NCBI RefSeq assembly: GCF_001541345.2
Contig: NZ_LMVL02000002.1
Location: 124,001-188,000, forward strand
Length of the DNA stretch: 64,000 nt
Origin: Gillisella vitis
Lineage (GTDB): Bacteria > Pseudomonadota > Alphaproteobacteria > Rhizobiales > Rhizobiaceae
Reading direction: 5' to 3'
Positions 1 through 64,000 of the stretch are shown here, one piece after another. Below the pieces are notes generated by a model. It was not told where the DNA came from and did not search any database. It worked only from the letters and a program-made list of their open reading frames with translations. Each line of letters starts with the position of its first letter. Position 1 is the first letter of the stretch. The position numbers were made by a program, and so were the translations under genes.

Positions 1-615
1 GATCGGCGTCATACCGCGCGGGGCGATCAGGTCCGTCGGGCTGGCAACCTGTGCAGCCAGATTGGCCTGGGAGGCGCAGCCGAAATTCTGCCAGTTCTTG
101 TTCTGCGCTGTGTCGTTGGAGAGGTCCTCCGGCCATTGGCCACAGGGTCCGGCCACCGCCGTGGTTGCGACATAGCTCAACCGGATCGGCGCGGCATCGC
201 CTGTTGCGCCGGCCCGGTAAGGCCGTTCAACGATTTTGGGGGCGGCAATACCCTTGGACACCAGCAGGCTGCGCACCTGGCGAGCGATGCTGGAGGCCGC
301 CGTTGTATTGGGAGAGCCTTGCGGCACCAGGATCTGCACATAGCCGGTGGACGCATTGCGGTAATCCTGGGCAAAGCCCGTCACTGCATCGCTCATGCCG
401 ATCGTCAGGCGGCTTGAGCCCTGCGCGACCGGAAGATCCAGCGAATGCTCGACATCGGTGACGATGATCGGGTGGCGGGTCCGGTAATCGTCGGGAATCG
501 AGCCGGTGGACATCTCGTCTTTCATACCGCCGCAACTGCTAAGCGGCAGGATGGCCATCAATCCGAGGAGCAGCATCGAAGCGCGGGTCAGGGACAGGGT
601 AGGGTGAAGTGTCAT
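1..615 (-). CDS. cpaD: CpaD-family pilus assembly lipoprotein (3' end beyond window)
   Basis: Periplasmic/outer-membrane lipoprotein of the Flp (Tad) pilus machine. Read from ATG at 615 the frame stays open to the window edge, giving 205 residues. The N-terminus is a lipoprotein signal with lipobox LSSC near residue 28, followed by the linker STGSIPDDY. The C-terminal part carries the family landmark NFGCASQANLAAQV and then DLIAPRGMTP, typical of CpaD. It lies 11 bp downstream of cpaC on the same strand, so it is probably the fourth gene of cpaABCD. The stop codon is outside the window. Recognised from family motifs; strong call. Confidence 0.9.
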   Translation of the reverse strand, partial: MTLHPTLSLTRASMLLLGLMAILPLSSCGGMKDEMSTGSIPDDYRTRHPIIVTDVEHSLDLPVAQGSSRLTIGMSDAVTGFAQDYRNASTGYVQILVPQGSPNTTAASSIARQVRSLLVSKGIAAPKIVERPYRAGATGDAAPIRLSYVATTAVAGPCGQWPEDLSNDTAQNKNWQNFGCASQANLAAQVASPTDLIAPRGMTPI

Positions 616-626
616 CGCGTCCGCCC

Positions 627-2201
627 TCATTTGTAAATATAGCCGACTGTGCCGTGATAGGCGCCGTTTGCCGTGGTTTCCTTGCGGCCGTAGACCTTGT
701 TGACACGGTTCAGGAAATACATGGCACCGTCTCCGGCAGGATTGAAATTGTCGTCAGGACGCGCCAGCGCATTGCGGGTGACGGGCCGGACCAGATAGGG
801 CGTGGCGATGATCACCAGTTCGGTTTCGTTGCGCACGAAATCCTTGCTGCGAAACAGCGTGCCGAAGATCGGGATTTTCGAAATACCCGGCAGTCCAGAC
901 ATGGCCTGACGGACATTGTCCTGAACCAGACCGGCAATCACAATCGATCCACCGGAGGGCAGCTCGACTGTGGTCGAGGCTTCGCGCTTGCGGATCGACA
1001 GATAGGTTGAACCGGGGATGGACGCATCCGAATTGCCCTCTACCACCGATCCTTCATAGGTCGGTTCGGAAACATTGGTTTCGATCGCCAGGCTGATTCG
1101 GCCGGGCGAGAGCACGACTGGCCGGAAGTTCAGCTGAATACCGTAATCGACAGTCGAGGTCGTGCGAGAGACGGTTTTCTGGCCGGTGGTGCTGTCGGTG
1201 CTGATTTCCTGACCGGCTGCCAGGCGATATTCGCCGCCGACATAGAATTTCGCCTGTTCGCCGGAAATGGCCGTCAGGCTGGGCTCAGCCAGGGTGCGCA
1301 TCACGCCCGCCTGTTCCATGGCATTGACATAGGCGCTGATGCCAAAGCTGCCGAATGTCTTGGAAATTGTGGCGGTGCCGCCGACGTCGACGGAATTGCC
1401 AAGGTTGGACGGATTGGCGTAGCTGATGCCGCTGGTGCCATCGGTGGCGCTGGCGCTGACACCAAGCTGTTTCAGCACCTGGCGGCTGACCTCGGCAACG
1501 GTGACTTTCAACGTTACCTGATCTTCGCCTTCGATGGTCAGCATGTTGACGATCTGCGAGGTCTGGCGATCTTCCGCATAGATGGCCACCGCGCCGTCGC
1601 CGCTGCTGTTGCTGGTTGCGGTTTCCCCACGGGTGGTGGCTTCACCACCCTGCAGGAAGGCCTTGGCAAGGCTGACGGCGCGCGACGAATCCTGCGGGGT
1701 GCGCACCGTGCCGCTCAGCACGACGTTGTCAGAGATGATCTCGACCTTGATATTGGACTCAGGAATGAACCGGCTCAGGTTGGTTTGCAGACCCTCGATA
1801 TCCCGTTCGATTTGCAGGTCGAGACTGACGATTTCACGGCCATCCGCCCCGAAAATGAAAATATTGGTCTGGCCGACCTTCTTGCCGAACAGATAAATCC
1901 GGCGCGAAGTCCGGGTAACGGCATCGGCCAGTTCCGGATCGGCCACCAGGATATCGTGCGCATCTTCAGGCAGATCGACGACGATGGCCTTGTTAAGGCC
2001 AAGCTTCAGGTCGCGCCGCACACCGGGGCCGGTTTGGGCGATGCGCACCAGGCTCTGGGCACCTGCGGCCTGCGCTGCGGACGGCCAGATAAAGGCCGCT
2101 ATGGGCAGGTCTGCTATCGACAGGCCGAGTGAAAGGGTGGCGACGATCATGGTCCGCAACAGGCGGGAAGAGGAAGCGCGCATGGAAAATCGTCCGTTCA
2201 T
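627..2201 (-). CDS. cpaC: CpaC-type outer-membrane secretin of the Flp pilus
   Basis: 524-residue secretin forming the outer-membrane channel for the Flp pilus. A signal peptide ends near residue 45 (AQAAG). The pilus-formation N-terminal domain occupies roughly 55-130 (LVADPELADAV, GQTNIFIF), a BON-like segment follows (about 140-180), and the secretin core covers about 250-470, with VDYGIQLNFRPVV and the conserved IVIAGLVQD and PIFGTLFRS stretches near the end. Its ATG overlaps the cpaB stop (ATGA), so translation is coupled. Length and domain order match the RcpA/CpaC family. Confidence 0.95.
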   Translation of the reverse strand: MNGRFSMRASSSRLLRTMIVATLSLGLSIADLPIAAFIWPSAAQAAGAQSLVRIAQTGPGVRRDLKLGLNKAIVVDLPEDAHDILVADPELADAVTRTSRRIYLFGKKVGQTNIFIFGADGREIVSLDLQIERDIEGLQTNLSRFIPESNIKVEIISDNVVLSGTVRTPQDSSRAVSLAKAFLQGGEATTRGETATSNSSGDGAVAIYAEDRQTSQIVNMLTIEGEDQVTLKVTVAEVSRQVLKQLGVSASATDGTSGISYANPSNLGNSVDVGGTATISKTFGSFGISAYVNAMEQAGVMRTLAEPSLTAISGEQAKFYVGGEYRLAAGQEISTDSTTGQKTVSRTTSTVDYGIQLNFRPVVLSPGRISLAIETNVSEPTYEGSVVEGNSDASIPGSTYLSIRKREASTTVELPSGGSIVIAGLVQDNVRQAMSGLPGISKIPIFGTLFRSKDFVRNETELVIIATPYLVRPVTRNALARPDDNFNPAGDGAMYFLNRVNKVYGRKETTANGAYHGTVGYIYK

Positions 2202-3007
2202 TGTTTTGCAGCTCCCGCGCTCTTGACGATCTGCCCGGATTTAATGACCTGTACCTGTGGACCGCCGCTGTCGCCGCTCAGCAGGTAGCTTGCGGAACTA
2301 TTGTCCTGCTCCTGGGCATCCGCCACGGAGCGCAGCGCCAGTGACAGGCGCTCGGCCATCTGCTGGGCCACCGTCAGCACCTTGGTTTGCTCCGGTGTCA
2401 GTTCCAGTGTTGCGGTGGTGCCGATGACCGAACGGGTGCCGTCGTTCTTTTCCTCGATCTGCTGGTCGATGGCGAGAACGCGGACATTGGACAGCACGGT
2501 TTCGGTCAGATGATTGTCATTATCGCCCTTGCGGACCATGATCACGTCAACGCGGTCATTGGGCAGGATGAAACCGCCAGCACCGGTTGCCACGGAAATT
2601 TCCGTGGAGATTGCCCGCTTTCCGGCTGGAAGCAGCGCTGAAAGGGTGCGGCTGGAGGCGTCGGCGATCTTTTCGATCCGGATCGGCTCACCTTCGAAAA
2701 TCGGCAGCCGCACGACAAGCCCGGCGAGGTCGCTCAAGGCCTGGGGACGGTTTTCTTCCGTTACAAAGCCGTCGACCAGGTCGGTCTTCGGCCAGTCCAT
2801 CCAGCGCATGGCCTTATCGGTCAGGCGGGCGCCGACCGGCAGGCTGGCAGCGGCGATCAGCACCTTGGTGGTCGGCTCTTTTGTCACCACAGGCTCGGAT
2901 TGCTGTACTACCACGCGCTTTTGCCCGCTCAACCCCATGGCCAGCAGACCGGCCAGACCGGCCGCGACCACGGCGACGAAGAGAATGAGAATGCGGGCGG
3001 GCTTCAT
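2198..3007 (-). CDS. cpaB: CpaB/RcpC-type Flp pilus assembly protein
   Basis: 269-residue inner-membrane-anchored periplasmic protein of the Flp pilus. An N-terminal membrane segment (ILILFVAVVAAGLAGLLAMG) is followed by an SAF-like domain (about 50-110, VLIAAASLPVGARL) and the RcpC core with AISTEISVATGAGGFILPNDRVDV, the usual CpaB signature near 135-155. It ends inside the cpaC start codon. Upstream, from 3008 to 3117, lies a short gap with a dyad that may carry its promoter. Confidence 0.93.
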   Translation of the reverse strand: MKPARILILFVAVVAAGLAGLLAMGLSGQKRVVVQQSEPVVTKEPTTKVLIAAASLPVGARLTDKAMRWMDWPKTDLVDGFVTEENRPQALSDLAGLVVRLPIFEGEPIRIEKIADASSRTLSALLPAGKRAISTEISVATGAGGFILPNDRVDVIMVRKGDNDNHLTETVLSNVRVLAIDQQIEEKNDGTRSVIGTTATLELTPEQTKVLTVAQQMAERLSLALRSVADAQEQDNSSASYLLSGDSGGPQVQVIKSGQIVKSAGAAKQ

Positions 3008-3072
3008 GGTCTGTCCTTAAGTCGGCGGAAGCTTTCTTAAGGTCGAAAAGAACAGAAATTGGTGTAATTATA

Positions 3073-3102
3073 GTTAACAACCGCCTTACTGGCGTGGTTA
3101 AC
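3073..3102 (-). promoter_or_regulatory. GTTAAC-flanked dyad upstream of cpaB
   Basis: Two GTTAAC hexamers (3073-3078 and 3097-3102) flank a partly self-complementary centre in the 110-bp gap between cpaA and cpaB. TTAACC-type sequences are half-sites of CtrA, which controls pilus genes in some alphaproteobacteria, but the TTAA-N7-TTAA spacing is not met. Seen: the dyad. Inferred: regulatory role. Confidence 0.28.
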
Positions 3103-3117
3103 AAAATATTGCCGGAT

Positions 3118-3636
3118 TTATTTCGGCGAAACTGTCGCCAAGGCCAATGTCACCACTGGGGCACTGAGAAAACTGCAAAAACCGCCAATGGCAATGGCAA
3201 TGCCATAGGGAATTTTTTTCTCGACAATCAGCGAGCGCGGAAGACGTAGCCCAAGGGCCATCACCGTATTGGCCTGGCTGCGCAAAGCCAGGATCATCAG
3301 GGTCAGCACGCCGCCGAATACCGCGACTTCAATCAGAAATTCCACCAGGCTGATATTAAAGCCATACCAAACCGCAGCAGCCGTCAAAAGCTTGGCGTCG
3401 CCGCCGCCCATGACATTGACGGCAAACAGCGTGAAGCAACCGAAAAACACGATCAGGCCCGCTGCGAGATGCAGGCCGGTCAAACCTAGAGGTAGGCCAA
3501 GAACGAAAGCAAGGGCGCCAAAGCCGATAAGCAGTACGAGGGGGATGGCATTGGGGATCTTCATCTCGAACAAATCGGTAAAGGCCGCCATTGCCAGACA
3601 AAGGGGAAAGATCAGTGACAGCGTAACAGCCAGCAT
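3118..3636 (-). CDS. cpaA: CpaA-type prepilin peptidase (A24 family)
   Basis: Membrane aspartic protease that cleaves the Flp prepilin after Gly. From ATG at 3636 it has 172 residues, the usual family length; an ATG at 3693 would add 19 residues of non-hydrophobic sequence and is less likely. Both catalytic-aspartate regions are present: FTDLFEMKIPN near residue 20 and GGGDAKLL (the GxGD motif) near residue 80. Five or six hydrophobic segments are visible. It lies between the pilin gene and cpaB on the same strand, as in other rhizobial ctp clusters. Confidence 0.9.
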   Translation of the reverse strand: MLAVTLSLIFPLCLAMAAFTDLFEMKIPNAIPLVLLIGFGALAFVLGLPLGLTGLHLAAGLIVFFGCFTLFAVNVMGGGDAKLLTAAAVWYGFNISLVEFLIEVAVFGGVLTLMILALRSQANTVMALGLRLPRSLIVEKKIPYGIAIAIGGFCSFLSAPVVTLALATVSPK

Positions 3637-3782
3637 GGCGGATGAAACCTTTGACGACGTGATTTTGATGAATCGACCATGCAGTAAAGCCATTACCGAA
3701 TCATTCTCTGGACTGAAAATACTGCTCGCTCAGAATATTTGGGGTGGGAATATTTAGGGCAGGCTCTCCTGTGAGATCAACG

Positions 3783-3808
3783 AGAAAAGCCGCCCTTGCG
3801 AGGCGGCT
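3783..3808 (-). terminator. Rho-independent terminator after the pilin gene
   Basis: AGCCGCC (3788-3794) and GGCGGCT (3802-3808) form a 7-bp GC-rich stem with a 7-nt loop; on the minus strand the stem is followed by TTTTC. It lies 30 bp past the pilin stop and would separate abundant pilin mRNA from cpaA-D. Confidence 0.8.
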
Positions 3809-3837
3809 CTTGTAGCCTTGAGGCCGCTCACTGCAGC

Positions 3838-4023
3838 TTAGTTTGAAGCCGACACACCCTTATTCATCTGAGTCGTCAGATTGTTAAACGTGTTGCCGAT
3901 GCTGTTGCCGAGCGTCGTTGCACCAGCGACGAGGGCCACGGAAATCAAAGCGGCAATCAGACCGTATTCAATGGCGGTCGCGCCGGATTCATCCTTCATA
4001 AAACGTGCGAAAATCTTGGTCAT
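3838..4023 (-). CDS. ctpA: Flp/Fap-type class IVb pilin
   Basis: 61-residue major pilin. The start at 4023 is preceded by AGGAG at good spacing; an upstream in-frame ATG at 4041 has no such site. The N-terminus is a basic leader MTKIFARFMKDESG, with cleavage expected after Gly14, then ATAIEYGLIAALISVAL, the hydrophobic stalk with Glu5 and Tyr6 of the mature pilin. The protein is short and ends in a polar tail, typical of Flp. It is isolated by a terminator from cpaA, in line with high expression. Confidence 0.95.
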   Translation of the reverse strand: MTKIFARFMKDESGATAIEYGLIAALISVALVAGATTLGNSIGNTFNNLTTQMNKGVSASN

Positions 4024-4391
4024 GTTCTTCTCCTGCTCCATAAGGGTTTCTCTGGTCCGCCAACTGTTTTTTGTTGTCCGGTTGAGCTGAAATTACAGGT
4101 CGCCGCATTGCTATCGCCTTAAGAAAACAAGTTAATTATCCCTGAACGGCAGCTTGATTTGAGTGTGGTAAATGAAGCCGAAAGATAGTCGGAAAAATTG
4201 TATTCACTCCGGGAAAAGGCCAGCATTCAAGCATGTGTACATGCAAAATTATGCAAGTATGTGTCAGTTATGGCCGCGGACATGCCAATGTTTATCGGGA
4301 GATGAACCGTATTGTGTTCTGAGAGGAGACGGTGGTTTCATGGTTCATTTACCATTTTACCTCAATCTATGGTCCTTATCTGCACGAGAGA
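4024..4391. other. Divergent promoter region between pilin and plus-strand pilus gene
   Basis: 368 bp without a supported gene. It must hold the pilin promoter (leftward) and the promoter of the gene at 4392 (rightward). It is AT-richer than its flanks. The only clear structure is the dyad at 4231-4244. TTAA occurs at two nearby positions around 4118-4136, but with the wrong spacing for a full CtrA box. Confidence 0.5.
4231..4244. promoter_or_regulatory. GCATGT-GT-ACATGC inverted repeat
   Basis: Perfect 6-bp arms with a 2-bp spacer, about 150 bp upstream of the plus-strand pilus gene and 210 bp upstream of the pilin start. A related half (GCAAGTATGT) follows at 4253. It could be a regulator site shared by the divergent pilus units; no factor is identified. 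Confidence 0.35.
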
Positions 4392-4847
4392 ATGTTTTCC
4401 ATGACGCTGCCGATGTCGTTTCGCTGCTGTTTTGCGCTGTTGCTTGCCACAATGGCGCTCGTTTCCGGTACCGCTCGTGCTGAAGACCCACTTTTGCGCG
4501 TGGTCATGAACCAGGCCCGCATTCTTAAACTCGACCGGCCAGTCAGCAAGGTCATCATCGGCAATGAGAAAGTCGCCGATGCCACCGTGGCCGACCCGAA
4601 AACCATCGTGTTGACAGGGCGCAGCTTCGGAACGACGAATTTGGTTCTGCTCGACAGTCAGGGCAATGCCATTTTCGACCAGCGTATTCTTGTCTCTATT
4701 GATGAAGCCAATACAGTCCGGCTGTACAAACAGACGCAGCGCACGGTTCTGTCCTGCACGCCAAGCTGTGAGCAGCATTCGCAGGCTGGAAATTCCACTG
4801 GAGACACGTCCTCCAGCACAAGTACGTCAATGGTTACCGCACAATAG
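4392..4847 (+). CDS. Stand-alone pilus-formation N-domain protein (secretin N-domain paralogue)
   Basis: 151 residues from ATG at 4392 (GAGAG just upstream); an ATG at 4332 would place about 20 non-signal residues before the signal peptide. A signal peptide ends at ARA-ED near residue 30. The rest is the domain also found at the start of CpaC: LRVVMNQARILKLDRPVSKV, VADATVADPKTIVLTG and TNLVLLDSQGN align with CpaC residues 60-130. There is no BON or secretin core. The C-terminus has two cysteines in SCTPSC and a Ser/Thr-rich tail. Probably a periplasmic accessory of the Flp pilus. Confidence 0.8.
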   Translation: MFSMTLPMSFRCCFALLLATMALVSGTARAEDPLLRVVMNQARILKLDRPVSKVIIGNEKVADATVADPKTIVLTGRSFGTTNLVLLDSQGNAIFDQRILVSIDEANTVRLYKQTQRTVLSCTPSCEQHSQAGNSTGDTSSSTSTSMVTAQ

Positions 4848-5079
4848 CGGGAAGCGCGAAGATACTGAACGGATACGGCGGCTTTATCGGCTATATCGTT
4901 CCTGAATGAGCGCCTGCATAAGAAGTCATGCAGTAACAATATGAATTTATTCAAAATACCTAAAATTAAGTTTTAAGTCGTTTCCGTATTATCCTGTTCA
5001 AACTGAAGGAATTCGGCAACGAAAATTAAATAGATCCAGACCTAGCTTGCTATCAGGCACAACAACCGGCATTCAGACG

Positions 5080-5703
5080 ATGGTCTTACCAGATGGCACC
5101 CGTGACAAACGCAACGGACGATGGCGCAGATGGGCATTAGCGGCCAGGCGTTTACGTCGCTCCCGTGACGGATCGGCGGCCATCGAATTCGCCATTCTGG
5201 CCATTCCTTACTTTCTGATTATTTTTGCCATCCTGGAAACATTCGTGGCTTTCATTGCCGAACAGACCGTCAATTCAGCGGTCGATACGCTCGGCAGGCA
5301 ATTGCGCACCGGCAATATCACCTATAACCAGACCCGCAGCACCGATAAGACGGCCACGGAATTCCGCCAGCTATTCTGCAACGAGATTTCCTTTCTTCTC
5401 ACCTGCGACGCGGATGAAGTCGCAACGCCCAACCGGCTCTGGCTCGATGTGCGTACCTTCTCGGCCTTTTCCTCCATGCCCACCACCATCGCCACGACGG
5501 CGGGTAGTCTCGATACGTCCAGTTTTGCCTTCACGCCGGGTGGAGCAAGTTCGATCAATATGCTGCGCGCCTTTTATTACTGGCCGGTGACCACGGATCT
5601 TGTCCGTCCCTATATCGCCACGATCCATCGCCCCGGCGTTTCCAGCAACTCAGATTATCTCATCGTGTCGACAATGGCGTTTCAGAACGAGAATTATCCA
5701 TGA
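5080..5703 (+). CDS. TadE-type pseudopilin
   Basis: 207 residues from ATG at 5080; a TTG at 5047 would extend it by 11. After a basic leader (RRLRRSRDGSAAIEF) comes the TadE-like transmembrane segment AILAIPYFLIIFAILETFVAF, and then a periplasmic domain of about 130 residues with two Cys (FCNEI, LLTCD) that may form a disulfide. TadE and TadF proteins are minor, pseudopilin-like subunits of Tad pili. Its stop overlaps the next gene's start (ATGA). Confidence 0.88.
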   Translation: MVLPDGTRDKRNGRWRRWALAARRLRRSRDGSAAIEFAILAIPYFLIIFAILETFVAFIAEQTVNSAVDTLGRQLRTGNITYNQTRSTDKTATEFRQLFCNEISFLLTCDADEVATPNRLWLDVRTFSAFSSMPTTIATTAGSLDTSSFAFTPGGASSINMLRAFYYWPVTTDLVRPYIATIHRPGVSSNSDYLIVSTMAFQNENYP

Positions 5704-6284
5704 GATCGATATCGGTATTGATGCTCCGTCTGTGCAGACCATTCCGGCGATTGGCCCTGGATCGATCCGGGGTGGGCGCGGTGGAATTTGCCCTGATCGT
5801 ACCCCTGCTGCTGGTTCTGTATCTGGGCGCGTTCGAACTCACCATGGCGCTCAGCGTTTCCCAGCGCGCCACCACCAGCGCCGGGGCCATTGCCGATATC
5901 GTGGCGCGCCAGCAGACAACGGTCAACAAGACCTTTCTGGCGACCATGCCGGATGTGCTGAAAGCCATGTTCGCCCCGACAGCGACAACGGGCTATGCAC
6001 TGAAGATCACCGGCATCAAGGTGGACAGCAATGTCAAGGCGACGATTGCCTGGTCCTGGGCGCAGGATGGATCCAAACCCTATGCAACAGGCGCAACGGT
6101 CACGCTTCCATCAGGCATGGCCGCCGCCAACGCCTTTTTCGTTCACGCGGAACTGACTGTGCCGCACGAGCTTGTCACCTATTTGCCGGGATTTTCGGGG
6201 TCGAGCGTCAACACCATTACCATCGCCAGGGATTATTACTTCCGTCAGCGGGAAAACGGTGAGATTGCCTGTTCGGACTGCTGA
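5700..6284 (+). CDS. TadE/TadG-type pseudopilin
   Basis: 194 residues. A basic leader with RSGVGAVEFALIVPLLLVLYLG is the TadE-like prepilin segment, followed by a periplasmic domain. It is translationally coupled to the preceding TadE-type gene by ATGA at 5700-5703. The C-terminus ends in CSDC. Two such genes in tandem next to the cpa cluster are standard for rhizobial Tad loci. It is too short to be a full TadG with a von Willebrand domain, so it is probably TadE/TadF-like. Confidence 0.85.
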   Translation: MRSISVLMLRLCRPFRRLALDRSGVGAVEFALIVPLLLVLYLGAFELTMALSVSQRATTSAGAIADIVARQQTTVNKTFLATMPDVLKAMFAPTATTGYALKITGIKVDSNVKATIAWSWAQDGSKPYATGATVTLPSGMAAANAFFVHAELTVPHELVTYLPGFSGSSVNTITIARDYYFRQRENGEIACSDC

Positions 6285-6431
6285 TCCGCATGTGGATTTG
6301 CCATTGGCGGCCTAAATGTCTATTCAATCCGTCCGATTGATATTCAACTGCCTGATGCTGCCTGGTTTCATTTTAATCCCGAAGTGATTCAAGGTGAAAT
6401 ACAAGGCACGACCGGGCGTGACGGGTGAAGC

Positions 6432-7652
6432 ATGGCGCGGGCCTTTCTGTTTGTTCTCGATTCCTTCGGCGTCGGCGGCGCGCCTGATGCGTCAACCTAT
6501 GGCGATGAGGGGGCCGATACGCTGGGGCATATCGCAGAATTCTGCGCCGCCGGTGCCGGAGACCGCGATGGCCTGCGAACCGGGCCGCTGATGTTGCCGA
6601 ACCTGTCGGCGCTGGGCTTGTTGCAGATTGCCAGTTTGGCCAGTGGCAATGTGCCTGCGGGCATGGCCCTGCCAGAGCGGGTCTTTGGTCTCCACGGCGC
6701 GGCCAATGAGATTTCCCGTGGCAAGGATACACCGTCCGGTCATTGGGAAATCGCCGGCACACCCGTGATGTTTGACTGGGGTTATTTCCCACAAGAAGGC
6801 GATGCCTTTCCAGCCGATCTCGTCGCCGAGATCTGTAAACGCGCCAATCTTCCCGGAATTCTCGGCAATTGTCATGCCTCTGGCACGGATATTCTGGGCC
6901 GATTGGGCGAGGAGCATTGTCGCACCGGACAACCAATCTGCTACACATCCTCTGATAGTGTCTTCCAGATTGCCGCCCATGAGCATGTGTTCGGGCTGGA
7001 GCGTTTGCTGCGGCTCTGCGAAATTGTTCGGGAATTGCTAAGCCCCTACAAGATAGGCCGGGTGATCGCCCGCCCCTTTATCGGCAACAGTGCTTCGAAT
7101 TTCCAGCGCACCGGCAATCGGAGGGATTATTCGGTCCTGCCCCCGGAGCCGACGCTGCTCGATCGGTTGAGCGAAGCGGGCCGCACGGTGCACGCCATTG
7201 GCAAGATCGGCGATATCTTCGCCCATCAGGGAACTGGACGCGAAATCAAGGCGAATGGCAATGCCGCGCTGATGGAGACGACGCTGGCGGTGATGGAAGA
7301 GGCCGCCGAGGGTGATCTGGTTTTCACCAATTTCGTCGACTTCGATATGCTGTACGGCCATCGCCGCGATGTGCCGGGCTATGCCGCGGCGCTGGAAGCC
7401 TTTGATCTCTGGCTGCCGGATGTCTACCGCAAGCTTATCCCCGGCGACATGGTGATCCTGACCGCCGATCATGGCTGCGATCCGACCTGGCGCGGCACCG
7501 ACCATACGCGTGAGCGGGTGCCGATCATGGCGTTCGGTCCCGGTATCCGGGCGCGTTCTATCGGCATTCGCGACACCTATGCCGATATCGGTGAGACAAT
7601 TGCGGCCCATCTCGGCATTGCTCCCGGTCGTCATGGCAGGAGTTTCCTATGA
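6432..7652 (+). CDS. deoB: Phosphopentomutase
   Basis: 406-residue cytosolic enzyme interconverting ribose or deoxyribose 1- and 5-phosphates; it links nucleoside phosphorylases to the pentose phosphate pathway and to DeoC. Alkaline-phosphatase-fold metal and phosphoryl motifs are present: [14 protein letters not shown] at residues 7-20, DTPSGHWE near 100 and [17 protein letters not shown] near 337-353. Length is normal. Its stop overlaps the add start (ATGA at 7649). The partner phosphorylases and deoC are 37 kb away in this window. Confidence 0.96.
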
Positions 7653-8647
7653 CTGCATCGCTGTTGAAGGCCGAACTGCATTGCCATGTTGAAGGTGCAG
7701 CACCTCCGGCTCTGGTCGCGGCCCAAGCTGAGAAATATGGCATTGACGCCAGCAGCTTCATCCGCAATGGCGCTTATGTCTGGGAGGATTTCACCAGTTT
7801 CATAGCCGCCTATGATTTCGTCGCCTCGGTGTTTCGCAGCGAGGAGGATTTTGCCGCCCTGGCCGAGGCCTACCTGAGCGAACTCGCGGGCGTCAATACG
7901 ATCTATAGCGAGCTATTCGTTTCGCCTGACCATGGCGAGGCGGTGGGATTGTCTGCCGAAGCCTATATTGAAGGGCTGGCAGAGGGTATTGTCGCTGCCC
8001 GGGCCAAAACCGGTATTGAATGCCGGATGGTGATTATCGGTGAACGGCATCTGGGGCCGGAAAACGTCTTGCGCCGGGCGAAATGGCTGGCCGATTACCA
8101 GCATCCGCTGATCACGGGTTTCAACATGGCGGGTGAGGAGCGGATGAACCGGGTGGCGGATTACGCGCCTGCTTTCGACATCGCCCGCGAGGCAGGCTAT
8201 GGCATTACCATCCATGCGGGCGAGCTCTGTGCAGCTTTCAGCGTTCGGGATGCGCTGGATCTGGTGCGCCCAAGCCGGATTGGCCATGGCGTGCGCGCGA
8301 TTGAGGATGCCGATCTGGTGCAGCGGCTTGCGGACGAAGGTGTGGTCCTGGAGGTCTGTCCGGCTTCCAATATCGCGCTCAAGGTGTTTGAGGATTATGG
8401 CAGTCATCCGATGCGGGCTCTGGCCGATGCCGGGGTGCGAATGTGTATTAACTCCGATGATCCGCCATTTTTTCAGACATCACTGGCACGAGATTATGCC
8501 ATCGTCGCGGAGATGGGCTTTTCGAACGCGGAGATCAACGCCATGACGCGGACGGCCATCGAAGCGGCTTTCGTGGATGAGACGACCCGCCAAAACCTGT
8601 TGCAGCGGCTGCAAGCGGCTGGTTCTGGGGATGAGGCAGCGATTTAA
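7649..8647 (+). CDS. add: Adenosine deaminase
   Basis: 332-residue hydrolase converting adenosine and deoxyadenosine to inosine and deoxyinosine. The zinc-binding HxH is ELHCHVEG at residues 9-16; HAGE, with the catalytic Glu, is near 188, GHGVRAIED near 212 and NSDDPPFF near 267. Coupled to deoB by a 4-bp overlap. Could also act as an adenine deaminase-like member, but the HAGE and SDDP spacing fits Add. Its products feed the purine nucleoside phosphorylase at 44.1 kb. Confidence 0.93.
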
Positions 8648-8731
8648 CGGCTGCAAGCCTTGCTCATCCCACCGATTCGTTGGAAGAAACATCACAGTCA
8701 GGAATAGAGCGGAAGAGACAAGAGGTTTCCC

Positions 8732-9361
8732 ATGGACGGCGTCACAGTCATCAATCATCCCCTGGTGCAGCATAAGCTGACCTTCATGCGCCGCAAGGAA
8801 ACCTCGACGGCGGGCTTTCGCCGTCTGCTGCGGGAAATCTCGACGCTGCTCTGCTATGAAGTGACCCGCGATCTGGAACTGACCGTGGAAACCATCGAAA
8901 CGCCGATGGTGGAAATGGAAGCACCGGTGCTGGAAGGCAAGAAGCTGGTCTTCGCCTCCATCCTGCGCGCCGGAAACGGCCTGCTGGAAGGCATGCTGGA
9001 TCTGGTCCCCTCCGCCCGTGTCTCGCATGTCGGGGTCTACCGCGATCACGAGACCTTGCAGCCGGTCGAATATTACTTCAAGGCACCGGAAAACCTGTCG
9101 GAGCGGCTGGTGATTGTCGTTGATCCGATGCTGGCCACCGGCAATTCTTCGATTGCCGCCGTCGATAAGCTGAAGGAGCGGGGCGCCAAGAACCTGCGTT
9201 TCGTCTGCCTGTTGGCAGCTCCTGAGGGCCTGAAACATTTCCGCGAAGCCCATCCAGACGTGCCGATCTTTACGGCGTCGATCGACAGCCATTTGAACGA
9301 GCAGGGCTATATCGTGCCAGGTCTCGGCGATGCTGGCGACCGGATGTACGGCACGAAGTAA
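8732..9361 (+). CDS. upp: Uracil phosphoribosyltransferase
   Basis: 209-residue enzyme making UMP from uracil and PRPP. The PRPP loop [12 protein letters not shown] lies near residues 128-139, and the C-terminal uracil-binding region [16 protein letters not shown] closes the protein as in other Upp enzymes. It lies 84 bp after add on the same strand and is followed by a strong terminator. With deoA and cdd elsewhere in the window it completes pyrimidine salvage. Confidence 0.97.
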
Positions 9362-9387
9362 AGCTTTCTTAACGACGAACGGCTTCG

Positions 9388-9420
9388 ACCCCGGTGCTTC
9401 CTGCGCCGGGGTTTGCTTTT
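9388..9420 (+). terminator. Rho-independent terminator after upp
   Basis: ACCCCGG (9388-9394) pairs with CCGGGGT (9406-9412), then TTTGCTTTT. It ends the deoB-add-upp transcript. Confidence 0.85.
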
Positions 9421-9491
9421 GAGCGGTAATGTTAACCGAAGTGAAATCCTGCCCACCGTTTCTATCTTCGATAGATCTGGAGAGAGATGTG

Positions 9492-10028
9492 ATGTTCATG
9501 CGGGTTGTGGTTTTTGCCGGTCTGACAGTCCTCGTCGCCACGCAATTGCCTGCCTATTTGCAGGACAGGACGGACACCGTACCGGAAAAGCCATCCCAGG
9601 CGGCAAGTCTTGAGGCAACCCGTCTCGCGGTCGCGCCGCAGTCGGTCGCCGGTTCAGGTCAGGCGATCCTGAAAGCCGATGGCCGGGGCCATTTCATCGC
9701 GCCTTTCCGCATCAACGGTAAGACCGTTGATGCGATGATCGATACCGGCGCAAGCACGGTTGCCATTAACGAGACCACCGCCCGCAGGCTTGGCTTCGGC
9801 GGCAACGATCTGAACTTCAAATATAAGGTCAATACCGCCAATGGCGACACTTTGGCTGCGGTGGTGATGTTGGACCGGGTGGAGGTTGGCGGGGTGCGCG
9901 TCACGAAGGTTCAAGCCCTGGTGCTAAAGGACAAGGCCCTGTCCGGCACGCTGATCGGTATGACATTCCTGAAACAACTCGGCAGCTACAAAGTTGAAGA
10001 TGGCCAGTTGAAGCTCAGTCAAAAATAA
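9492..10028 (+). CDS. Retropepsin-like aspartic protease, TIGR02281 type
   Basis: 178 residues from ATG at 9492, preceded by GGAGAGAG; an upstream ATG at 9429 lacks a ribosome site. A hydrophobic N-terminal anchor (VVVFAGLTVLVATQLPAYL) points to the periplasm. The single aspartic protease motif MIDTGASTVAI is near residues 80-90, and a second conserved stretch SGTLIGMTFLKQLGSYKVEDGQLKL ends the protein, as in the clan AA proteins common in Rhizobiales. The monomer carries one DTG, so it must dimerise. Substrate unknown. Confidence 0.88.
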   Translation: MFMRVVVFAGLTVLVATQLPAYLQDRTDTVPEKPSQAASLEATRLAVAPQSVAGSGQAILKADGRGHFIAPFRINGKTVDAMIDTGASTVAINETTARRLGFGGNDLNFKYKVNTANGDTLAAVVMLDRVEVGGVRVTKVQALVLKDKALSGTLIGMTFLKQLGSYKVEDGQLKLSQK

Positions 10029-10049
10029 GGGCTCCTCTAGGAGGAGCCC
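10029..10049. terminator. Bidirectional terminator between the protease gene and gpmA
   Basis: GGGCTCCT (10029-10036) and AGGAGCCC (10042-10049) form an 8-bp stem with a 5-nt loop between convergent genes. On the minus strand it is followed by TTATTTTT, so it serves gpmA best. Confidence 0.75.
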
Positions 10050-10082
10050 TGACATCATTCATTAAAACTGTTGAACCTGCGC

Positions 10083-10718
10083 TCAATGCGCGCCGGACAT
10101 GTCGCCCAGCACGTCCTTGGAGGCCACGGTGGAATCGGCGTTCAGCTTGTAGACCATCGGCACGCCGGTGGCGAGATTGACGCTGAGGATCTGCTCTTTG
10201 GTCAGCTTGTCCAGCACCATCACCAGCGAACGCAGCGAATTGCCATGGGCCGCCACCAGCACCTTTTCGCCCCGCAGCACGCGCGGCAGGATTTCGGTGA
10301 GGTAATAGGGCCAGACGCGGGCGCCGGTATCGCGCAGGCTTTCGCCGCCCGGTGGCGGAATGTCGTAGGAGCGGCGCCAGATATGCACCTGTTCCTCGCC
10401 CCATTTGGCGCGCGCGTCATCCTTGTTGAGGCCGGAAAGATCGCCGTAATCACGCTCGTTCAGGGCCTGATCGCGGATGGTTTCAAGGCCGGACTGACCA
10501 AGATTGTCGAGAATGATACCGCAGGTTTTCTGGGCGCGGGAAAGATCGGATGTAAAGGCGATATCGAACTGAATGCCGTAATCCTTTAGCGCCTTGCCGC
10601 CAGCATTGGCTTCCTGCACGCCAAGGTCGGTCAGGTCGGGATCACGCCAACCGGTGAACAGGTTCTTCAAATTCCAATCGCTCTGGCCATGGCGCACGAG
10701 CACGAGGGTACCGGTCAT
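10083..10718 (-). CDS. gpmA: 2,3-bisphosphoglycerate-dependent phosphoglycerate mutase
   Basis: 211-residue glycolytic enzyme interconverting 3- and 2-phosphoglycerate. From ATG at 10718 it begins [16 protein letters not shown], with the phospho-histidine motif RHG at residues 9-11; [10 protein letters not shown] is near 82 and AAHGNSLR, with the second histidine, near 153. An upstream ATG at 10781 overlaps the dapB region and would add 21 residues before the first beta strand, so it is rejected. Somewhat short, as usual for alphaproteobacterial GpmA. It follows dapB by 34 bp. Confidence 0.95.
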
Positions 10719-10752
10719 CGACAAAATCCTCTCATTGACGTTACTGGAAACA

Positions 10753-11592
10753 TTATTGCGGAGATGAAAGCCCGAGAACATCGAGCATGGAGTAAAGGCC
10801 GGGCTTCTTGTCCTGCGCCCAGAGCGCGGCCTTGACCGCGCCGCGTGCGAAGATTGAGCGGTCGCCCGCGCTATGGGAAAGCGTCACGATCTCGCCTTCG
10901 CCAGCCAGCAGCACGGAATGTTCGCCGATGACAGAGCCGCCGCGCAACGTTGCAAAGCCGATCGAGCCGGGCGTCCGCGGGCCGGTATGGCCGTCGCGCA
11001 CTTTAACGGCCATGTCCTTGAGGTCGACGCCACGCCCCTTGGCGGCGGCTTCACCCAGAAGAAGGGCGGTGCCTGAGGGCGCATCGACCTTGTGTTTGTG
11101 GTGCATTTCCAGCACTTCGATATCCCAGCCGGACGCTTCCAAGGCCTTTGCGGCTTGGGCGACCAGCACCGACAGAAGGTTGACGCCGAGGCTCATATTG
11201 CCGGATTTGACGATCCGCGCATGGCGCGCTGCCGCTTCGAACTTCGCCTCATCGGCTTCGGAACATCCCGTGGTACCGATGATATGCACGATGCGCGCCT
11301 GGGCTGCGAGGGCTGCAAATTCCACCGAGGTTTCCTGCTTGGTAAAGTCGATCACCCCATCGGCATTGACGAAGGCGGCCAGTGCATCGTCGGTGACGGG
11401 AACACCCAGTGGACCGACGCCAGCCAGATCGCCCGCATCCCGGCCAATCGAAGCGGAGCCCGGACGGCCCACCGCCGCATGCAGCACAGCACCTTGCGTT
11501 TCGCAGATGATGCGCACCAGAGCTTGGCCCATGCGTCCGCTGGCACCAACCACGACCAGCTTCATCGGTCCGGTGTTCAACGCAACTGTCAT
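10753..11592 (-). CDS. dapB: 4-hydroxy-tetrahydrodipicolinate reductase
   Basis: 279-residue enzyme of lysine and diaminopimelate synthesis. The start at 11592 has GGAGAGAGG upstream; ATG at 11616 is too far from it. The NAD(P)-binding motif [11 protein letters not shown] comes at the N-terminus and the catalytic signature [13 protein letters not shown] about two-thirds along. The family's ATG is often the later one (MKLVVVG, 9 residues in). Part of a minus-strand housekeeping run with gpmA. Confidence 0.95.
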
Positions 11593-11637
11593 GCCTCTCT
11601 CTCCGTCCTTATCCATCCTTTCACGCAGGCTTTGCGC

Positions 11638-13428
11638 TTACAGCGAAGGACTTCCATTGGTTGCCTGCATGTTGTTCAGCCGGGCATAAAGCCCTTCCGG
11701 TCTTTCCGTCAGTGTCCTGTGGTTGCCCACTTCGACCACGCGGCCCTCCTGCATCACCACGATCTTGTCGGCCTTGACCACGGTGGACAGCCTGTGCGCG
11801 ATGACCACGACGGTCCGGCCGTTCATGGCTTCGTCCAATGCCTTCTGCACGGCGGCTTCCGATTCGGTGTCGAGAGCGGATGTCGCTTCGTCCAGAAGCA
11901 GGATCGGCGCGTTGCGCACCAGAGCGCGGGCGATAGACAGGCGCTGTCGCTGGCCACCAGACAGCGTCAGGCCGTTTTCACCCACCGGGGTTTCATAGCC
12001 ATAGGGCTGCGCCACAATGAAATCATGGGCATGGGCAAGACGCGCGGCTTCTTCCACTTCGGCATCGGTGGCCTCTGGACGGCCATAGCGGATATTGTCG
12101 CGGATCGTGCCTTCAAACAGATAGGGATGCTGCGACACATAGGCGATATGCTTGCGCAGCGAGGCCTTGGTCACATCGGCAATGTCCTGCCCGTCGATCA
12201 GGATCTGGCCCTGCGGCGGATCGTAGAAGCGCGGGATCAGCGTGATGATCGTGGATTTTCCGGCCCCCGATGGCCCGACCAGTGCGGTGGTCTTGCCGCC
12301 TTCGGCAGTGATATCGACGCCCTTCAGAATTTCAGGGCCGTTGCCATAGGCGAAATGAATGTTTTTGAACTCGATACGGGCCTCGCTGACCTTCAATTCG
12401 CCAGCGCCGGGCTTGTCGCGCTGATGCGGCTGAGTGTCGAGGATGGCATAGATCATCCGGGCATTGACCACGGCCCGTTCCATCTGGATCTGCAGTTTCG
12501 CCAGCCGCTTGGCAGGCTCATAGGCCATCAGCAGGGCGGCGATGAAGGAGAAGAAGGCGCCCGGCAACATGCCACCGGCGATGGTGCGGTAGGAGGCATA
12601 GGCAATGACGGCGGCAATGGCGAGACCGGCAAAACTCTCGGTAATCGGCGACGTGCGTTCGCTCAAACGGGCAATGCGGTTGGCGCGGCTTTCGGCGCTG
12701 TCGATAATGCCCTCCACCTTGCGGCCAAGCTCTTCTTCCATGGTGAAGGCCTTGACGACGGCAATGCCCTGGACGCTTTCCTGCATGGCGCCGAGCACCC
12801 GGCTGTTGAGCATGACGGAATCCGTTGTCGCCTTGCGTAGCCGCTTGGAAATATAGCGCAGCGAATAGAGAACCGGCGGCGCCACCACGAAAACGATCAG
12901 CGTCAGCACCCAGTCCTTGGCGAGCATGACGGCGATCAAGCCGATGAGGCTGAGCAGATCCCGTGCTGTCGAGGTGACGGTCAGGTTCAAAACATCTCTG
13001 ATACCATTGACATTCTGGCTGACCTGGGCGGCCAGATGCGCCGAGCGGGCCTCGTTGAAATAGCCCATCGACAGCGTCATCAGATGGCTGAACAACCGCT
13101 TCTGATAGCGCGCGACAATATTATTGCCGATCTTGGACAAAGCCACTGCCTGGCCATAGCTGGCAAGGCCACGTAGCGAAAAGGCAATGAAGATCGAGAC
13201 GCAGATGATCCAGACCAGGTCGGCACGCTTGTTGGCAAACGCCTCGTTGATGACCGTTTCCATGATCCAGGCGGTAAAGGCCGTCGTCAGCGCCACAGTT
13301 GCCAGGCAGATGATGGCGAAGACATAGCCGCGCACATGATCGCGGCCGTTTTCGGCGATGACCCGCTTAAGAACTGCCGTGATGCTTTCCGAGGATTCTG
13401 GCAGGGAGGTCTTGATGGTGTCGCGCAA
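11638..13428 (-). CDS. ABC exporter with fused membrane and ATPase domains (MsbA-like)
   Basis: 596-residue half-transporter. Six membrane segments (about 35-305) are followed by an ATPase with Walker A GPSGAGKST (385-393), signature LSGGQ (489-493) and Walker B ILLLDEATSALD (509-520). The domain order and RFYDPPQGQILIDGQDI match type-IV lipid/drug exporters (MsbA and related). It has no N-terminal peptidase domain. Substrate not readable; a lipid or glycan flippase is most likely. Upstream of dapB by 45 bp on the same strand. Confidence 0.92.
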   Translation of the reverse strand: MRDTIKTSLPESSESITAVLKRVIAENGRDHVRGYVFAIICLATVALTTAFTAWIMETVINEAFANKRADLVWIICVSIFIAFSLRGLASYGQAVALSKIGNNIVARYQKRLFSHLMTLSMGYFNEARSAHLAAQVSQNVNGIRDVLNLTVTSTARDLLSLIGLIAVMLAKDWVLTLIVFVVAPPVLYSLRYISKRLRKATTDSVMLNSRVLGAMQESVQGIAVVKAFTMEEELGRKVEGIIDSAESRANRIARLSERTSPITESFAGLAIAAVIAYASYRTIAGGMLPGAFFSFIAALLMAYEPAKRLAKLQIQMERAVVNARMIYAILDTQPHQRDKPGAGELKVSEARIEFKNIHFAYGNGPEILKGVDITAEGGKTTALVGPSGAGKSTIITLIPRFYDPPQGQILIDGQDIADVTKASLRKHIAYVSQHPYLFEGTIRDNIRYGRPEATDAEVEEAARLAHAHDFIVAQPYGYETPVGENGLTLSGGQRQRLSIARALVRNAPILLLDEATSALDTESEAAVQKALDEAMNGRTVVVIAHRLSTVVKADKIVVMQEGRVVEVGNHRTLTERPEGLYARLNNMQATNGSPSL

Positions 13429-13532
13429 GAAATGTCTTTCCCATTCGATTGGTCATAGCGACCATCATGGCCGCGCCAGCCGGTCTATAGCCAGTCCGGC
13501 GGCTTTTGACCATAGAGCAATGCGCGGTGCAA

Positions 13533-14555
13533 TCAACGCTGCCAGCGACGGCCTTCATGCTTCACGCCATAGCTCGATGGCGTGCGGGCATAGGCTGCCA
13601 ATCCCGAAAGGGCGGCCTGCGGGTGAATAGCGACAAAGGTGGGAATGGTCTTCATCATCTCGGTATGCGGTGCCTTGTCCTCGAAAGCCGCCCGGAAGAC
13701 CGGGCTCTTCAGCAAGGGGATAATCTTTTGCGAAATGCCGCCGGATAGGAAAACGCCGCCACGGGCCATGAAAACCAGGGCCATGTCGCCGGCAATCCGG
13801 CCGAGATAGGTCACGAACAGTGTCATGGTTTCCACGCAGACCGGATCATTGCCCTTCAGGGCATGCTGGGTCACATCGGCGGGATCGGTCCATACGGGCT
13901 CGATACCATCGGCCGCGCAGATGGCATTGTAGAGATGCAGGATGCCGCGCCCGCACAGGATCTGCTCGCCGGAAATCCGGCCCTCGATCCGCTCGATATG
14001 CGGAAAAATCTGCCAGTCGCGTTCACTGCGCGGCCCGATATCCACATGGCCGCCTTCGCCGGGAACCGGAAACCAGGTCTGATGGGTATAAAGCAGCCCG
14101 CCAACACCAAGCCCGGTGCCTGGTCCCAGAATGACGCGGGAGTTCAGCGATGTTTCGCTCAAGGGACCGATCGGTTCGCGGTCGTCGCGCCCCAGTGATG
14201 CAGCGGCCAGCGCCTGTGCCTCGAAATCATTGACAACAAGCACGTCGTCAAAGCCGAGATCGGCAATCATTGCCTTGGGACGAATGACCCAGGGGCAATT
14301 GGTCAGCGGGATTTCGTCATCCTTGATCGGCCCGGCCACAGCCAGAATGGCCGAGCGCGGCTGGAAGCCGGATTTGTCGAGAATGCAATCCTGAATGGCC
14401 TGGTCGATGGTCGGGAAATCCGCCGTGTGAATATTGGCAAATTCTCGCGGCGCAGCATGGGCATCCATGAGGATCCAGAAGCGGGCATTGGTGCCGCCGA
14501 TATCGCCGACAAGAACCGGAAAGGGCATGTGATCATTGTCATGAGGTTTTGGCAT
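13533..14555 (-). CDS. glk: Glucokinase
   Basis: 340 residues from ATG at 14555 (MPKPHDND); ATG at 14567 adds only four residues and cannot be excluded. Phosphorylates glucose at O6 with ATP. The ASKHA phosphate-1 loop [11 protein letters not shown] is near residues 14-24, [12 protein letters not shown] near 137-148 and [10 protein letters not shown] near 158-167, in the Glk order. Not a ROK-type kinase, since the zinc-binding cysteine cluster is absent. It lies between mgsA and the ABC exporter. Confidence 0.94.
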
Positions 14556-14602
14556 TGAAAAATCCATTTCTGGTCACGCGGCTTCGGCCTTGCGGTTTGA
14601 TA

Positions 14603-14983
14603 TTATTCCGTGATCACGGGCAACAGACGGTCGGCTGTCGCCCGATTGAGCGCCATCGGTGTATCGTAAAGAATAGCCAGCCGCATCAGCGCCTTGACAT
14701 CGACATCATGGGGCATGGGGGTGAGGGGATCGACGAAGAAGATCAGCATGGCGACCTCTTCCTGGGCGATCATCGCACCGATCTGCTGATCACCGCCCAG
14801 AGGGCCGCTTTTCATCCTGAGGACGTCGAGTTTCGGACAGGCATCCTGCACCCGTGCGCCGGTCGTGCCGGTGGCGACAATCTGCCATTGCTCAAGAAAA
14901 CTCTGATGATGGCGGGCAAACGCCGCCATCTGGTCCTTCATCTTGTCATGCGCGATCAGCGCAATCTTCTGGCGCTCAGCCAT
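14603..14983 (-). CDS. mgsA: Methylglyoxal synthase
   Basis: 126-residue enzyme making methylglyoxal from dihydroxyacetone phosphate, an overflow bypass of lower glycolysis. Motifs: [11 protein letters not shown] at residues 7-17, TGTTGARV near 38-45, [14 protein letters not shown] near 59-72 with the catalytic Asp, and [15 protein letters not shown] near 84-98. Short but complete. Lies next to glk, a setting that fits sugar phosphate control. Confidence 0.96.
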
Positions 14984-15044
14984 TGGTTCTCCCCTGAGCG
15001 TTTAAATCGATTTGCGGATCTCTTATACCAAGCGGCGGGGAATT

Positions 15045-15078
15045 GAAAAGCCGCCCCCGCCTGATCTTAGGGGCGGGG
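15045..15078 (-). terminator. Probable terminator at the end of mepA
   Basis: CCCCGCC (15055-15061) pairs with GGCGGGG (15072-15078); on the minus strand the stem runs into GCGGCTTTTC. It overlaps the last codons of mepA, so the call is moderate. Confidence 0.45.
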
Positions 15079-16107
15079 CGACGGTGATGGAACGTCCTCA
15101 CTCGGCAGGTTAGCATCGTCAGGTGTGGCCGACGAGGCTTTGACCGAGGTCGCACCCGGATTGACATAGGCCTTGGCGCCGCCAAAGGTCGCCTGTTTCT
15201 CGCTGGCGACAGACGGAGCATCCAGCACCGTGGCACAGGCCTTGGGCAGGTCCGAAACCATCACGGGCCGAGGTGGCGGTGGGGGCTTGGCATTTGGGTC
15301 GCGTTTCTTCTGTTCCCACGGTTCCTTGGTAAACCACCAGGCCAGGGATTTGTCGCAGCCATCGCCGGGGGCAACAGGTGCTTGCGGCTTGCAACCGGCG
15401 GCACCGGGCGGGCAGGAAAGCCGGATATGGAAATGCGCGTCATGGCCATAGATCGGACGGATCTTGCCCATATTGGTCCGATCGCCCGTCCAGCTTTCGC
15501 AGAGTTTTTTCTTGATGGTCGGATTGACGAACAACCGCTCGACCTGCGGATAGCTTGCCGCCAGCATCAACAGCCGGGCATGGGTCGGTGTCCAGGTCTG
15601 CGGATTGATCGTCAGGAACTTGTCCTTCAGGATCATCGAAGTGAAGGGCAGATCCTCGCGCTGCTGCACGCTCAGGCGTTTTGCTGGCATCGGGGTCAGC
15701 CAGATATCGGCGTCCAACCCGATCTGGTGGGAGGCGTGGCCATTGGCCATCGGTCCGCCGCGCGGCTGGGCGATATCGCCAACCAGCAGGCCAGGCCAAC
15801 CGATCTTCGGCGCATCCCGCGACAATTGCTCGATGGTCTGGATCATCGCCGGATTGCCCCAGCGGCGATTGCGCGACAGCCGCATGGCTTGCCAATTCGG
15901 CCCATCCGTCGGCAGGGCGACCGCCCCGCTCATGCAGCCACGGGCATAGGAACCATAGGGCATGACAGGCCCTGCATTGGGAAGGGTTTCCTGGGGAAAG
16001 GCGAGTTTTGCGGGCTGATCCGGCCCGGCCATGGCCATGTCGATCCCGAGTGAAAGAACCGCCAGCCCGGCTGTCATAGCCCGCAGCACTATTGATCGTC
16101 TCGTCAA
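15067..16107 (-). CDS. mepA: Penicillin-insensitive murein endopeptidase
   Basis: 346-residue periplasmic LAS-type peptidase that cuts D-Ala-mDAP cross-links of peptidoglycan. A signal peptide ends near residue 27 (MAMAG). Zinc ligands are visible in GHASHQIGLDADIWL (about 122-136) and GHDAHFHIRLSCPPG (about 221-235). A C-terminal extension of about 90 residues rich in Pro and Ala is longer than in E. coli MepA. Transcribed leftward, away from the yej operon. Confidence 0.93.
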   Translation of the reverse strand: MTRRSIVLRAMTAGLAVLSLGIDMAMAGPDQPAKLAFPQETLPNAGPVMPYGSYARGCMSGAVALPTDGPNWQAMRLSRNRRWGNPAMIQTIEQLSRDAPKIGWPGLLVGDIAQPRGGPMANGHASHQIGLDADIWLTPMPAKRLSVQQREDLPFTSMILKDKFLTINPQTWTPTHARLLMLAASYPQVERLFVNPTIKKKLCESWTGDRTNMGKIRPIYGHDAHFHIRLSCPPGAAGCKPQAPVAPGDGCDKSLAWWFTKEPWEQKKRDPNAKPPPPPRPVMVSDLPKACATVLDAPSVASEKQATFGGAKAYVNPGATSVKASSATPDDANLPSEDVPSPSPRP

Positions 16108-16366
16108 ATTTCACCTCATCCTTGCGGAATCATCCATCTACTTGGCAATCAAACTAGGGTTTGTCAGGCAAAAGTGGAACCAGGCTTTCCTCAAAACCGA
16201 AGAGTTTGTGTGGGTTTGCGTGCCAAAGCCTGTCTTTCGCCCGGTTTTGTCTTATCTTGCACGGCAAATCACCACTGCATGGTTCTCTTTCTCCGAAGGG
16301 AATGAGGGACGTCATGCAGGTGGAAAGGCATTTTCGGCCTTTCTGTTGAAATTCGAGGGGTAATTC

Positions 16367-18241
16367 ATGGCTGTCATCCGCGCCGGGGCAAAAATACGCG
16401 CATTGCTTATGGGTCCATTGTTCTTGGGTCTTTGTGCCGCACAGAGCTTGGCCACCCAGGCTTTCGCAGAGGAACCCCAATGGCGCCACGCCATCGGCTT
16501 GATCGACGCGCCGAAATATCCCGAGGGTTTTCAACGCTTCGACTATGTCAATGCCGATGCGCCGAAGGCGGGGGAATTGAAACTGTCGGCCAATGGGACG
16601 TTTGATACGTTCAATCCTGTTTTGGATAAAGGCCAACTTGCGGCAGGACTATTGCCACGTCTGTCGATGGTGACGGAAACGCTATTGAAGCCGTCTTTGG
16701 ATGAGGATGGTACGAGCTATGGATTGCTCGCCGAAGCTTTCGCTTATCCGGATGATTTTTCCTACGTCAAATTTCGTCTGAGACAGCAAGCAAAATGGGC
16801 CGATGGTCAGCCGGTAACACCGGAAGACGTTGTTTTCAGTCTGGAAAAATTCAAGGAGCTCAATCCGCTTTTCACCTCTTACTATAGCCATGTAGTGAAA
16901 GCCGAAAAGACCGGTGAACGGGAAGTGACATTTACGTTCGATCAGAAGGGCAACAAGGAATTGCCCTTGATCGTCGGTGAACTGGATATCGTTCCGAAAC
17001 ACTGGTGGGAGGGCCAGGGACCCGATGGCAAGCCACGCGACATTTCCAAGACGAGGTTAGAGCCGATCATGGGGTCCGGTCCCTATCGCATCGCCGGATT
17101 TTCGCCGGGTGGGTCCGTGCGCTACGAATTGCGGGAGGATTACTGGGGCAAGGATCTGAACGTCAACATCGGCTATAACAATTTCAAGACGGTGATTTAT
17201 ACGTTTTTCACCGACGAAAATGTGGAGTTTGAAGCCTTTCGGGCCGGGACCGTCGATTATTGGTATGAGACCAAGGCCGCTCATTGGGCCACGGCTTTTG
17301 ATTTTCCAGCCGTCAAGGACGGGCGGATCGTCAGAGAAGAGACACCGAATCCTTTTCGGGCAACAGGCATTATGCAGGCCATGGTTCCCAATCTGCGACG
17401 GGAGCTTTTCAAAGATGAGCGGGTCCGCGAAGCTTTGGGCTATGCATTCGACTTCGAAGAGCTCAACAGGACCGTATTTTTCAACAGCTACAAGCGCATC
17501 GACAGCTTTTTCTGGGGTACTGAACTCGCGTCGTCCGGTCTGCCTCAGGGCAGGGAGTTGGACATTCTGGGGGCGTTAAAAGGGGAGGTTCCCTCTGACG
17601 TTTTCACAAAGCCCTATGCAAACCCGATTGGCGGGACGCCTGAAAAGCAGCGTGATAATCTTCGCAATGCCGTGGCACTGTTGAAGCAGGCTGGATATGA
17701 AATCCGTGGCAGTAAAATGGTCAAGGCGGCAACGGGCGAGCCGCTGAAATTCGAAATTCTTTTGAGCAGCCCGATCCTGGAAGTGGTTGCAGTTCCTTAT
17801 GTCACAATGCTGCGAAAAATCGGTATTGAGGTTAGTATACGGACCGTTGATTCATCTCAATATATCAATCGTTTACGAAATTTCGATTATGACATGACGT
17901 GGACCGTGTGGGGCCAGACCCGCAATCCTGGAAATGAACAACGCAATTATTGGGGTTCGGCATCCGCCAATCAAAACGGCTCCCGCAATTATGCCGGCAT
18001 ATCCGATCCCGCTATCGACAAGCTGATCGATCAGGTCGTGTTCGCAAAAAGCCGGGATGACCTTATCACTGCCACAAGAGCGCTGGACCGTGTCCTCTTG
18101 GCTCATCATTATGTTATCCCGATGTATTACGGAAACACGGCACGCATGGGCTATTGGTCAAAGCTTGCTCACCCGGCAGAGTTTCCGCACTTTTCAACCG
18201 GTTTCCCCGACATCTGGTGGTCAAAGCAAGCCCCGAACTAA
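16367..18241 (+). CDS. yejA: YejA-type peptide ABC transporter substrate-binding protein
   Basis: 624-residue periplasmic binding protein of the SBP_bac_5 (peptide/nickel) family. GAGGGG sits 8 bp before the ATG. A signal peptide ends near residue 35 (AFA-EE). The mature N-terminus, WRHAIGLIDAPKYPEGFQRF, is the YejA/MppA-like start, and the family body follows (VTPEDVVFSLEKFK, DYWGKDLNVNIGYNNF, REALGYAFDFEELNR). First gene of yejABEF; the 173-bp gap to yejB may hold a processing or partial termination site. Base composition is a little lower in GC than its neighbours. Confidence 0.93.
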   Translation: MAVIRAGAKIRALLMGPLFLGLCAAQSLATQAFAEEPQWRHAIGLIDAPKYPEGFQRFDYVNADAPKAGELKLSANGTFDTFNPVLDKGQLAAGLLPRLSMVTETLLKPSLDEDGTSYGLLAEAFAYPDDFSYVKFRLRQQAKWADGQPVTPEDVVFSLEKFKELNPLFTSYYSHVVKAEKTGEREVTFTFDQKGNKELPLIVGELDIVPKHWWEGQGPDGKPRDISKTRLEPIMGSGPYRIAGFSPGGSVRYELREDYWGKDLNVNIGYNNFKTVIYTFFTDENVEFEAFRAGTVDYWYETKAAHWATAFDFPAVKDGRIVREETPNPFRATGIMQAMVPNLRRELFKDERVREALGYAFDFEELNRTVFFNSYKRIDSFFWGTELASSGLPQGRELDILGALKGEVPSDVFTKPYANPIGGTPEKQRDNLRNAVALLKQAGYEIRGSKMVKAATGEPLKFEILLSSPILEVVAVPYVTMLRKIGIEVSIRTVDSSQYINRLRNFDYDMTWTVWGQTRNPGNEQRNYWGSASANQNGSRNYAGISDPAIDKLIDQVVFAKSRDDLITATRALDRVLLAHHYVIPMYYGNTARMGYWSKLAHPAEFPHFSTGFPDIWWSKQAPN

Positions 18242-18414
18242 CCCGATGTGCGATCCTGCTGCGGGATGGGCGATCACAGCCTGCTTTGCAGGCCGCATTT
18301 CAGCCGCTACCAATAGGCACGGCGAATCAGCGCCCCGAACATACGGCAAGAGCAATAAAGGACGGATGGATTGGCAAAATGTGATGGCATGGTGAACACG
18401 GGAGCGTTCTGCTG

Positions 18415-19506
18415 ATGGGCGCCTATATCCTGCGCCGCCTGCTGTTGATGATCCCGACCATGGTCGGGATTATGGGCATTTCCTTCCTGGTCATCCAGTT
18501 TGCCCCCGGCGGTCCGGTGGAACAGGTGGTGGCGCAGTTGAGCGGGCAGGGCGACAGCGCCGACCAGCGGCTTTCCGGTGGTGGCGATATCGTCAGCCAG
18601 GGCGGCATGGGCGATGGCGGATCGAACTATCGCGGCGCCCAGGGGCTGGACCCGGATCTGATCAAGAAACTGGAAAAGCAGTTCGGCTTCGACAAGCCGC
18701 CGCTCACCCGGTTTCTCGACATGATGTGGAACTATATCCGCTTCGATTTCGGCGAGAGCTTTTTCCGAAACACCTCGGTGATCGACCTGATTGTCGAGAA
18801 AATGCCGGTCTCGATCTCGCTCGGCGTCTGGGTTCTGTTGCTGTCCTATGCGATTTCCATTCCGCTCGGTATCCGCAAGGCGGTCAAGGACGGCTCGACC
18901 TTTGATGTCTGGACCTCCGGCATCGTTGTGGTCGGCTATGCCGTGCCGGGCTTCCTGTTCGGCATTCTGCTGATCGTGCTGTTTGCCGGTGGCTCCTTCT
19001 ACAATTGGTTTCCGCTGCGTGGCCTGACCTCTGACAATTTCGCCGATCTCAGCTGGTGGCAGAAGATCCTCGATTATTTCTGGCATCTGACCCTGCCGCT
19101 GACCGCATTGCTGCTTTCGGCCTTTGCCACCACGACGCTGCTCACCAAGAATTCCTTCATTGACGAGATCAAGAAACAATATGTGGTGACGGCCCGCGCC
19201 AAGGGCCTCAGTGAGCATCGGGTGCTGTACGGCCATGTGTTTCGCAATGCCATGCTGATCGTCATTGCTGGTATTCCCGGCGCTTTCGTTTCGGCCTTCT
19301 TCACCGGTTCGCTGCTGATCGAGAATATCTTCTCTCTGGATGGCCTGGGGCGTCTCGGCTATCTGTCGATCATCAACCGCGATTATCCGATCGTGTTTGC
19401 CACGCTTTATATCTTCTCGCTGCTGGGCCTCGTGGTCAGCCTTGTCTCGGATTTGATCTATACCTGGATTGATCCCCGCATTGATTTTGACCGGAGGGAT
19501 GTCTGA
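18415..19506 (+). CDS. yejB: YejB-type peptide ABC transporter permease
   Basis: 363-residue inner-membrane permease (DppB-like). The N-terminal RRLLLMIPTMVGIMGISFLVIQFAPGGPVEQ is the family hallmark; a soluble insert (about 40-85, GQGDSADQ) is followed by five further membrane segments and the EAA loop VTARAKGLSEHRVLYGHVFRNAM near 257-280, which docks to YejF. The stop shares one base with the yejE start (TGATG). Confidence 0.95.
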   Translation: MGAYILRRLLLMIPTMVGIMGISFLVIQFAPGGPVEQVVAQLSGQGDSADQRLSGGGDIVSQGGMGDGGSNYRGAQGLDPDLIKKLEKQFGFDKPPLTRFLDMMWNYIRFDFGESFFRNTSVIDLIVEKMPVSISLGVWVLLLSYAISIPLGIRKAVKDGSTFDVWTSGIVVVGYAVPGFLFGILLIVLFAGGSFYNWFPLRGLTSDNFADLSWWQKILDYFWHLTLPLTALLLSAFATTTLLTKNSFIDEIKKQYVVTARAKGLSEHRVLYGHVFRNAMLIVIAGIPGAFVSAFFTGSLLIENIFSLDGLGRLGYLSIINRDYPIVFATLYIFSLLGLVVSLVSDLIYTWIDPRIDFDRRDV

Positions 19507-20642
19507 TGGCAGCCGTTCCCGAACACTTGGCCAAGCCGCCAAAAAAGCCGTTCCTGACCCCGATCAACCGCCGCCGTCTGGAAAACTTCAAGGCCAACCG
19601 GCGCGGCTCCTGGTCCTTCTGGATCTTCATGGTGCTGTTCGGGCTGAGCCTCTGCGCCGAGCTGATCGCCAACGACCGGCCAATCATCGCCTCCTACAAG
19701 GGCGAGATCCTGTTTCCGGTCGCTATCAACTATCCAGAAGAGAAATTCGGTGGCTTTCTCGCTGTCACCGATTATCGCTCCAGCTTTGTCTCGGACGAGA
19801 TCAACGCCCATGGCTGGATGATCTGGCCGCCGATCCGCTATTCCTATCGCACGGTGAATTCGGAGATCCCGCAATCGGCCCCGACGCCGCCCTTCTGGCT
19901 GATGGACGCCAAGCAACGCTGCTCGGCCTATCCGAAGGGTGCGGATGATCCGAATTGTATCCTCGGCAACATGAACTGGCTTGGCACCGACGATCAGGCC
20001 CGCGATGTCATGGCGCGGATGATTTACGGATTCCGCATTTCCGTGCTGTTCGGTCTGGCGCTGACGATGATTTCCGCCGTGATCGGCGTGTCCGCCGGTG
20101 CGGTGCAAGGCTATTTTGGCGGCAAGACCGATCTGCTGATGCAGCGGTTCATCGAGATCTGGTCATCGATCCCGCTGCTTTACATCCTGCTGATCATCGC
20201 CTCGCTGCTGCCGCCGGGCTTTTTCATTCTGTTGGGCATCATGCTGTTGTTCACCTGGGTGCATTTCGTCGGTATCGTGCGGGCGGAGTTTCTGCGGGCC
20301 AGAAATTTCGAATATGTCAATGCCGCCCGGGCGCTTGGGGTCGGCAATTGGACCATCATGCGCCGCCATCTGCTGCCCAATGCCATGGTGGCGACCTTGA
20401 CCTTCCTGCCCTTCATCCTGTCGGGATCGATCACCACCCTGACTTCGCTGGATTTCCTCGGTCTCGGGATGCCGCCCGGTTCGCCCTCGCTGGGTGAGTT
20501 GATCGCCCAGGGCAAGCGCAATTTGCAAGCGCCCTGGCTGGGGCTGACGGCCTTCTTCACCATGGCGATCATGCTGTCCCTGCTGATTTTCGTCGGCGAG
20601 GCGGTGCGCGATGCCTTCGATCCGAGGAAGACTTTCAAATGA
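19506..20642 (+). CDS. yejE: YejE-type peptide ABC transporter permease
   Basis: 378-residue permease (DppC-like). After a cytoplasmic N-terminus (INRRRLENFKANRRGSWSFW) there is one membrane helix, a large periplasmic loop (about 70-165) and the permease core with NWLGTDDQARDVMARMIYGFR and the EAA loop VNAARALGVGNWTIMRRHLLPN. The long periplasmic loop is a YejE trait. Overlaps yejF by ATGA. Confidence 0.95.
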   Translation: MAAVPEHLAKPPKKPFLTPINRRRLENFKANRRGSWSFWIFMVLFGLSLCAELIANDRPIIASYKGEILFPVAINYPEEKFGGFLAVTDYRSSFVSDEINAHGWMIWPPIRYSYRTVNSEIPQSAPTPPFWLMDAKQRCSAYPKGADDPNCILGNMNWLGTDDQARDVMARMIYGFRISVLFGLALTMISAVIGVSAGAVQGYFGGKTDLLMQRFIEIWSSIPLLYILLIIASLLPPGFFILLGIMLLFTWVHFVGIVRAEFLRARNFEYVNAARALGVGNWTIMRRHLLPNAMVATLTFLPFILSGSITTLTSLDFLGLGMPPGSPSLGELIAQGKRNLQAPWLGLTAFFTMAIMLSLLIFVGEAVRDAFDPRKTFK

Positions 20643-22267
20643 GCGCGCCTCTTCTGTCCGTTCGCGATCTGTCGGTCGCCTTTCATCAGGGCGAAAGCCA
20701 GAGCCTGGCCGTCGATCACATTAGCTTCGACATCGCGCCGGGCGAAATCCTGGCGCTGGTCGGCGAATCCGGCTCCGGCAAATCGGTCTCGGCAGCCTCT
20801 ATCCTCAAACTCCTGCCTTATCCCGCTGCCAGCCATCCCTCCGGCCAGATCCTGTTCGACGGGCGCGATCTGCTGACCCTGTCGGAACCGGCTTTGCGGG
20901 CGGTGCGGGGCAATGACATCACGATGATTTTCCAGGAGCCGATGACCTCGCTCAACCCGCTGCACAGCATTGAGCAACAGATTGGCGAGATCCTGGAACT
21001 TCATCAGTCGCTGACCGGTGACGCCGCCCGCAAGCGGACGCTGGAACTGCTGCTTCAGGTCGGCATCCGCGAGCCGGAAAAACGGCTCTCGGCCTTTCCG
21101 CATGAATTGTCCGGCGGCCAGCGTCAGCGGGTGATGATTGCCATGGCGCTTGCCAACCGGCCAAAGCTGCTGGTGGCCGATGAGCCGACCACGGCGCTGG
21201 ATGTGACGGTGCAGGCGCAAATCCTGGAGCTTCTGGCCGGGCTGAAGCGTGAGCATGGCATGTCCATGCTGTTCATCACCCATGATCTCGGCATTGTCCG
21301 TAAATTCGCCGACCGCGTTTGTGTGATGACCGGCGGTAAAATCGTTGAAAGCGGCCCGGTCGAGTCGATCTTTGCCAATCCGCAACATGCTTATACCCAG
21401 AAATTGCTGGCATCCGAGCCGCGCGGTGTGCCGCCGGAAACCGATCTGGCAAAACCTGTGGTGATGGAAGGGCAGGAGATCCGCGTCTGGTTCCCGATCA
21501 AGGCCGGGTTTCTGCGCCGGGTGGTGGACAATGTGAAGGCCGTGGACGGTGTCGATCTGACGCTGCGCGCCGGACAGACGCTTGGCGTGGTCGGCGAATC
21601 CGGCTCCGGCAAGACCACGCTGGGGCTGGCGTTGGCCCGCCTGATCTCGTCCGAGGGCCGGATCGGCTTTCTCGGCAGCAATATCGATGGCTATTCATTC
21701 AAGCAGATGCGCCCGCTGCGCGACCGTTTGCAGGTGGTGTTCCAGGACCCGTTCGGCGCGCTCAGTCCGCGCATGTCGGTGGGTGACATCATTGCCGAGG
21801 GATTGCGAGTGCATGAGCGGGGCCTCACGGCAGCCGAGCGCGACAGGCGGGTCTGCTGGGCGCTGGAGGAAGTCGGGTTGGATATCGCCACCCGCTGGCG
21901 TTATCCGCATGAGTTTTCCGGTGGCCAACGGCAACGGATCGCCATTGCCCGTGCCATGGTGCTGAAACCGCGCTTCGTCATGCTGGATGAGCCGACCTCG
22001 GCGCTGGATATGACCGTGCAGGCGCAAGTGGTCGACCTGTTGCGCGATTTGCAGAGTCGCCATGACCTCGCCTACCTGTTCATCAGCCACGACCTGAAAG
22101 TGGTGAAGGCGCTGGCCAATGACATTATCGTCATGCGATCAGGAAAAGTTGTCGAGCAGGGACCGGCGCAGGAGGTTTTCACCGCGCCGAAACAGGATTA
22201 TACCAAGGCGCTTCTGGCTGCCGCGTTCGACCTCAAGGCTATGAATATCGGTGGCGTCAGCCAATAA
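20639..22267 (+). CDS. yejF: YejF-type duplicated ABC ATPase for peptide uptake
   Basis: 542 residues with two nucleotide-binding domains. Domain 1: Walker A GESGSGKS (42-49), signature [19 protein letters not shown]. Domain 2: Walker [10 protein letters not shown] near 318, signature [15 protein letters not shown] and Walker [12 protein letters not shown]. This fused DppD/DppF layout is typical of YejF. It powers YejBE. The next gene starts 27 bp downstream and may be co-transcribed. Confidence 0.95.
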
Positions 22268-22294
22268 TTCAGCCTTCTGCAAGGATGCCCCCGC

Positions 22295-23257
22295 ATGTCC
22301 CCCAAGCCTCCCGTGGTGATTGACCTCAAGTTTTCACGCGCCGCCATGCAGGCAGCACTTGCCGGGGCCTTTCCGGACCGTGAGGTGATCGATCTCGGTG
22401 ATCCCGAGAACGCCCAAAGGGACCTGTCGGCCGCTGCCTATGCGGTGCTGTGGAAGCCGGAGCCGTCGCTGTTTACCCGCGCCTCCGGCCTTAAAGTGTT
22501 GTTTTCCGGCGGCGCGGGTGTCGATCATGTCCTGACACTGCCGGGTCTTCCCGACTTGCCGATCGTGCGCTTCGTTGACCGCAGCCTGACGGACCGGATG
22601 AGCGAATGGGTGGTGCTGAACTGTCTCTATCACCTGCGCCATATGGGCCAATATCTCAGGCAGCAGCGCGATAAGGTCTGGAACGAGATGGATCTCCAGC
22701 CGGAAGCCCGCGATGTTACAGTCGGCGTCATGGGCTTGGGCGTTCTGGGCCTGGATGCGGCGCGCAAACTGAAGGTGATGGGATTTGACGTCATCGGCTG
22801 GTCTCGGCGCAAACGCGAGATCGACGGAATCGACACCTTTGACGAGGCCCGGATCGATGAATTCCTGGCTCGCACCGATATCCTTGTCGGCCTTCTGCCG
22901 CTGACCCCGGAAACCCGGGGCCTCTACGATAGCAGCCTGTTTTCACGGCTGCGACAGGGCGGGGCGCTGGGCAAGCCGGTGTTTCTCAATGCGGGTCGCG
23001 GTGGAAGCCAGGTGGAAGCGGATGTCGTTGCCGCTTTGCAGAAGGGCGTGCTGGGTGGCGCATCGCTGGATGTGTTTGAAAAAGAACCGCTGGCGATGGA
23101 TAGCCCACTCTGGGCCATGGAGAATGTCGTCCTGACCCCTCATGCCGCCGCAGCGTCGGATGTGCGGGCATTGTTTGCCCACGTGGAGAACCAGATTGCC
23201 CGATATGAAGCTGGTGACGCTCTTGATCATGTCGTGGACCGGTCTGCGGGCTACTGA
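22295..23257 (+). CDS. GhrA-like glyoxylate/hydroxypyruvate reductase
   Basis: 320-residue D-2-hydroxyacid dehydrogenase. The Rossmann motif GVMGLGVLGLDAARKL is near residues 144-159; the catalytic Arg is in NAGRGGSQVEADVV (about 231-244), Glu in VFEKEPL and His in TPHAAAASD near 283. These are GhrA-like features, since the family ends in a His-Ala-Ala segment rather than HxGG. Likely reduces glyoxylate or hydroxypyruvate with NADPH. Follows yejF closely. Confidence 0.88.
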   Translation: MSPKPPVVIDLKFSRAAMQAALAGAFPDREVIDLGDPENAQRDLSAAAYAVLWKPEPSLFTRASGLKVLFSGGAGVDHVLTLPGLPDLPIVRFVDRSLTDRMSEWVVLNCLYHLRHMGQYLRQQRDKVWNEMDLQPEARDVTVGVMGLGVLGLDAARKLKVMGFDVIGWSRRKREIDGIDTFDEARIDEFLARTDILVGLLPLTPETRGLYDSSLFSRLRQGGALGKPVFLNAGRGGSQVEADVVAALQKGVLGGASLDVFEKEPLAMDSPLWAMENVVLTPHAAAASDVRALFAHVENQIARYEAGDALDHVVDRSAGY

Positions 23258-23339
23258 TCCCGGAACCTTTGCCGTGTCGATACGTTGGCCTTCATAAGTA
23301 TTTACGCTGGTGCGTATAAAACAGATGGAGGCTCTCCGC

Positions 23340-23621
23340 ATGGCAGGACCAGGCAATTTCGACCCCGCTGACAGAAACCCGAATACGACGTCCCAAGCGC
23401 CGGGAGCAGAGCGCCCGCTGGAGCCGACTGAGGCACGGCAGGGCTTTCGCGGCAAGCCTGTCCTGATCGTTTTGCTGGCAGGATTGGTTCTGGCGCTGGT
23501 TGCGTGGATACCGGCGGAATGGTGGGGGCAGAAAATTGCACCCGCAACGGACCCTGCCACAGAAACGACGCGCCCGACCACCGCTCCGCAGCAACCGAGC
23601 CAACCAAGCACCACACCGTGA
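23340..23621 (+). CDS. Small single-pass membrane protein, function unknown
   Basis: 93 residues from ATG at 23340, chosen because GGAGG lies 9 bp upstream; in-frame ATGs at 23310 and 23325 lack it. A polar N-terminus (about 45 residues, rich in Pro and Asn) is followed by one membrane helix (VLIVLLAGLVLALVAWIPAEWW) and a Pro/Thr-rich tail. The form is that of an anchored periplasmic peptide. Not recognised beyond this; no link to its neighbours is evident. Confidence 0.7.
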   Translation: MAGPGNFDPADRNPNTTSQAPGAERPLEPTEARQGFRGKPVLIVLLAGLVLALVAWIPAEWWGQKIAPATDPATETTRPTTAPQQPSQPSTTP

Positions 23622-23780
23622 TGGCGAGGGGCGGGTGTAGTAGGACAATAATGAAGTTCCCGGGCACTGGACTTTGGTCACAGTTTTTTCGATAAGGTTG
23701 GCCCTGAAAAGACCAGAGCCATAAGGCTATGGTCGTAATGGTGCGGCCAAAACCAGGCCGGTGGCACGCGGCGAGGACGA

Positions 23781-25085
23781 ATGGCAAAGGCGGATATTGC
23801 ACGGCGGGTGTATAACCATGCCTGGAAGCTCGACCCCATCGTGCGCAGCCTGCTCGATACCGATTTCTATAAGCTATTGATGTTGCAGATGATCTGGAAA
23901 CTCTATCCGGATGTCGATGTGACATTCACGCTGATCAACCGCACGACAAAGGTACGCATCGCCGACGAGATCGACGAGGCGGAACTGCGCGCCCAGCTCG
24001 ACCACGTCCGCACGCTTGGCATCAGCAAGAAAGAACTGATCTGGCTGGCAGGCAATAGCTTTTATGGCCGCACCCAGATTTTCGAACCGGAATTTCTGGC
24101 CTGGCTCTCAGCAATCCGCCTGCCAGCCTATGAGCTTTCCAAGCGCGACGGCCAATATGAGCTGACCTTCCGGGGGCGATGGATGGAAACCACGCTCTGG
24201 GAAATCCCGGCTCTGGCAATTATCAATGAATTGCGGTCGCGGGCTGCGCTGAAATCACTCGGTTATTTCACGCTGGATGTTATCTACGCCCGTGCCAAGG
24301 CGAAGATGTGGGAAAAGGTCGAGCGGCTGAAGCAATTGCCTGGCCTGCGGATTTCCGATTTCGGCACCCGTCGTCGCCACAGCTTCCTGTGGCAAAGGTG
24401 GTGTGTGGAAGCCCTAAAGGAAGGCATTGGCGAAGCCTTTACTGGCACCAGCAATGTATTGCTGGCTATGGATTCGGACCTGGAAGCCGTCGGCACCAAT
24501 GCCCATGAATTGCCGATGGTAGCCGCAGCCCTAGCGAAGACCGATGCCGAACTGGCCAACGCACCCTATAAAGTGCTTCAGGACTGGAACACGCTCTACA
24601 ACGGCAATTTGCTGATTGTTTTGCCCGATGCCTTCGGCACCTCGGCTTTCCTGCGCGATGCGCCGCCCTGGGTGGCGGATTGGACCGGTTTTCGTCCCGA
24701 CAGCGCCCCACCGATTGAAGGTGGCGAGAGGATCATTGCCTGGTGGGAGAAAATGGGCCGCGATCCGCGACAGAAACTGTTGATTTTTTCCGATGGTCTG
24801 GACGTGGACGCCATCATTGACACCTACCGCCATTTCGAAGGCCGGGTGCGAATGAGCTTTGGCTGGGGCACCAACCTAACCAATGATTTCATCGGCTGCG
24901 CGCCCCATGATATTGCGGGACTGAAGCCAATTTCCATCGTCTGCAAGATCACTGAAGCCAATGGCCGTCCTGCTGTCAAACTCTCCGACAATCCGCTGAA
25001 AGCAACGGGAGAACCCGCCGAAGTCGAACGTTACCTGAAATTCTTTGGTTCGCAAGACCGTGTGGAGCACGCCGTCAAGGTATAA
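23781..25085 (+). CDS. pncB: Nicotinate phosphoribosyltransferase
   Basis: 434-residue NAD-salvage enzyme making nicotinate mononucleotide from nicotinate, PRPP and ATP. The N-terminal [30 protein letters not shown] near 192-205 (holding the His that is phosphorylated in this family) and the C-terminal [10 protein letters not shown] near 360 are all in place. Length is normal. It converges on the unknown gene at 25102 with a 16-bp gap and no obvious terminator. Confidence 0.95.
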
Positions 25086-25101
25086 AGCCTGCGTCGAGGA
25101 G

Positions 25102-25614
25102 TCAGGAAGTTTCGTTTTCGGCAAGCCAGCTTTCGAGCGCCGCAATAGCTTTCAGCCTCAATGCGGCTTTACGCGCCAGTGCCTTCAACAGGCTCCTGTC
25201 ATTGGCACCAAAACCGAGTTCCTGCATCACCTCGCCCGGCTTTAGTCGCCGCCGCGCCATGACGGCTTCAATGCGGATAATCGTCTCCGGCAACAGATAG
25301 CGGCCATTGGCAATTGGGCCAGAGGCAGATTTTTGTACGGACAGGGTTGACCTGGGAAAAGCGCTTTCCAGCTCCTCGCCATTTTCCTCGACTGCCAGCC
25401 AGGCGATAAACGCCCGCTGTTCTTCCACACTCGCCTTTTTCCAGGAGTTTTTCAGCTTCTCCAACCGGCTGCGTTGTGGCCGCAACCCCGCCAATTCAAG
25501 CGCCACCCGCAGAGACCCAATGCGGCCCGCCAAAAAATCACTGTAAATGCCGGGAAACATTGAGCGGAGACGCTCTACCTCCGCAGCTTTCATCTGTTTT
25601 TCTGCTTTCGCCAT
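25102..25614 (-). CDS. Conserved-looking protein of unknown function
   Basis: 170 residues from ATG at 25614; a longer frame to 25740 is open but its first 42 residues look non-coding. Highly charged and mostly helical. Two parts: residues 1-75, with ERLRSMFPGIYSDFLAGRIGSLRVALELAGLRP, and a C-terminal segment ETIIRIEAVMARRRLKPGEVMQELGFGANDRSLLKALARKAALRLKAIAALESWL. The second part reads like a helix-turn-helix (PGEVMQELGFGANDRSL) followed by a basic helix, so DNA or RNA binding is possible. No family recognised. Confidence 0.7.
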   Translation of the reverse strand: MAKAEKQMKAAEVERLRSMFPGIYSDFLAGRIGSLRVALELAGLRPQRSRLEKLKNSWKKASVEEQRAFIAWLAVEENGEELESAFPRSTLSVQKSASGPIANGRYLLPETIIRIEAVMARRRLKPGEVMQELGFGANDRSLLKALARKAALRLKAIAALESWLAENETS

Positions 25615-25890
25615 CGTCCGATCACCGCTGTTTTTCGAAGCGGTGTACTCGGGTTCAGTCGTCAAGGCGAGCTGGAAAGCGGGTTTGCCGTCATTGAATG
25701 ACAGGACTAGTCGCGGCTGACTCGGACCAGTGCAGGGCAAGCAGGTTTGATGCGAAGAGTCATTTTCAATGACTTTTCATATTCCTTTTGCAAATATCCC
25801 AAGCCTCTGACGCATTTGAGATATTTTCAATCGCCTTCAAAACGAGGATGCGTTAGCTTCTTCGATGCCTTGGTATGATAGCATGGCGAC

Positions 25891-26847
25891 TTATAGCGCA
25901 CCCATCGTTAATACTGTGCGTACTGTGCTGTCGTCAGCGTCCCAAATCTCCTGCACTTTTGAAAGTGCCACCGGTGCCGTCGCGATCTTTAATCCTGCGG
26001 GCCTTGCCGCTTGAAGCAATTCGCGAATCGTCTGGATCATGCGATCCATCGGAACACTGCCGATACCGCTTCCCATGAGCTCGACGGCGGAGGATCGTAA
26101 TACGGCAGCTGGCAATGAGATTTGACCTCCGCTGACAGCGCCAACCTGAATAAAGCGAAGAGGTACGGCATTGGCCTTTGCAGCCTCGACAAGCAGTAAT
26201 TCCGCGCTCTGTCCCCAAAGATAATCCAGAACGACATTCACTCCGTCTGCAAACTGCGCTTTGAAACTTGCCGCCAGAGCCTCCTCATCTTGCAGCAGGG
26301 AAATTGTCACGTCTGCACCAAGCCCCGACAGTGATTGCAGAGCCTGCGGATTTCGCCCCGTGGCAATGACTTTCTTCGCACCAAGATGCTTGGCAATCTG
26401 CACGGCAAGCCGTCCAGCAATGCCTGTCGCGCCATTGACCAGAACGGTCTCTCCAGCAATCAGCTTTGCCCGTTCACGATAAGCCATCCATGACGACATG
26501 CCTGGATTGACGATCGCGGCGGCGGTGATGTCGTCCAGATTGTCGGGTACGGCGAGGCATTGGACGGAGGCAACGACAGTCCTCTCCGCCATGCTGCCAA
26601 ACGGTGCCTTGGGTAAGGCGAAATAAACCCGCTCGCCATTCTCTTTGCGCCCGACGCCATCTATTCCAACAACAAAGGGGAAGCTTCCCGATGAGCTGTA
26701 ATGCGTGCCGGAAGCACGACTTTTAACGAGATGGCTAAGCGCTGCAGCCGAGACCGTGATGAGGGTTTCGCCTGTCTGAGCAACAGGTTCTTCAAAGTCG
26801 CCATAAAGAGGCGTCTGTTTGGCTCCGTATACAATAGCAGCTTTCAC
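25891..26847 (-). CDS. Zinc-independent quinone oxidoreductase-like MDR protein
   Basis: 318-residue medium-chain dehydrogenase/reductase. The cofactor motif VNGATGIAGRLAVQIAKHLGAKKVIATGRNP lies near 138-168; the Cys and His zinc ligands of alcohol dehydrogenases are missing, which places it with quinone or enone reductases. Divergent from the marR-type gene with a 61-bp gap carrying an operator-like dyad, so it is probably that regulator's target. The true electrophile is unknown. Confidence 0.87.
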   Translation of the reverse strand: MKAAIVYGAKQTPLYGDFEEPVAQTGETLITVSAAALSHLVKSRASGTHYSSSGSFPFVVGIDGVGRKENGERVYFALPKAPFGSMAERTVVASVQCLAVPDNLDDITAAAIVNPGMSSWMAYRERAKLIAGETVLVNGATGIAGRLAVQIAKHLGAKKVIATGRNPQALQSLSGLGADVTISLLQDEEALAASFKAQFADGVNVVLDYLWGQSAELLLVEAAKANAVPLRFIQVGAVSGGQISLPAAVLRSSAVELMGSGIGSVPMDRMIQTIRELLQAARPAGLKIATAPVALSKVQEIWDADDSTVRTVLTMGAL

Positions 26848-26874
26848 GGTCTTTTCCTTTTCATGGGAGATTTA

Positions 26875-26891
26875 ATGTGTAATATGCACAT
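26875..26891. promoter_or_regulatory. Operator-like dyad 1 (ATGTG-N7-CACAT) in the oxidoreductase/marR gap
   Basis: Arms ATGTG (26875-26879) and CACAT (26887-26891) with a 7-bp spacer. The core TGTG-N7-CACA is repeated 47 bp downstream. It lies 27 bp upstream of the oxidoreductase start and 17 bp before the marR start. The size and symmetry fit a MarR dimer. Confidence 0.6.
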
Positions 26892-26908
26892 AAATGGAGA
26901 TTGCGTTG

Positions 26909-27394
26909 ATGTCAATGAAAAGTGTGCAAAATACACATAATGATGAGCGCCTTCGTACGCTTCATATGTCCCTGCTCGATATCGTTGCTGTCATGAACCG
27001 CCCTCAGCGCGATGAAATCCTGATCAAGGCAGCGGGCATCCCTCTGGATCGGGCGCTGTTTCCATTGCTTGTCAATATAGAGAGATTCGGCCCTATTGGT
27101 GTGGTGGAGCTTGCCGACCGCAATGGGCGCGATTACACGACCGTCAGCAGGCAGGTGGCCAAGCTTGAAAGCCTCGGCCTTGTGGAGCGCCGCGCCAGTA
27201 CAGCCGATCGCCGCATACGCGAGGCTGTTATTACTGCGAAAGGCAAGACAATGACCGACCTTGTCGACACTGCCCGCGAAAAAATAGGCCACACCATTTT
27301 CGCCAACTGGGAAGACCGCGATATCGAAGATCTCGTGCGATTGACGAGGAAGTTTGCAGATGCCGTGAAGGAAGAGCCAGTGATCGATCCCTAA
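26909..27394 (+). CDS. MarR-family transcriptional regulator
   Basis: 161 residues from ATG at 26909, 9 bp after GGAG; ATG at 26894 would put that site inside the gene, and ATG at 26966 has no site. Winged helix-turn-helix: LFPLLVNIERFGPIGVVELADRNGRDYTTVSRQVAKLESLGLVERR, with the wing STADRRIREAVITAKG. Divergently paired with an oxidoreductase. Two TGTG-N7-CACA dyads, one in the gap and one over its own first codons, suggest autoregulation and control of the neighbour, relieved by a small ligand. Confidence 0.9.
   Translation: MSMKSVQNTHNDERLRTLHMSLLDIVAVMNRPQRDEILIKAAGIPLDRALFPLLVNIERFGPIGVVELADRNGRDYTTVSRQVAKLESLGLVERRASTADRRIREAVITAKGKTMTDLVDTAREKIGHTIFANWEDRDIEDLVRLTRKFADAVKEEPVIDP
26923..26937. 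promoter_or_regulatory. Operator-like dyad 2 (TGTG-N7-CACA) over the marR start
   Basis: TGTG (26923-26926) and CACA (26934-26937), same arms and spacing as the dyad at 26875. It overlaps codons 5-10 of the regulator if translation starts at 26909, so a bound dimer would block elongation or initiation of its transcript. Confidence 0.55.
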
Positions 27395-27464
27395 TTGGGA
27401 CTATCATCCAGTTTCGCCAAAAGAGGCTCATTGACGAGCGTCCTAGCAATTAACATGGAGTGAT

Positions 27465-27481
27465 AATGGCGGACAGGGAGG
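27465..27481. repeat. Left att core, 17 bp
   Basis: Identical to 37769-37785. It is the displaced 3' end of tRNA-Ser, left at the far end when the element inserted. It also encodes N-G-G-Q-G of the attP-spanning gene in frame. Confidence 0.92.
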
Positions 27482-27734
27482 TGATGTAGATACCCTACAA
27501 AATCAATCCGCTAATCTGTCCACCCCTGCCAGCGGTGCCATTGATAAAATTGAAGAAAATGGAGCAACGTCTAACCGCGTTCAGGCCGCCGCACTCTGGC
27601 TTTCACAGCACCGTGACACGGTTGGAAGCAATGTCATTGCCGTCCTTAAAGAACTCTTCTCTCTTAGCAACCTTGAGGCGATAGAGGCGGCAAAGCAGGC
27701 CCATGCGCTGGTCTATGGTGGCCGCCATGGGTGA
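27465..27734 (+). CDS. 3' part (84 codons from 27480) of a gene split by integration at attP
   Basis: The frame is open from 27447 to TGA at 27732-27734, yet contains no ATG, GTG or TTG, so it has no standard start in the integrated state. Read through the 17-bp core it continues in frame from ATG at 37742 at the other end of the element, giving a 98-residue protein in the circular form. The C-terminal half looks like a real helical domain: RVQAAALWLSQHRD, VIAVLKELFSLSNLEAIEAAKQAHALV. The last 8 bp overlap the start of the next gene (27727), typical of this element's coupled genes. Function unknown; a small DNA-binding regulator, excision factor or packaging helper are options. Confidence 0.8.
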   Translation, partial: NGGQGGDVDTLQNQSANLSTPASGAIDKIEENGATSNRVQAAALWLSQHRDTVGSNVIAVLKELFSLSNLEAIEAAKQAHALVYGGRHG

Positions 27735-28464
27735 AGCGTTTCCGATCTCGGCGGCGCTTGCCCGCAATCTTGCCAACCGCCCGAACATGTCGCCGTCCGA
27801 TGTTGCCATCATGAATGGCTATCTGACGGGCGCTATGCCGACACAGCCCGCGAGCAAACAGCCGACAAGCTTCAACATCCTAAGCCCGCACCTTCGCCGG
27901 ATGCAGCGCCTTGCGGGCCGCAAGTGGCAACGCTCGCCGGATCGTGCCGCCTCGATGGCTCGCAAGCGCAAGCTGGGCGGATCAAGCGGGATGCCCGACA
28001 CCATCCGTCACCACTACACGGAAGGCGAACGCGCCGTGCTGACGGTGATTGCTGGCGAGGTGAAGCACCACGGCCTGTGTGATCTTGCGGTGGATCGTAT
28101 CGCGGCTATTGCTGGCCTGAGCCGCACCACAGTGCAGAACGCTATCCGTGAAGCCCGCGCCCTTGGCCACCTGTCTGTAGAGAGCCGCCCGCGCAAGGGA
28201 CAGAAGAACCTCACCAACCTTGTGCGGATTGTCTCGCCTGAATGGCTGGCATGGCTCAAGCGCGGGCCTTCGCTGGCCAGACAGATAGGGTTCAAAGATT
28301 TCCACCCCACGAAGAACCAAGATAAAAACAAATACAAGAAAGAATATACGAGAGGGCAGAACCGCACCGATGGCGCTTACCGCAACCGCTACATGGGCTT
28401 GGGAGAGGGAGAGAGCAGCCCTGTTGCGGGCAGCAACGACCAGCGAGGGCGCAGCAATGGCTAA
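27727..28464 (+). CDS. Phage helix-turn-helix protein
   Basis: 245 residues from ATG at 27727, overlapping the stop of the attP-spanning frame by 8 bp. Residues 105-160 form a winged helix: YTEGERAVLTVIAGEV, CDLAVDRIAAIAGLSRTTVQNAIREARALGHLSVESR, like the N-terminal domains of phage replication initiators and of MarR-type regulators. The C-terminal tail is polar and basic (NQDKNKYKKEY). It sits two genes before TerL, where a small terminase is expected, so TerS is a second possibility. Overlaps the HNH gene start by 8 bp. Confidence 0.75.
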   Translation: MGEAFPISAALARNLANRPNMSPSDVAIMNGYLTGAMPTQPASKQPTSFNILSPHLRRMQRLAGRKWQRSPDRAASMARKRKLGGSSGMPDTIRHHYTEGERAVLTVIAGEVKHHGLCDLAVDRIAAIAGLSRTTVQNAIREARALGHLSVESRPRKGQKNLTNLVRIVSPEWLAWLKRGPSLARQIGFKDFHPTKNQDKNKYKKEYTRGQNRTDGAYRNRYMGLGEGESSPVAGSNDQRGRSNG

Positions 28465-28888
28465 ATGGCCGTACAACACCATCCAATGGCAAAAGCTGCG
28501 ACTGGCGAAGCTGACGGCCACGCCACTGTGCGAGCCGTGCAGGATGCGCGGGCAGGTGACCGTTGCTAAGGCAGTGGACCACATGACGCCGATCAATGCG
28601 GGCGGCGATCCGTTCCCGCCGCTCGATGGCCTGACCTCGATGTGTGAGCGTTGCCACAACGAGAAGACGGCTGCGAATGACCGTAAGCACAAGAAACCAT
28701 TCGCCCGGAAGGTCAAAGGTTTCGATGCATCGGGCAATCCGGCGGACCAATCCGACGCTTGGCATAGGGGTGGGGGCGGGTCAAATCACCAGAACGAGGC
28801 CGGGCGCGGACCGATGTCCCAGATAGGAATATACTTAGTTTCAGAGGGGCAAGCCTTTGAAGAAAATGACGAAACAGGATTTTCATAA
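28457..28888 (+). CDS. HNH endonuclease
   Basis: 143 residues. Zinc-knuckle cysteines CEPC (25-28) and CERC (63-66) enclose the HNH core: VDHM (D41, H42), an intervening loop and HNEKT (H67, N68). Phage HNH nucleases next to terminase genes take part in DNA cleavage for packaging with HK97-type TerL; in cf-PICIs they also stand before the terminase. The stop overlaps the TerL start (TAATG). A longer frame from 28370 is open but lacks support. The last 25 residues are unrelated to HNH. Confidence 0.9.
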   Translation: MAKWPYNTIQWQKLRLAKLTATPLCEPCRMRGQVTVAKAVDHMTPINAGGDPFPPLDGLTSMCERCHNEKTAANDRKHKKPFARKVKGFDASGNPADQSDAWHRGGGGSNHQNEAGRGPMSQIGIYLVSEGQAFEENDETGFS

Positions 28889-30513
28889 TGGCTACTCGGG
28901 GCATTGGTGCAAAGGCACTTTCACAACGCGGCAAGGTCGAAGTGCGCGAGGTCTTGCCCTGGAATGAGCCGGGCTTGTCCCGTGCGGGCCGGGTGATTGC
29001 CTTTCTGGAAGACTTGCCGATTACGGCGGGTAAACTGGCCGGGTCGAAAATGACGTTGCGGCCCTGGCAGTGCGAATTTATCGAGGAGGTCTATGCGGAG
29101 AACGGCGAAGGCCGCCGCCCGATCCGCACGGCGGTGCTGTCCATGGCCCGCAAGAACGGCAAGACGCAGCTTGCGGCGGGCCTTGCGCTTTGCCACCTGA
29201 TGGGGCCGGAAGCCGAGCCGCGCGGCGAGGTCTATTCCGCAGCCCTGACCCGGGATCAGGCCGCCAAGCTGTTTCAGGAAATGCGCGCCATCCTTAACGA
29301 GCACCCGGAATTGGATGACCGCGCCAATATCATCCAGTTCAACAAGCAAATCGAGGTGCTGACCGGCGACGGCGCGGGTTCGATCTATGCGGCGCTGTCG
29401 GCTGATGCCGGTTCGAAAATGGGTCTGTCGCCGTCCTTCGTGGTCTATGACGAGCTGGGCAGTGCGCCAAACCGCGATCTGTTTGACGCGCTGGATACAG
29501 CCACCGGCGCACGCGACAACCCGCTGATGATCTGCATTTCCACCCAGGCCGCCGCCGACCATCATGTATTTTCTGAGCTGATCGATTACGGAACCCGGGT
29601 CAATTCCGGCGATATCCAAGACCCAAGTTTCCACCTGACGCTCTATGCAGCGCCCGCAGATGCCGACCCCTGGAGCCGCGAGGCGTGGATTGCCGCAAAC
29701 CCGGCGCTGGCCGATTTCCGCTCGCTGGAAGACGTGGAGCGGCAAGCCTCCCAGGCCCGGCTTGTTCCGTCCAAGGAAAGCGCGTTTCGAAACCTGATCC
29801 TCAATCAGCGGGTGTCCGCCGTGTCGCGCTTTATCCATAAGGCCGAATGGGACCGCTGTAATGGTGTGGTTGATCTGGCCAGCCTTGCGGGCCGCGAATG
29901 CTATGGCGGCCTTGATCTGTCCGGCTCACGCGATCTCACGGCCTTTGTGCTGGTGTTTCCGCAGGAAGGGCGGCGGTTCGATGTGGTCTGCCAGTTCTTC
30001 ATGCCAGAGGCGAATATTGCCGAGCGCTCCAATGAAGACCGCGTGCCGTATGAGCTTTGGGCGCGGCAAGGCTTCATCACGCTTATTTCCGGCTCCACCA
30101 TCGATCCCGGCTTTGTGGCGCAAGCCATCATGCAGGCGGCGCAAACCTATGATCTGCGCACCGTGGCTTATGACCGTTGGCGGATTGAGGATTTGAAGCG
30201 CGAGCTTGGCCTGTTCGGCGGCACTGTGCCGCTGGAGCCGTTCGGGCAGGGCTATAAGGATATGTCGCCCGCTGTGGATACGCTGGAGCGCAACGTGGCC
30301 GAACAGCTCTTGCGCCATGGCGGCAATCCTGTGCTGAATATGTGTTCGTCAAACGCTGTTGTTACCCGCGACCCAGCCGGAAGCCGTAAGTTGGACAAGA
30401 GCAAGGCCACCGGCCGCATTGACGGGCTGGTGGCTTTGGCGATGGCATTGCAAGTCAGCGGGCGTCATGAGCCGGAGGTGCTTCCGGCTTGGGTGTTGGA
30501 TGCGATGGTATGA
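28888..30513 (+). CDS. terL: Large terminase subunit (TerL)
   Basis: 541-residue packaging motor. ATPase: adenine/Q region LRPWQCEF (57-64), Walker A ARKNGKT (87-93), Walker B FVVYDEL (184-190). RNase H-like nuclease: first acidic motif GGLDLSGSRDLTAF (340-353) and the later DRWRIEDLKREL (about 428-439). Full length for an HK97/YmfN-like terminase, with no disruption. It is separated from the portal and capsid genes by the toxin-antitoxin and regulator block, unlike the usual ter-portal-protease-capsid order. Confidence 0.94.
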   Translation: MATRGIGAKALSQRGKVEVREVLPWNEPGLSRAGRVIAFLEDLPITAGKLAGSKMTLRPWQCEFIEEVYAENGEGRRPIRTAVLSMARKNGKTQLAAGLALCHLMGPEAEPRGEVYSAALTRDQAAKLFQEMRAILNEHPELDDRANIIQFNKQIEVLTGDGAGSIYAALSADAGSKMGLSPSFVVYDELGSAPNRDLFDALDTATGARDNPLMICISTQAAADHHVFSELIDYGTRVNSGDIQDPSFHLTLYAAPADADPWSREAWIAANPALADFRSLEDVERQASQARLVPSKESAFRNLILNQRVSAVSRFIHKAEWDRCNGVVDLASLAGRECYGGLDLSGSRDLTAFVLVFPQEGRRFDVVCQFFMPEANIAERSNEDRVPYELWARQGFITLISGSTIDPGFVAQAIMQAAQTYDLRTVAYDRWRIEDLKRELGLFGGTVPLEPFGQGYKDMSPAVDTLERNVAEQLLRHGGNPVLNMCSSNAVVTRDPAGSRKLDKSKATGRIDGLVALAMALQVSGRHEPEVLPAWVLDAMV

Positions 30514-30557
30514 GGGAGAAATTGCGCTTTCCATTGCGTCGAGCACAATAAATTCAC

Positions 30558-30586
30558 TTGACTGAGTGCGTTAGTTACATACATTA
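30558..30586 (+). promoter_or_regulatory. Probable promoter of the toxin-antitoxin pair
   Basis: TTGACT (30558-30563) and ACATTA (30581-30586) are 17 bp apart. The ATG of the toxin follows at 30592 with no ribosome-binding site, so the transcript would be nearly leaderless. GTTA and TAAC (30570-30573, 30585-30588) form a short dyad over the -10 region. Confidence 0.45.
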
Positions 30587-30591
30587 ACCCC

Positions 30592-30966
30592 ATGCAAACG
30601 GTTTCAGAACTAAACTCATTCCGTAAATCGGCAATCGCGGCTGGCATGACAGACGACGAGATAATCTCGCTTGTCAATTATCTTGCCAAGAACCCGGAAG
30701 CTGGCGACGAAATCCGTGGTACGGGCGGCTGTCGCAAGCTTCGCTTTGCAATTGCTGGAAACAATAAGGGTAAAAGTGGTGGCATTCGCGTTATCACTTT
30801 TTTCACGGGGTCAAATATGCCGGTATTCTTGATAGCGGCATTTGCGAAAAACGTGAAGGTCAGCCTGACAAAAGCGGAACAGAACACATTGAAGTCCGTT
30901 ACAGAACTTATAGTGAAAGAGTACTCCAATAGGGTTACTCGGTTGAAAGTAGGAGCAACAGCATGA
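30592..30966 (+). CDS. RelE/HigB-type toxin
   Basis: 124-residue mRNA interferase-like toxin of a type II system. Recognisable RelE-family stretches: LAKNPEAGDEIRGTGGCRKLRFA, GKSGGIRVITFF and PVFLIAAFAKNVKVSLTKAEQNTLK, the arrangement seen in toxins paired with NadS-type antitoxins. Toxin comes before antitoxin, as in HigBA. Overlaps the antitoxin by ATGA. Lower GC than the structural genes, suggesting separate acquisition. Likely stabilises the element or acts in inter-phage competition. Confidence 0.88.
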   Translation: MQTVSELNSFRKSAIAAGMTDDEIISLVNYLAKNPEAGDEIRGTGGCRKLRFAIAGNNKGKSGGIRVITFFTGSNMPVFLIAAFAKNVKVSLTKAEQNTLKSVTELIVKEYSNRVTRLKVGATA

Positions 30967-31298
30967 GCAAACAAGCATTCGACATGATCCATGAGGGTCT
31001 GACCGAAGCGCTGGCTGTCGCCCGTGGCGAGGCGGAGCCTTTTAACCTTCATGTGCCGGCAGAGCTTGACGTTAAGGAAATTCGCGCGGCCACAGGCATG
31101 ACGCAAAAGGATTTTGCATCGACGTTCGGGTTTGGCCTCGATCAATTGAAGCAGTGGGAGCAAGGTCGCGCGCGTCCGGTTCAGGCTATGCGCGCATATC
31201 TTTTGCTTATCAAAGACAACCATAGGTACCTTATCAAGGCGCTTCGCAGACTTCACGAGGCTCCAATGCCCGAACCCGCATTGTGCGCGGCAATGTAA
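30963..31298 (+). CDS. NadS/HigA-type antitoxin
   Basis: 111 residues with a helix-turn-helix at about 36-85: DVKEIRAATGMTQKDFASTFGFGLDQLKQWEQGRARP, the classic NadS sequence. It should bind the toxin through its N- or C-terminal arm and repress the operon through the HTH. Coupled to the toxin and followed at once by a strong terminator. Confidence 0.88.
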   Translation: MSKQAFDMIHEGLTEALAVARGEAEPFNLHVPAELDVKEIRAATGMTQKDFASTFGFGLDQLKQWEQGRARPVQAMRAYLLLIKDNHRYLIKALRRLHEAPMPEPALCAAM

Positions 31299-31306
31299 AA
31301 TATCAA

Positions 31307-31328
31307 CCCCGCTTTTGCGGGGTTTTTT
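31307..31328 (+). terminator. Rho-independent terminator after the toxin-antitoxin pair
   Basis: CCCCGC (31307-31312), loop TTTT, GCGGGG (31317-31322), then TTTTTT. It also overlaps the 3' end of the convergent XRE gene (stop at 31327). Confidence 0.9.
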
Positions 31329-31554
31329 ATTTGCTTTTTTTTAGCCTGACCCCCGCCCCCTCACCATTTTCATCAACAAAAACTACCCCTGTCGCCTCAA
31401 GAGCGGCTTTTAGCGCATCTACCGTGCGATCCTTCAATTCCTCACCAGCTTCAAATCTCGAGACCGTTCCAGGGGCAACTTTGGCAAGCTGCGCAAGTTC
31501 ACGCACTCCCAAACCAAGGGCGGCCCGAGCCATCTTGCATTGAACTGGTAACAT
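31327..31554 (-). CDS. Small XRE-family repressor
   Basis: 75 residues; nearly all is one HTH domain: MARAALGLGVRELAQLAKVAPGTVSRFEAGEELKDRTVDALKAALEATGVVFVDE. It is the only minus-strand gene of the element and diverges from the rightward cluster at 31646, with two operator-like sites between. This is the classical position of a lysogeny-type master repressor. The ending GAGVRLKK is common to small rhizobial XRE proteins. Confidence 0.87.
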   Translation of the reverse strand: MLPVQCKMARAALGLGVRELAQLAKVAPGTVSRFEAGEELKDRTVDALKAALEATGVVFVDENGEGAGVRLKKSK

Positions 31555-31556
31555 TT

Positions 31557-31571
31557 TCGATACACCGTTAT
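31557..31571. promoter_or_regulatory. Degenerate operator next to the XRE start
   Basis: Contains GATACAC and CGT in the same order as the perfect dyad at 31606 (TGATACACTGTATCA), differing mainly in the right arm. It lies 3 bp upstream of the XRE gene, fitting negative autoregulation. Confidence 0.4.
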
Positions 31572-31605
31572 AATTTTGGTTTGACGCTCCGATAATTCAT
31601 CGGTA

Positions 31606-31622
31606 TTGATACACTGTATCAA
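31606..31622. promoter_or_regulatory. Palindromic operator TTGATACA-C-TGTATCAA
   Basis: Perfect 8-bp arms around one central base in the 91-bp gap between the XRE repressor and the rightward gene at 31646, placed 24 bp before that start. It is the expected size for an XRE dimer site. Confidence 0.75.
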
Positions 31623-31645
31623 AAACGAATATCAGGAGCAACGTG

Positions 31646-31981
31646 ATGGGCTACCATTTTCGTGAACAGGAAAGCTATGTCCGCATTGTCGAACTGACCC
31701 CCAGACTGCGAAAGCGGATCGAGCAGGCGATTGAGTATTTGGTTTCAATCCTCGACCAGTTCGACGGCGACGAAAACTTGGAAGACGGAGGGGACAACGA
31801 ACCATCATTGGGCTGGACTGCACGCGGCCCGGAGGCCGAGCGTTTCGATTTTCAAGACCGCGAGTTGGACGACGCCGACAACGAAGACGGTGGCGATGAT
31901 GAACCGACGCTAGGGTGGACCCATGACGGCGATATGGGGCAGACATTCGACAATGACGAGCGCGAATTGGAAGGGGCCTGA
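31646..31981 (+). CDS. Very acidic repeat protein of unknown function
   Basis: 111 residues from ATG at 31646, 9 bp after AGGAG; GTG at 31643 is also possible. Residues 1-40 form a basic/hydrophobic helical region (LRKRIEQAIEYLVSILDQ). From about 41 on, more than a third of residues are Asp or Glu, with a duplicated unit EDGGDNEPSLGWT / EDGGDDEPTLGWT. First gene right of the XRE operator, so probably expressed on derepression. Acidity like this occurs in DNA-mimic inhibitors, but no such function is proven here. Confidence 0.75.
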   Translation: MGYHFREQESYVRIVELTPRLRKRIEQAIEYLVSILDQFDGDENLEDGGDNEPSLGWTARGPEAERFDFQDRELDDADNEDGGDDEPTLGWTHDGDMGQTFDNDERELEGA

Positions 31982-31982
31982 C

Positions 31983-32186
31983 ATGCCGGAAGCCTTTGAG
32001 CTGATTGACCCCCTCCATGAAGTTGATGCCCTCATTCATGCTCTATGGATGGCGGCGGCGGCGCTTGACGACGAACCCCATCGTCGCGCCATACGCCAAC
32101 TCGCTGAAAACGCGGGGGATAAGCTTCAAGCGGTGATTGCCGATTGTGAGCAGATGGAAAAAGGCGATTTCCAGGGTGTTGGTTAA
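31983..32186 (+). CDS. Small helical protein of unknown function
   Basis: 67 residues, starting one base after the preceding stop. Mostly amphipathic helix: FELIDPLHEVDALIHALWMAAAALDDEPHRRAIRQLAENAGDKLQAV. It looks like a dimerising or adaptor protein. Not recognised. Co-transcribed with the acidic repeat protein. Confidence 0.65.
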   Translation: MPEAFELIDPLHEVDALIHALWMAAAALDDEPHRRAIRQLAENAGDKLQAVIADCEQMEKGDFQGVG

Positions 32187-32271
32187 TTCATGAGCCTTTT
32201 TAAACCGTGGTGCTTGCAGCGATTTATTTATCGTGGTATCTAACACTAATTGAAACGTGGGAAGAGCCACT

Positions 32272-32997
32272 ATGCAGCCCCAATATATCTTGACGACTTT
32301 CACACCCGCTGAAGCGGAAAAAATCACAACTCTAAGCACTGTCGCTCAACGAGATTGGCGGCGTAGAGAGTTTCTTCCAACTGTGGATGGACACGCGCGT
32401 TTTGATGCATTCGCATTGGCTGAAATCTGGGTCATGAAAATGCTCTCTGATCGTGGCGTGGGGCCACAAGCGTCAAAGGAAGTTGCGAACTGGTGTGCAA
32501 TCGGCATTCTTTGGCATGCTTTAAAGAATGTAGACGCCTATGAAGGCGATCATCATAAGACGTTTGATTGGTATCCAGAGAAGCATCGTCCCAAGAATGA
32601 TCCTGAGGAAGCTGCTAATTTTAGACAACTCTGTGAGGACGCGGGCTGGAATATACCCGAAAATGTTGATTTCGATTTTACGTGGCACTCAAAATCGCAG
32701 TGGTTGACTAAACAAATTTTCCGTCTCCGTGGCTACCCCAAGATTATCCCCGCTAGATACTTCATTTGGTGGGCTGATGGTTCACATCTTTGGCATGATA
32801 ATCTTGCTGAGGCATTTTCGAGCCACTCCAGTGAGGCTCGCTACGCGGGGCCGGTCATCGTCCTTGATCTGGAGGCTCTTGCGACGACGCTCAGTCAGCG
32901 CGCAGGGCGAGCCTTAGTTCACGTTGAATTTCCCGTCGATGGGGAGGGAAATCTGGTGTCTCCGATTGAGTATGGTGCGCCCGTACCGTTGACTTGA
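32272..32997 (+). CDS. Putative regulator with MerR-like N-terminal HTH
   Basis: 241 residues from ATG at 32272 (GGAAGAG upstream). Residues 10-65 (FTPAEAEKITTLSTVAQRDWRRREFLP, then HARFDAFALAEIWVMKMLSDRGVGP) have the helix-turn-helix plus wing pattern of MerR/AlpA-type proteins. The remaining 170 residues are rich in Trp and His (WHALKNVDAYEGDHHKTFDWYPEKH) and not recognised. Lowest GC of the element. AlpA-like activators control many satellites, so a role in induction is a reasonable guess only. Confidence 0.65.
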   Translation: MQPQYILTTFTPAEAEKITTLSTVAQRDWRRREFLPTVDGHARFDAFALAEIWVMKMLSDRGVGPQASKEVANWCAIGILWHALKNVDAYEGDHHKTFDWYPEKHRPKNDPEEAANFRQLCEDAGWNIPENVDFDFTWHSKSQWLTKQIFRLRGYPKIIPARYFIWWADGSHLWHDNLAEAFSSHSSEARYAGPVIVLDLEALATTLSQRAGRALVHVEFPVDGEGNLVSPIEYGAPVPLT

Positions 32998-33206
32998 GGC
33001 GAAGAATTTCCCGCGCCGTTCATATGAGGCCCTGCCAGCGGGCCAATATCGATAAGCAGCTCTCCGGGGCGCGGGACAGTAAGAACCACCGGACAAGGGC
33101 TGTGCGCTGGTACCATTTCCGCCGAAAACGGCAAACAACAGACCATACAACACGACTTATGAACTTGGTTCCTGACAGGCTTTCAACCTCCTTAAAGGAA
33201 CAAACC
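32998..33206. other. Leader region before the capsid operon
   Basis: 209 bp without a convincing gene. It holds two small hairpins (GGCCC/GGGCC around 33026-33042, and GCCG-AAAA-CGGC around 33122-33133) and the ribosome site AAAGGA for the capsid gene. The late promoter, and possibly a packaging (cos or pac) site, would be expected here, but neither can be identified by eye. Confidence 0.4.
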
Positions 33207-34448
33207 ATGAAAAAGCTTATTGAACTGCGCGAAAAGCGGGCTGCCAAGCTAACTGAGATGCGCGCCCTCCACGCCAAGGACAAGCTGGAGACTAACGAAG
33301 AACAGCGTTTCAAGGCGCTGGAAAGTGACGTTACCGAGATTGATGGCCAGATTGCCCGCGAGGAGCGCATGGCCGCTTTTGAGCGTGAAGAGCAGCGGGC
33401 GGAAAGCGTCTCTGGTGACAACGCTTTTTCCCGCGAGCTGCGCGGTTATTCCGTTGCCAATGCCATCAACGGCGCGTTGACGGGCCGCCTCACAGGCCGG
33501 GAGGCGGAAGTGGATCAGGAATTGAAGCGCGGACGCGAAAGCCGTTCTGGCGCTTCTGGCATTCATCTGGCCATTCCTTCCGAAATCTTGCTGGGCATGG
33601 CCGAACAGCGCTCGCAGACAGTCGGCTCCAATGCGGCGGGCGGTTATACCGTTGCCACCAACCTCGCAGCCGTTGCGGATCGTTTCCGCCCGGCTTTGAA
33701 GGTGGAAGGTATGGGGGCCACGGTGCTGCGCGGTCTGACTGGCTTTCTGGACCTGCCAAACCTTGCCACCAGCGGCACGGCAAGTTGGGTGGGTGAAGAT
33801 GGCAACGCCACCCGTTCCAGCGCCTCTTTTGAAAAGGTGTCGATGGCCCCCAAGACCGTGACGGGTGAATACCGCCTTTCGCGCCGCCTGATGCTGCAAT
33901 CCAGCGCTGCGATTGAAGATATTCTTCGCCGCGATCTGGGTTTTCTGTTGGCGCAAGGGCTTGACCTGGCCGCCATCACCGGCACGGGTACCGCGCCCGA
34001 ACCTCTGGGCCTACTGTCCACGCCGGGCATTGCCAAAGTCACCACGGATACGGATTTCTCTGACACCACGGCAAACCTGATTGCCGAGCTGGAGCTGGAT
34101 GACGTGACCGGCACGGCGGCATTCCTCACCAACCCCACGGTGATGAAAGCTGTGCGCAAGATGAAGGATGATGACGGACATGTGATGCCCGTGGGCGAGC
34201 TGTTCCACAATGGTCGGGTGGAAACCTCCACGCAGGTTCCCGCCACGCTGGGCGCAAACAACGATAAATCGGCGCTGATCTATGGCCAGTGGGGCGAGCT
34301 TTATCTGGGCTATTGGTCGGCGGTGGATATTCTGATCAACCCCTATCACCCGGATGTTGCCAGCAATGGCGGTGCACTTCTCCACGCTTTCCTTGATGCC
34401 GATGTGGCCGCCCGCCACCCCAAGGCATTCGCCTACGCGGAGATTTGA
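33207..34448 (+). CDS. HK97-family major capsid protein
   Basis: 413 residues from ATG at 33207, 7 bp after AAAGGA; the frame is open upstream to 32994 but that part is not coding-like. Residues 1-65 are the coiled-coil delta (scaffold) domain, rich in Lys and Glu (ELREKRAAKLTEMRAL). The mature shell starts after about 100-110 and has GGYTVATNLAAVADRFRP, RSSASFEKVSMAPKTVTGEYRLSRRLM and the C-terminal AFLDADVAARHPKAFAYAEI. The prohead protease two genes on would remove the delta domain. Confidence 0.93.
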   Translation: MKKLIELREKRAAKLTEMRALHAKDKLETNEEQRFKALESDVTEIDGQIAREERMAAFEREEQRAESVSGDNAFSRELRGYSVANAINGALTGRLTGREAEVDQELKRGRESRSGASGIHLAIPSEILLGMAEQRSQTVGSNAAGGYTVATNLAAVADRFRPALKVEGMGATVLRGLTGFLDLPNLATSGTASWVGEDGNATRSSASFEKVSMAPKTVTGEYRLSRRLMLQSSAAIEDILRRDLGFLLAQGLDLAAITGTGTAPEPLGLLSTPGIAKVTTDTDFSDTTANLIAELELDDVTGTAAFLTNPTVMKAVRKMKDDDGHVMPVGELFHNGRVETSTQVPATLGANNDKSALIYGQWGELYLGYWSAVDILINPYHPDVASNGGALLHAFLDADVAARHPKAFAYAEI

Positions 34449-34453
34449 ACCCT

Positions 34454-34729
34454 ATGATCTCGCTCGCTGACGCAAAGGCTTATATCCGCGTTGATTATGA
34501 CGACGAGGATTTGATGATTGAACGCCTCATTGCGGCGGCGGGCAATCACCTGAAATCGATTGGCGTCAATATGGACGCCGATCCCCTGCCGCCATCGGTC
34601 GAACTCGCACAATTGCTGCTGGTTGGCCATTTCTTTGATAACCGGGACGCAACCGGCGCAACCACCACCTCCGCCATTGATTTTGGCGTGGATCGGCTGA
34701 TTGCCCCACACCGGGAGCAAGGCATATGA
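34454..34729 (+). CDS. Gp6-like head-tail connector
   Basis: 91 residues from ATG at 34454. The sequence ISLADAKAYIRVDYDDEDLMIERLIAAAGNHLKSIG is the characteristic N-terminus of HK97 gp6-like connector proteins, which form a ring under the portal and receive the tail. Its presence without any tail gene suggests a head that docks a helper's tail. Overlaps the protease by ATGA. Confidence 0.9.
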   Translation: MISLADAKAYIRVDYDDEDLMIERLIAAAGNHLKSIGVNMDADPLPPSVELAQLLLVGHFFDNRDATGATTTSAIDFGVDRLIAPHREQGI

Positions 34730-35262
34730 GCGGGTTTGAACGTCGCGGCCTGGCCATCGAGCTTCGCGCCAAGGGCCGCCGCCTTGAAGGTTATGCCGCC
34801 ACTTTTGGCCGTTCTGCCGACATTGGCGGGCGGTTTATGGAAACCATCGCGCCGGGAGCTTTTTCCGGCTCGTTGCGTTCCAAGGCCGATGTTTTGGCAC
34901 TGGTGGATCACGATCCGGGCCGGGTTCTGGGCCGCACTCGTTCCGGCTCGCTACGCCTCTCCGAAGACAGCCGGGGTTTGGCCTTCGATCTGGACCTGCC
35001 GGAAACAGTGGCGGGCCGCGATGTGCTGGCCTTGGCCGAACGCGGCGATCTTGGCGGCATGTCCTTCGGCTTCACCGCCCTGGACGAGCAACGCGATGGC
35101 GACCGCCGCGAACTTCGCGCCGTGGAGCTGCACGAAATCAGCGTGGTCATGGCATGGCCCGCCTATGACGGGACTGTCATTCAGGCCCGTTCCTTCACAT
35201 TCCCAAGCCCGTTTCGCGACTATGCCGAGCGGGCCTTGCGCCTTCTGGAGATTTCCAAATGA
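34726..35262 (+). CDS. HK97-type prohead protease (U35)
   Basis: 178-residue serine protease that matures the capsid. Catalytic His is in VDHDPGRVLGR (H62) and Ser in GDLGGMSFGF (S113), with the family start LRAKGRRLEGYAATFGRSADIGGRFMETIAPGAF. Coupled by ATGA on both sides. It lies after, not before, the capsid gene, which is unusual for HK97-like modules. Confidence 0.94.
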   Translation: MSGFERRGLAIELRAKGRRLEGYAATFGRSADIGGRFMETIAPGAFSGSLRSKADVLALVDHDPGRVLGRTRSGSLRLSEDSRGLAFDLDLPETVAGRDVLALAERGDLGGMSFGFTALDEQRDGDRRELRAVELHEISVVMAWPAYDGTVIQARSFTFPSPFRDYAERALRLLEISK

Positions 35263-36461
35263 GCCTGTTTGACCGCTTCAAACGGCGTGAGCAACGCGCC
35301 GCCATTAAATCGGATGATCCTTATCTGGGCGAGTTTTTCGGTCTTCGCGGCGGTATTGGCGGTTATGTCGATCCGGGCCGCGCCTCTGGCATTGCCGTGG
35401 CTCATGCCTGCATTGCCATTGTCAGCCAGAACCTTGCCGCTATGCCGCTCAACCTCTACCGCCGCGCCGACAACGGCGGGCGCGAACGGGCCACAGACCA
35501 CCCGCTCTACAACGTGTTGCATGACATGGCCAACCCGACCATGACAGCCTATGAAGCCCGCGAGGCGCTGATTGCCTCGCTGATGATAGCAGGCAATGCA
35601 TTCGCCCGGCTCGAATACAATGGCCGTGGGCAGGTGGCCGCGCTCTATCCGCTGGATGCCGCGCAAGTGGCGGTGGAGCGGTTGGACAGTGGCCGCTTGC
35701 GCTATCGCGTTGGCTCTCGCGTCTATCTGCAAGAGGAGATGCTTCACCTTCGCTATCGGCTGGGCCGGTGTGGGGTTATGGGCCTCTCCCCTATTCAGAT
35801 TGCCCGCGAAACCTTCAACCTCGCCCTGACCCAACAGGAACAGGCCGGAAAGCAGGCGCGTAAAAGCTTCCGGGAAGAGGGGGCTTTGATGTTCCCGCAA
35901 GCCCTCGGCAAGGAACAGCGCAATTCGGTTTTGGATAGGCTGGAAAGCAAACTGAATTCTGATCTTTCCACCTCTGGTATTCTCGTCATGGACGGTGGCA
36001 CGGATTTTAAATCCTTCTCGTTTTCCTCAAAGGATGCCGAGTTTCTGGATAGCCGCAAGCTCGCCAATCTCGACATTTGCCGTATCTGGAACGTGCCGCC
36101 GACCTCGGTGGGCATTGTCGATAACGCCACCTATTCCAACAGCGATCAGGAAAGCCGCGCCCTTGTTGTGCGCTGCCTTGCCCCCATGGCCAAACGTGTA
36201 GAGCAGGCTATGAATGCCGCCTTGCTGACCACCGAGACCCGCAAGACCCTGTTCATTGAGCACGATCTCGCGGGCCTGCTGCGTGGCGATATGAAGGCCC
36301 GTTATGAGGCATATCAGATTGGCCGCAATTGGGGCTGGCTGTCTCCAAACGAAATTCGTGGCTGGGAAAACCTGCCATCAATCGAAGGCGGCGACGAATA
36401 TCTCTCGCCGCTCAACATGACCACGCTGGGCCAGCGCCAGCCGGAAGGGGAGGGCGTGTAA
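35259..36461 (+). CDS. HK97-family portal protein
   Basis: 400 residues. Family landmarks: an N-terminal SLFDRFKRRE; VAHACIAIVSQNLAAMPLNLYRR (48-70); HPLYNVLHDMANPTMTAYEAREAL (88-111); GNAFARLEYNGRGQVAALYPLDAAQV; and DICRIWNVPPTSVGIVDNATYSNSDQESRALV, the clip/crown region. Complete. Forms the dodecameric DNA entry channel and docks TerL. Shares one base with the next start. Confidence 0.95.
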   Translation: MSLFDRFKRREQRAAIKSDDPYLGEFFGLRGGIGGYVDPGRASGIAVAHACIAIVSQNLAAMPLNLYRRADNGGRERATDHPLYNVLHDMANPTMTAYEAREALIASLMIAGNAFARLEYNGRGQVAALYPLDAAQVAVERLDSGRLRYRVGSRVYLQEEMLHLRYRLGRCGVMGLSPIQIARETFNLALTQQEQAGKQARKSFREEGALMFPQALGKEQRNSVLDRLESKLNSDLSTSGILVMDGGTDFKSFSFSSKDAEFLDSRKLANLDICRIWNVPPTSVGIVDNATYSNSDQESRALVVRCLAPMAKRVEQAMNAALLTTETRKTLFIEHDLAGLLRGDMKARYEAYQIGRNWGWLSPNEIRGWENLPSIEGGDEYLSPLNMTTLGQRQPEGEGV

Positions 36462-36649
36462 TGGCGGGCAAAGTCGCAATGATCAAACAGGTGGATGCAA
36501 AGCGCCTGTTTAAAGCCGCGATTGAGGCGGGCTTTGCCGCCGCCCGGATCACGGTTCACCCGGATGGGCGGATTGAAGCCAGTGCATCGCTCAATGAGAG
36601 CGCTGCAAGCCCGGACACCAAAAACTCATGGGATGACGTTCTGAAATGA
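36461..36649 (+). CDS. Small protein between portal and integrase
   Basis: 62 residues, overlapping the portal stop (TAATG) and the integrase start (ATGA). One helix-rich part (QVDAKRLFKAAIEAGFAAARITVHPDGRIEASA) and a polar tail. The KAAIEAGF...ITVHPDGRIE segment resembles small rhizobial phage proteins that precede integrases, possibly DNA-bending or excision factors. Not proven. Confidence 0.7.
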   Translation: MAGKVAMIKQVDAKRLFKAAIEAGFAAARITVHPDGRIEASASLNESAASPDTKNSWDDVLK

Positions 36650-37740
36650 AAAAGAAGCGCCGAAACGGTTTGCCTGACCATTGCACGCTGGTGATTGACC
36701 GCCATAAAAAGCGGCGTATCCGCTTTCGTGCAAAGGGTGTGGACACCTATTTGCCTTATCCGCCGCTTGGTGCGGAGTTTGAGGCCGCCTATGCGCAAGC
36801 CTTGGCGGGTGTGACCGAATGGCGCGCAAACGTTGGTATCAGCAAAACCAAGCCCGGCTCTTTCGATGCCCTGACTGTTTCTTATTACCGCTCGCCCGAA
36901 TTTTCGGGCTTGCGTGACAGCACACAGCAAACCTATCGCCGCATTATCGAGCGGTTCCGTGAGGCCCATGGCAAGCGCATGATCCGCGATTTGCGCCGCG
37001 AGCATATCAAGGCGCTGGTGGGGTCGATGGCGGATAAGCCACAGGCGGCAAACCGCTTGCTGTCCCTTCTCAAGATCATGTTGGGCCACGCGCTTGATAT
37101 TGGCTGGATACCTGCCAACCCGGCCCAAGGCCTCAAAGGCTTTTCAAAGAAGACCAAAGGTTTCCATACGTGGACGGAATTGGAAATTGCCGCCTATGAA
37201 GCCCGCCACCCGGAAGGCTCACAGGCCCGCCTTGCGCTTGCACTGCTTCTCTATACCGCACAACGCCGTAGCGACGTGGTGGCCATGGGCTGGGAGAAGA
37301 TCAAGGGCAAACACATTGTTGTCAAACAGGTGAAAACCGACGCCGAGTTGGATCTGTTCATGCTTCCGGCGCTGACAGACGCAATCCGCCCTTTGCCTCG
37401 CGACAAGCCAACATTCCTCACCACCGCATTCGGCAAGCCCTTCACCCCCGCAGGTTTCGGAAATTGGTTCCGCGAGCGCTGCAATGAAGCGGGGCTTGAA
37501 AACTGTTCGGCTCACGGTCTGCGCAAAGCAGCGGCCCGGCGCATGGCAGAAGGCGGAATGAGCGGCGACATCATCAAGGCCGTAACAGGCCACACCGACC
37601 TAAAACAGGTCTCTGTTTACACCGCAGCGGCAAACCAAGCCATCCTCGCAGAGAAGGGCCTCAAGGCCATCGCGGGGAAGAAAAAGCGAACAAATTCTGT
37701 CCAACCTGTCGAAAAAGTTGGACAAACGAAAGGCGATTAA
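36646..37740 (+). CDS. int: Tyrosine-family integrase
   Basis: 364 residues. The N-terminal arm-binding part is short and basic; the SAM-like core-binding domain is about 65-165; the catalytic domain holds R207 (AQRRSDVV), HGLRK with H290 and R293, [12 protein letters not shown] and the nucleophile Y325. It inserts the element at the tRNA-Ser 3' end. Its stop is 28 bp from the right att core, and the attP-spanning gene starts one base after its stop. The integrase is the last gene of the capsid operon rather than having its own unit. Confidence 0.95.
37698..37724. repeat. TGTCCAAC-N11-GTTGGACA inverted repeat at the int 3' end
   Basis: Perfect 8-bp arms (37698-37705, 37717-37724) 45 bp from the att core. 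TCTGTCCA recurs at 27515-27522, 34 bp from the left core, so after excision the motif flanks attP on both sides. It may be arm-type integrase or Xis binding sites. No T-run, so not a normal terminator. Confidence 0.45.
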
Positions 37741-37741
37741 T

Positions 37742-37785
37742 ATGGAAAATCAACATGTTGTTGAAAACAATGGCGGACAGGGAGG
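37742..37785 (+). CDS. 5' part (14 codons plus GG) of the attP-spanning gene
   Basis: ATG at 37742, one base after the int stop, encodes [14 protein letters not shown] and then enters the 17-bp core. In the circular element the next codon is completed to GGT and the frame goes on at 27480-27734. In the integrated state it reads instead into antisense tRNA-Ser and beyond to 38101, making a non-native tail. See the 3' part at 27465. Confidence 0.78.
37769..37785. repeat. Right att core, 17 bp, at the tRNA-Ser 3' end
   Basis: Same 17 bp as 27465-27481. It covers the CCA end, discriminator and 3' acceptor strand of the tRNA, so insertion leaves the tRNA intact. Confidence 0.92.
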
Positions 37786-37860
37786 GATTCGAACCCTCGG
37801 TACGCTTTCACGCACACACGCGTTCCAGGCGTGCGCCTTAAACCACTCGGCCACCTGTCC
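37771..37860 (-). tRNA. tRNA-Ser (anticodon GGA)
   Basis: 90 nt including encoded CCA. Acceptor strands GGACAGG and CCTGTCC pair fully; the anticodon stem CACGC/GCGTG encloses loop CTGGAAC with anticodon GGA; a long variable arm (GTGCGTGAAAGCGTAC region) and a T-arm with GGTTCGAATCC complete a class II serine tRNA. It is the integration site of the element to its left. Confidence 0.97.
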
Positions 37861-38157
37861 GTTTTTCGAAAAGCTTGCTGCGGGGCAGCTTGACCGTTCG
37901 GGCGGGACATATATCAAGGATTCGGCGGCGATCAACCCAAATCTGACAGTTTTTCGACAAAGCCTCGGAAATCTTTTGTCAGGCCCCAGATTGCGTGCTT
38001 GGGCTTACAGCGCCGAGCGCCCTATATGGCGCGCAAAGCTTCGCTGTCGCTGTTTAAATCTGCTGCATCATTCTTTAAACCGATTCCGGTTTAAAGAATG
38101 ATGCAGCAGACGGGCAATCCTGTAAAAGCGGCGCGGGTGAGATGGAAGGGGAAGGTG
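37861..38157. other. Intergenic region with palindromic repeats
   Basis: About 300 bp between tRNA-Ser and a small membrane-protein gene. The left part (37861-38006) must hold the tRNA promoter on the minus strand. The right half is the repeat mosaic at 38007-38110. No gene is supported. Confidence 0.5.
38007..38110. repeat. Mosaic of two palindromes, the second a 24-bp perfect hairpin
   Basis: First palindrome: ACAGCG and CGCTGT (38007-38012, 38042-38047) around an inner GCGCC/GGCGC stem (38017-38032). Second: 24-nt arms 38059-38082 and 38087-38110, perfectly complementary with a 4-nt ATTC loop. The pattern resembles intergenic palindromes dispersed in Rhizobiaceae genomes. Lacks a T-run. 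Confidence 0.75.
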
Positions 38158-38478
38158 ATGATCCGGGCTTTATTGCGTATTCTCAGTTTTATCATGCTGG
38201 TCCTTGCCATCGTGGCTGGTACGACTGATGCCATAGAGTCCGTTGCCTCCTCGGATGTCGTGACGACGGGTTTCGGTTCGCTTTGGGCCGATATCGGCCC
38301 GGCAAGCCTTGCCGTGGTCAAGCAGGCAATCACCGCCCATATCAGCAGGGAGGCTTTGCAGCTGGCGGATAAAGGCATATTGCAGCAGCCGGCTTTTGCA
38401 GTTTTCCTGACCGTTGCTCTTTTGCTGTGGATCGCTGGCTATAAACGGCGGTCGTCTGCCGGGCGGTTTGCAGCCTGA
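38158..38478 (+). CDS. Small membrane protein, function unknown
   Basis: 106 residues from ATG at 38158 with GAAGGGGAAGG upstream. Two hydrophobic segments, ALLRILSFIMLVLAIVAGT (4-22) and FAVFLTVALLLWIAGY (about 80-95), flank a soluble middle region (TTGFGSLWADIGPASLAVVKQAI). Ends basic (KRRSSAGRFAA). Similar small two-helix proteins are widespread in Rhizobiaceae, but no role is known to me. Confidence 0.72.
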   Translation: MIRALLRILSFIMLVLAIVAGTTDAIESVASSDVVTTGFGSLWADIGPASLAVVKQAITAHISREALQLADKGILQQPAFAVFLTVALLLWIAGYKRRSSAGRFAA

Positions 38479-38952
38479 TATTCCGATCTAAGGCAAGCTC
38501 CCGGTCTATGACGTCGGTAATACCTATCGCTCTGAGGTGTATTCTGACGTCATGTGGATTTAGAGCTGTAAAAGGCTGGTTGCGGAGAGACGTTTGCCGT
38601 AAAAACTCCTTGGGCGGGTGCGTTTTATGACGCCGAGGAAGGTCATCAACACTCTCTGGCCAAGAACGCCTGTGGTTAACGCAGGCTGTGCTATACAGGC
38701 GCGCGTCGCCCGTCGGCTAAAAATACAGCAAACAAGCCGTTGATGTGGCTTGTTTTTCGACTTTCAGCTTTAAAAAACAGCAGCCCTGTTAATATTTACC
38801 AGTTGAAAAAAATCTGGTGAATTTTTTGGAAAGCCGTGCAAGGATGCGGCCCAGCCGAACCTAAGAGGGGGCGGGCTGGCCGTCGCGACGCAATTCTTCG
38901 TCGCGCATGGAAAGCCTATAAAGAACAACACAAGCAACATCAGGGCTGCACA
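38479..38952. other. Long leader/intergenic region before the nucleoside transporter
   Basis: 474 bp. It holds a probable terminator (38731-38757) and, beyond it, an AT-rich stretch likely to carry the transporter promoter (38758-38830), followed by two hairpins in the 5' leader (38848-38881 and 38884-38905). CGCCTGT and ACAGGCG near 38688-38702 could pair upstream of the terminator, leaving room for a small RNA. No known riboswitch was recognised. Confidence 0.45.
38731..38757 (+). terminator. Rho-independent terminator or attenuator upstream of the transporter operon
   Basis: AACAAGCC (38731-38738) and GGCTTGTT (38747-38754), 8-nt loop, then TTTC. It lies about 200 bp before the binding-protein gene and 250 bp after the nearest upstream gene, so it may end a small RNA or a leader transcript. 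Confidence 0.65.
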
Positions 38953-39945
38953 ATGAAGAAATCCCTTATCACGCTGTTTGCCATGGCCGCCATGTCGGCC
39001 TCGGCGCTCGCTGCCGACATCAAGCCGGCGCTCGTCTATGGCACCGGCGGCAAGTTCGACAAATCCTTCAACGAGGCAGCATTCCACGGCGCAGACAAGT
39101 TCGAGAAGGAAACCGGCATCAAGTTCCGGGATTTCGAACCGACCAGCGATACCCAGGGCGAACAGGCGATCCGCAACTTTGCTTCCAAGGGCTTCAGCCC
39201 GATTGTCGCCGTATCCTTCGCCTGGACCTCGGCCATGGAAAAGGTCGCGACCGAGTTTCCCGAAACCAAATTCGTGATCGTCGATTCGGTCGTGGATAAG
39301 CCGAATGTTCGCTCCGTCGTCTTCCGGGAAGAAGAAGGCTCCTATCTGGTTGGTCTGCTGGCCGGCATGGCCTCCAAAACCGGCAAAGTCAGCTTTGTCG
39401 GCGGCATGGACATTCCGCTGATCCGCAAGTTCGAATGCGGCTATGAGCAGGGCGCACGCGCTGCCAATCCGAAGATCGAAGTGTTGCAGAACATGGTTGG
39501 CACGACAGGTGCGGCCTGGAACGATCCGGTTCGCGCTGGCGAGTTGACCAAGAACCAGATGGACCAGGGCTCCGACGTGATCTACGCGGCCGCCGGTGCA
39601 TCCGGCATGGGCGTGTTGCAGACCGCAGCCGATGCCAAGAAACTGTCGATCGGCGTCGATTCCAACCAGAACCATCTTCATCCCGGCTCAGTGCTGACCT
39701 CGATGGTCAAGCGCGTCGATCTTGCTGTCTATAACGCCTATGCCGATGCCAAGGCCGACAAGTTCAAGCCTGGTCTTGAAGTGCTTGGCGTCAAGGAAGA
39801 TGGCGTCATGGCGGCGCTCGACGACAACAACAAGGCGTTGATTACACCGGAAATGAAGGCGGCCGTCGAAAAGGCCCGCGCCGATATCATTGCTGGCACA
39901 GTCAAGGTTCATGATTACATGGCAGACAATTCCTGCCCGAAGTGA
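38953..39945 (+). CDS. BMP-family nucleoside-binding lipoprotein-like periplasmic protein
   Basis: 330 residues from ATG at 38953 (MKKSLITLFAMAAMSASALAAD; signal peptide cut after ALA). The BMP fold is visible in PALVYGTGGKFDKSFNEAAFHGADKFE, FVIVDSVVDKPNVRSVVFREEEGSYLVGLLAGM and SIGVDSNQNHLHPGSVLTSMVKR. No lipobox Cys, so soluble periplasmic. BMP proteins bind purine nucleosides and related ligands. It heads an ABC transporter plus cdd, PNP, deoC and deoA, supporting nucleoside uptake. A terminator just after it would favour its over-expression relative to the transporter. Confidence 0.92.
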   Translation: MKKSLITLFAMAAMSASALAADIKPALVYGTGGKFDKSFNEAAFHGADKFEKETGIKFRDFEPTSDTQGEQAIRNFASKGFSPIVAVSFAWTSAMEKVATEFPETKFVIVDSVVDKPNVRSVVFREEEGSYLVGLLAGMASKTGKVSFVGGMDIPLIRKFECGYEQGARAANPKIEVLQNMVGTTGAAWNDPVRAGELTKNQMDQGSDVIYAAAGASGMGVLQTAADAKKLSIGVDSNQNHLHPGSVLTSMVKRVDLAVYNAYADAKADKFKPGLEVLGVKEDGVMAALDDNNKALITPEMKAAVEKARADIIAGTVKVHDYMADNSCPK

Positions 39946-39955
39946 TCTGAAACGA

Positions 39956-39988
39956 GGGCGCGAGCGGTATTCCGCCTCGCGCCCTTTT
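39956..39988 (+). terminator. Intercistronic terminator/attenuator after the binding protein
   Basis: GGGCGCGAG (39956-39964) pairs with CTCGCGCCC (39976-39984), then TTTT. Located between the binding-protein and ATPase genes, so partial termination would set their ratio. Confidence 0.8.
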
Positions 39989-39994
39989 CATGTC

Positions 39995-40090
39995 CGTTAG
40001 AGCGCTTCCGCTTTTCGTCGAACAGCGAAAATTCTCTCTCTTTTTGCATTTCCGGACGCAAACCTGCTTCGCATCTTTGCTGGAAATACT
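39995..40090. repeat. Rhizobial-type intergenic repeat in the transporter operon
   Basis: Contains TTTTCG-N8-CGAAAA (around 40013-40032) and the TTTGCATTTCCGGACGCAAA element. Similar blocks recur between genes in Rhizobiaceae as far as I recall; copy number cannot be tested here. Confidence 0.4.
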
Positions 40091-40108
40091 CTCTCCGGAG
40101 TTTTGCAC

Positions 40109-41620
40109 GTGGCCCAAACCCCTGCGATTGAACTCATCGGGATCGATAAGAAATTCGGTCCGGTTCATGCCAACAAGAATATCAACCTGACAGTGGCCAA
40201 GGGCTCGATCCATGGCATTATCGGTGAGAACGGTGCCGGGAAATCGACGCTGATGTCGATCCTCTATGGGTTTTACCAGGCAGATGGCGGCGAGATTAAA
40301 ATCGGCGGCCAGACAACTGTCATCAAGGACAGTCAGGCGGCCATTTCAAGCGGCATTGGCATGGTGCATCAGCATTTCATGCTGGTCGAGAATTTCACCG
40401 TGCTGGAAAATGTCATGCTGGGCGCCGAAGGTGGCGCTTTGCTGGCCAAGGGAACGGCAGCGGCCCGCGCCTCCCTGAAACAGTTGGAAACGGATTACGG
40501 GCTGGATGTCGATCCCGATGCTGTAGTCGAGGAATTGCCGGTCGGTCGCCAGCAGCGGGTTGAAATTTTGAAAGCGCTGTATCGCGGTGCCGATATTCTC
40601 ATTCTCGACGAGCCGACGGGAGTGCTGACGCCCGCCGAGGCCGATCATCTGTTCAAGATCCTGCGTGTGCTGCGCGATCAGGGCAAGACGGTGATCCTGA
40701 TTACCCATAAACTCCGGGAAATCATGGCGATTACCGATATGGTTTCTGTCATGCGTCGCGGCGAAATCGTGGCCACCCGCAAGACCTCGGAGACCACAGT
40801 CGAAGAACTGGCGGAGCTGATGGTTGGCCGCCGGGTGCTGCTGCGGGTCGACAAGCAGCCTGCCCAGCCGCGTGACGTTCTGCTGTCGGTGCGCAACCTG
40901 ACCGTTAAGGACAGTCGCGGCGTCGTCATGGTCGATGATGTGTCCTTCGATGTGCGCGAAGGTGAGATTGTCGGCATTGCTGGCGTAGCGGGCAATGGCC
41001 AGAGCGAATTGCTGGAAGCGATCACCGGCATTCGCAAGCCGGTATCGGGCGAGATTCTCATCGCTGGCAAATCGGTCACCGGTTATGATCCGGCTCGATT
41101 GCGAGATCTTGGGCTTGCCCATATCCCTGAAGATCGCCATCACATGGGCCTTGTCCTGCCCTTTGAGGAAAGCCAGAACGCTATTCTCGGCTATCACCGC
41201 GACGAGCGCTACGGAAAGGGCATGTTTCTCGATCCGAAGGCGATCCGGGCTGCCGCCGAGGTCGAGATTGCCAAATATGATATCCGACCACCCAATCCCC
41301 GATTGAAGACGGCCAATTTTTCGGGCGGCAATCAGCAGAAGATCGTCGTTGCCCGCGAGATCGAGCGCGATCCGAACGTGCTGATCATCGGCCAGCCGAC
41401 CCGTGGCGTCGATATCGGCGCCATCGAATTCATCCACCGGCGCATCGTCGAAACCCGTGATAAGGGTAAGGCGCTGCTGCTGGTATCGGTGGAACTGGAT
41501 GAAATCCGCTCCTTGTCCGACCGCATCCTGGTGATGTTTGCCGGCAAGGTGGTGGGCGAAAAGACGGCAGATGCCGATGAACAGACGCTGGGCCTGATGA
41601 TGGCCGGCATTGCCGCTTGA
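40109..41620 (+). CDS. Nucleoside ABC transporter ATPase (duplicated NBD)
   Basis: 503 residues from GTG at 40109, 8 bp after GGAG; a TTG at 40103 is too close to that site. Two ATPase domains: Walker A GENGAGKST near 43-51, degenerate signature LPVGRQQRVEILKAL near 148, Walker B LILDEPTGVLTP; second domain with GVAGNGQSELLE near 296 and FSGGNQQKIVVAREI near 404. This is the RbsA/YufO-like layout that goes with BMP binding proteins. Confidence 0.94.
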   Translation: MAQTPAIELIGIDKKFGPVHANKNINLTVAKGSIHGIIGENGAGKSTLMSILYGFYQADGGEIKIGGQTTVIKDSQAAISSGIGMVHQHFMLVENFTVLENVMLGAEGGALLAKGTAAARASLKQLETDYGLDVDPDAVVEELPVGRQQRVEILKALYRGADILILDEPTGVLTPAEADHLFKILRVLRDQGKTVILITHKLREIMAITDMVSVMRRGEIVATRKTSETTVEELAELMVGRRVLLRVDKQPAQPRDVLLSVRNLTVKDSRGVVMVDDVSFDVREGEIVGIAGVAGNGQSELLEAITGIRKPVSGEILIAGKSVTGYDPARLRDLGLAHIPEDRHHMGLVLPFEESQNAILGYHRDERYGKGMFLDPKAIRAAAEVEIAKYDIRPPNPRLKTANFSGGNQQKIVVAREIERDPNVLIIGQPTRGVDIGAIEFIHRRIVETRDKGKALLLVSVELDEIRSLSDRILVMFAGKVVGEKTADADEQTLGLMMAGIAA

Positions 41621-41627
41621 GGTTTTG

Positions 41628-42773
41628 ATGAGTACCGCTTCCATTCCGCTGCCGAACTGGATCACCTACGGGCTTTTGCCGTTGATCAACCTGCTGCTGG
41701 CTTTTTTTATTTCCGGCCTGGTCGTGTGGATCATTGGCGAAAATCCCTGGGACGCCCTGGTCCTCATGCTTCAGGGCGCGCTGGGTCGCGGTGAAGGCAT
41801 TGGTTTTACGCTCTATTATGCGACCAATTTCATTTTTACCGGCCTGTCGGTGGCTGTTGCCTACCATGCCGGGTTGTTCAACATCGGCTCCGAAGGCCAG
41901 GCCTATGTCGGTGGTCTTGGCGCAGCGCTGGTGGCCTTGGCATTGGACCATTATTGTCCGTGGTATGTCACCATGCCGTTTGCGGTGATCGGGGCGGCTG
42001 TGTTCGGGGCGGCCTGGGCGTTGATTCCGGCTTGGCTACAGGCAAAGCGCGGTAGCCATATCGTCATCACCACCATCATGTTCAACTTCATCGGCGCGGC
42101 GCTGATGGTGTATCTGCTGGTGCATGTGCTGATCGTGCCCGGCAAGATGGCGCCGGAAACCCGGACCTTTCTTGAGGGCGGTCAATTGCCGAAGCTGGAT
42201 TGGCTGATGGCGTTGTTTGGCCTGAAGCTCGGCCCCGCTCCCTTCAACGTCTCCTTCATCATCGCTTTGGTGATGGCGGCAGCGGTCTGGGTGCTGATCT
42301 GGCGCACTAAGCTTGGCTATGAAATGCGCACGCTCGGCATCAGTCGGTCTGCGGCGGCCTATGCCGGGATTCCCTATGTGAAAATCGTCATCATCACCAT
42401 GCTGATATCAGGTGGCCTCGCCGGTATGATGTCGCTGAATACGGTGATGGGCGCTTCCGCTCGCCTCCAGGTGGAATTTGTCGGCGGCGCGGGCTTTGTC
42501 GGTATCGCCGTCAGCCTGATGGGCCGCAGCCATCCGCTCGGCATCGTCATTGCCGCCATCCTGTTCGGCGTGCTCTACCAAGGCGGTGCGGAACTGTCCT
42601 TCGATATGCCCAATATCACCCGCGACATGATCGTGGTCATCCAGGGTCTGGTGATCCTGTTTGCAGGGGCGCTGGAATTCATGTTCCGACCGGCGCTGGT
42701 GCGTTTCTACCAGACGATTGCCCGTCCGGCTGCCCGCCCCGCCCCGTCAAGCCCCGCCCCTTCAAACAAGTGA
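41628..42773 (+). CDS. Nucleoside ABC transporter permease 1
   Basis: 381 residues from ATG at 41628 with GAGG upstream. About nine hydrophobic segments; landmarks NIGSEGQAYVGGLGAALVAL, RGSHIVITTIMFNFIGAALMVYLL and GGAGFVGIAVSLMGRSHPLGIV are those of YufP-like BPD_transp_2 permeases. The C-terminal tail is Pro/Ala-rich. Pairs with the next permease. Confidence 0.94.
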   Translation: MSTASIPLPNWITYGLLPLINLLLAFFISGLVVWIIGENPWDALVLMLQGALGRGEGIGFTLYYATNFIFTGLSVAVAYHAGLFNIGSEGQAYVGGLGAALVALALDHYCPWYVTMPFAVIGAAVFGAAWALIPAWLQAKRGSHIVITTIMFNFIGAALMVYLLVHVLIVPGKMAPETRTFLEGGQLPKLDWLMALFGLKLGPAPFNVSFIIALVMAAAVWVLIWRTKLGYEMRTLGISRSAAAYAGIPYVKIVIITMLISGGLAGMMSLNTVMGASARLQVEFVGGAGFVGIAVSLMGRSHPLGIVIAAILFGVLYQGGAELSFDMPNITRDMIVVIQGLVILFAGALEFMFRPALVRFYQTIARPAARPAPSSPAPSNK

Positions 42774-42785
42774 GGATCTGACGAT

Positions 42786-43757
42786 ATGGATAATTTCGAT
42801 ATGATCGTCAGCATCCTGGGCTCCACGGTGCGTCTGTCGATCCCGCTGATTTTCACGGCGCTGGCCGGGCTGTTTTCCGAACGGGCCGGGGTGTTCGACA
42901 TCGGGTTGGAAGGCAAGATGCTGGCGGGTGCTTTCGCGGCAGCCTGCGTTGCCTATCTCACCGGCTCGGCCTGGGCGGGGCTTGCAGGCGGCATTGCGGT
43001 GTCCATCGGCTTTTCGCTGATCCACGGCTTTGCCTCGATCACCAATCGCGGCAATCAGATCATTTCCGGCGTGGCGCTGAATTTCGTTGCAGCAGGCCTG
43101 ACTGCGGTTTTGGGTCAGGCCTGGTTCAGCCAGGGCGGACGTACGCCCCAACTGCCGGGCGATGCCCGCTTTCAACCGATCGTGCTTCCGGGCGCTGAGG
43201 CCCTGCGTGACGTGCCGTTTCTTGGCCCTCTCTATGCCAATGTGGTTTCCGGCAACAATGCCTTGACCTATTTGGCCTTCCTGGCCGTCCCACTCAGTTG
43301 GTGGGTGCTGTACCGCACCCGTTTTGGCCTCAGGCTGCGGGCCGTGGGCGAAAATCCCGGTGCTGTCGATACGGCAGGGATTTCCGTGGCTTGGCTGCGC
43401 TACCGGGCGGTGATCGTTGCTGGCTTTCTCTGCGGCTTTGCCGGAGCCTATCTCGCCATCGCCCAATCGGCGGCTTTCATCCGCGACATGTCGGCGGGCA
43501 AGGGCTATATCGCGCTTGCCGCGCTGATCTTTGCCAAATGGAAGCCGGTGCCTGTGATGTTCGCCTGCCTGCTGTTCGGCTTTCTCGATGCCATGTCTAA
43601 TTTCATGCAGGGCAAGGCGGTACCGGGCATTGGTGAAGTGCCGGTGCAAATTTTCCAGGCCCTGCCCTATATTCTCACCTGTATCCTGCTGGCTGGCTTT
43701 ATCGGAGCGGCCAATGGTCCCAAGGCGGGCGGCGTGCCCTATGTGAAGGAACGGTAA
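42786..43757 (+). CDS. Nucleoside ABC transporter permease 2
   Basis: 323 residues, YufQ-like. Motifs: LTALAGLFSERAGVFDIGLEGKMLAGAF, NRGNQIISGVALNFVAAGL and GKGYIALAALIFAKWKPVPVMFACLLFGF. Second half of the heterodimeric channel. The cdd gene starts two bases after its stop, so uptake and catabolism are one operon. Confidence 0.94.
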   Translation: MDNFDMIVSILGSTVRLSIPLIFTALAGLFSERAGVFDIGLEGKMLAGAFAAACVAYLTGSAWAGLAGGIAVSIGFSLIHGFASITNRGNQIISGVALNFVAAGLTAVLGQAWFSQGGRTPQLPGDARFQPIVLPGAEALRDVPFLGPLYANVVSGNNALTYLAFLAVPLSWWVLYRTRFGLRLRAVGENPGAVDTAGISVAWLRYRAVIVAGFLCGFAGAYLAIAQSAAFIRDMSAGKGYIALAALIFAKWKPVPVMFACLLFGFLDAMSNFMQGKAVPGIGEVPVQIFQALPYILTCILLAGFIGAANGPKAGGVPYVKER

Positions 43758-43758
43758 T

Positions 43759-44151
43759 ATGTCTCACGACCTGTTCGAGGCGGCCCGCGATGCCATGCGC
43801 CATGCCCATGCGCCCTATTCGAAATTTCCGGTCGGCGCTGCGATCCGCGCCGATGACGGCAAGATCTATACCGGCGCCAATATCGAGAACCTGTCTTTTC
43901 CTCAAGGCTGGTGCGCCGAGCCGACGGCCATCGGCTGCATGATTATGGGCGGCGGACGGAAAATCGTCGAGATTGCCGTCATCGCTGAAAAGCTGGCGCT
44001 CTGCCCGCCTTGCGGCGGCTGCCGTCAGAAAATCCGGGAATTTGCTTCGCCTGAGACGAAAATCTATCTCTGCGATGAGGTGGGCGTGCAAAAGGTGATG
44101 AGCATGGACGAATTGCTGCCCTTCAGCTTCGAGACGGATACACTCGGATGA
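43759..44151 (+). CDS. cdd: Cytidine deaminase
   Basis: 130-residue homotetrameric-type enzyme turning cytidine and deoxycytidine into uridine and deoxyuridine. Zinc and proton-shuttle motifs: WCAEPTAIGCMI near 50-61 (CAE replaces the more common HAE; Cys is a ligand in the tetrameric class) and CPPCGGCRQKIREF near 84-97. Overlaps the PNP gene by ATGA. Confidence 0.95.
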   Translation: MSHDLFEAARDAMRHAHAPYSKFPVGAAIRADDGKIYTGANIENLSFPQGWCAEPTAIGCMIMGGGRKIVEIAVIAEKLALCPPCGGCRQKIREFASPETKIYLCDEVGVQKVMSMDELLPFSFETDTLG

Positions 44152-44957
44152 CCCCCGCGGTCGATCTCCTCATCGACAGGCTGAACGGGCTTCTGCCACG
44201 CATCGCTATCGTGCTGGGTTCTGGCCTTGGCGGATTGGTGGACGAAGTGGAGAACGCGGTTCGCATTCCCTTTGCCGACATACCGGGTTTTCCGCAGGGC
44301 GGCGTTTCCGGCCATGCCAAGGAACTGGTGGCCGGGCTTTTCGCCGGTCAGCCGATTATCATGCTGGCGGGCAGGGTGCATTATTACGAAGCGGGCGATG
44401 CCGCAGCCATGCGGTTGCCCATCGAGACGCTGGCAGCGCTTGGCGTGACGACGCTGATCCTCACCAATGCAGCCGGTTCCTTGCGGGCCGACATGCCGCC
44501 CGGATCGGTGATGCAGATTACCGATCACATCAATTTTTCCGGTCGCAACCCGCTGATTGGCGAGGTGGGGGATGGCCGGTTCGTGGGCATGACCCAGGCC
44601 TATGACGGCGAATTGGCCGAGGCCATGCGCCGTGCGGCAGACGCTGAAGACATTTCCCTGTCATCCGGCGTCTATATGTGGTTTTCTGGACCAAGTTTTG
44701 AGACGCCAGCGGAAATCCGCATGGCGCGGACGCTGGGTGCCGATGCGGTCGGCATGTCCACCGTGCCGGAAGTCATTCTGGCGCGGTTTTTCGGCCTTAA
44801 GGTTGCGGCCGCGTCGGTTATCACCAATTATGGAGCAGGGATGACGGGCGCCGAACTCAGCCACGAGGAGACCAAGGATATGGCCCCGATTGGCGGGAGA
44901 CGGCTTGCCGCCATCCTCAAGCGAATGATCGTTCATGGAGGAGCAGATCTTGGATAG
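44148..44957 (+). CDS. punA: Purine nucleoside phosphorylase, trimeric type
   Basis: 269 residues. Phosphate-binding VLGSGLGGLVDEV (23-35), base and ribose sites GRVHYYEAGD near 77-86, LILTNAAGSLRADMPPGSVMQITDHIN near 103-129, YMWFSGPSFETPAEIRM near 177-193 and DAVGMSTVPEVILA near 199-212. Makes ribose 1-phosphate and free base from inosine, guanosine and deoxy forms; DeoB takes the sugar onward. Its last 8 bases overlap deoC. Confidence 0.94.
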   Translation: MTPAVDLLIDRLNGLLPRIAIVLGSGLGGLVDEVENAVRIPFADIPGFPQGGVSGHAKELVAGLFAGQPIIMLAGRVHYYEAGDAAAMRLPIETLAALGVTTLILTNAAGSLRADMPPGSVMQITDHINFSGRNPLIGEVGDGRFVGMTQAYDGELAEAMRRAADAEDISLSSGVYMWFSGPSFETPAEIRMARTLGADAVGMSTVPEVILARFFGLKVAAASVITNYGAGMTGAELSHEETKDMAPIGGRRLAAILKRMIVHGGADLG

Positions 44958-45723
44958 TCGTGAACTGCGCGAATGCGCTGCCGTCGCCCTGTCGGTGCTG
45001 GATCTGACCAATCTGAAAGACGATTGCAGACCGGAAGAAATCGATGAACTTTGCGCCCGTGCCGTGACGTCATTCGGCCATACGGCGGCGATCTGCATCT
45101 GGCCGCGTTTCGTAGCGCAGGCGCGCGGCTTGCTTGGTCATGACGGCCAGGTGAAGATCGCAACGGTGGTCAATTTCCCCTCGGGCAATCTTGATATTGC
45201 AGCGGTTGTCGCGGAAACCGAGATAGCTCTGGCCGATGGTGCCGACGAGATCGATCTGGTCATCCCCTACCATGCTTTTATCGAAGGCGATGAAACGGCC
45301 GTGATGGACATGATTCGGGCTGTCAGAGCCGTGATCGCCTCGCCCGCAATTCTCAAGGTTATTCTGGAAACCGGCGAGTTGAAAAGTGCCGCCCTTATCC
45401 GCCGCGCCTCGCAGATCGCGATTGCCGAAGGTGCTGATTTCATCAAGACGTCGACAGGCAAGGTCGCGGTCAACGCCACCCTTGAGGCAGCCGATATCAT
45501 GCTCCAGGAAATCCGCGACAGTGGCCGCAAGGTCGGCTTCAAGCCGGCGGGTGGCATTTCCACAGTCAAGGATGCGAGCCTGTATTTCCGCCACGCCAGC
45601 GCGATCATGGGCGAGGATTGGGTGATGCCCTCCACCTTCCGTTTCGGCGCATCCGGCCTGTTGAATGATATCCTGGCGATCCTGTCCGGCGAAAAATCCT
45701 CGGCCCCAGCCAGCGGCTATTGA
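44950..45723 (+). CDS. deoC: Deoxyribose-phosphate aldolase
   Basis: 257 residues if the TTG at 44950 is used: GGAGGAG (44937-44943) is 6 bp upstream of it, whereas an ATG at 44935 would overlap that site. Cleaves deoxyribose 5-phosphate to acetaldehyde and glyceraldehyde 3-phosphate. Schiff-base lysine is in FIKTSTGKVAVNAT (K near 164) and the proton-relay Lys in VGFKPAGGI near 197-205; EIDLVIPY near 99-106. Class I aldolase, complete. Confidence 0.94.
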   Translation: MDSRELRECAAVALSVLDLTNLKDDCRPEEIDELCARAVTSFGHTAAICIWPRFVAQARGLLGHDGQVKIATVVNFPSGNLDIAAVVAETEIALADGADEIDLVIPYHAFIEGDETAVMDMIRAVRAVIASPAILKVILETGELKSAALIRRASQIAIAEGADFIKTSTGKVAVNATLEAADIMLQEIRDSGRKVGFKPAGGISTVKDASLYFRHASAIMGEDWVMPSTFRFGASGLLNDILAILSGEKSSAPASGY

Positions 45724-45724
45724 T

Positions 45725-47044
45725 ATGCAGGCCGTCGAGATCATTCGCCGTAAGCGCGACGGAGAGGAGCTTTCCAGTGCTGATCTACAGGCCTTCATCC
45801 GCGCCTTGAGCCGGGATGAATTGTCGGAAGGGCAGATCGCCGCGTTTGCCATGGCGGTCTTCCTGCGGGGCATGAGCGATGCCGAGACGGTGGCGCTGAC
45901 CTTGGCGATGCGCGACAGCGGTACGGTTCTATCGTGGAAGACGGCTGGTCGTCCCGTGGCCGACAAGCATTCCACCGGCGGCGTCGGCGACAATGTCTCG
46001 CTGATGCTGGCCCCGATGATGGCCGCCTGTGGGCTGGCGGTGCCGATGATTTCCGGGCGGGGACTTGGCCATACCGGGGGGACGCTGGACAAGCTGGAAT
46101 CGATACCCGGCTATGATATTGCGCCGGATGCCTCGGTCTTCCGTACATTGGTGGAGGAGATTGGCTGCGCCATCATCGGCCAGACCGCTGACCTTGCCCC
46201 CGCCGACAAACGGCTTTACGCGGTTCGCGATGTGACGGCGACGGTGGAATCCGTGCCACTGATCACCGCCTCCATTCTCTCCAAGAAACTCGCCAGCGGG
46301 CTGGAAAGCCTGGTGATGGATGTCAAATTCGGCAATGGCGCCTTCATGGGCCAGATCGAAGAGGCACGGGTATTGGCGCGTTCACTGGTGGCGGTCGCCA
46401 ATGGCGCAGGCACCAGAACCTCGGCGCTGCTGACCGATATGAACCAACCCTTGGCGGATTGTGCGGGTAATGCCGTGGAAATAGCCAATGCAGTCGCCTT
46501 TCTGAGAGGTGAGAAGGCGGGAACCCGGTTGGAAACCGTGACACTGGCTCTCGGTGCCGAGATGCTGGTCAATGGCGGGGTTGAGCCGGATCGGGACGCT
46601 GCTGACATCAGGTGTCGCCAAGCCCTGGACAGCGGTCGGGCTGCCGAGATTTTCGGGCGCATGGTGCATGGGCTGGGCGGGCCGGTGGATTTCATCGACA
46701 GGGTTGGGCAATATCTCCCCAAGGCGGTGCTCGACATTCCGGTTCTTGCCACGCAATCCGGCTTCATTTCCACGGTCGCCACGCGCGATATTGGTCTTGC
46801 AGTCATCGACCTTGGCGGAGGCCGCCGCCGTGCCTCAGACAGGATTGACCATTCGGTTGGCTTCAGCGGCTTCCTGCCGGTGGGAACCGCTGTTACCAAA
46901 GGCGACGTTCTGGCTGTCGTTCATGCTGCCGATGAAGCCAGCGGCACCCGCGCCGCGCAGGTCATAGCGGCAAGTTTTGCCATCGGCGATGAAGCGCTGG
47001 TGCCGGGGCCTGCGGTGGTTGAATGGCTCAACTCTCAATCGTGA
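45725..47044 (+). CDS. deoA: Thymidine phosphorylase
   Basis: 439 residues from ATG at 45725. Signature DKHSTGGVGDNVSLMLAPMMAACGLAVPMISGRGLGHTGGTLDKLES near 79-125 and KKLASGLESLVMDVKFGNGAFM near 187-208. Splits thymidine and deoxyuridine to base and deoxyribose 1-phosphate, which DeoB passes to DeoC. Its last 17 bp overlap the end of phnF on the other strand, with no terminator seen between the two units. Confidence 0.95.
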   Translation: MQAVEIIRRKRDGEELSSADLQAFIRALSRDELSEGQIAAFAMAVFLRGMSDAETVALTLAMRDSGTVLSWKTAGRPVADKHSTGGVGDNVSLMLAPMMAACGLAVPMISGRGLGHTGGTLDKLESIPGYDIAPDASVFRTLVEEIGCAIIGQTADLAPADKRLYAVRDVTATVESVPLITASILSKKLASGLESLVMDVKFGNGAFMGQIEEARVLARSLVAVANGAGTRTSALLTDMNQPLADCAGNAVEIANAVAFLRGEKAGTRLETVTLALGAEMLVNGGVEPDRDAADIRCRQALDSGRAAEIFGRMVHGLGGPVDFIDRVGQYLPKAVLDIPVLATQSGFISTVATRDIGLAVIDLGGGRRRASDRIDHSVGFSGFLPVGTAVTKGDVLAVVHAADEASGTRAAQVIAASFAIGDEALVPGPAVVEWLNSQS

Positions 47045-47780
47045 ACTGCACTCTGTCGGCGGGAAAGCGCGTTACGGCATATTGCACCGGCACGCCATCC
47101 AGATCGGTGTTCAGCGCTTTGGTGATCATCACGATGGCACCGGGTGACAGGCCGAGTTCATCCCGGTCGGAAGGATCGGCATGGACGGCACTGATGTCGG
47201 TGCGCACGCGCAGATAATCGGCAAGACCACAGGCTGCGAAGGCGGCGGTGATTGAGCCGCTCTGCCGATATGCCACATCGATCCCTTCGAAACGGGGCAG
47301 GGGAAACCAAATGGTGGAGCGTGACACCGCCCGGCCATCCGCTTTGCGCAGCACTTCCAGCCGAATCACCTGAACGCCGTCTGCCAATTGCAAATGGTCC
47401 ATCAGGTCAGCGCTGGGTGTCTCGACGGCGCTTTCCAGTAAGAGACCTTCCAGCGCCCGCGCCTGACCGCCGATGCCGGGCGTGAAACGGGTGCGCTTTG
47501 AAATCGGAAAACTGATCCGATCCCGTCGCTCGATCAGCGTGCCGCGTCCCTGAACCGCGCGCACGATCCCCTCCTGGGCAAGGGCCGCCAGCGCACTGCG
47601 CACCGTATGTCTGTTGACACCAAATTCGCTAGCCAGAATCGTTTCCGGCGGCACCATGCCCGTCGTGTCATAGGTGCCATCGCTGATCGATACCCGGATT
47701 CGATCGGCAATCTGGCGCCAGAGCGCCACGCCGGTCTGTCTTTCGATTGCTTTTTGTCCCGCCACTTTCTGCACCGTCAT
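47028..47780 (-). CDS. phnF: PhnF-type GntR-family repressor
   Basis: 250 residues: a winged HTH at about 18-85 (LWRQIADRIRVSISDGTYDTTGMVPPETILASEFGVNRHTVRSALAALAQEGIVRAVQGRGTLI) and a UTRA ligand domain at about 100-245. Divergent from phnG; the 84-bp gap contains a TTGTCTAT-N4-ATAGACAA dyad that is its probable operator. It should hold down phnGHIJKL when no inducer is present. Confidence 0.92.
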   Translation of the reverse strand: MTVQKVAGQKAIERQTGVALWRQIADRIRVSISDGTYDTTGMVPPETILASEFGVNRHTVRSALAALAQEGIVRAVQGRGTLIERRDRISFPISKRTRFTPGIGGQARALEGLLLESAVETPSADLMDHLQLADGVQVIRLEVLRKADGRAVSRSTIWFPLPRFEGIDVAYRQSGSITAAFAACGLADYLRVRTDISAVHADPSDRDELGLSPGAIVMITKALNTDLDGVPVQYAVTRFPADRVQFTIES

Positions 47781-47830
47781 GTCACACGCTTGTCATCCCG
47801 GAGGAATATTTGTAAAGATAAGTTGTATGG

Positions 47831-47850
47831 TTGTCTATATTAATAGACAA
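47831..47850. promoter_or_regulatory. PhnF operator-like palindrome
   Basis: TTGTCTAT (47831-47838), spacer ATTA, ATAGACAA (47843-47850), perfect 8-bp arms. It ends 14 bp before the phnG ATG and 2 bp before its GGAGG site, 51 bp upstream of phnF. HutC-subfamily GntR proteins bind GTCTA-type dyads. Confidence 0.75.
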
Positions 47851-47864
47851 ATGGAGGTTTGGCA

Positions 47865-48332
47865 ATGGGCGCACGAGCAAAAAGTGCAAATCCAGATGAT
47901 GTACATCGAAAAAGAGTTGTTGACCTTTTGGCCGCGGCCCAAGTGGACGAATTGAAGGTGCTGTGGAGCGCGCTGCCGTTTGCGCCGGAAGCACATTTCC
48001 TGCGCGGACCAGAGACTGGTCTGGTCATGGTGCGCGGACGTATCGGTGGCGGTGGCGCGTCCTTCAATCTGGGTGAAGTGACGGTGACGCGGGCGACATG
48101 CAGGCTGGCATCCGGCCAGGTCGGGCATGCCCAGGCGCTTGGCACGTCAAAGGAAAAGGCGCGGCTTTCGGCAATTTTCGACGCTCTTTGGCAGGATGAG
48201 GCGCATCGCGACCGGATTGAGGCGTTGTTGGCGGCTGTGGAGCGGCGTCTGAATGAAGGCGACCGCGTCAAGGCGGAGCAGGTGGCGGCAACGAAGGTGG
48301 ATTTCTTCACCATGGTCAGAGGAGAAGACTGA
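47865..48332 (+). CDS. phnG: PhnG, C-P lyase core subunit
   Basis: 155 residues from ATG at 47865, 7 bp after GGAGG; a TTG at 47859 falls inside that spacing. Family segments: RVVDLLAAAQVDELKVLW, FLRGPETGLVMVRGRIGGGGASFNLGEVTVTRATCRL and VGHAQALGTSKEKARLSAIFDALWQ. PhnG, H, I and J form the C-P lyase core complex. Stop overlaps phnH (TGATG). Confidence 0.95.
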   Translation: MGARAKSANPDDVHRKRVVDLLAAAQVDELKVLWSALPFAPEAHFLRGPETGLVMVRGRIGGGGASFNLGEVTVTRATCRLASGQVGHAQALGTSKEKARLSAIFDALWQDEAHRDRIEALLAAVERRLNEGDRVKAEQVAATKVDFFTMVRGED

Positions 48333-48937
48333 TGCTCGAAGCGGAAAGCCTGACCGGCGGTTTTACTCAGCCGGTATTTGAAGCGCAAAGCGTGTTTCGT
48401 GCTGTTATGGACGGTATGGCCCGGCCCGGCACCCACCAGATTGTTCCCCTGTCGTTGCACCCGCCAGCCCCATTCAATCTGGCGCAGGCGGCCATCGCAT
48501 TGACGCTGTGTGACGCCGATACCCGCGTCTGGCTCAGCGGCGGGCTTGCCAAAAATGCGACGCCCGCCTGGCTGAGCTTTCACACTGGCGCGGTGGCGAC
48601 AACCGACAAGACCGAAGCACAGTTTGCGTTTTTCGAAGCAGGCAGCCCGCTTGCGGCATTCGCGCAATTTTCCACGGGTACGCAGGACTATCCCGACCGC
48701 TCGGTGACCCTTGTCTACGAAGTCACCAGCCTCGAAGGCGGCCAGCCGCTTACTCTGAAGGGACCCGGCATCCAAGACCGGACAATGATCGCTCCGCTTG
48801 GCCTGCCGGACGGTTTCCTGCGCCATTGGCAGGACAATCATGCCCTGTTTCCGCGCGGCGTCGATGTGATTGTCACTGCCGGTCGGGATTTTCTCTGCCT
48901 GCCGCGCAGCTGCGCGATCCTATCCGAGGAGGCGTGA
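48332..48937 (+). CDS. phnH: PhnH, C-P lyase core subunit
   Basis: 201 residues. Typical start LTGGFTQPVFEAQSVFRAVMDGMARPGT, then LTLCDADTRVWLS, and a C-terminal GIDVIVTAG-like stretch (RGVDVIVTAGRDFLCLPRS). PhnH is needed with PhnG and I for attaching phosphonate to the ribose of ATP. Directly followed by phnI. Confidence 0.95.
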   Translation: MLEAESLTGGFTQPVFEAQSVFRAVMDGMARPGTHQIVPLSLHPPAPFNLAQAAIALTLCDADTRVWLSGGLAKNATPAWLSFHTGAVATTDKTEAQFAFFEAGSPLAAFAQFSTGTQDYPDRSVTLVYEVTSLEGGQPLTLKGPGIQDRTMIAPLGLPDGFLRHWQDNHALFPRGVDVIVTAGRDFLCLPRSCAILSEEA

Positions 48938-50044
48938 ATGTATGTTGCAGTAAAGGGCGGCGAGACCGCCATTGCCAATGCCCACAGCCTGCTGGCCGAC
49001 CGTCGCCGGGGTGATCGAAGCCTGCCGACAATGACCGTCGATCAGATTGTCGAGCAATTGGCGCTGGCGGTTGGCCGCGTCATGGCCGAGGCCTCGCTTT
49101 ATGATCGCAAGCTTGCGGCGCTGGCCATCAAACAGGCGCGGGGCGACATGATCGAGGCGATCTTCCTGCTGCGCGCCTATCGCACCACGCTGCCGCGGTT
49201 TGGTCTGTCAGAGCCGGTCGATACCGGCGCGATGTTAATCGAGCGGCGGATTTCCGCCACCTACAAGGATTTGCCCGGCGGCCAGCTGCTAGGCCCGACC
49301 TTCGACTATACCCACCGTCTGCTCGATCCGTCATTGCTGGAAGAAGGCGAGGTGGAGCCTCCGGTTCAGAAAATGCCATCCAGCGAACCCGCCATGCGGG
49401 TCTCCGATATCTTGCGCGAGGAAGGGTTGATCGAACCAGACGGTGACATGCCAGAGGATCATCTGGCGGGCGATATTACCCGCGAGCCTATCGAGTTTCC
49501 GATGGCGCGCGATTTGCGGCTGCAATCGCTGGCCCGTGGCGATGAAGGTTTCCTTCTGGCGCTCGCCTACTCCACCCAGCGCGGCTATGGCCGCAGCCAT
49601 CCGTTTGCCGGCGAAATCCGCTTGGGCGAGGTTGAGGTGGAGCTGGATGTGCCGGAGCTTGGCTTTGCCGTATCGCTTGGGCGTATCCAGGTCACAGAAT
49701 GCCAGATGGTCAACCAGTTCAAGGGATCGTCGAAAGCCCCGCCGCAATTCACACGAGGCTACGGTCTCGTGTTTGGTCAGAGCGAACGAAAGGCGATGGC
49801 CATGTCGCTGGTGGATCGGTCATTGCGCGCCGAAGAGCTCGGCGAGGATATCACGGCACCCGCCCAGGACCAGGAGTTCGTCCTGTCCCATTGTGACAAT
49901 GTGCAGGCAACAGGGTTCGTCGAACATCTAAAACTGCCGCATTACGTGGATTTCCAGGCAGAACTCGATCTGGTGCGGCGTATGCGATCTGAACACGAGC
50001 AGGCCCGCCAGCAAGGGCTAGACCTGAGCGAGGCGGCGGAATGA
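48938..50044 (+). CDS. phnI: PhnI, nucleosidase subunit of C-P lyase
   Basis: 368 residues, AGGAGG 6 bp upstream. With PhnG, H and L it displaces adenine from ATP by the phosphonate. Landmarks: MYVAVKGGETAIANAHSLLADRRRGD, FDYTHRLLDPSLLEEGE and GFVEHLKLPHYVDFQAELDLVRRMR near the C-terminus. Complete. It is separated from phnJ by a 142-bp gap, longer than any other in this run, which holds an antisense small ORF. Confidence 0.95.
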   Translation: MYVAVKGGETAIANAHSLLADRRRGDRSLPTMTVDQIVEQLALAVGRVMAEASLYDRKLAALAIKQARGDMIEAIFLLRAYRTTLPRFGLSEPVDTGAMLIERRISATYKDLPGGQLLGPTFDYTHRLLDPSLLEEGEVEPPVQKMPSSEPAMRVSDILREEGLIEPDGDMPEDHLAGDITREPIEFPMARDLRLQSLARGDEGFLLALAYSTQRGYGRSHPFAGEIRLGEVEVELDVPELGFAVSLGRIQVTECQMVNQFKGSSKAPPQFTRGYGLVFGQSERKAMAMSLVDRSLRAEELGEDITAPAQDQEFVLSHCDNVQATGFVEHLKLPHYVDFQAELDLVRRMRSEHEQARQQGLDLSEAAE

Positions 50045-50052
50045 CCGGGATA

Positions 50053-50148
50053 TCAGTCGTGATCGGCATACCAGGCGGCACAAAGCGTCGAGACGCCCAG
50101 CATGAGGGTCACGAAGACGGCGAACATCATTTCGATTTCCATGCTCAT
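50053..50148 (-). CDS. Possible 31-residue membrane peptide, antisense in the phnI-phnJ gap
   Basis: On the minus strand ATG at 50148 follows GGGAGC at normal spacing and opens a 31-codon frame to TGA at 50053: a short acidic start (MSMEIEM), one membrane helix (MFAVFVTLMLGVSTLCAAWYA) and an HD end. Composition and ribosome site look real. It fills the only sizeable gap in the phn operon on the opposite strand. Not recognised; could be an uncharacterised small membrane protein or chance. Confidence 0.45.
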   Translation of the reverse strand: MSMEIEMMFAVFVTLMLGVSTLCAAWYADHD

Positions 50149-50186
50149 TGCTCCCTGTTTGCGAATTTCTGGAAGGGTAACGCACA

Positions 50187-51095
50187 ATGATTACGGAAGT
50201 TTCATTAGCGGGCGAAATTGCCACTTATAATTTTGCCTATCTGGATGAGCAGACCAAGCGGATGATCCGCCGGGCGATCCTGAAGGCCATCGCCATCCCC
50301 GGCTATCAGGTGCCGTTTGCCTCGCGTGAAATGCCGATGCCCTATGGCTGGGGCACCGGCGGCGTCCAGGTGACGGCGGCGATCCTTGGGCCGGATGACG
50401 TGTTGAAGGTGATCGACCAGGGCGCCGACGACACCACCAATGCGGTGTCGATCCGGGCCTTCTTTCAGAAGGTCGCCAATGTGGCAGTCACCACCCATAC
50501 GGGCGACGCCACCATCATCCAGACCCGCCACCGGATTCCGGAGGAAAAGCTGCGGGCGGGCCAGGTGCTGGTCTATCAGGTGCCGATCCCGGAACCTCTG
50601 CGCTTCCTGGAACCGCGCGAGACAGAGACCCGCAAGATGCATGCGTTGGAAGAATACGGGTTGATGCATGTGAAGCTCTATGAAGACATTGCCCGCAATG
50701 GCCGGATTGCCACCACTTATGCCTATCCGGTCAAGGTGGCGGGCCGCTATGTGATGGACCCGTCGCCGACGCCGAAATTCGACAATCCGAAAATGCACCG
50801 GTCAGAGGCCCTGCAATTGTTCGGCGCGGGCCGAGAAAAGCGGATCTATGCCGTGCCGCCCTATACCGATGTCGTCAGCCTGGATTTCGAGGATCATCCC
50901 TTCACGGTGCAAAGCTTCGACAAGCCCTGCGCACTCTGTGGTGCCGAGCACGTCTATCTCGATGAAGTGATCCTCGACGACAAGGGCGGGCGAATGTTCG
51001 TTTGCTCCGATACCGACCATTGCGAGGATCGCCGCGCCAAAGGTCATCGGGGCGAGATGCTGGCCGAAACACAGCATGAGGAGGCTGCCCAATGA
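50187..51095 (+). CDS. phnJ: PhnJ, C-P bond-cleaving radical SAM subunit
   Basis: 302 residues. Splits the C-P bond of ribosyl 5-phosphate phosphonates to give the alkane and a 1,2-cyclic phosphate. The Fe-S cysteines follow the PhnJ-specific CX2CX21CX5C spacing (CALC near 248-251, then two more Cys near 273 and 279). Family start YNFAYLDEQTKRMIRRAILKAIAIPGYQVPFASREMPMPYGWGTGG is intact. Overlaps phnK by ATGA. Confidence 0.97.
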   Translation: MITEVSLAGEIATYNFAYLDEQTKRMIRRAILKAIAIPGYQVPFASREMPMPYGWGTGGVQVTAAILGPDDVLKVIDQGADDTTNAVSIRAFFQKVANVAVTTHTGDATIIQTRHRIPEEKLRAGQVLVYQVPIPEPLRFLEPRETETRKMHALEEYGLMHVKLYEDIARNGRIATTYAYPVKVAGRYVMDPSPTPKFDNPKMHRSEALQLFGAGREKRIYAVPPYTDVVSLDFEDHPFTVQSFDKPCALCGAEHVYLDEVILDDKGGRMFVCSDTDHCEDRRAKGHRGEMLAETQHEEAAQ

Positions 51096-51868
51096 CCCAG
51101 CAACCGCTTTTGAAGGTCCGTGACCTGTCGAAATTCTACGGACGGCGGATCGGCTGCGCCAATGTCTCCTTCGATCTCTGGCCGGGCGAAGTGCTGGCCG
51201 TGGTCGGTGAATCCGGTTCCGGCAAGACGACGCTATTGTCCTGCCTGTCCACCCGGCTGATGCCGACCACCGGCAGTGTCGATTACCGGATGCGTGACGG
51301 CGCTTACCGTGAGCTTTATCACATGAGCGAGGCCGAGCGGCGCTTTCTGATGCGCACCGACTGGGGCTTCGTTCACCAGAACCCCGCTGATGGCCTGCGC
51401 ATGACCGTTTCAGCCGGGGCCAATGTCGGCGAGCGGCTGATGGCGGTCGGCGAACGGCATTATGGCAATATCCGCGCCACCGCCACCGATTGGCTGGACC
51501 GGGTGGAAATCGCCGCTGACCGGATCGACGACCAGCCGCGCGCTTTTTCCGGTGGCATGCGTCAGCGCTTGCAGATCGCCCGCAATCTCGTCACCAATCC
51601 GCGTCTGGTGTTCATGGACGAGCCGACCGGCGGGCTGGATGTGTCCGTCCAGGCAAGGCTGCTGGATCTGGTGCGTGGGCTTGTGGCTGATCTTGGTCTG
51701 TCGGTCATCGTCGTCACTCATGATCTGGCCGTCGCAAGGCTGTTGTCGCACCGGATGATGGTGATGAAGGACGGCCATGTGATCGAGCAGGGCCTGACCG
51801 ACCGGGTGCTGGACGATCCGCGCGAGCCTTATACGCAATTGCTCGTCTCCTCTATACTTCAAGTGTGA
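51092..51868 (+). CDS. phnK: PhnK, ABC-type ATPase of the C-P lyase complex
   Basis: 258 residues. Walker [12 protein letters not shown] near 38-48, signature FSGGMRQRLQIARNL near 150-164, Walker B RLVFMDEPTGGLD near 170-182. In the C-P lyase complex PhnK docks to PhnJ rather than driving a transporter. Normal length. Confidence 0.95.
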   Translation: MTQQPLLKVRDLSKFYGRRIGCANVSFDLWPGEVLAVVGESGSGKTTLLSCLSTRLMPTTGSVDYRMRDGAYRELYHMSEAERRFLMRTDWGFVHQNPADGLRMTVSAGANVGERLMAVGERHYGNIRATATDWLDRVEIAADRIDDQPRAFSGGMRQRLQIARNLVTNPRLVFMDEPTGGLDVSVQARLLDLVRGLVADLGLSVIVVTHDLAVARLLSHRMMVMKDGHVIEQGLTDRVLDDPREPYTQLLVSSILQV

Positions 51869-51880
51869 TTGGATAGACCC

Positions 51881-52609
51881 ATGCCCACACCTCTCATCAT
51901 TTCCGATGTCGCCAAAAGCTTCACCATGCACCTGCGCGACGGGCTGGTGTTGCCGGTGGTGCGCAATGTCAGCTTTTCCGTCAACAGTGGCAGTTGTAGC
52001 GTGCTGGGCGGCCCATCCGGCATTGGCAAAAGCTCGATCCTGAAAATGCTCTACGGCAATTATGCCGTCGATAGCGGCCAGATCCTGGTGCGCCATCACG
52101 ATGTGGTGGTGGATCTGGCGTCGGCCATGCCACGCATGGTGCTGGATATCCGCCGCGATACGATGGGCTATGTCAGCCAGTTTCTGCGCACGGTTCCAAG
52201 GGTGTCGGCGCTGGATGTTGTCGCCCAACCGCTGACGGCGCGCGGTGTGGGTATCGACGAGGCAAGGTCGGTGGCAAGTGATCTCTTGGCCAGGCTGAAC
52301 CTGCCCAAGGCACTCTGGCAATTGCCGCCCGCCACCTTTTCCGGAGGCGAGCAGCAGCGCGTCAACATCGCCCGCGGCTTCATCACCGACCATAAAATTC
52401 TGCTGCTGGATGAGCCGACGGCCTCGCTCGACGCGCAAAACCGGGCCGTGGTCATCGAGTTGATTGCTGGGAAAAAGGCCGAGGGCGTCGCCATGCTCGG
52501 CATTTTCCACGACGAGGAAGTGCGCGAAGCGGTCGCTGATACCATTCTCGATGTGTCGCAATTCTCACCTAGAGGCCGTCAGGTTCAGATTGAACCAGCC
52601 ATCCTCTAG
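51881..52609 (+). CDS. phnL: PhnL, ABC-type ATPase of the C-P lyase pathway
   Basis: 242 residues from ATG at 51881. Walker A GPSGIGKSS near 46-54, signature FSGGEQQRVNIARGF near 153-167, Walker B LLLDEPTASLD near 173-183, D-loop and H-loop FHDEEVRE. Partner of PhnG, H and I in forming the phosphonate nucleotide. A hairpin repeat follows in the gap to the next gene. Confidence 0.95.
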   Translation: MPTPLIISDVAKSFTMHLRDGLVLPVVRNVSFSVNSGSCSVLGGPSGIGKSSILKMLYGNYAVDSGQILVRHHDVVVDLASAMPRMVLDIRRDTMGYVSQFLRTVPRVSALDVVAQPLTARGVGIDEARSVASDLLARLNLPKALWQLPPATFSGGEQQRVNIARGFITDHKILLLDEPTASLDAQNRAVVIELIAGKKAEGVAMLGIFHDEEVREAVADTILDVSQFSPRGRQVQIEPAIL

Positions 52610-52622
52610 CTTTCTTGTTTTC

Positions 52623-52667
52623 GTTTGTCTTTTCGGGAAAACCGGTACCCACTTTTCCCTGACAAAC
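52623..52667. repeat. Nested-palindrome intergenic repeat after phnL
   Basis: GTTTGTC/GACAAAC (52623-52629, 52661-52667) enclose GGGAAAA/TTTTCCC (52635-52641, 52653-52659). It ends 4 bp before the AGGAG site of the next gene. The GGGAAAACCGGTACCCACTT type of block is frequent in Rhizobiaceae intergenic regions as far as I recall. May fold as a hairpin in the phn mRNA. Confidence 0.55.
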
Positions 52668-52684
52668 TCTAGGAGCATCGCCGC

Positions 52685-53308
52685 ATGAGCACCCGTCTTG
52701 GGCTTGAGCCTCAAATCAACCCGACCGCCAGCGTCACGAACAGCACGCTCGGTCGCTACACCGAAGTCGCCGAGCGCAGCCGTCTCGATGAGGTTGAGAT
52801 GGGCGACTATTCCTATGTGATGCAGGATGTTTCCATCTGGTGCGCCACCATCGGCAAATTTGCCAATATCGCCGCCAGTGTCCGCATCAATGCCCCCAAC
52901 CATCCCACCTGGCGCGCCACGCTGCACCATTTCACCTACCGCGCTGTCGATTATTTCGAAGGGGCGGATCTGGAGACGGATTTCTTCGACTGGCGGCGGG
53001 AAAACCGGGTGGTGATCGGCCATGATGTCTGGATCGGCCATGGCGCCACCATCCTGCCCGGCGTCACCATCGGCAATGGCGCGGTCGTCGGCGCAGGCGC
53101 GGTCGTGTCCAAGTCGGTGGAGCCCTATAGCATCGTCGGCGGCGTCCCGGCCAAGCCGATCAAGCCCCGGTTTGGTCCAGGTATCGGCGCGCGCATGGAC
53201 AGACTTGCCTGGTGGGATTGGCAGCATGAGCGGCTTCACGCTGCCCTTGCCGACTTCCGCACACTTTCCGCCGAAGATTTTCTGGCCCGACATGAAGTCT
53301 TAGTCTGA
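52685..53308 (+). CDS. Phosphonate-operon hexapeptide-repeat transferase
   Basis: 207 residues with left-handed beta-helix repeats: [21 protein letters not shown] (11-31), [36 protein letters not shown] (about 115-150) and [13 protein letters not shown], the hallmark of acyltransferases of the DapH/GlmU fold. The form found in phn operons (TIGR03308 type) is probably an acetyltransferase acting on aminoalkylphosphonates or an intermediate. AGGAG is 6 bp upstream. Confidence 0.87.
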
Positions 53309-53343
53309 AGTATAGGCCTTTCTACCCTCTGATTTTAACAGAA

Positions 53344-53361
53344 ATGTCATGAAACTGACAT
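53344..53361 (+). promoter_or_regulatory. Pho box upstream of phnC
   Basis: ATGTCAT (53344-53350), 4-bp spacer GAAA, CTGACAT (53355-53361). The tandem 7-bp repeat at 11-bp period fits PhoB binding sites. It lies 64 bp before the phnC start, giving the phosphonate transporter and phnM/N their own phosphate-starvation promoter. Confidence 0.75.
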
Positions 53362-53424
53362 GGCCGCTTCACCGACCTGAACTATAGCTCGCTCTGGATT
53401 TGGACATGACATCGGAACAAGCGC

Positions 53425-54264
53425 ATGAATTTCGAACTGACCGAGGTGACGCGGCGTTTTGGCAAGAAGATTGCCGTGGAGGCCGTGACCCTGTCTATTC
53501 CGCATGGGCAGATGGTCGGCATTATCGGTCGTTCGGGTGCGGGAAAGTCCACTTTGCTGCGAATGATCAACCGCTTGGCCGATCCGACATCCGGGTCGAT
53601 GCGGTTCGGCGATCAGGACGTGACGCGCCTAAAGGGATCGGCTTTGCGCAGCTGGCAGCGCGATTGCGCGATGATTTTCCAGCAGTTCAACCTGGTTCCG
53701 CGTCTGGATGTTCTCACCAATGTCATGCTGGGGCGTCTCAACCACCGTTCCACGTCGCTGAGCATCCTCAATATTTTTACGCGCGAAGAGCGGATCATGG
53801 CGATTGCGGCTTTGGAGCGGCTGGGCATCGAGCAGACGGCCCTGCAGCCGGCTGGCACGCTGTCCGGTGGTCAGCAGCAGCGGGTGGCCATTGCCCGTGC
53901 GCTGATGCAGGCGCCGAAAATGCTGCTGGCCGACGAGCCGATCGCCTCGCTCGATCCGCTGAACGCCAAGATCGTCATGGATGCGCTGCGCGACATCAAC
54001 GAGCGCGAAGGTATCACCGTGATCACCAATCTGCACACGCTGGATACGGCGCGGGCCTATTGCGAGCGGATCATCGGCATGGCGGCGGGCAAGGTGGTGT
54101 TCGACGGTCCGCCGGATGCCCTGACGGCACAGGCGGTGCAGGCGATCTATGGCAATGGCCAGGATGGCAACGGCATTGACGAGAGCATGACATCGACCGC
54201 GATCCGCCTGCCGAAGCCGGAGGTTGCCCTGTCTGTGCCGATGGTGGCGGCCACGGCAAGCTGA
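53425..54264 (+). CDS. phnC: PhnC, phosphonate ABC transporter ATPase
   Basis: 279 residues. Walker [12 protein letters not shown] near 36-46, [20 protein letters not shown] (the PhnC-specific segment) near 90-110, signature [15 protein letters not shown] near 150-164, Walker [12 protein letters not shown] near 171-181. First gene of phnCDE1E2, behind a Pho box. Confidence 0.95.
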
Positions 54265-54419
54265 GCCAGCAATTCGTGACCTGAAAAATAGCATTTCTAT
54301 CGTGGCATCCAGCCCGATGGCAGCGCCTTCGCTTGCCCGCGTCAAAGGCACCTTTCTTACGTTCAAGAGACAGATCCGGTCCATCGGGAAAACCAGACCG
54401 GAAAACCAGGAGAGAGACC

Positions 54420-55328
54420 ATGTTGAAGAAAATTCTGCTTGCCTCCGTGACGCTTCTGTCGCTGGCCGGCGTGGCTGCTGCCGAAGACCTGAAGGAATTC
54501 CGCATCGGCATTCTCGGCGGCGAGAACGAAGCTGACCGGTTGCGCAATTACAACTGCCTGTCCGATCACCTGAAGAAGGAATTCGGCTTCACCAAGGTCT
54601 CGCTGTTCCCGGCGTCGGATTATGACGGCGTTATCCAGGGTCTTCTGGGCGGCACGCTCGATTATGCCGAGCTTGGCGCTTCCGGCTATGCCAAGGCCTA
54701 TTTGGCCAACCCGAAGGCCGTCGAGCCGATCCTGACCACGGTACAGACCGACGGCTCGATGGGCTATTACTCGATCATGGTGGCCCGCAAGGATAGCGGC
54801 ATGACCAAAGTCACCGACATCAAGGGCAAGAAGCTCGGCTTTGCCGATCCTGACAGCACGTCTGGCTACCTGATCCCGACCGTGACCCTGCCCGACGCGC
54901 TTGGCGGCAAGCCGGTCAAGGAATATGTCGGTTCCACTGGTTTTGGCGGCGGCCATGAAAACCTGGTTCTCGAAGTGCTGAAGGGCACCTTCGATGCTGG
55001 CACCACGTTCGGCTCCGGCGTTGGTAATTTCAAGGACGGCTACACGTCAGGCAACCTGCGCAAGATGGTCGACAAGGGCGTCCTCAACATGGACGACCTG
55101 GTGGAACTGTGGAAGTCGCCGCTGATCCCGAACGGCCCGATCGTCATCCGCTCCTCGATGAACGACGACATGAAGACCAAGGTCAAGGCCTTCATGATGG
55201 ACCTGCCGAAGACCGATGCCGCCTGCTTCTCCGCCATCGAAGGCGGCGATTTCAAGGGCTTTGCGGCTGTGAATGTCGATTTCTACAAGCCGGTCATCGA
55301 CGCCCGCAAGGCAACCATCGGGGGCTGA
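54420..55328 (+). CDS. phnD: PhnD, phosphonate-binding periplasmic protein
   Basis: 302 residues from ATG at 54420 (CAGGAGAGAGACC upstream). A signal peptide ends at AAA-ED near residue 21. FRIGILGGENEADRLRNYNCL, YDGVIQGLLGGTLDYAELGASGYAKAY, GKKLGFADPDSTSGYLIPT and ELWKSPLIPNGPIVIRSSM are typical of PhnD. Delivers phosphonates to PhnE1E2. Confidence 0.96.
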   Translation: MLKKILLASVTLLSLAGVAAAEDLKEFRIGILGGENEADRLRNYNCLSDHLKKEFGFTKVSLFPASDYDGVIQGLLGGTLDYAELGASGYAKAYLANPKAVEPILTTVQTDGSMGYYSIMVARKDSGMTKVTDIKGKKLGFADPDSTSGYLIPTVTLPDALGGKPVKEYVGSTGFGGGHENLVLEVLKGTFDAGTTFGSGVGNFKDGYTSGNLRKMVDKGVLNMDDLVELWKSPLIPNGPIVIRSSMNDDMKTKVKAFMMDLPKTDAACFSAIEGGDFKGFAAVNVDFYKPVIDARKATIGG

Positions 55329-55404
55329 TCGCAGCCTGAGATATCAAAGCCGCCGGGATAAACGACCGGCGGCTTACCCATTTGTCCATTTTGGAAAGTG
55401 CCAG

Positions 55405-56367
55405 ATGAGCCATACCGCCAGATTGTCCTTGCTGAGCGAGCAGGGGCGCGTGATCGAAAGCCACTGGAACGCCCTGGCGCAAACCCGCCGCCTCTATACG
55501 CTGATCGGTCTTGCCGTGTTGTTTCTGGCGTTGGCAGGATCGCTGTGGTTTGCCAATGATACCAATTCGGGCAAGTTCTTCGACCGTCTGCCGCATCTGT
55601 TCGATTTCGTCGAAACGCTTATCCCCCGCGATGGCAATGAGATCTGGCGGGCGATGTTCGACCTGCCGTCGCCCTATGACGATGGTAGCCTGAAATACAA
55701 TTATCCGGAAGGGCGCTTCTACCTCACCCAGACGCTTTATATCCCGGAATATTTCTACAAGATGATCGAGACGCTGAATATCGCGCTGGTCTCGACCCTG
55801 CTGGGTGGCATGTTGGGCTTTTGTTTTTCCTTCATGGCGGCCCGCAACATGATGCCAAACCGGTTCATCCGCTGGCCAGTGCGCCGTTTTATGGAGTTGC
55901 TGCGGGCCTTTCCGGAAGTGGTGCTGGCCGGGTTTTTCCTCGCCATTCTCTCCATCGGCCCGATCCCGGCGATGATTGCGGTTTCGGTCCACACGGTCGG
56001 CGCACTCGGCAAGCTGTTTTTCGAAGTGGTGGAAAATGCGGATATGAAACCGGACGAGGGCCTGCGTGCTGTCGGCGGCAATTGGCTGGAGCGGCTATGG
56101 TTCGGCATGGTGCCGCAGGTCATGCCGAATTTCATCAGTTACGCCCTGTTGCGCCTGGAAATCAATGTGCGCGCGTCAACGATTATCGGCGCTGTCGGCG
56201 GCGGCGGCATTGGCGAACCCTTGCGCCTGTCGATCAGCCAGGGGCATGCGGCAAAAACCGTTGCCATCATCATCCTGCTTCTGACGACGGTGATCGCCGT
56301 CGACCAGTTTTCGGCTTGGTTGCGCCGCAAACTCGTCGGTGAGCAAGCCTTCCATGCTGTCTCCTGA
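55405..56367 (+). CDS. phnE: PhnE1, phosphonate ABC transporter permease
   Basis: 320 residues from ATG at 55405. One N-terminal membrane helix (about 35-55), then a periplasmic stretch and five helices; EAA-like loop DEGLRAVGGNWLERLWFGMVPQVMPNFISYALLRLEINVRASTIIGAVGGGGIGEPL near 225-280. Pairs with the second permease. Confidence 0.94.
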   Translation: MSHTARLSLLSEQGRVIESHWNALAQTRRLYTLIGLAVLFLALAGSLWFANDTNSGKFFDRLPHLFDFVETLIPRDGNEIWRAMFDLPSPYDDGSLKYNYPEGRFYLTQTLYIPEYFYKMIETLNIALVSTLLGGMLGFCFSFMAARNMMPNRFIRWPVRRFMELLRAFPEVVLAGFFLAILSIGPIPAMIAVSVHTVGALGKLFFEVVENADMKPDEGLRAVGGNWLERLWFGMVPQVMPNFISYALLRLEINVRASTIIGAVGGGGIGEPLRLSISQGHAAKTVAIIILLLTTVIAVDQFSAWLRRKLVGEQAFHAVS

Positions 56368-56376
56368 GGTCCGGCC

Positions 56377-57870
56377 ATGACACATCTCGACACCACCCAA
56401 ATGGACATGATCGCCGCCCGTCATCCGGAGATCTTCCGCCGAAGCTTTTGGCAGCGCTACCGCGTGCCGCTGACCATTGTCCTGCTTGCGCTGTATTTCA
56501 CCTTTTCCTGGTGGTTCTTTGCGGTTGGCAAAGTGGTCTCCACCGCCAGCTGGGGCATTGCCGGCAACTATCTGGCTGATTGGGTTTCCTATGAGATCCG
56601 GCCCGAAATCAATATCGCGCCCGATGGCGCGATCTCCATCGCCTATTCGCGCTTTGACCCGATTGGTCCCAACCCCAAACCGGATTGGCTGGTGACCAAG
56701 AAAGAGATGATGACGCGCACGAGTACTGCTGCCGATGTGCCAGTGGCACCCACGCCAAAAGCCTCGAGCTTTAACTTCATGGGGGCAGCCCCACAACAGG
56801 CGCCGGTCGCGGCGCAAGCTGCACCTGTTACGCGCCAGGAAGAGGTGATCCGAGAGGCCGATGTCAATCTCGGCCCCAGCGCCTCGCTGCTGGTCAACCC
56901 CGAAAGCGTGGTGCTGAACCGGGGCGGTGAGCGCGTCACACTGATGCTTGACCGCAAGGCTGGCACCGTGCTTGCCGATGGCACCCTGCCAGCCTGGGTC
57001 GAACAGCGCGAACATGGCGGCAGGGTCATGGCCTATTTCGGCCTTCAGGGCTGGGCGGATATCAGCGCCGACCGGGTCAGGGTGCGCAACCGGTTTTTCG
57101 GCTGGGCCAATTTCCTGTTCGATACCAATTCCGCATTTTTTGGCAGGTCCGCAACCGAAGTGGTCAGCCTGATCGCCACCGGCGCAAGGCTCGATCCCGA
57201 CCGGTCCAACCTGTCACTGGCCTGGAACGACATTCTCTACAATCCGTCCTGGCAGCATCTGGATGTCTGGACCAAGCTGGCGCAGACGCTGGTCATGGCC
57301 TTTGTCGGTACGGTGTTTGCATCGCTGGTCGCCTTTCCGCTGTCCTTCATCGCGGCGCGCAACATTACCCGCAACCGTCCGGTCAACCAGCTCACCAAAC
57401 GGTTCTTCGATTTCCTGCGCTCCGTGGATATGCTGATTTGGGCGTTGTTTTTCACCCGCGCCTTTGGGCCGGGGCCGCTGGCCGGGATTTCGGCGATTTT
57501 CTTCACCGACACGGGCACGCTCGGTAAGCTCTATTCCGAAGCGCTTGAAAATATCGATGACAAGCAGCGCGAAGGGGTGAAATCGGTTGGCGCTTCGCCG
57601 CTCGCCGTGCAGCGCTTCGGTGTATTGCCGCAGGTTTTGCCGGTCTTTGCATCGCAGGCTTTGTATTTCTGGGAATCCAACACCCGTTCTGCCACCATTA
57701 TCGGCGCGGTCGGGGCGGGTGGCATTGGCCTGAAGCTTTGGGAAGCGATGCGCACCAACCAGAATTGGGAAAATGTCTGCTATATGGTTCTGTTGATATT
57801 GATGGTGGTGTTTATCTTCGATGCCGTGTCCAACCTGCTGCGCTCAAAACTGATCGGCGCGCAAAAATGA
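56377..57870 (+). CDS. phnE: PhnE2, phosphonate ABC transporter permease with long periplasmic insert
   Basis: 497 residues, about 200 more than a plain PhnE. The first helix (about 30-55) is followed by a periplasmic insert of roughly 230 residues with a Pro/Ala linker (ADVPVAPTPKASS) and a beta-rich section; the permease core begins near 300, with EGVKSVGASPLAVQRFGVLPQVLPVFASQALYFWESNTRSATIIGAVGAGGIGLKL near 390-445. Not a fusion to a known domain that I recognise. Confidence 0.93.
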   Translation: MTHLDTTQMDMIAARHPEIFRRSFWQRYRVPLTIVLLALYFTFSWWFFAVGKVVSTASWGIAGNYLADWVSYEIRPEINIAPDGAISIAYSRFDPIGPNPKPDWLVTKKEMMTRTSTAADVPVAPTPKASSFNFMGAAPQQAPVAAQAAPVTRQEEVIREADVNLGPSASLLVNPESVVLNRGGERVTLMLDRKAGTVLADGTLPAWVEQREHGGRVMAYFGLQGWADISADRVRVRNRFFGWANFLFDTNSAFFGRSATEVVSLIATGARLDPDRSNLSLAWNDILYNPSWQHLDVWTKLAQTLVMAFVGTVFASLVAFPLSFIAARNITRNRPVNQLTKRFFDFLRSVDMLIWALFFTRAFGPGPLAGISAIFFTDTGTLGKLYSEALENIDDKQREGVKSVGASPLAVQRFGVLPQVLPVFASQALYFWESNTRSATIIGAVGAGGIGLKLWEAMRTNQNWENVCYMVLLILMVVFIFDAVSNLLRSKLIGAQK

Positions 57871-57982
57871 TCCTCCTCTGGTGCAGTTTCGGCATCGCCG
57901 CCTGCCAGACAAAGCTTGCTTCCACCGCTTGAGAAGGGTCAGATACGGCCTCTTCCAAGCTGATTCCCGCGATAGGATTGCC

Positions 57983-58684
57983 GTGCGTTACGCCCTTTAT
58001 TTTACACCGCCCAAAGACGATCCCTTGTCCCTTGCCGCCGCGCGCTGGCTTGGCCGTGATGCCTTCACCGGCGAGGATCTTGACCGCCAGCCGGTGGAAG
58101 GGTTTTCAGACGATGAGATCACCGCCCTGACCGCCGATCCCCGTCGCTATGGCTTTCATGCCACGCTGAAAGCACCGTTTTCGTTGAAGGAAGGCGAGAG
58201 CGAAGCAGCGCTGCTGGAGATGTTTTCGCGGTTTTGCAAGGCGACGCCCGCCTTTGAGATCCCGAAAGTCGTGGTCAATCAACTCGGGCCGTTCTTTGCC
58301 GTGGTTCCCGATTCGGCCCATCAACCCTTGCAGGATTTTGCCGCTTCGGTCGTTGAGGCTTTCGAGCCGTTTCGCGCGCCCTTGAGCGAGGCCGATATTA
58401 TCAGGCGCAAGCCGGAAAAGCTGTCTGAGCGCAAGCGCGCCCTGCTGGACACCTGGGGCTATCCCTACGTCATGGAGGAATTCCGGTTTCACATGACCCT
58501 GACCGGACCTGTTGATGCCGAGCGCGGCGATGCGATGCGCGCTGTGCTGGAGAGCAGGTTTGCTGATTTTACCAACCGGGCGCTGCCGATTGGCGGGCTT
58601 GGCCTGTTTGTTGAGCCGAGCCGCAATGCGCCCTTTACCGTTCACCGCTGGTTGCCCCTTGCCGGGCCTGAAGGAAGTCTGTGA
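57983..58684 (+). CDS. DUF1045 / 2H-phosphoesterase-like phn operon protein
   Basis: 233 residues from GTG at 57983 (AGGA upstream). Two HxTL motifs, FHATLKAPF near 54-62 and FHMTLTGPV near 170-178, mark the 2H phosphoesterase fold, which hydrolyses cyclic phosphates or RNA termini. This family (TIGR03223) occurs in phn operons of alphaproteobacteria. With no phnP in the cluster it may open the 5-phosphoribosyl 1,2-cyclic phosphate made by PhnJ; that assignment is inference. Coupled to phnM by TGATG. Confidence 0.87.
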   Translation: MRYALYFTPPKDDPLSLAAARWLGRDAFTGEDLDRQPVEGFSDDEITALTADPRRYGFHATLKAPFSLKEGESEAALLEMFSRFCKATPAFEIPKVVVNQLGPFFAVVPDSAHQPLQDFAASVVEAFEPFRAPLSEADIIRRKPEKLSERKRALLDTWGYPYVMEEFRFHMTLTGPVDAERGDAMRAVLESRFADFTNRALPIGGLGLFVEPSRNAPFTVHRWLPLAGPEGSL

Positions 58685-59835
58685 TGTCGAATGAAACCGT
58701 GCTGTCCAATGCGACTGTGGTGCTGGAAAGTGGGCTGCTTCTGAAGGGCGCCGTGGTCATTCGTGATGGGTTGATTGCTGAAATTTCGGAAGGCAACAGC
58801 CGCGTCGGCGAGGATTTCGGCGGTGATTATCTGATCCCCGGGCTGGTCGAGCTGCACACCGATCATCTGGAATCGCATTATTCGCCACGCCCCGGCGTGC
58901 GCTGGAACAAGACGGCGGCCATTCAGGCCCATGATGCGCAGGTCGTCACCTCAGGCATTACCACCGTGTTCGATTGTCTGCGGATGGGGTCGGACGAGGA
59001 TGGCGGGTTTGAGAAGGGTGAAATGCGCGATATGGCCGATGCCATTCAAGCCGCCGAAAAGGATGACCGTCTCCGCGCCGAGCATCTGCTGCATCTGCGG
59101 TGTGAAGTCGCATCCGACAATGTTCTCGACCATTTCGCCGATTTCGCGCAAGACCCGCATGTGCGGCTGGTATCGCTGATGGACCATTCCCCGGGCCAGC
59201 GCCAGTTCCAGACCATGGACCAGTACACGCTCTATTATAAAACGAAGAAGGGCTTGAGCGAGGAGGCTTTCGCCCGCTTCGTCGAAAAGCGGTTAGAGGC
59301 ATCGGCGGCCTATTCTTCCCAGCACCGCGATACGCTGGCCCGCATCTGCGCCGAGCGCGGCATTACTGTTGCCAGCCATGACGATGCAACCTTGGCTCAT
59401 GTGGAAGAGGCCAAGGGCCATGGTGTGCGTCTGGCCGAGTTTCCGACCAGTCTTGAAGCCGCCGATGCCTCGCACCAGGCGGGGATGAGCGTGCTGATGG
59501 GCGCGCCGAACGTGGTGCGCGGTGGCTCCCATTCCGGCAATATTGCCGCCACTGATCTGGCCGAGCGCGGTGTGCTCGACGTGCTGTCATCCGACTATAT
59601 CCCCCTCAGCCTGCTGCACGCGCCTTTCGTGCTCGCCCATCGCTATGAGGCGATCAGCCTGCCGCAGGCGCTGGCCATGGTGACCTCGACACCGGCCCGC
59701 ACCGTCGGGCTGGAAGACCGGGGCCGGATTGCCCCTGGCCTGCGCGCCGATCTGGTGCGGGTGCGCTACAGCGAAAATCACGGTGGCGTGCCTGTGGTGC
59801 GCTCCGTCTGGCGCCAGGGCAGAAGGGTTGCGTGA
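58684..59835 (+). CDS. phnM: PhnM, ribose 1-methylphosphonate 5-triphosphate diphosphatase
   Basis: 383-residue amidohydrolase removing pyrophosphate from the triphosphate intermediate ahead of PhnJ. Metal motif ELHTDHLESHYSPR near 55-68, MDHSPGQRQF near 167-176, ASHDDATLAHV near 231-241, and VVRGGSHSGN with DVLSSDYIPLSLL near 278-309. Start ATG at 58684 overlaps the previous stop. Full length. Confidence 0.96.
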   Translation: MSNETVLSNATVVLESGLLLKGAVVIRDGLIAEISEGNSRVGEDFGGDYLIPGLVELHTDHLESHYSPRPGVRWNKTAAIQAHDAQVVTSGITTVFDCLRMGSDEDGGFEKGEMRDMADAIQAAEKDDRLRAEHLLHLRCEVASDNVLDHFADFAQDPHVRLVSLMDHSPGQRQFQTMDQYTLYYKTKKGLSEEAFARFVEKRLEASAAYSSQHRDTLARICAERGITVASHDDATLAHVEEAKGHGVRLAEFPTSLEAADASHQAGMSVLMGAPNVVRGGSHSGNIAATDLAERGVLDVLSSDYIPLSLLHAPFVLAHRYEAISLPQALAMVTSTPARTVGLEDRGRIAPGLRADLVRVRYSENHGGVPVVRSVWRQGRRVA

Positions 59836-60458
59836 TGGTGCCGCGTTCCGCCATGCCTGATAACATGCCTGATCATCCGGGCGACAAGGCTGAAGATAAG
59901 GGCCGGATGATTGTCGTGGTCGGCCCAAGCGGAGCGGGCAAGGATAGTCTGATTGCCTATGCCAAGCGGTATTTTACCGAACAGACTGACGCTGAGCGCT
60001 GCCCTGTGCATTTCGTCCAGCGGGTCATCACAAGGGCCGCCGATGCGGGCGGGGAGGATCATCGCCCGGCCAGTCCTTCCGAGTTCGATGATCTCAAGGC
60101 CGCTGGCCGTTTTGCTGTCGACTGGGATGCGCATGGTCTAAGCTATGGCATTCCTGACGATGTGCATCGCTGGCTATCGAATGGCAGCGTGGTGATCGCC
60201 AACGGCTCACGCTCGGTACTTTCCCGGTTTGCACAGGTCTTTCCGCGAATGCTGGTGGTCAATATCACCGCCCGGCCCGAGGTTCTGGCCGACCGGCTGG
60301 AGGCAAGGGGCAGGGAAAGCCGCGGGGACATCCTGCAACGGTTGCAACGCAGCCCACCGGACATTCGCGGCGACTATCCTGTCGTGACCATCGACAATTC
60401 CGGTGCGCTGGAAGAGGCGGGCAGGCGTTTCATTGAGACGATTGAAGCCGCGCTATAA
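59835..60458 (+). CDS. phnN: PhnN, ribose 1,5-bisphosphokinase
   Basis: 207 residues. P-loop VVVGPSGAGKDSLIAYAK near 28-45; HFVQRVITRAADAGGEDHRPASPSEF near 60-85; VVNITARPEVLADRLEARGRESRGDI near 143-168, as in guanylate-kinase-like PhnN. Phosphorylates ribose 1,5-bisphosphate to PRPP, the end of the pathway. ATG at 59835 overlaps phnM stop; ATG at 59853 would give a shorter form. The first 20 residues are extra compared with the core. Confidence 0.94.
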   Translation: MVPRSAMPDNMPDHPGDKAEDKGRMIVVVGPSGAGKDSLIAYAKRYFTEQTDAERCPVHFVQRVITRAADAGGEDHRPASPSEFDDLKAAGRFAVDWDAHGLSYGIPDDVHRWLSNGSVVIANGSRSVLSRFAQVFPRMLVVNITARPEVLADRLEARGRESRGDILQRLQRSPPDIRGDYPVVTIDNSGALEEAGRRFIETIEAAL

Positions 60459-60662
60459 AATGTGTTAAGCAACTTATCCGCGTTACTGGCGATAAGAGTG
60501 AAGCAGGCAGGATGCCAATGCAAAAGATTGCGGCAACTGTCTTATGCTCTTGAAGATGGATCACCATCGGGAAACGCGGCGCTTATCTTTCTGGAGATAA
60601 GCGATCAGCGGATCATCCGCGCCGCGCGCCTGGGCAATTTCCTTTCACTATGGAGATGCCGC

Positions 60663-61292
60663 ATGACGATGGTTGCAACTTTATTTGCCATAGCATTCGC
60701 TCTGTTGATCGGGGCGGCCAGTCCCGGTCCAAGTTTCCTTTTGGTCAGCCACACATCCATGACCCGTTCCAGAGCAGCCGGTTTGGTGATGGCGCTCGGC
60801 ATGGGGACCGGCGGGTTGATCTTCGCCAGTCTGGCTCTTGTCGGATTGGCTGCCCTGATAACCCAGCTTGCCTGGCTCCATAAGGTTTTGCAGGTCGCGG
60901 GTGGCCTCTACCTCGCTTATATCGCATGGAAACTTTGGCGCGGGGCTGCTCAACCGGTCGATCTGGAACAGACTGCGAGTGCGCCCAAGTCTTTCAGCAG
61001 GATTTATCTCAGTGCCTTTTTGACGCAGATCAGCAATCCCAAAACCGCGATTGTCTATGCCAGTATTTTTGCGGCTTTGCTGCCGCCTCGGCCCGATAGC
61101 CTGTTCTTCATCATGCTGCCAGCCGTGGTCTTTCTGGTGGAAGCGGGCTGGTATGCATTGGTGGCACTGGTATTTTCCGCGCCAATACCCCGGCGCGCTT
61201 ATCTTGCAGCCAGGAAGCCGCTGGATCGCTGCGCGGCTTTGGTTCTGGGTGGGCTTGGCCTTCGCCTTGTGTTCGAGGGCGCGCGACCCTGA
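60663..61292 (+). CDS. LysE/RhtB-family amino acid exporter
   Basis: 209 residues from ATG at 60663 (GGAG upstream). Six membrane segments; family motif IGAASPGPSFLLVSHTSMTRSRAAGLVMALGMGTGG near 14-49, AYIAWKLWRGA near 87-97 and FLTQISNPKTAIVYASIF near 118-135. Exports an amino acid or derivative; substrate not readable. Separate from phnN by 204 bp with its own likely promoter. Confidence 0.92.
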   Translation: MTMVATLFAIAFALLIGAASPGPSFLLVSHTSMTRSRAAGLVMALGMGTGGLIFASLALVGLAALITQLAWLHKVLQVAGGLYLAYIAWKLWRGAAQPVDLEQTASAPKSFSRIYLSAFLTQISNPKTAIVYASIFAALLPPRPDSLFFIMLPAVVFLVEAGWYALVALVFSAPIPRRAYLAARKPLDRCAALVLGGLGLRLVFEGARP

Positions 61293-61298
61293 CACCTT

Positions 61299-62180
61299 TT
61301 ACCGAAGAGGGGTTGCCGCCAGGCTCGTATCCTTTAGGGGCGTTTGGGCAGGTTTCCTGACGGGGTTCTGGGCTGTATCCTTGGACGCCAATTGTTTCCA
61401 GGTATTCTGCTGGTTCAGCATGGTGCGCAGATAGGCAACATTCGCCTCTGCCTGTTCGGGTGAAAGTTCGGCGCGCGCAATCCTGTCGGCCTCGTCGAAG
61501 CGGCCTTGAAGGCCGACGACAAGGGCAAGGTTCTGGCGAACGCGGCTATCGGCGCCGGGTTGCTGAGATGCGCTGCGCAGGTAGGTTTCAGCGGTTTTCA
61601 GATCGCCGCCGAGCAGATAGGACATGCCCATATTCGACAGGATCGAAGGCTCGTTGGGCTGAATCTGCAAGGCCTGCTGATAGGCGGCGCGCGCTTCCTG
61701 GGTGCGGCCAAGCTGGTCGAGAACCGCGCCTTGGGCAGAATAAAGCCGCCAATCGGGCCGATCCGGGGTCTGGGCGCGGCCAATCGTCGTCAATGCCTGT
61801 TCCAGCTGGCCGGCTGCGGCCTGTGCCTTGCCATAGGCAGCAAGCACTTGGCGGTCATTTGGATTGGCGATCACCACCTGCTGCATGACAGACAAAGCCT
61901 GCGGCGCGCGACCGCCCATCTGCAACAAGTTGGCGTAGGCTACGCCAACCTGGGCGTTCTTGCGATTTTTCTCATAGGCCCGGCCCATGCTATCGGTGGC
62001 CATGGCGATTTCGCCAGGCGTCATCTGATCAACGGGCTTGGTCATGCTCGGGATAGAGCCGGTCGACATTTTGTCGGTATTGGAGGTGGTGGCGCAGCCT
62101 GTTAGCGCCAGCGCCAGAGCAAACACCGAAAGAGCCGGCAGTGCCCCGCAAATCTGAATGGATGAACGCCAAACAGCCAT
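61299..62180 (-). CDS. TadD-like tetratricopeptide lipoprotein
   Basis: 293 residues. A signal peptide with lipobox LTGC (Cys near 29), then STGSIPSM, a linker also present in CpaD of this window, and TPR repeats covering about 60-230: YANLLQMGGRAPQALSVMQQVVIANPNDRQVLAAYGKAQAAAGQLEQAL, SAQGAVLDQLGRTQEARAAYQQALQIQPNEPSIL. TadD proteins serve Tad pilus assembly, so it may belong with the Flp locus at the other end of the window. Converges on the LysE-type gene. Confidence 0.85.
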   Translation of the reverse strand: MAVWRSSIQICGALPALSVFALALALTGCATTSNTDKMSTGSIPSMTKPVDQMTPGEIAMATDSMGRAYEKNRKNAQVGVAYANLLQMGGRAPQALSVMQQVVIANPNDRQVLAAYGKAQAAAGQLEQALTTIGRAQTPDRPDWRLYSAQGAVLDQLGRTQEARAAYQQALQIQPNEPSILSNMGMSYLLGGDLKTAETYLRSASQQPGADSRVRQNLALVVGLQGRFDEADRIARAELSPEQAEANVAYLRTMLNQQNTWKQLASKDTAQNPVRKPAQTPLKDTSLAATPLR

Positions 62181-62454
62181 CACTCTATCCCCATACCCCT
62201 GAATTCACAGGCGGACGAATCACCGTCATCGATCCTGCAACCATAGAAAAGCAATAATCTGTTAACCCTAATGGAGTGTTAAAATGCCTCTGGTCTGCGC
62301 GACCATTCGGCGTTTGACATTCAAGTCAGCCGCATATGTGCGGGAAAAATCGGACCGGGTCCTCTCGACAGAGAAAACTGCCGCGAAGGAACTGATTCTA
62401 AGGAATTTTGCGGTAAAGCTGACCTTGAAGTGATGGAACAGCAAAAGGGCAATC

Positions 62455-63843
62455 ATGGCACCTTATCAATATATTGAAAGACCCACCCCGTTTCTGACCA
62501 AGGGCGGTAAGTCCCTGCCGATTTTCGCGGTGACGCCTGCCCATATCGAAACCGGGGCGATTGATCCTCTTGCACTCGATTGGGCGAAGAAGGCAGGCTA
62601 CAAGGCGGATGTGGGTTCGCTGCTGCTGATCCCCACCAGCGATGGACAATTGGGCGGAGCGCTCTTTGGTCTGGGCAGGGCGCCAGGAGAAAATCCATTT
62701 CTGGCGGGCAAGTTGGCGCGGGCATTGCCGGCTGGCGACTGGCATATCGAGACCGCGCCATTGACGGCCAACCGGTTGGTTCTGGGCTATGGTCTGGGCA
62801 GCTATCGTTTCGAGCGCTATAAGGCCGACCGCTCGGATCATCCCAAACTGCTGATGCCTCAGGATGCGGATGCCAGCGACATTGCCCGCCAACTGGCGGG
62901 CGTTTTCCTGGCCCGCGACCTGATCAACACGCCCACCAATGACATGGGACCGGCAGATCTGGAAAAAGCCTTCCGGGCACTGGCCGACCATTATAAGGCA
63001 GAGGTCAGCGTGGTGATCGGCGATGAACTGCTGCACCGGAATTTTCCTCTGGTTCACACCGTGGGCCGGGCCAGCGCCCAGGCGCCGAGGCTTCTCGAAA
63101 TGCGCTGGGGCAAGAAGGGCCACAAGAAGGTTACCCTGGTCGGCAAGGGCGTCTGTTTCGATACCGGCGGGCTGGATATCAAGCCGTCTTCATCCATGCT
63201 GTTGATGAAGAAGGACATGGGCGGTGCGGCCAATGTGCTGGGCCTTGCCCTGATGATCATGGATGCCAAGCTGAAGGTGGATCTGCGCGTCCTCGTGCCT
63301 GCCGTGGAAAACTCCATAGCCGGCAATGCATTCCGGCCCAGTGACATCTATACAAGCCGTCAGGGCCTGACGGTTCAGATCGACAATACCGATGCCGAGG
63401 GACGGTTGATCCTGGCTGATGCGCTGACCTATGCCGACGAAGAAGAGCCGGACCTGCTGATCGATATGGCGACGCTGACGGGGGCTGCCCGGGTGGCGCT
63501 CGGGCCGGATGTGCCGGCATTTTTCTCCAATGACGATGCACTCGCCTATGACCTGGCCGATTCAAGCCTGGAAACGGACGACCCGATGTGGCGCCTGCCG
63601 CTTTTCCCCGGTTACGAAAAAATGGTCCGCTCGCAGATTGCCGACCTCACTAATGCACCTGCGGGCGGCATGGCGGGGGCAATCACCGCTGCCCTGTTCC
63701 TGAAGCGCTTCGTGACCCGAACGGCAAGCTGGGCGCATTTCGACATTTTCGGCTGGGCGTCTCAAGAGCGGCCCCATAGCCCGGTTGGTGGGGAGGCGCA
63801 GGCAATTCGCGCCCTTTATCGTTACATATCGGCGCTGAAATAA
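62455..63843 (+). CDS. Leucyl aminopeptidase (M17 family)
   Basis: 462 residues, AAAGGGC upstream. Dinuclear-metal peptidase: VGKGVCFDTGGLDIKPSSSM near 223-242, KKDMGGAAN near 246-254, and the family signature NTDAEGRL near 308-315, followed by ADALTYADEEEPDLLIDMATLTGAARVALG. The N-terminal domain is shorter and different from PepA, like PepB-type and other rhizobial homologues. Cytosolic. Promoter region 62184-62454 on its left. Confidence 0.94.
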   Translation: MAPYQYIERPTPFLTKGGKSLPIFAVTPAHIETGAIDPLALDWAKKAGYKADVGSLLLIPTSDGQLGGALFGLGRAPGENPFLAGKLARALPAGDWHIETAPLTANRLVLGYGLGSYRFERYKADRSDHPKLLMPQDADASDIARQLAGVFLARDLINTPTNDMGPADLEKAFRALADHYKAEVSVVIGDELLHRNFPLVHTVGRASAQAPRLLEMRWGKKGHKKVTLVGKGVCFDTGGLDIKPSSSMLLMKKDMGGAANVLGLALMIMDAKLKVDLRVLVPAVENSIAGNAFRPSDIYTSRQGLTVQIDNTDAEGRLILADALTYADEEEPDLLIDMATLTGAARVALGPDVPAFFSNDDALAYDLADSSLETDDPMWRLPLFPGYEKMVRSQIADLTNAPAGGMAGAITAALFLKRFVTRTASWAHFDIFGWASQERPHSPVGGEAQAIRALYRYISALK

Positions 63844-63866
63844 GCGAAGCCGTTGACGATGCTGTC

Positions 63867-63904
63867 TTTATCCTCGAGAGGTTTGAAAATCTCTCGAGGA
63901 TAAA
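63867..63904 (+). terminator. Strong hairpin after the aminopeptidase gene
   Basis: TTTATCCTCGAGAG (63867-63880) and CTCTCGAGGATAAA (63891-63904) form a perfect 14-bp stem with a 10-nt loop, 23 bp after the stop. No clean T-run follows, so it may act as an mRNA 3' end stabiliser as much as a terminator. Confidence 0.6.
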
Positions 63905-64000
63905 GGTGTGCCGAGATCTGAAATCCGGCAGTCTCTCTTCAATGGTCGTTCCTTAAAGCCGCTGTCCTCATCATTTCTCATTTGCAGGGACTCATGCCGA

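What the first reader, a model, noticed from the sequence alone, without database searches (positions are those of the whole stretch)
27465..37785. A gene that spans attP: broken when the element is integrated, whole only in the circular form
ATG at 37742, one base after the integrase stop, encodes 14 residues and enters the 17-bp att core. The other copy of the core, at 27465-27481, is in the same frame, and that frame runs on to TGA at 27732-27734 with no start codon (ATG, GTG, TTG) of its own. Joined as in attP the two halves give a clean 98-codon gene whose last 8 bp overlap the next gene, the same coupling style as the rest of the element. In the integrated state the 5' half reads into antisense tRNA and the 3' half cannot be started. 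Integration therefore acts as a genetic switch. Mycobacteriophage BPs-type integration-dependent immunity also places attP inside a gene (its repressor), but here the gene sits between the integrase and the terminase block of a tailless satellite; I know of no described case like this.
Basis: partly seen in the sequence, partly recalled or inferred. Interest (0 to 1): 0.95.

Follow-up and report, generated by a model that had tools for sequence, protein, structure and literature searches.

The report
Gene spanning a satellite's attachment site
A small phage-like element in a soil-type bacterium carries a gene that is complete only when the element has popped out of the chromosome as a circle, where it links the integrase gene to a replication-type gene; the same layout was recently described in archaeal viruses, and here it recurs across a group of bacterial elements.

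Summary
The 17-bp core lies at 27465-27481 and 37769-37785. The right copy is entered in frame from an ATG one base after the integrase stop; the left copy continues that frame for 89 codons without ATG/GTG/TTG and ends inside the next gene's start. It is not chance: of 11 further domain-bearing elements with both ends located, 10 have an in-frame start on the other side, at four tRNA targets; the eleventh has a separate bridge. In 39 elements the frame predicted from the integrase side alone runs a median 82 codons past the core, against 15 in the other frames; its stop abuts a gene start in 23 of 39 against 7 of 78. Those next genes hit replication families in 18 of 24. Best reading: excision joins integrase, bridge and replication gene into one coupled operon. 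The kind is known: haloarchaeal pleolipoviruses have it (PMC7911831), and SNJ2 was dissected by experiment (PMC13107129). New here are the bacterial setting and breadth. No circle reads or expression data were available.

The parts
36646..37740 (+). tyrosine integrase, 364 aa
   Evidence: Pfam Phage_integrase 1.4e-18; PHROG integrase 3e-41
37742..37785 (+). 5' part of the bridge gene: ATG plus 8 codons up to the core (9 codons), then the core itself
37769..37785 (+). att core, right copy
   Evidence: 17-bp identity with 27465-27481
37771..37860 (-). tRNA-Ser(GGA), integration target
   Evidence: ARAGORN
27465..27481 (+). att core, left copy
27465..27734 (+). 3' part of the bridge gene, 89 codons plus TGA, no ATG/GTG/TTG
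27482..27575 (+). leader part of the 3' half: open frame with little codon-position bias among relatives; holds a candidate arm site
27576..27731 (+). conserved ~52-residue helical domain (PHROG 24797, function unknown)
   Evidence: 1.2e-08; third-position excess among relatives; model with helices 33-49, 57-65, 69-88, pLDDT 85-91 for residues 41-80 but 69.5 over the whole half
37698..37704 (+). candidate arm-type site TGTCCAA inside the 3' end of int
37718..37724 (-). candidate arm-type site, inverted partner
27517..27523 (+). candidate arm-type site TGTCCAC (one mismatch) in the leader of the bridge gene
27727..28464 (+). next gene, winged-helix replication-initiation-like protein; overlaps the bridge gene by 8 bp
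   Evidence: PHROG 391 'replication initiation O-like' 9.7e-07 and PHROG 15967 (unknown function) 1.7e-47
28370..36461 (+). payload: HNH, terminase large subunit, RelE-like toxin and antitoxin, capsid, head-tail adaptor, head protease, portal, and ORFs without family hits

Best explanation
It is a real protein-coding 'bridge' gene that contains the attachment site. In the excised circle, ribosomes leaving the integrase gene restart one base later, translate the bridge gene across the core and the arm-site region, and end inside the start of a replication-initiation-like gene, so integrase, bridge and replication gene form one tightly coupled operon. Integration cuts that operon at the core: the integrase and the first nine codons stay at one end against the tRNA gene, and the domain and the replication gene sit about 10 kb away without the start codon and without the upstream coupling. 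The layout thus ties replication, and the bridge protein, to excision. Shown by sequence: frame, conservation, overlaps, domain under purifying selection, replication-type neighbour. Inferred: co-transcription, translational coupling, silence in the integrated state. The role of the domain itself is unknown; a small DNA-binding or replication accessory protein is the guess.
For: Twelve domain-bearing elements with both ends located, the window included: 11 have an in-frame start 0 to 57 bases from the stop of the ORF that ends the other side, at tRNA-Ser(GGA), Ser(GCT), Val and Phe (in L033 that ORF, 368 codons, was not identified as an integrase). In 39 elements the frame chosen from the integrase side alone runs a median 82 codons past the core against 15 for the other two frames (Mann-Whitney p 1.2e-9), and its stop lies within -10..+6 of the start of an ORF of at least 80 codons in 23 of 39 against 7 of 78 (Fisher p 1.5e-8); with at least 35 codons as well, 22 of 39 against 3 of 78. 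The elements are related, so p is only a guide. Next genes were scanned for 24 elements (22 of the 23 that pass, plus L026 and L062; L271, a trivial 13-codon frame, was not scanned; L144 and L145 are near-copies): 18 hit replication initiation, primase or helicase PHROGs, some weakly (weakest best hit 1.2e-4, L059); 4 hit only PHROG 15967, which the window's own next gene also hits; 2 hit neither (L035, L053). Domain differences by codon position 943/832/1425. One integrase clade with 100/100 support holds 20 bridge elements of 24; outside it 3 of 12. In SNJ2 nonsense mutations in the attP-spanning orf26, as in orf19-25, left excision intact but stopped the rise in copy number (PMC13107129).
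Against: No read data, no transcript, no protein. The leader between core and domain shows almost no codon-position bias (655/647/726), so its amino acids are hardly conserved. Some elements have possible starts after the core or just before it (L023, L032, L043, L045, L129 TTG or GTG; L043 an ATG completed by flanking DNA; L042 an ATG inside the core). 16 of 39 elements fail the next-gene test; 2 of these, L026 and L062, pass in a different frame that also has a start. Of 11 contigs with a core-like stretch after a related integrase and no tRNA, 0 have the start-bearing frame stopping within -10..+6 of a gene start. The promoter scan found none near either end, but fewer than one was expected, so it says little. 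Near-cognate codons exist in the left frame. In SNJ2 the initiator alone supported an unstable plasmid, and ORF26 was likened to a toxin.
Confidence: 0.68

Rival explanations
1. The open frame across attP is a by-product. The core is fixed by the tRNA and the arm sites sit at fixed distances, so a frame stays open by DNA constraint; the domain protein is started inside the leader from a rare codon.
For: The leader has little codon-position bias. TGTCCAA-like sites recur at fixed offsets in 27 elements: 49 against 5.9 expected on the integrase side, 32 against 8.1 on the other, by base shuffles; the motif was picked from the window and kin, so the excess is partly built in. CTG and ATT codons lie in the left frame.
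Against: The frame linked to the integrase-side start is the long one and the one that abuts the next gene far more often than the other frames. Leaders and 5' parts differ in length yet stay in phase. L044 lacks the domain but keeps the bridge to the next gene's ATGA.
Confidence: 0.17
2. A BPs-like lysis-lysogeny switch: the bridge protein is a repressor or anti-repressor whose activity depends on integration.
For: attP lies inside a gene, as in BPs (PMC4557955, abstract).
Against: Here the start is lost, not the tail end; the bridge protein differs between elements (PC4-like in L068, no domain in L044), while coupling to replication-type genes persists.
Confidence: 0.07
3. What matters is transcription only: as in Tn916, a promoter near the integrase reads through the joined ends, and the bridge frame merely avoids untranslated RNA and early termination.
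For: Tn916 conjugation genes are expressed only after circularisation (PMC11658703 passages); in SNJ2 the operon transcript starts inside int (PMC13107129 section 24).
Against: Would not by itself explain the close or overlapping start and stop codons at both ends in many elements or purifying selection on the domain.
Confidence: 0.2

Closest known systems
attP-embedded coding sequence of haloarchaeal pleolipoviruses (PMC7911831) and the SNJ2 orf26 / excision-dependent replication operon (PMC13107129)
   Same: Coding sequence begins just after the integrase gene, contains attP, ends at or over the next gene, is whole only in the circle; lengths and sequences vary between elements; in SNJ2 it belongs to a replication operon.
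   Different: Archaeal viruses, a rolling-circle Rep and CxxC-motif neighbours; here bacterial elements with capsid or other payloads and initiator, primase or helicase neighbours. Homology of the bridge proteins between the two groups was not tested.
Mycobacteriophage BPs integration-dependent immunity (PMC4557955, abstract)
   Same: attP inside a gene, so integration changes the product.
   Different: In BPs the repressor loses 33 C-terminal residues and the shorter form is the active one; here the start is lost.
Tn916 circularisation-dependent expression (PMC11658703, passages)
   Same: Genes at one end are expressed from the other end only after excision.
   Different: Transcriptional; no gene across the joint was described in the passages seen.
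SGI1 S004-repA (PMC7826253, passages)
   Same: A leader reading frame translationally coupled to a replication gene of an excisable element.
   Different: Nothing in the passages seen places attP within S004.
Ralstonia phage RSS0 ORF13 (PMC3816273, passages)
   Same: attP (dif) lies within an ORF.
   Different: C-terminal truncation on integration; host XerCD.

Membership tests
pleolipovirus-type attP-embedded bridging gene | starts just after the integrase stop on the same strand | tested here: met
   ATG 37742, one base after the stop
pleolipovirus-type attP-embedded bridging gene | contains the att core in frame and is split in the integrated state | tested here: met
   no normal start in the left frame
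pleolipovirus-type attP-embedded bridging gene | ends at or over the next gene | tested here: met
   8-bp overlap if the next gene starts at ATG 27727
pleolipovirus-type attP-embedded bridging gene | next gene is a CxxC-motif protein | tested here: not met
   next gene is a winged-helix initiator-like protein
pleolipovirus-type attP-embedded bridging gene | made into protein and needed for replication of the circle (SNJ2) | not testable with these tools
   needs a bench test
BPs-type integration-dependent immunity | attP in the repressor gene with C-terminal change | tested here: not met
   the start end is separated; the left half has no Pfam hit at 0.01 and one PHROG hit, 24797, of unknown function
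tailless capsid-encoding satellite (cf-PICI-like; defining features recalled) | integrase, terminase, capsid, protease, portal and head-tail adaptor, no tail genes | tested here: inconclusive
   10,304 bp between cores; head and packaging hits; no tail family among the 15 different ORFs searched there, other short ORFs not searched
tailless capsid-encoding satellite (cf-PICI-like; defining features recalled) | induced and given tails by a helper phage | not testable with these tools
   no experiment

The most novel reading that the evidence does not exclude
A clade of tyrosine integrases in Alphaproteobacteria builds its attachment site, core and arm sites together, into translated sequence, so that excision itself assembles a coupled integrase-bridge-replication operon. 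Bacterial elements and archaeal viruses would then have reached the same excision-gated replication lock independently, and different small proteins have been fused onto the bridge in different elements.
Probability: 0.55. Interest if true: 0.75.

Novelty: new variant of a known kind. Interest (0 to 1): 0.62.

Why it matters
An integrated element that fires its own replication is likely to harm its host and itself. A gene that is physically complete only after excision would be a simple lock against that, with no repressor needed. Finding the layout in bacteria, in most members of one well-supported integrase clade and at several tRNA targets, suggests a general design rather than an archaeal oddity, and makes it testable in soil bacteria that can be cultured. 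It also means that annotation of chromosomes will miss such genes, because they are not whole there.

Tried and rejected
Chance open frame: rejected by the comparison of frames. An intact natural copy of the domain-type gene in phage or plasmid records: no match at E 0.01; IMG/VR gave 4 domain loci, in none of which the integrase was detected. One IMG/VR contig, L196, shows an uninterrupted 83-codon frame from the integrase stop through a tRNA-Arg-like core, but no gene start abuts it (next ORF of at least 80 codons 71 bases on). Fold search of the domain model: 0 matches at E 0.001 or better. Promoter scan: none found, fewer than one expected. Empty-site check with the left flank: 2 of 29 other genus genomes had a partial match, not used.

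Domain loci not settled: of the 15 further ones (L033) gave both ends, 9 showed no tRNA in the stretch held, 5 a tRNA but no matching core. L022 and the loci and 30 other than L219 and L220 were read for their left frame only; L220 and its integrase side (L054, start in frame with the core) lie on two contigs and were not counted. These neither support nor oppose.

Rows dropped before the 39-element count: L057 and L058 (copies of L032 and L026); L048 (copy of L035) was on the skip list but had no left core anyway. Of 165 loci with an integrase stop, 80 had a tRNA within 500 bases and 29 a left core copy of 15 bases or more; of 27 further tries, 12 gave one. Core spacing in the 27 elements is 6.6 to 12.0 kb, favoured by the 10-kb flank; one search reached further. 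Some of these left copies may be false (L056 and L072, at 6.6-6.7 kb, and L088 and L055, about 3 kb from the right core, are the least sure). In the tree the labels follow; L026 and L062 were labelled bridge although they fail the nearest-start rule, L271 none although its 13-codon frame passes; 3 of 39 rows were left out by the program.

Five annotated phage or plasmid records with integrases 30-39% identical: the next annotated gene starts 53 to 267 bases on or lies on the other strand; attP was not located in them, so this is weak evidence that they do not bridge.

Literature: 10 full-text searches found the archaeal cases and, in the listings and passages seen, no bacterial report of this layout; most subscription papers are not in the library.

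Full report
What is there. The window carries a 10.3-kb element between two 17-bp cores, at the 3' end of a tRNA-Ser(GGA) gene. It encodes an initiator-like protein, an HNH protein, terminase, a RelE-like toxin with antitoxin, capsid, head-tail adaptor, head protease, portal and integrase. The nearest integrases in the tree are from elements of Rhizobiaceae. DNA to the right of the element has its best-covered plasmid matches in Shinella (23% covered at 79%), though Sinorhizobium gives more records (84 of 165).

The left frame has no ATG, GTG or TTG. The right part starts one base after the integrase stop; the left part ends inside the start of the next gene. The halves were compared by phase only and were not joined.

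Relatives. The left half was found in 22 of 394 genomes of the family, the window's own included, and with a profile in 14 of 397 of a draw from the order, again with its own, and in 5 of 39 genomes carrying related integrases. Where both ends could be located, the other side has an in-frame start and a short 5' part: MENQHVVEN (window), MKNQHLVEL, MVTENKD, MRKVVG, MENQSLEKE, MGNQWFTKE, MENQYVGKE, MAHLEK, MTTLRHK, MNNHKGKGK, and MEKDSNTKGL at a tRNA-Phe with a 53-bp core, 41 bases after a 368-codon ORF that was not identified (L033). That is 11 of 12 domain-bearing elements. The twelfth, L035, has a separate 43-codon bridge and, further on, a domain gene with its own ATG. The nearest relative in DNA, a metagenome-assembled genome, shows the two parts on two contigs (L219 and L047, about 92% identity), with no tRNA gene found beside the right part; it was not counted.

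Beyond the domain. Other elements with related integrases have different left-end genes but the same layout: 247 codons in L061, 144 in L053, a PC4-type protein in L068; bridges followed by primase- or helicase-like genes in L051, L074 and L144. L044 has no domain, yet its bridge ends in the ATGA of the next gene. To test this without choosing frames by eye, the frame with the start nearest to the integrase stop was taken in 39 elements: median 82 codons past the core against 15, and stop next to a gene start in 23 of 39 against 7 of 78, or 22 against 3 if at least 35 codons are asked for too. Two further elements, L026 and L062, bridge in a frame whose start is not the nearest. In a tree of 36 integrases one fully supported clade holds 20 bridge elements of 24, from Rhizobiaceae to Sphingomonadaceae; outside it 3 of 12. 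Against a wider spread: of 11 contigs with a core-like stretch after a related integrase and no tRNA, 0 meet the same criterion, and five annotated records with 30-39% identical integrases show no annotated bridge (attP not located there).

Selection. Among ten relatives the domain shows a clear excess of third-position differences (943/832/1425), the leader hardly any (655/647/726). The closest pair, window and L219, has pN/pS 0.043/0.231 in the domain and 0.113/0.316 in the leader. TGTCCAA-like sites, likely arm sites (inference), lie in the end of the integrase gene in many of 27 elements and in the leader at about +50 and +102 from the core. So the leader is probably translated but looks constrained mainly as DNA: much of attP is overlaid by coding sequence.

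Mechanism. The simplest account is an excision-built operon from integrase through the bridge to replication. In the integrated state the downstream part has lost its start codon and its upstream neighbour. Coupling and silence are inferred. Support by analogy comes from SNJ2: excision forms an operon holding int and the attP-spanning orf26; a plasmid-borne ORF26-GFP fusion gives a stable protein; nonsense mutations in orf19 to orf26 leave excision intact but stop the rise in copy number (PMC13107129, section 24 read in full; passages). The same paper notes that its initiator alone supported an unstable plasmid and likens ORF26 to a toxin, so the bridge protein there may serve upkeep rather than replication as such.

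Known or new. The kind is known: PMC7911831 noted attP-embedded coding sequences in several pleolipoviruses in 2021 (section 3.7 read in full, passages of abstract and discussion). I found no bacterial report in the ten searches listed. The case here is a bacterial variant with another replication module, shared by most members of one integrase clade, and with different domains fused to the bridge.

Noticed in passing
L023 (G352) versus window: Integrase 86% identical and bridge half 55% identical, but no tblastn match at 1e-3 to the window's initiator-like, HNH, terminase, capsid or portal proteins: the payload seems exchanged behind a conserved integrase-bridge module.
   Followed up: partly
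30592-31298: RelE-like toxin and MqsA/HTH-type antitoxin pair inside the element, with a further small ORF at 31327-31554 on the other strand.
   Followed up: no
L046 around 11127 and 324; L047 around 2500: In two elements of this group no tRNA gene was found beside the right core although the core is tRNA-Ser-like.
   Followed up: partly
L043 around 636-640: Flanking chromosomal bases complete an ATG directly in front of the core, so in this integrated copy the left half might be started.
   Followed up: no
L068 630-995: Bridge gene carries a PC4-type domain (Pfam PF02229, 5.8e-11).
   Followed up: no
L211 1001-1075: A related domain frame runs through a tRNA-Thr gene in the sense direction.
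   Followed up: no
L007, L012, L016, L022: Domain frames of four loci continue upstream through what looks like antisense tRNA-Phe (recognised by eye); only L012's element (L033) was followed to its other end.
   Followed up: partly
37696-37726: A 12-pair inverted repeat at the end of int, scored as terminator-like on the minus strand, coincides with the two candidate arm sites.
   Followed up: partly
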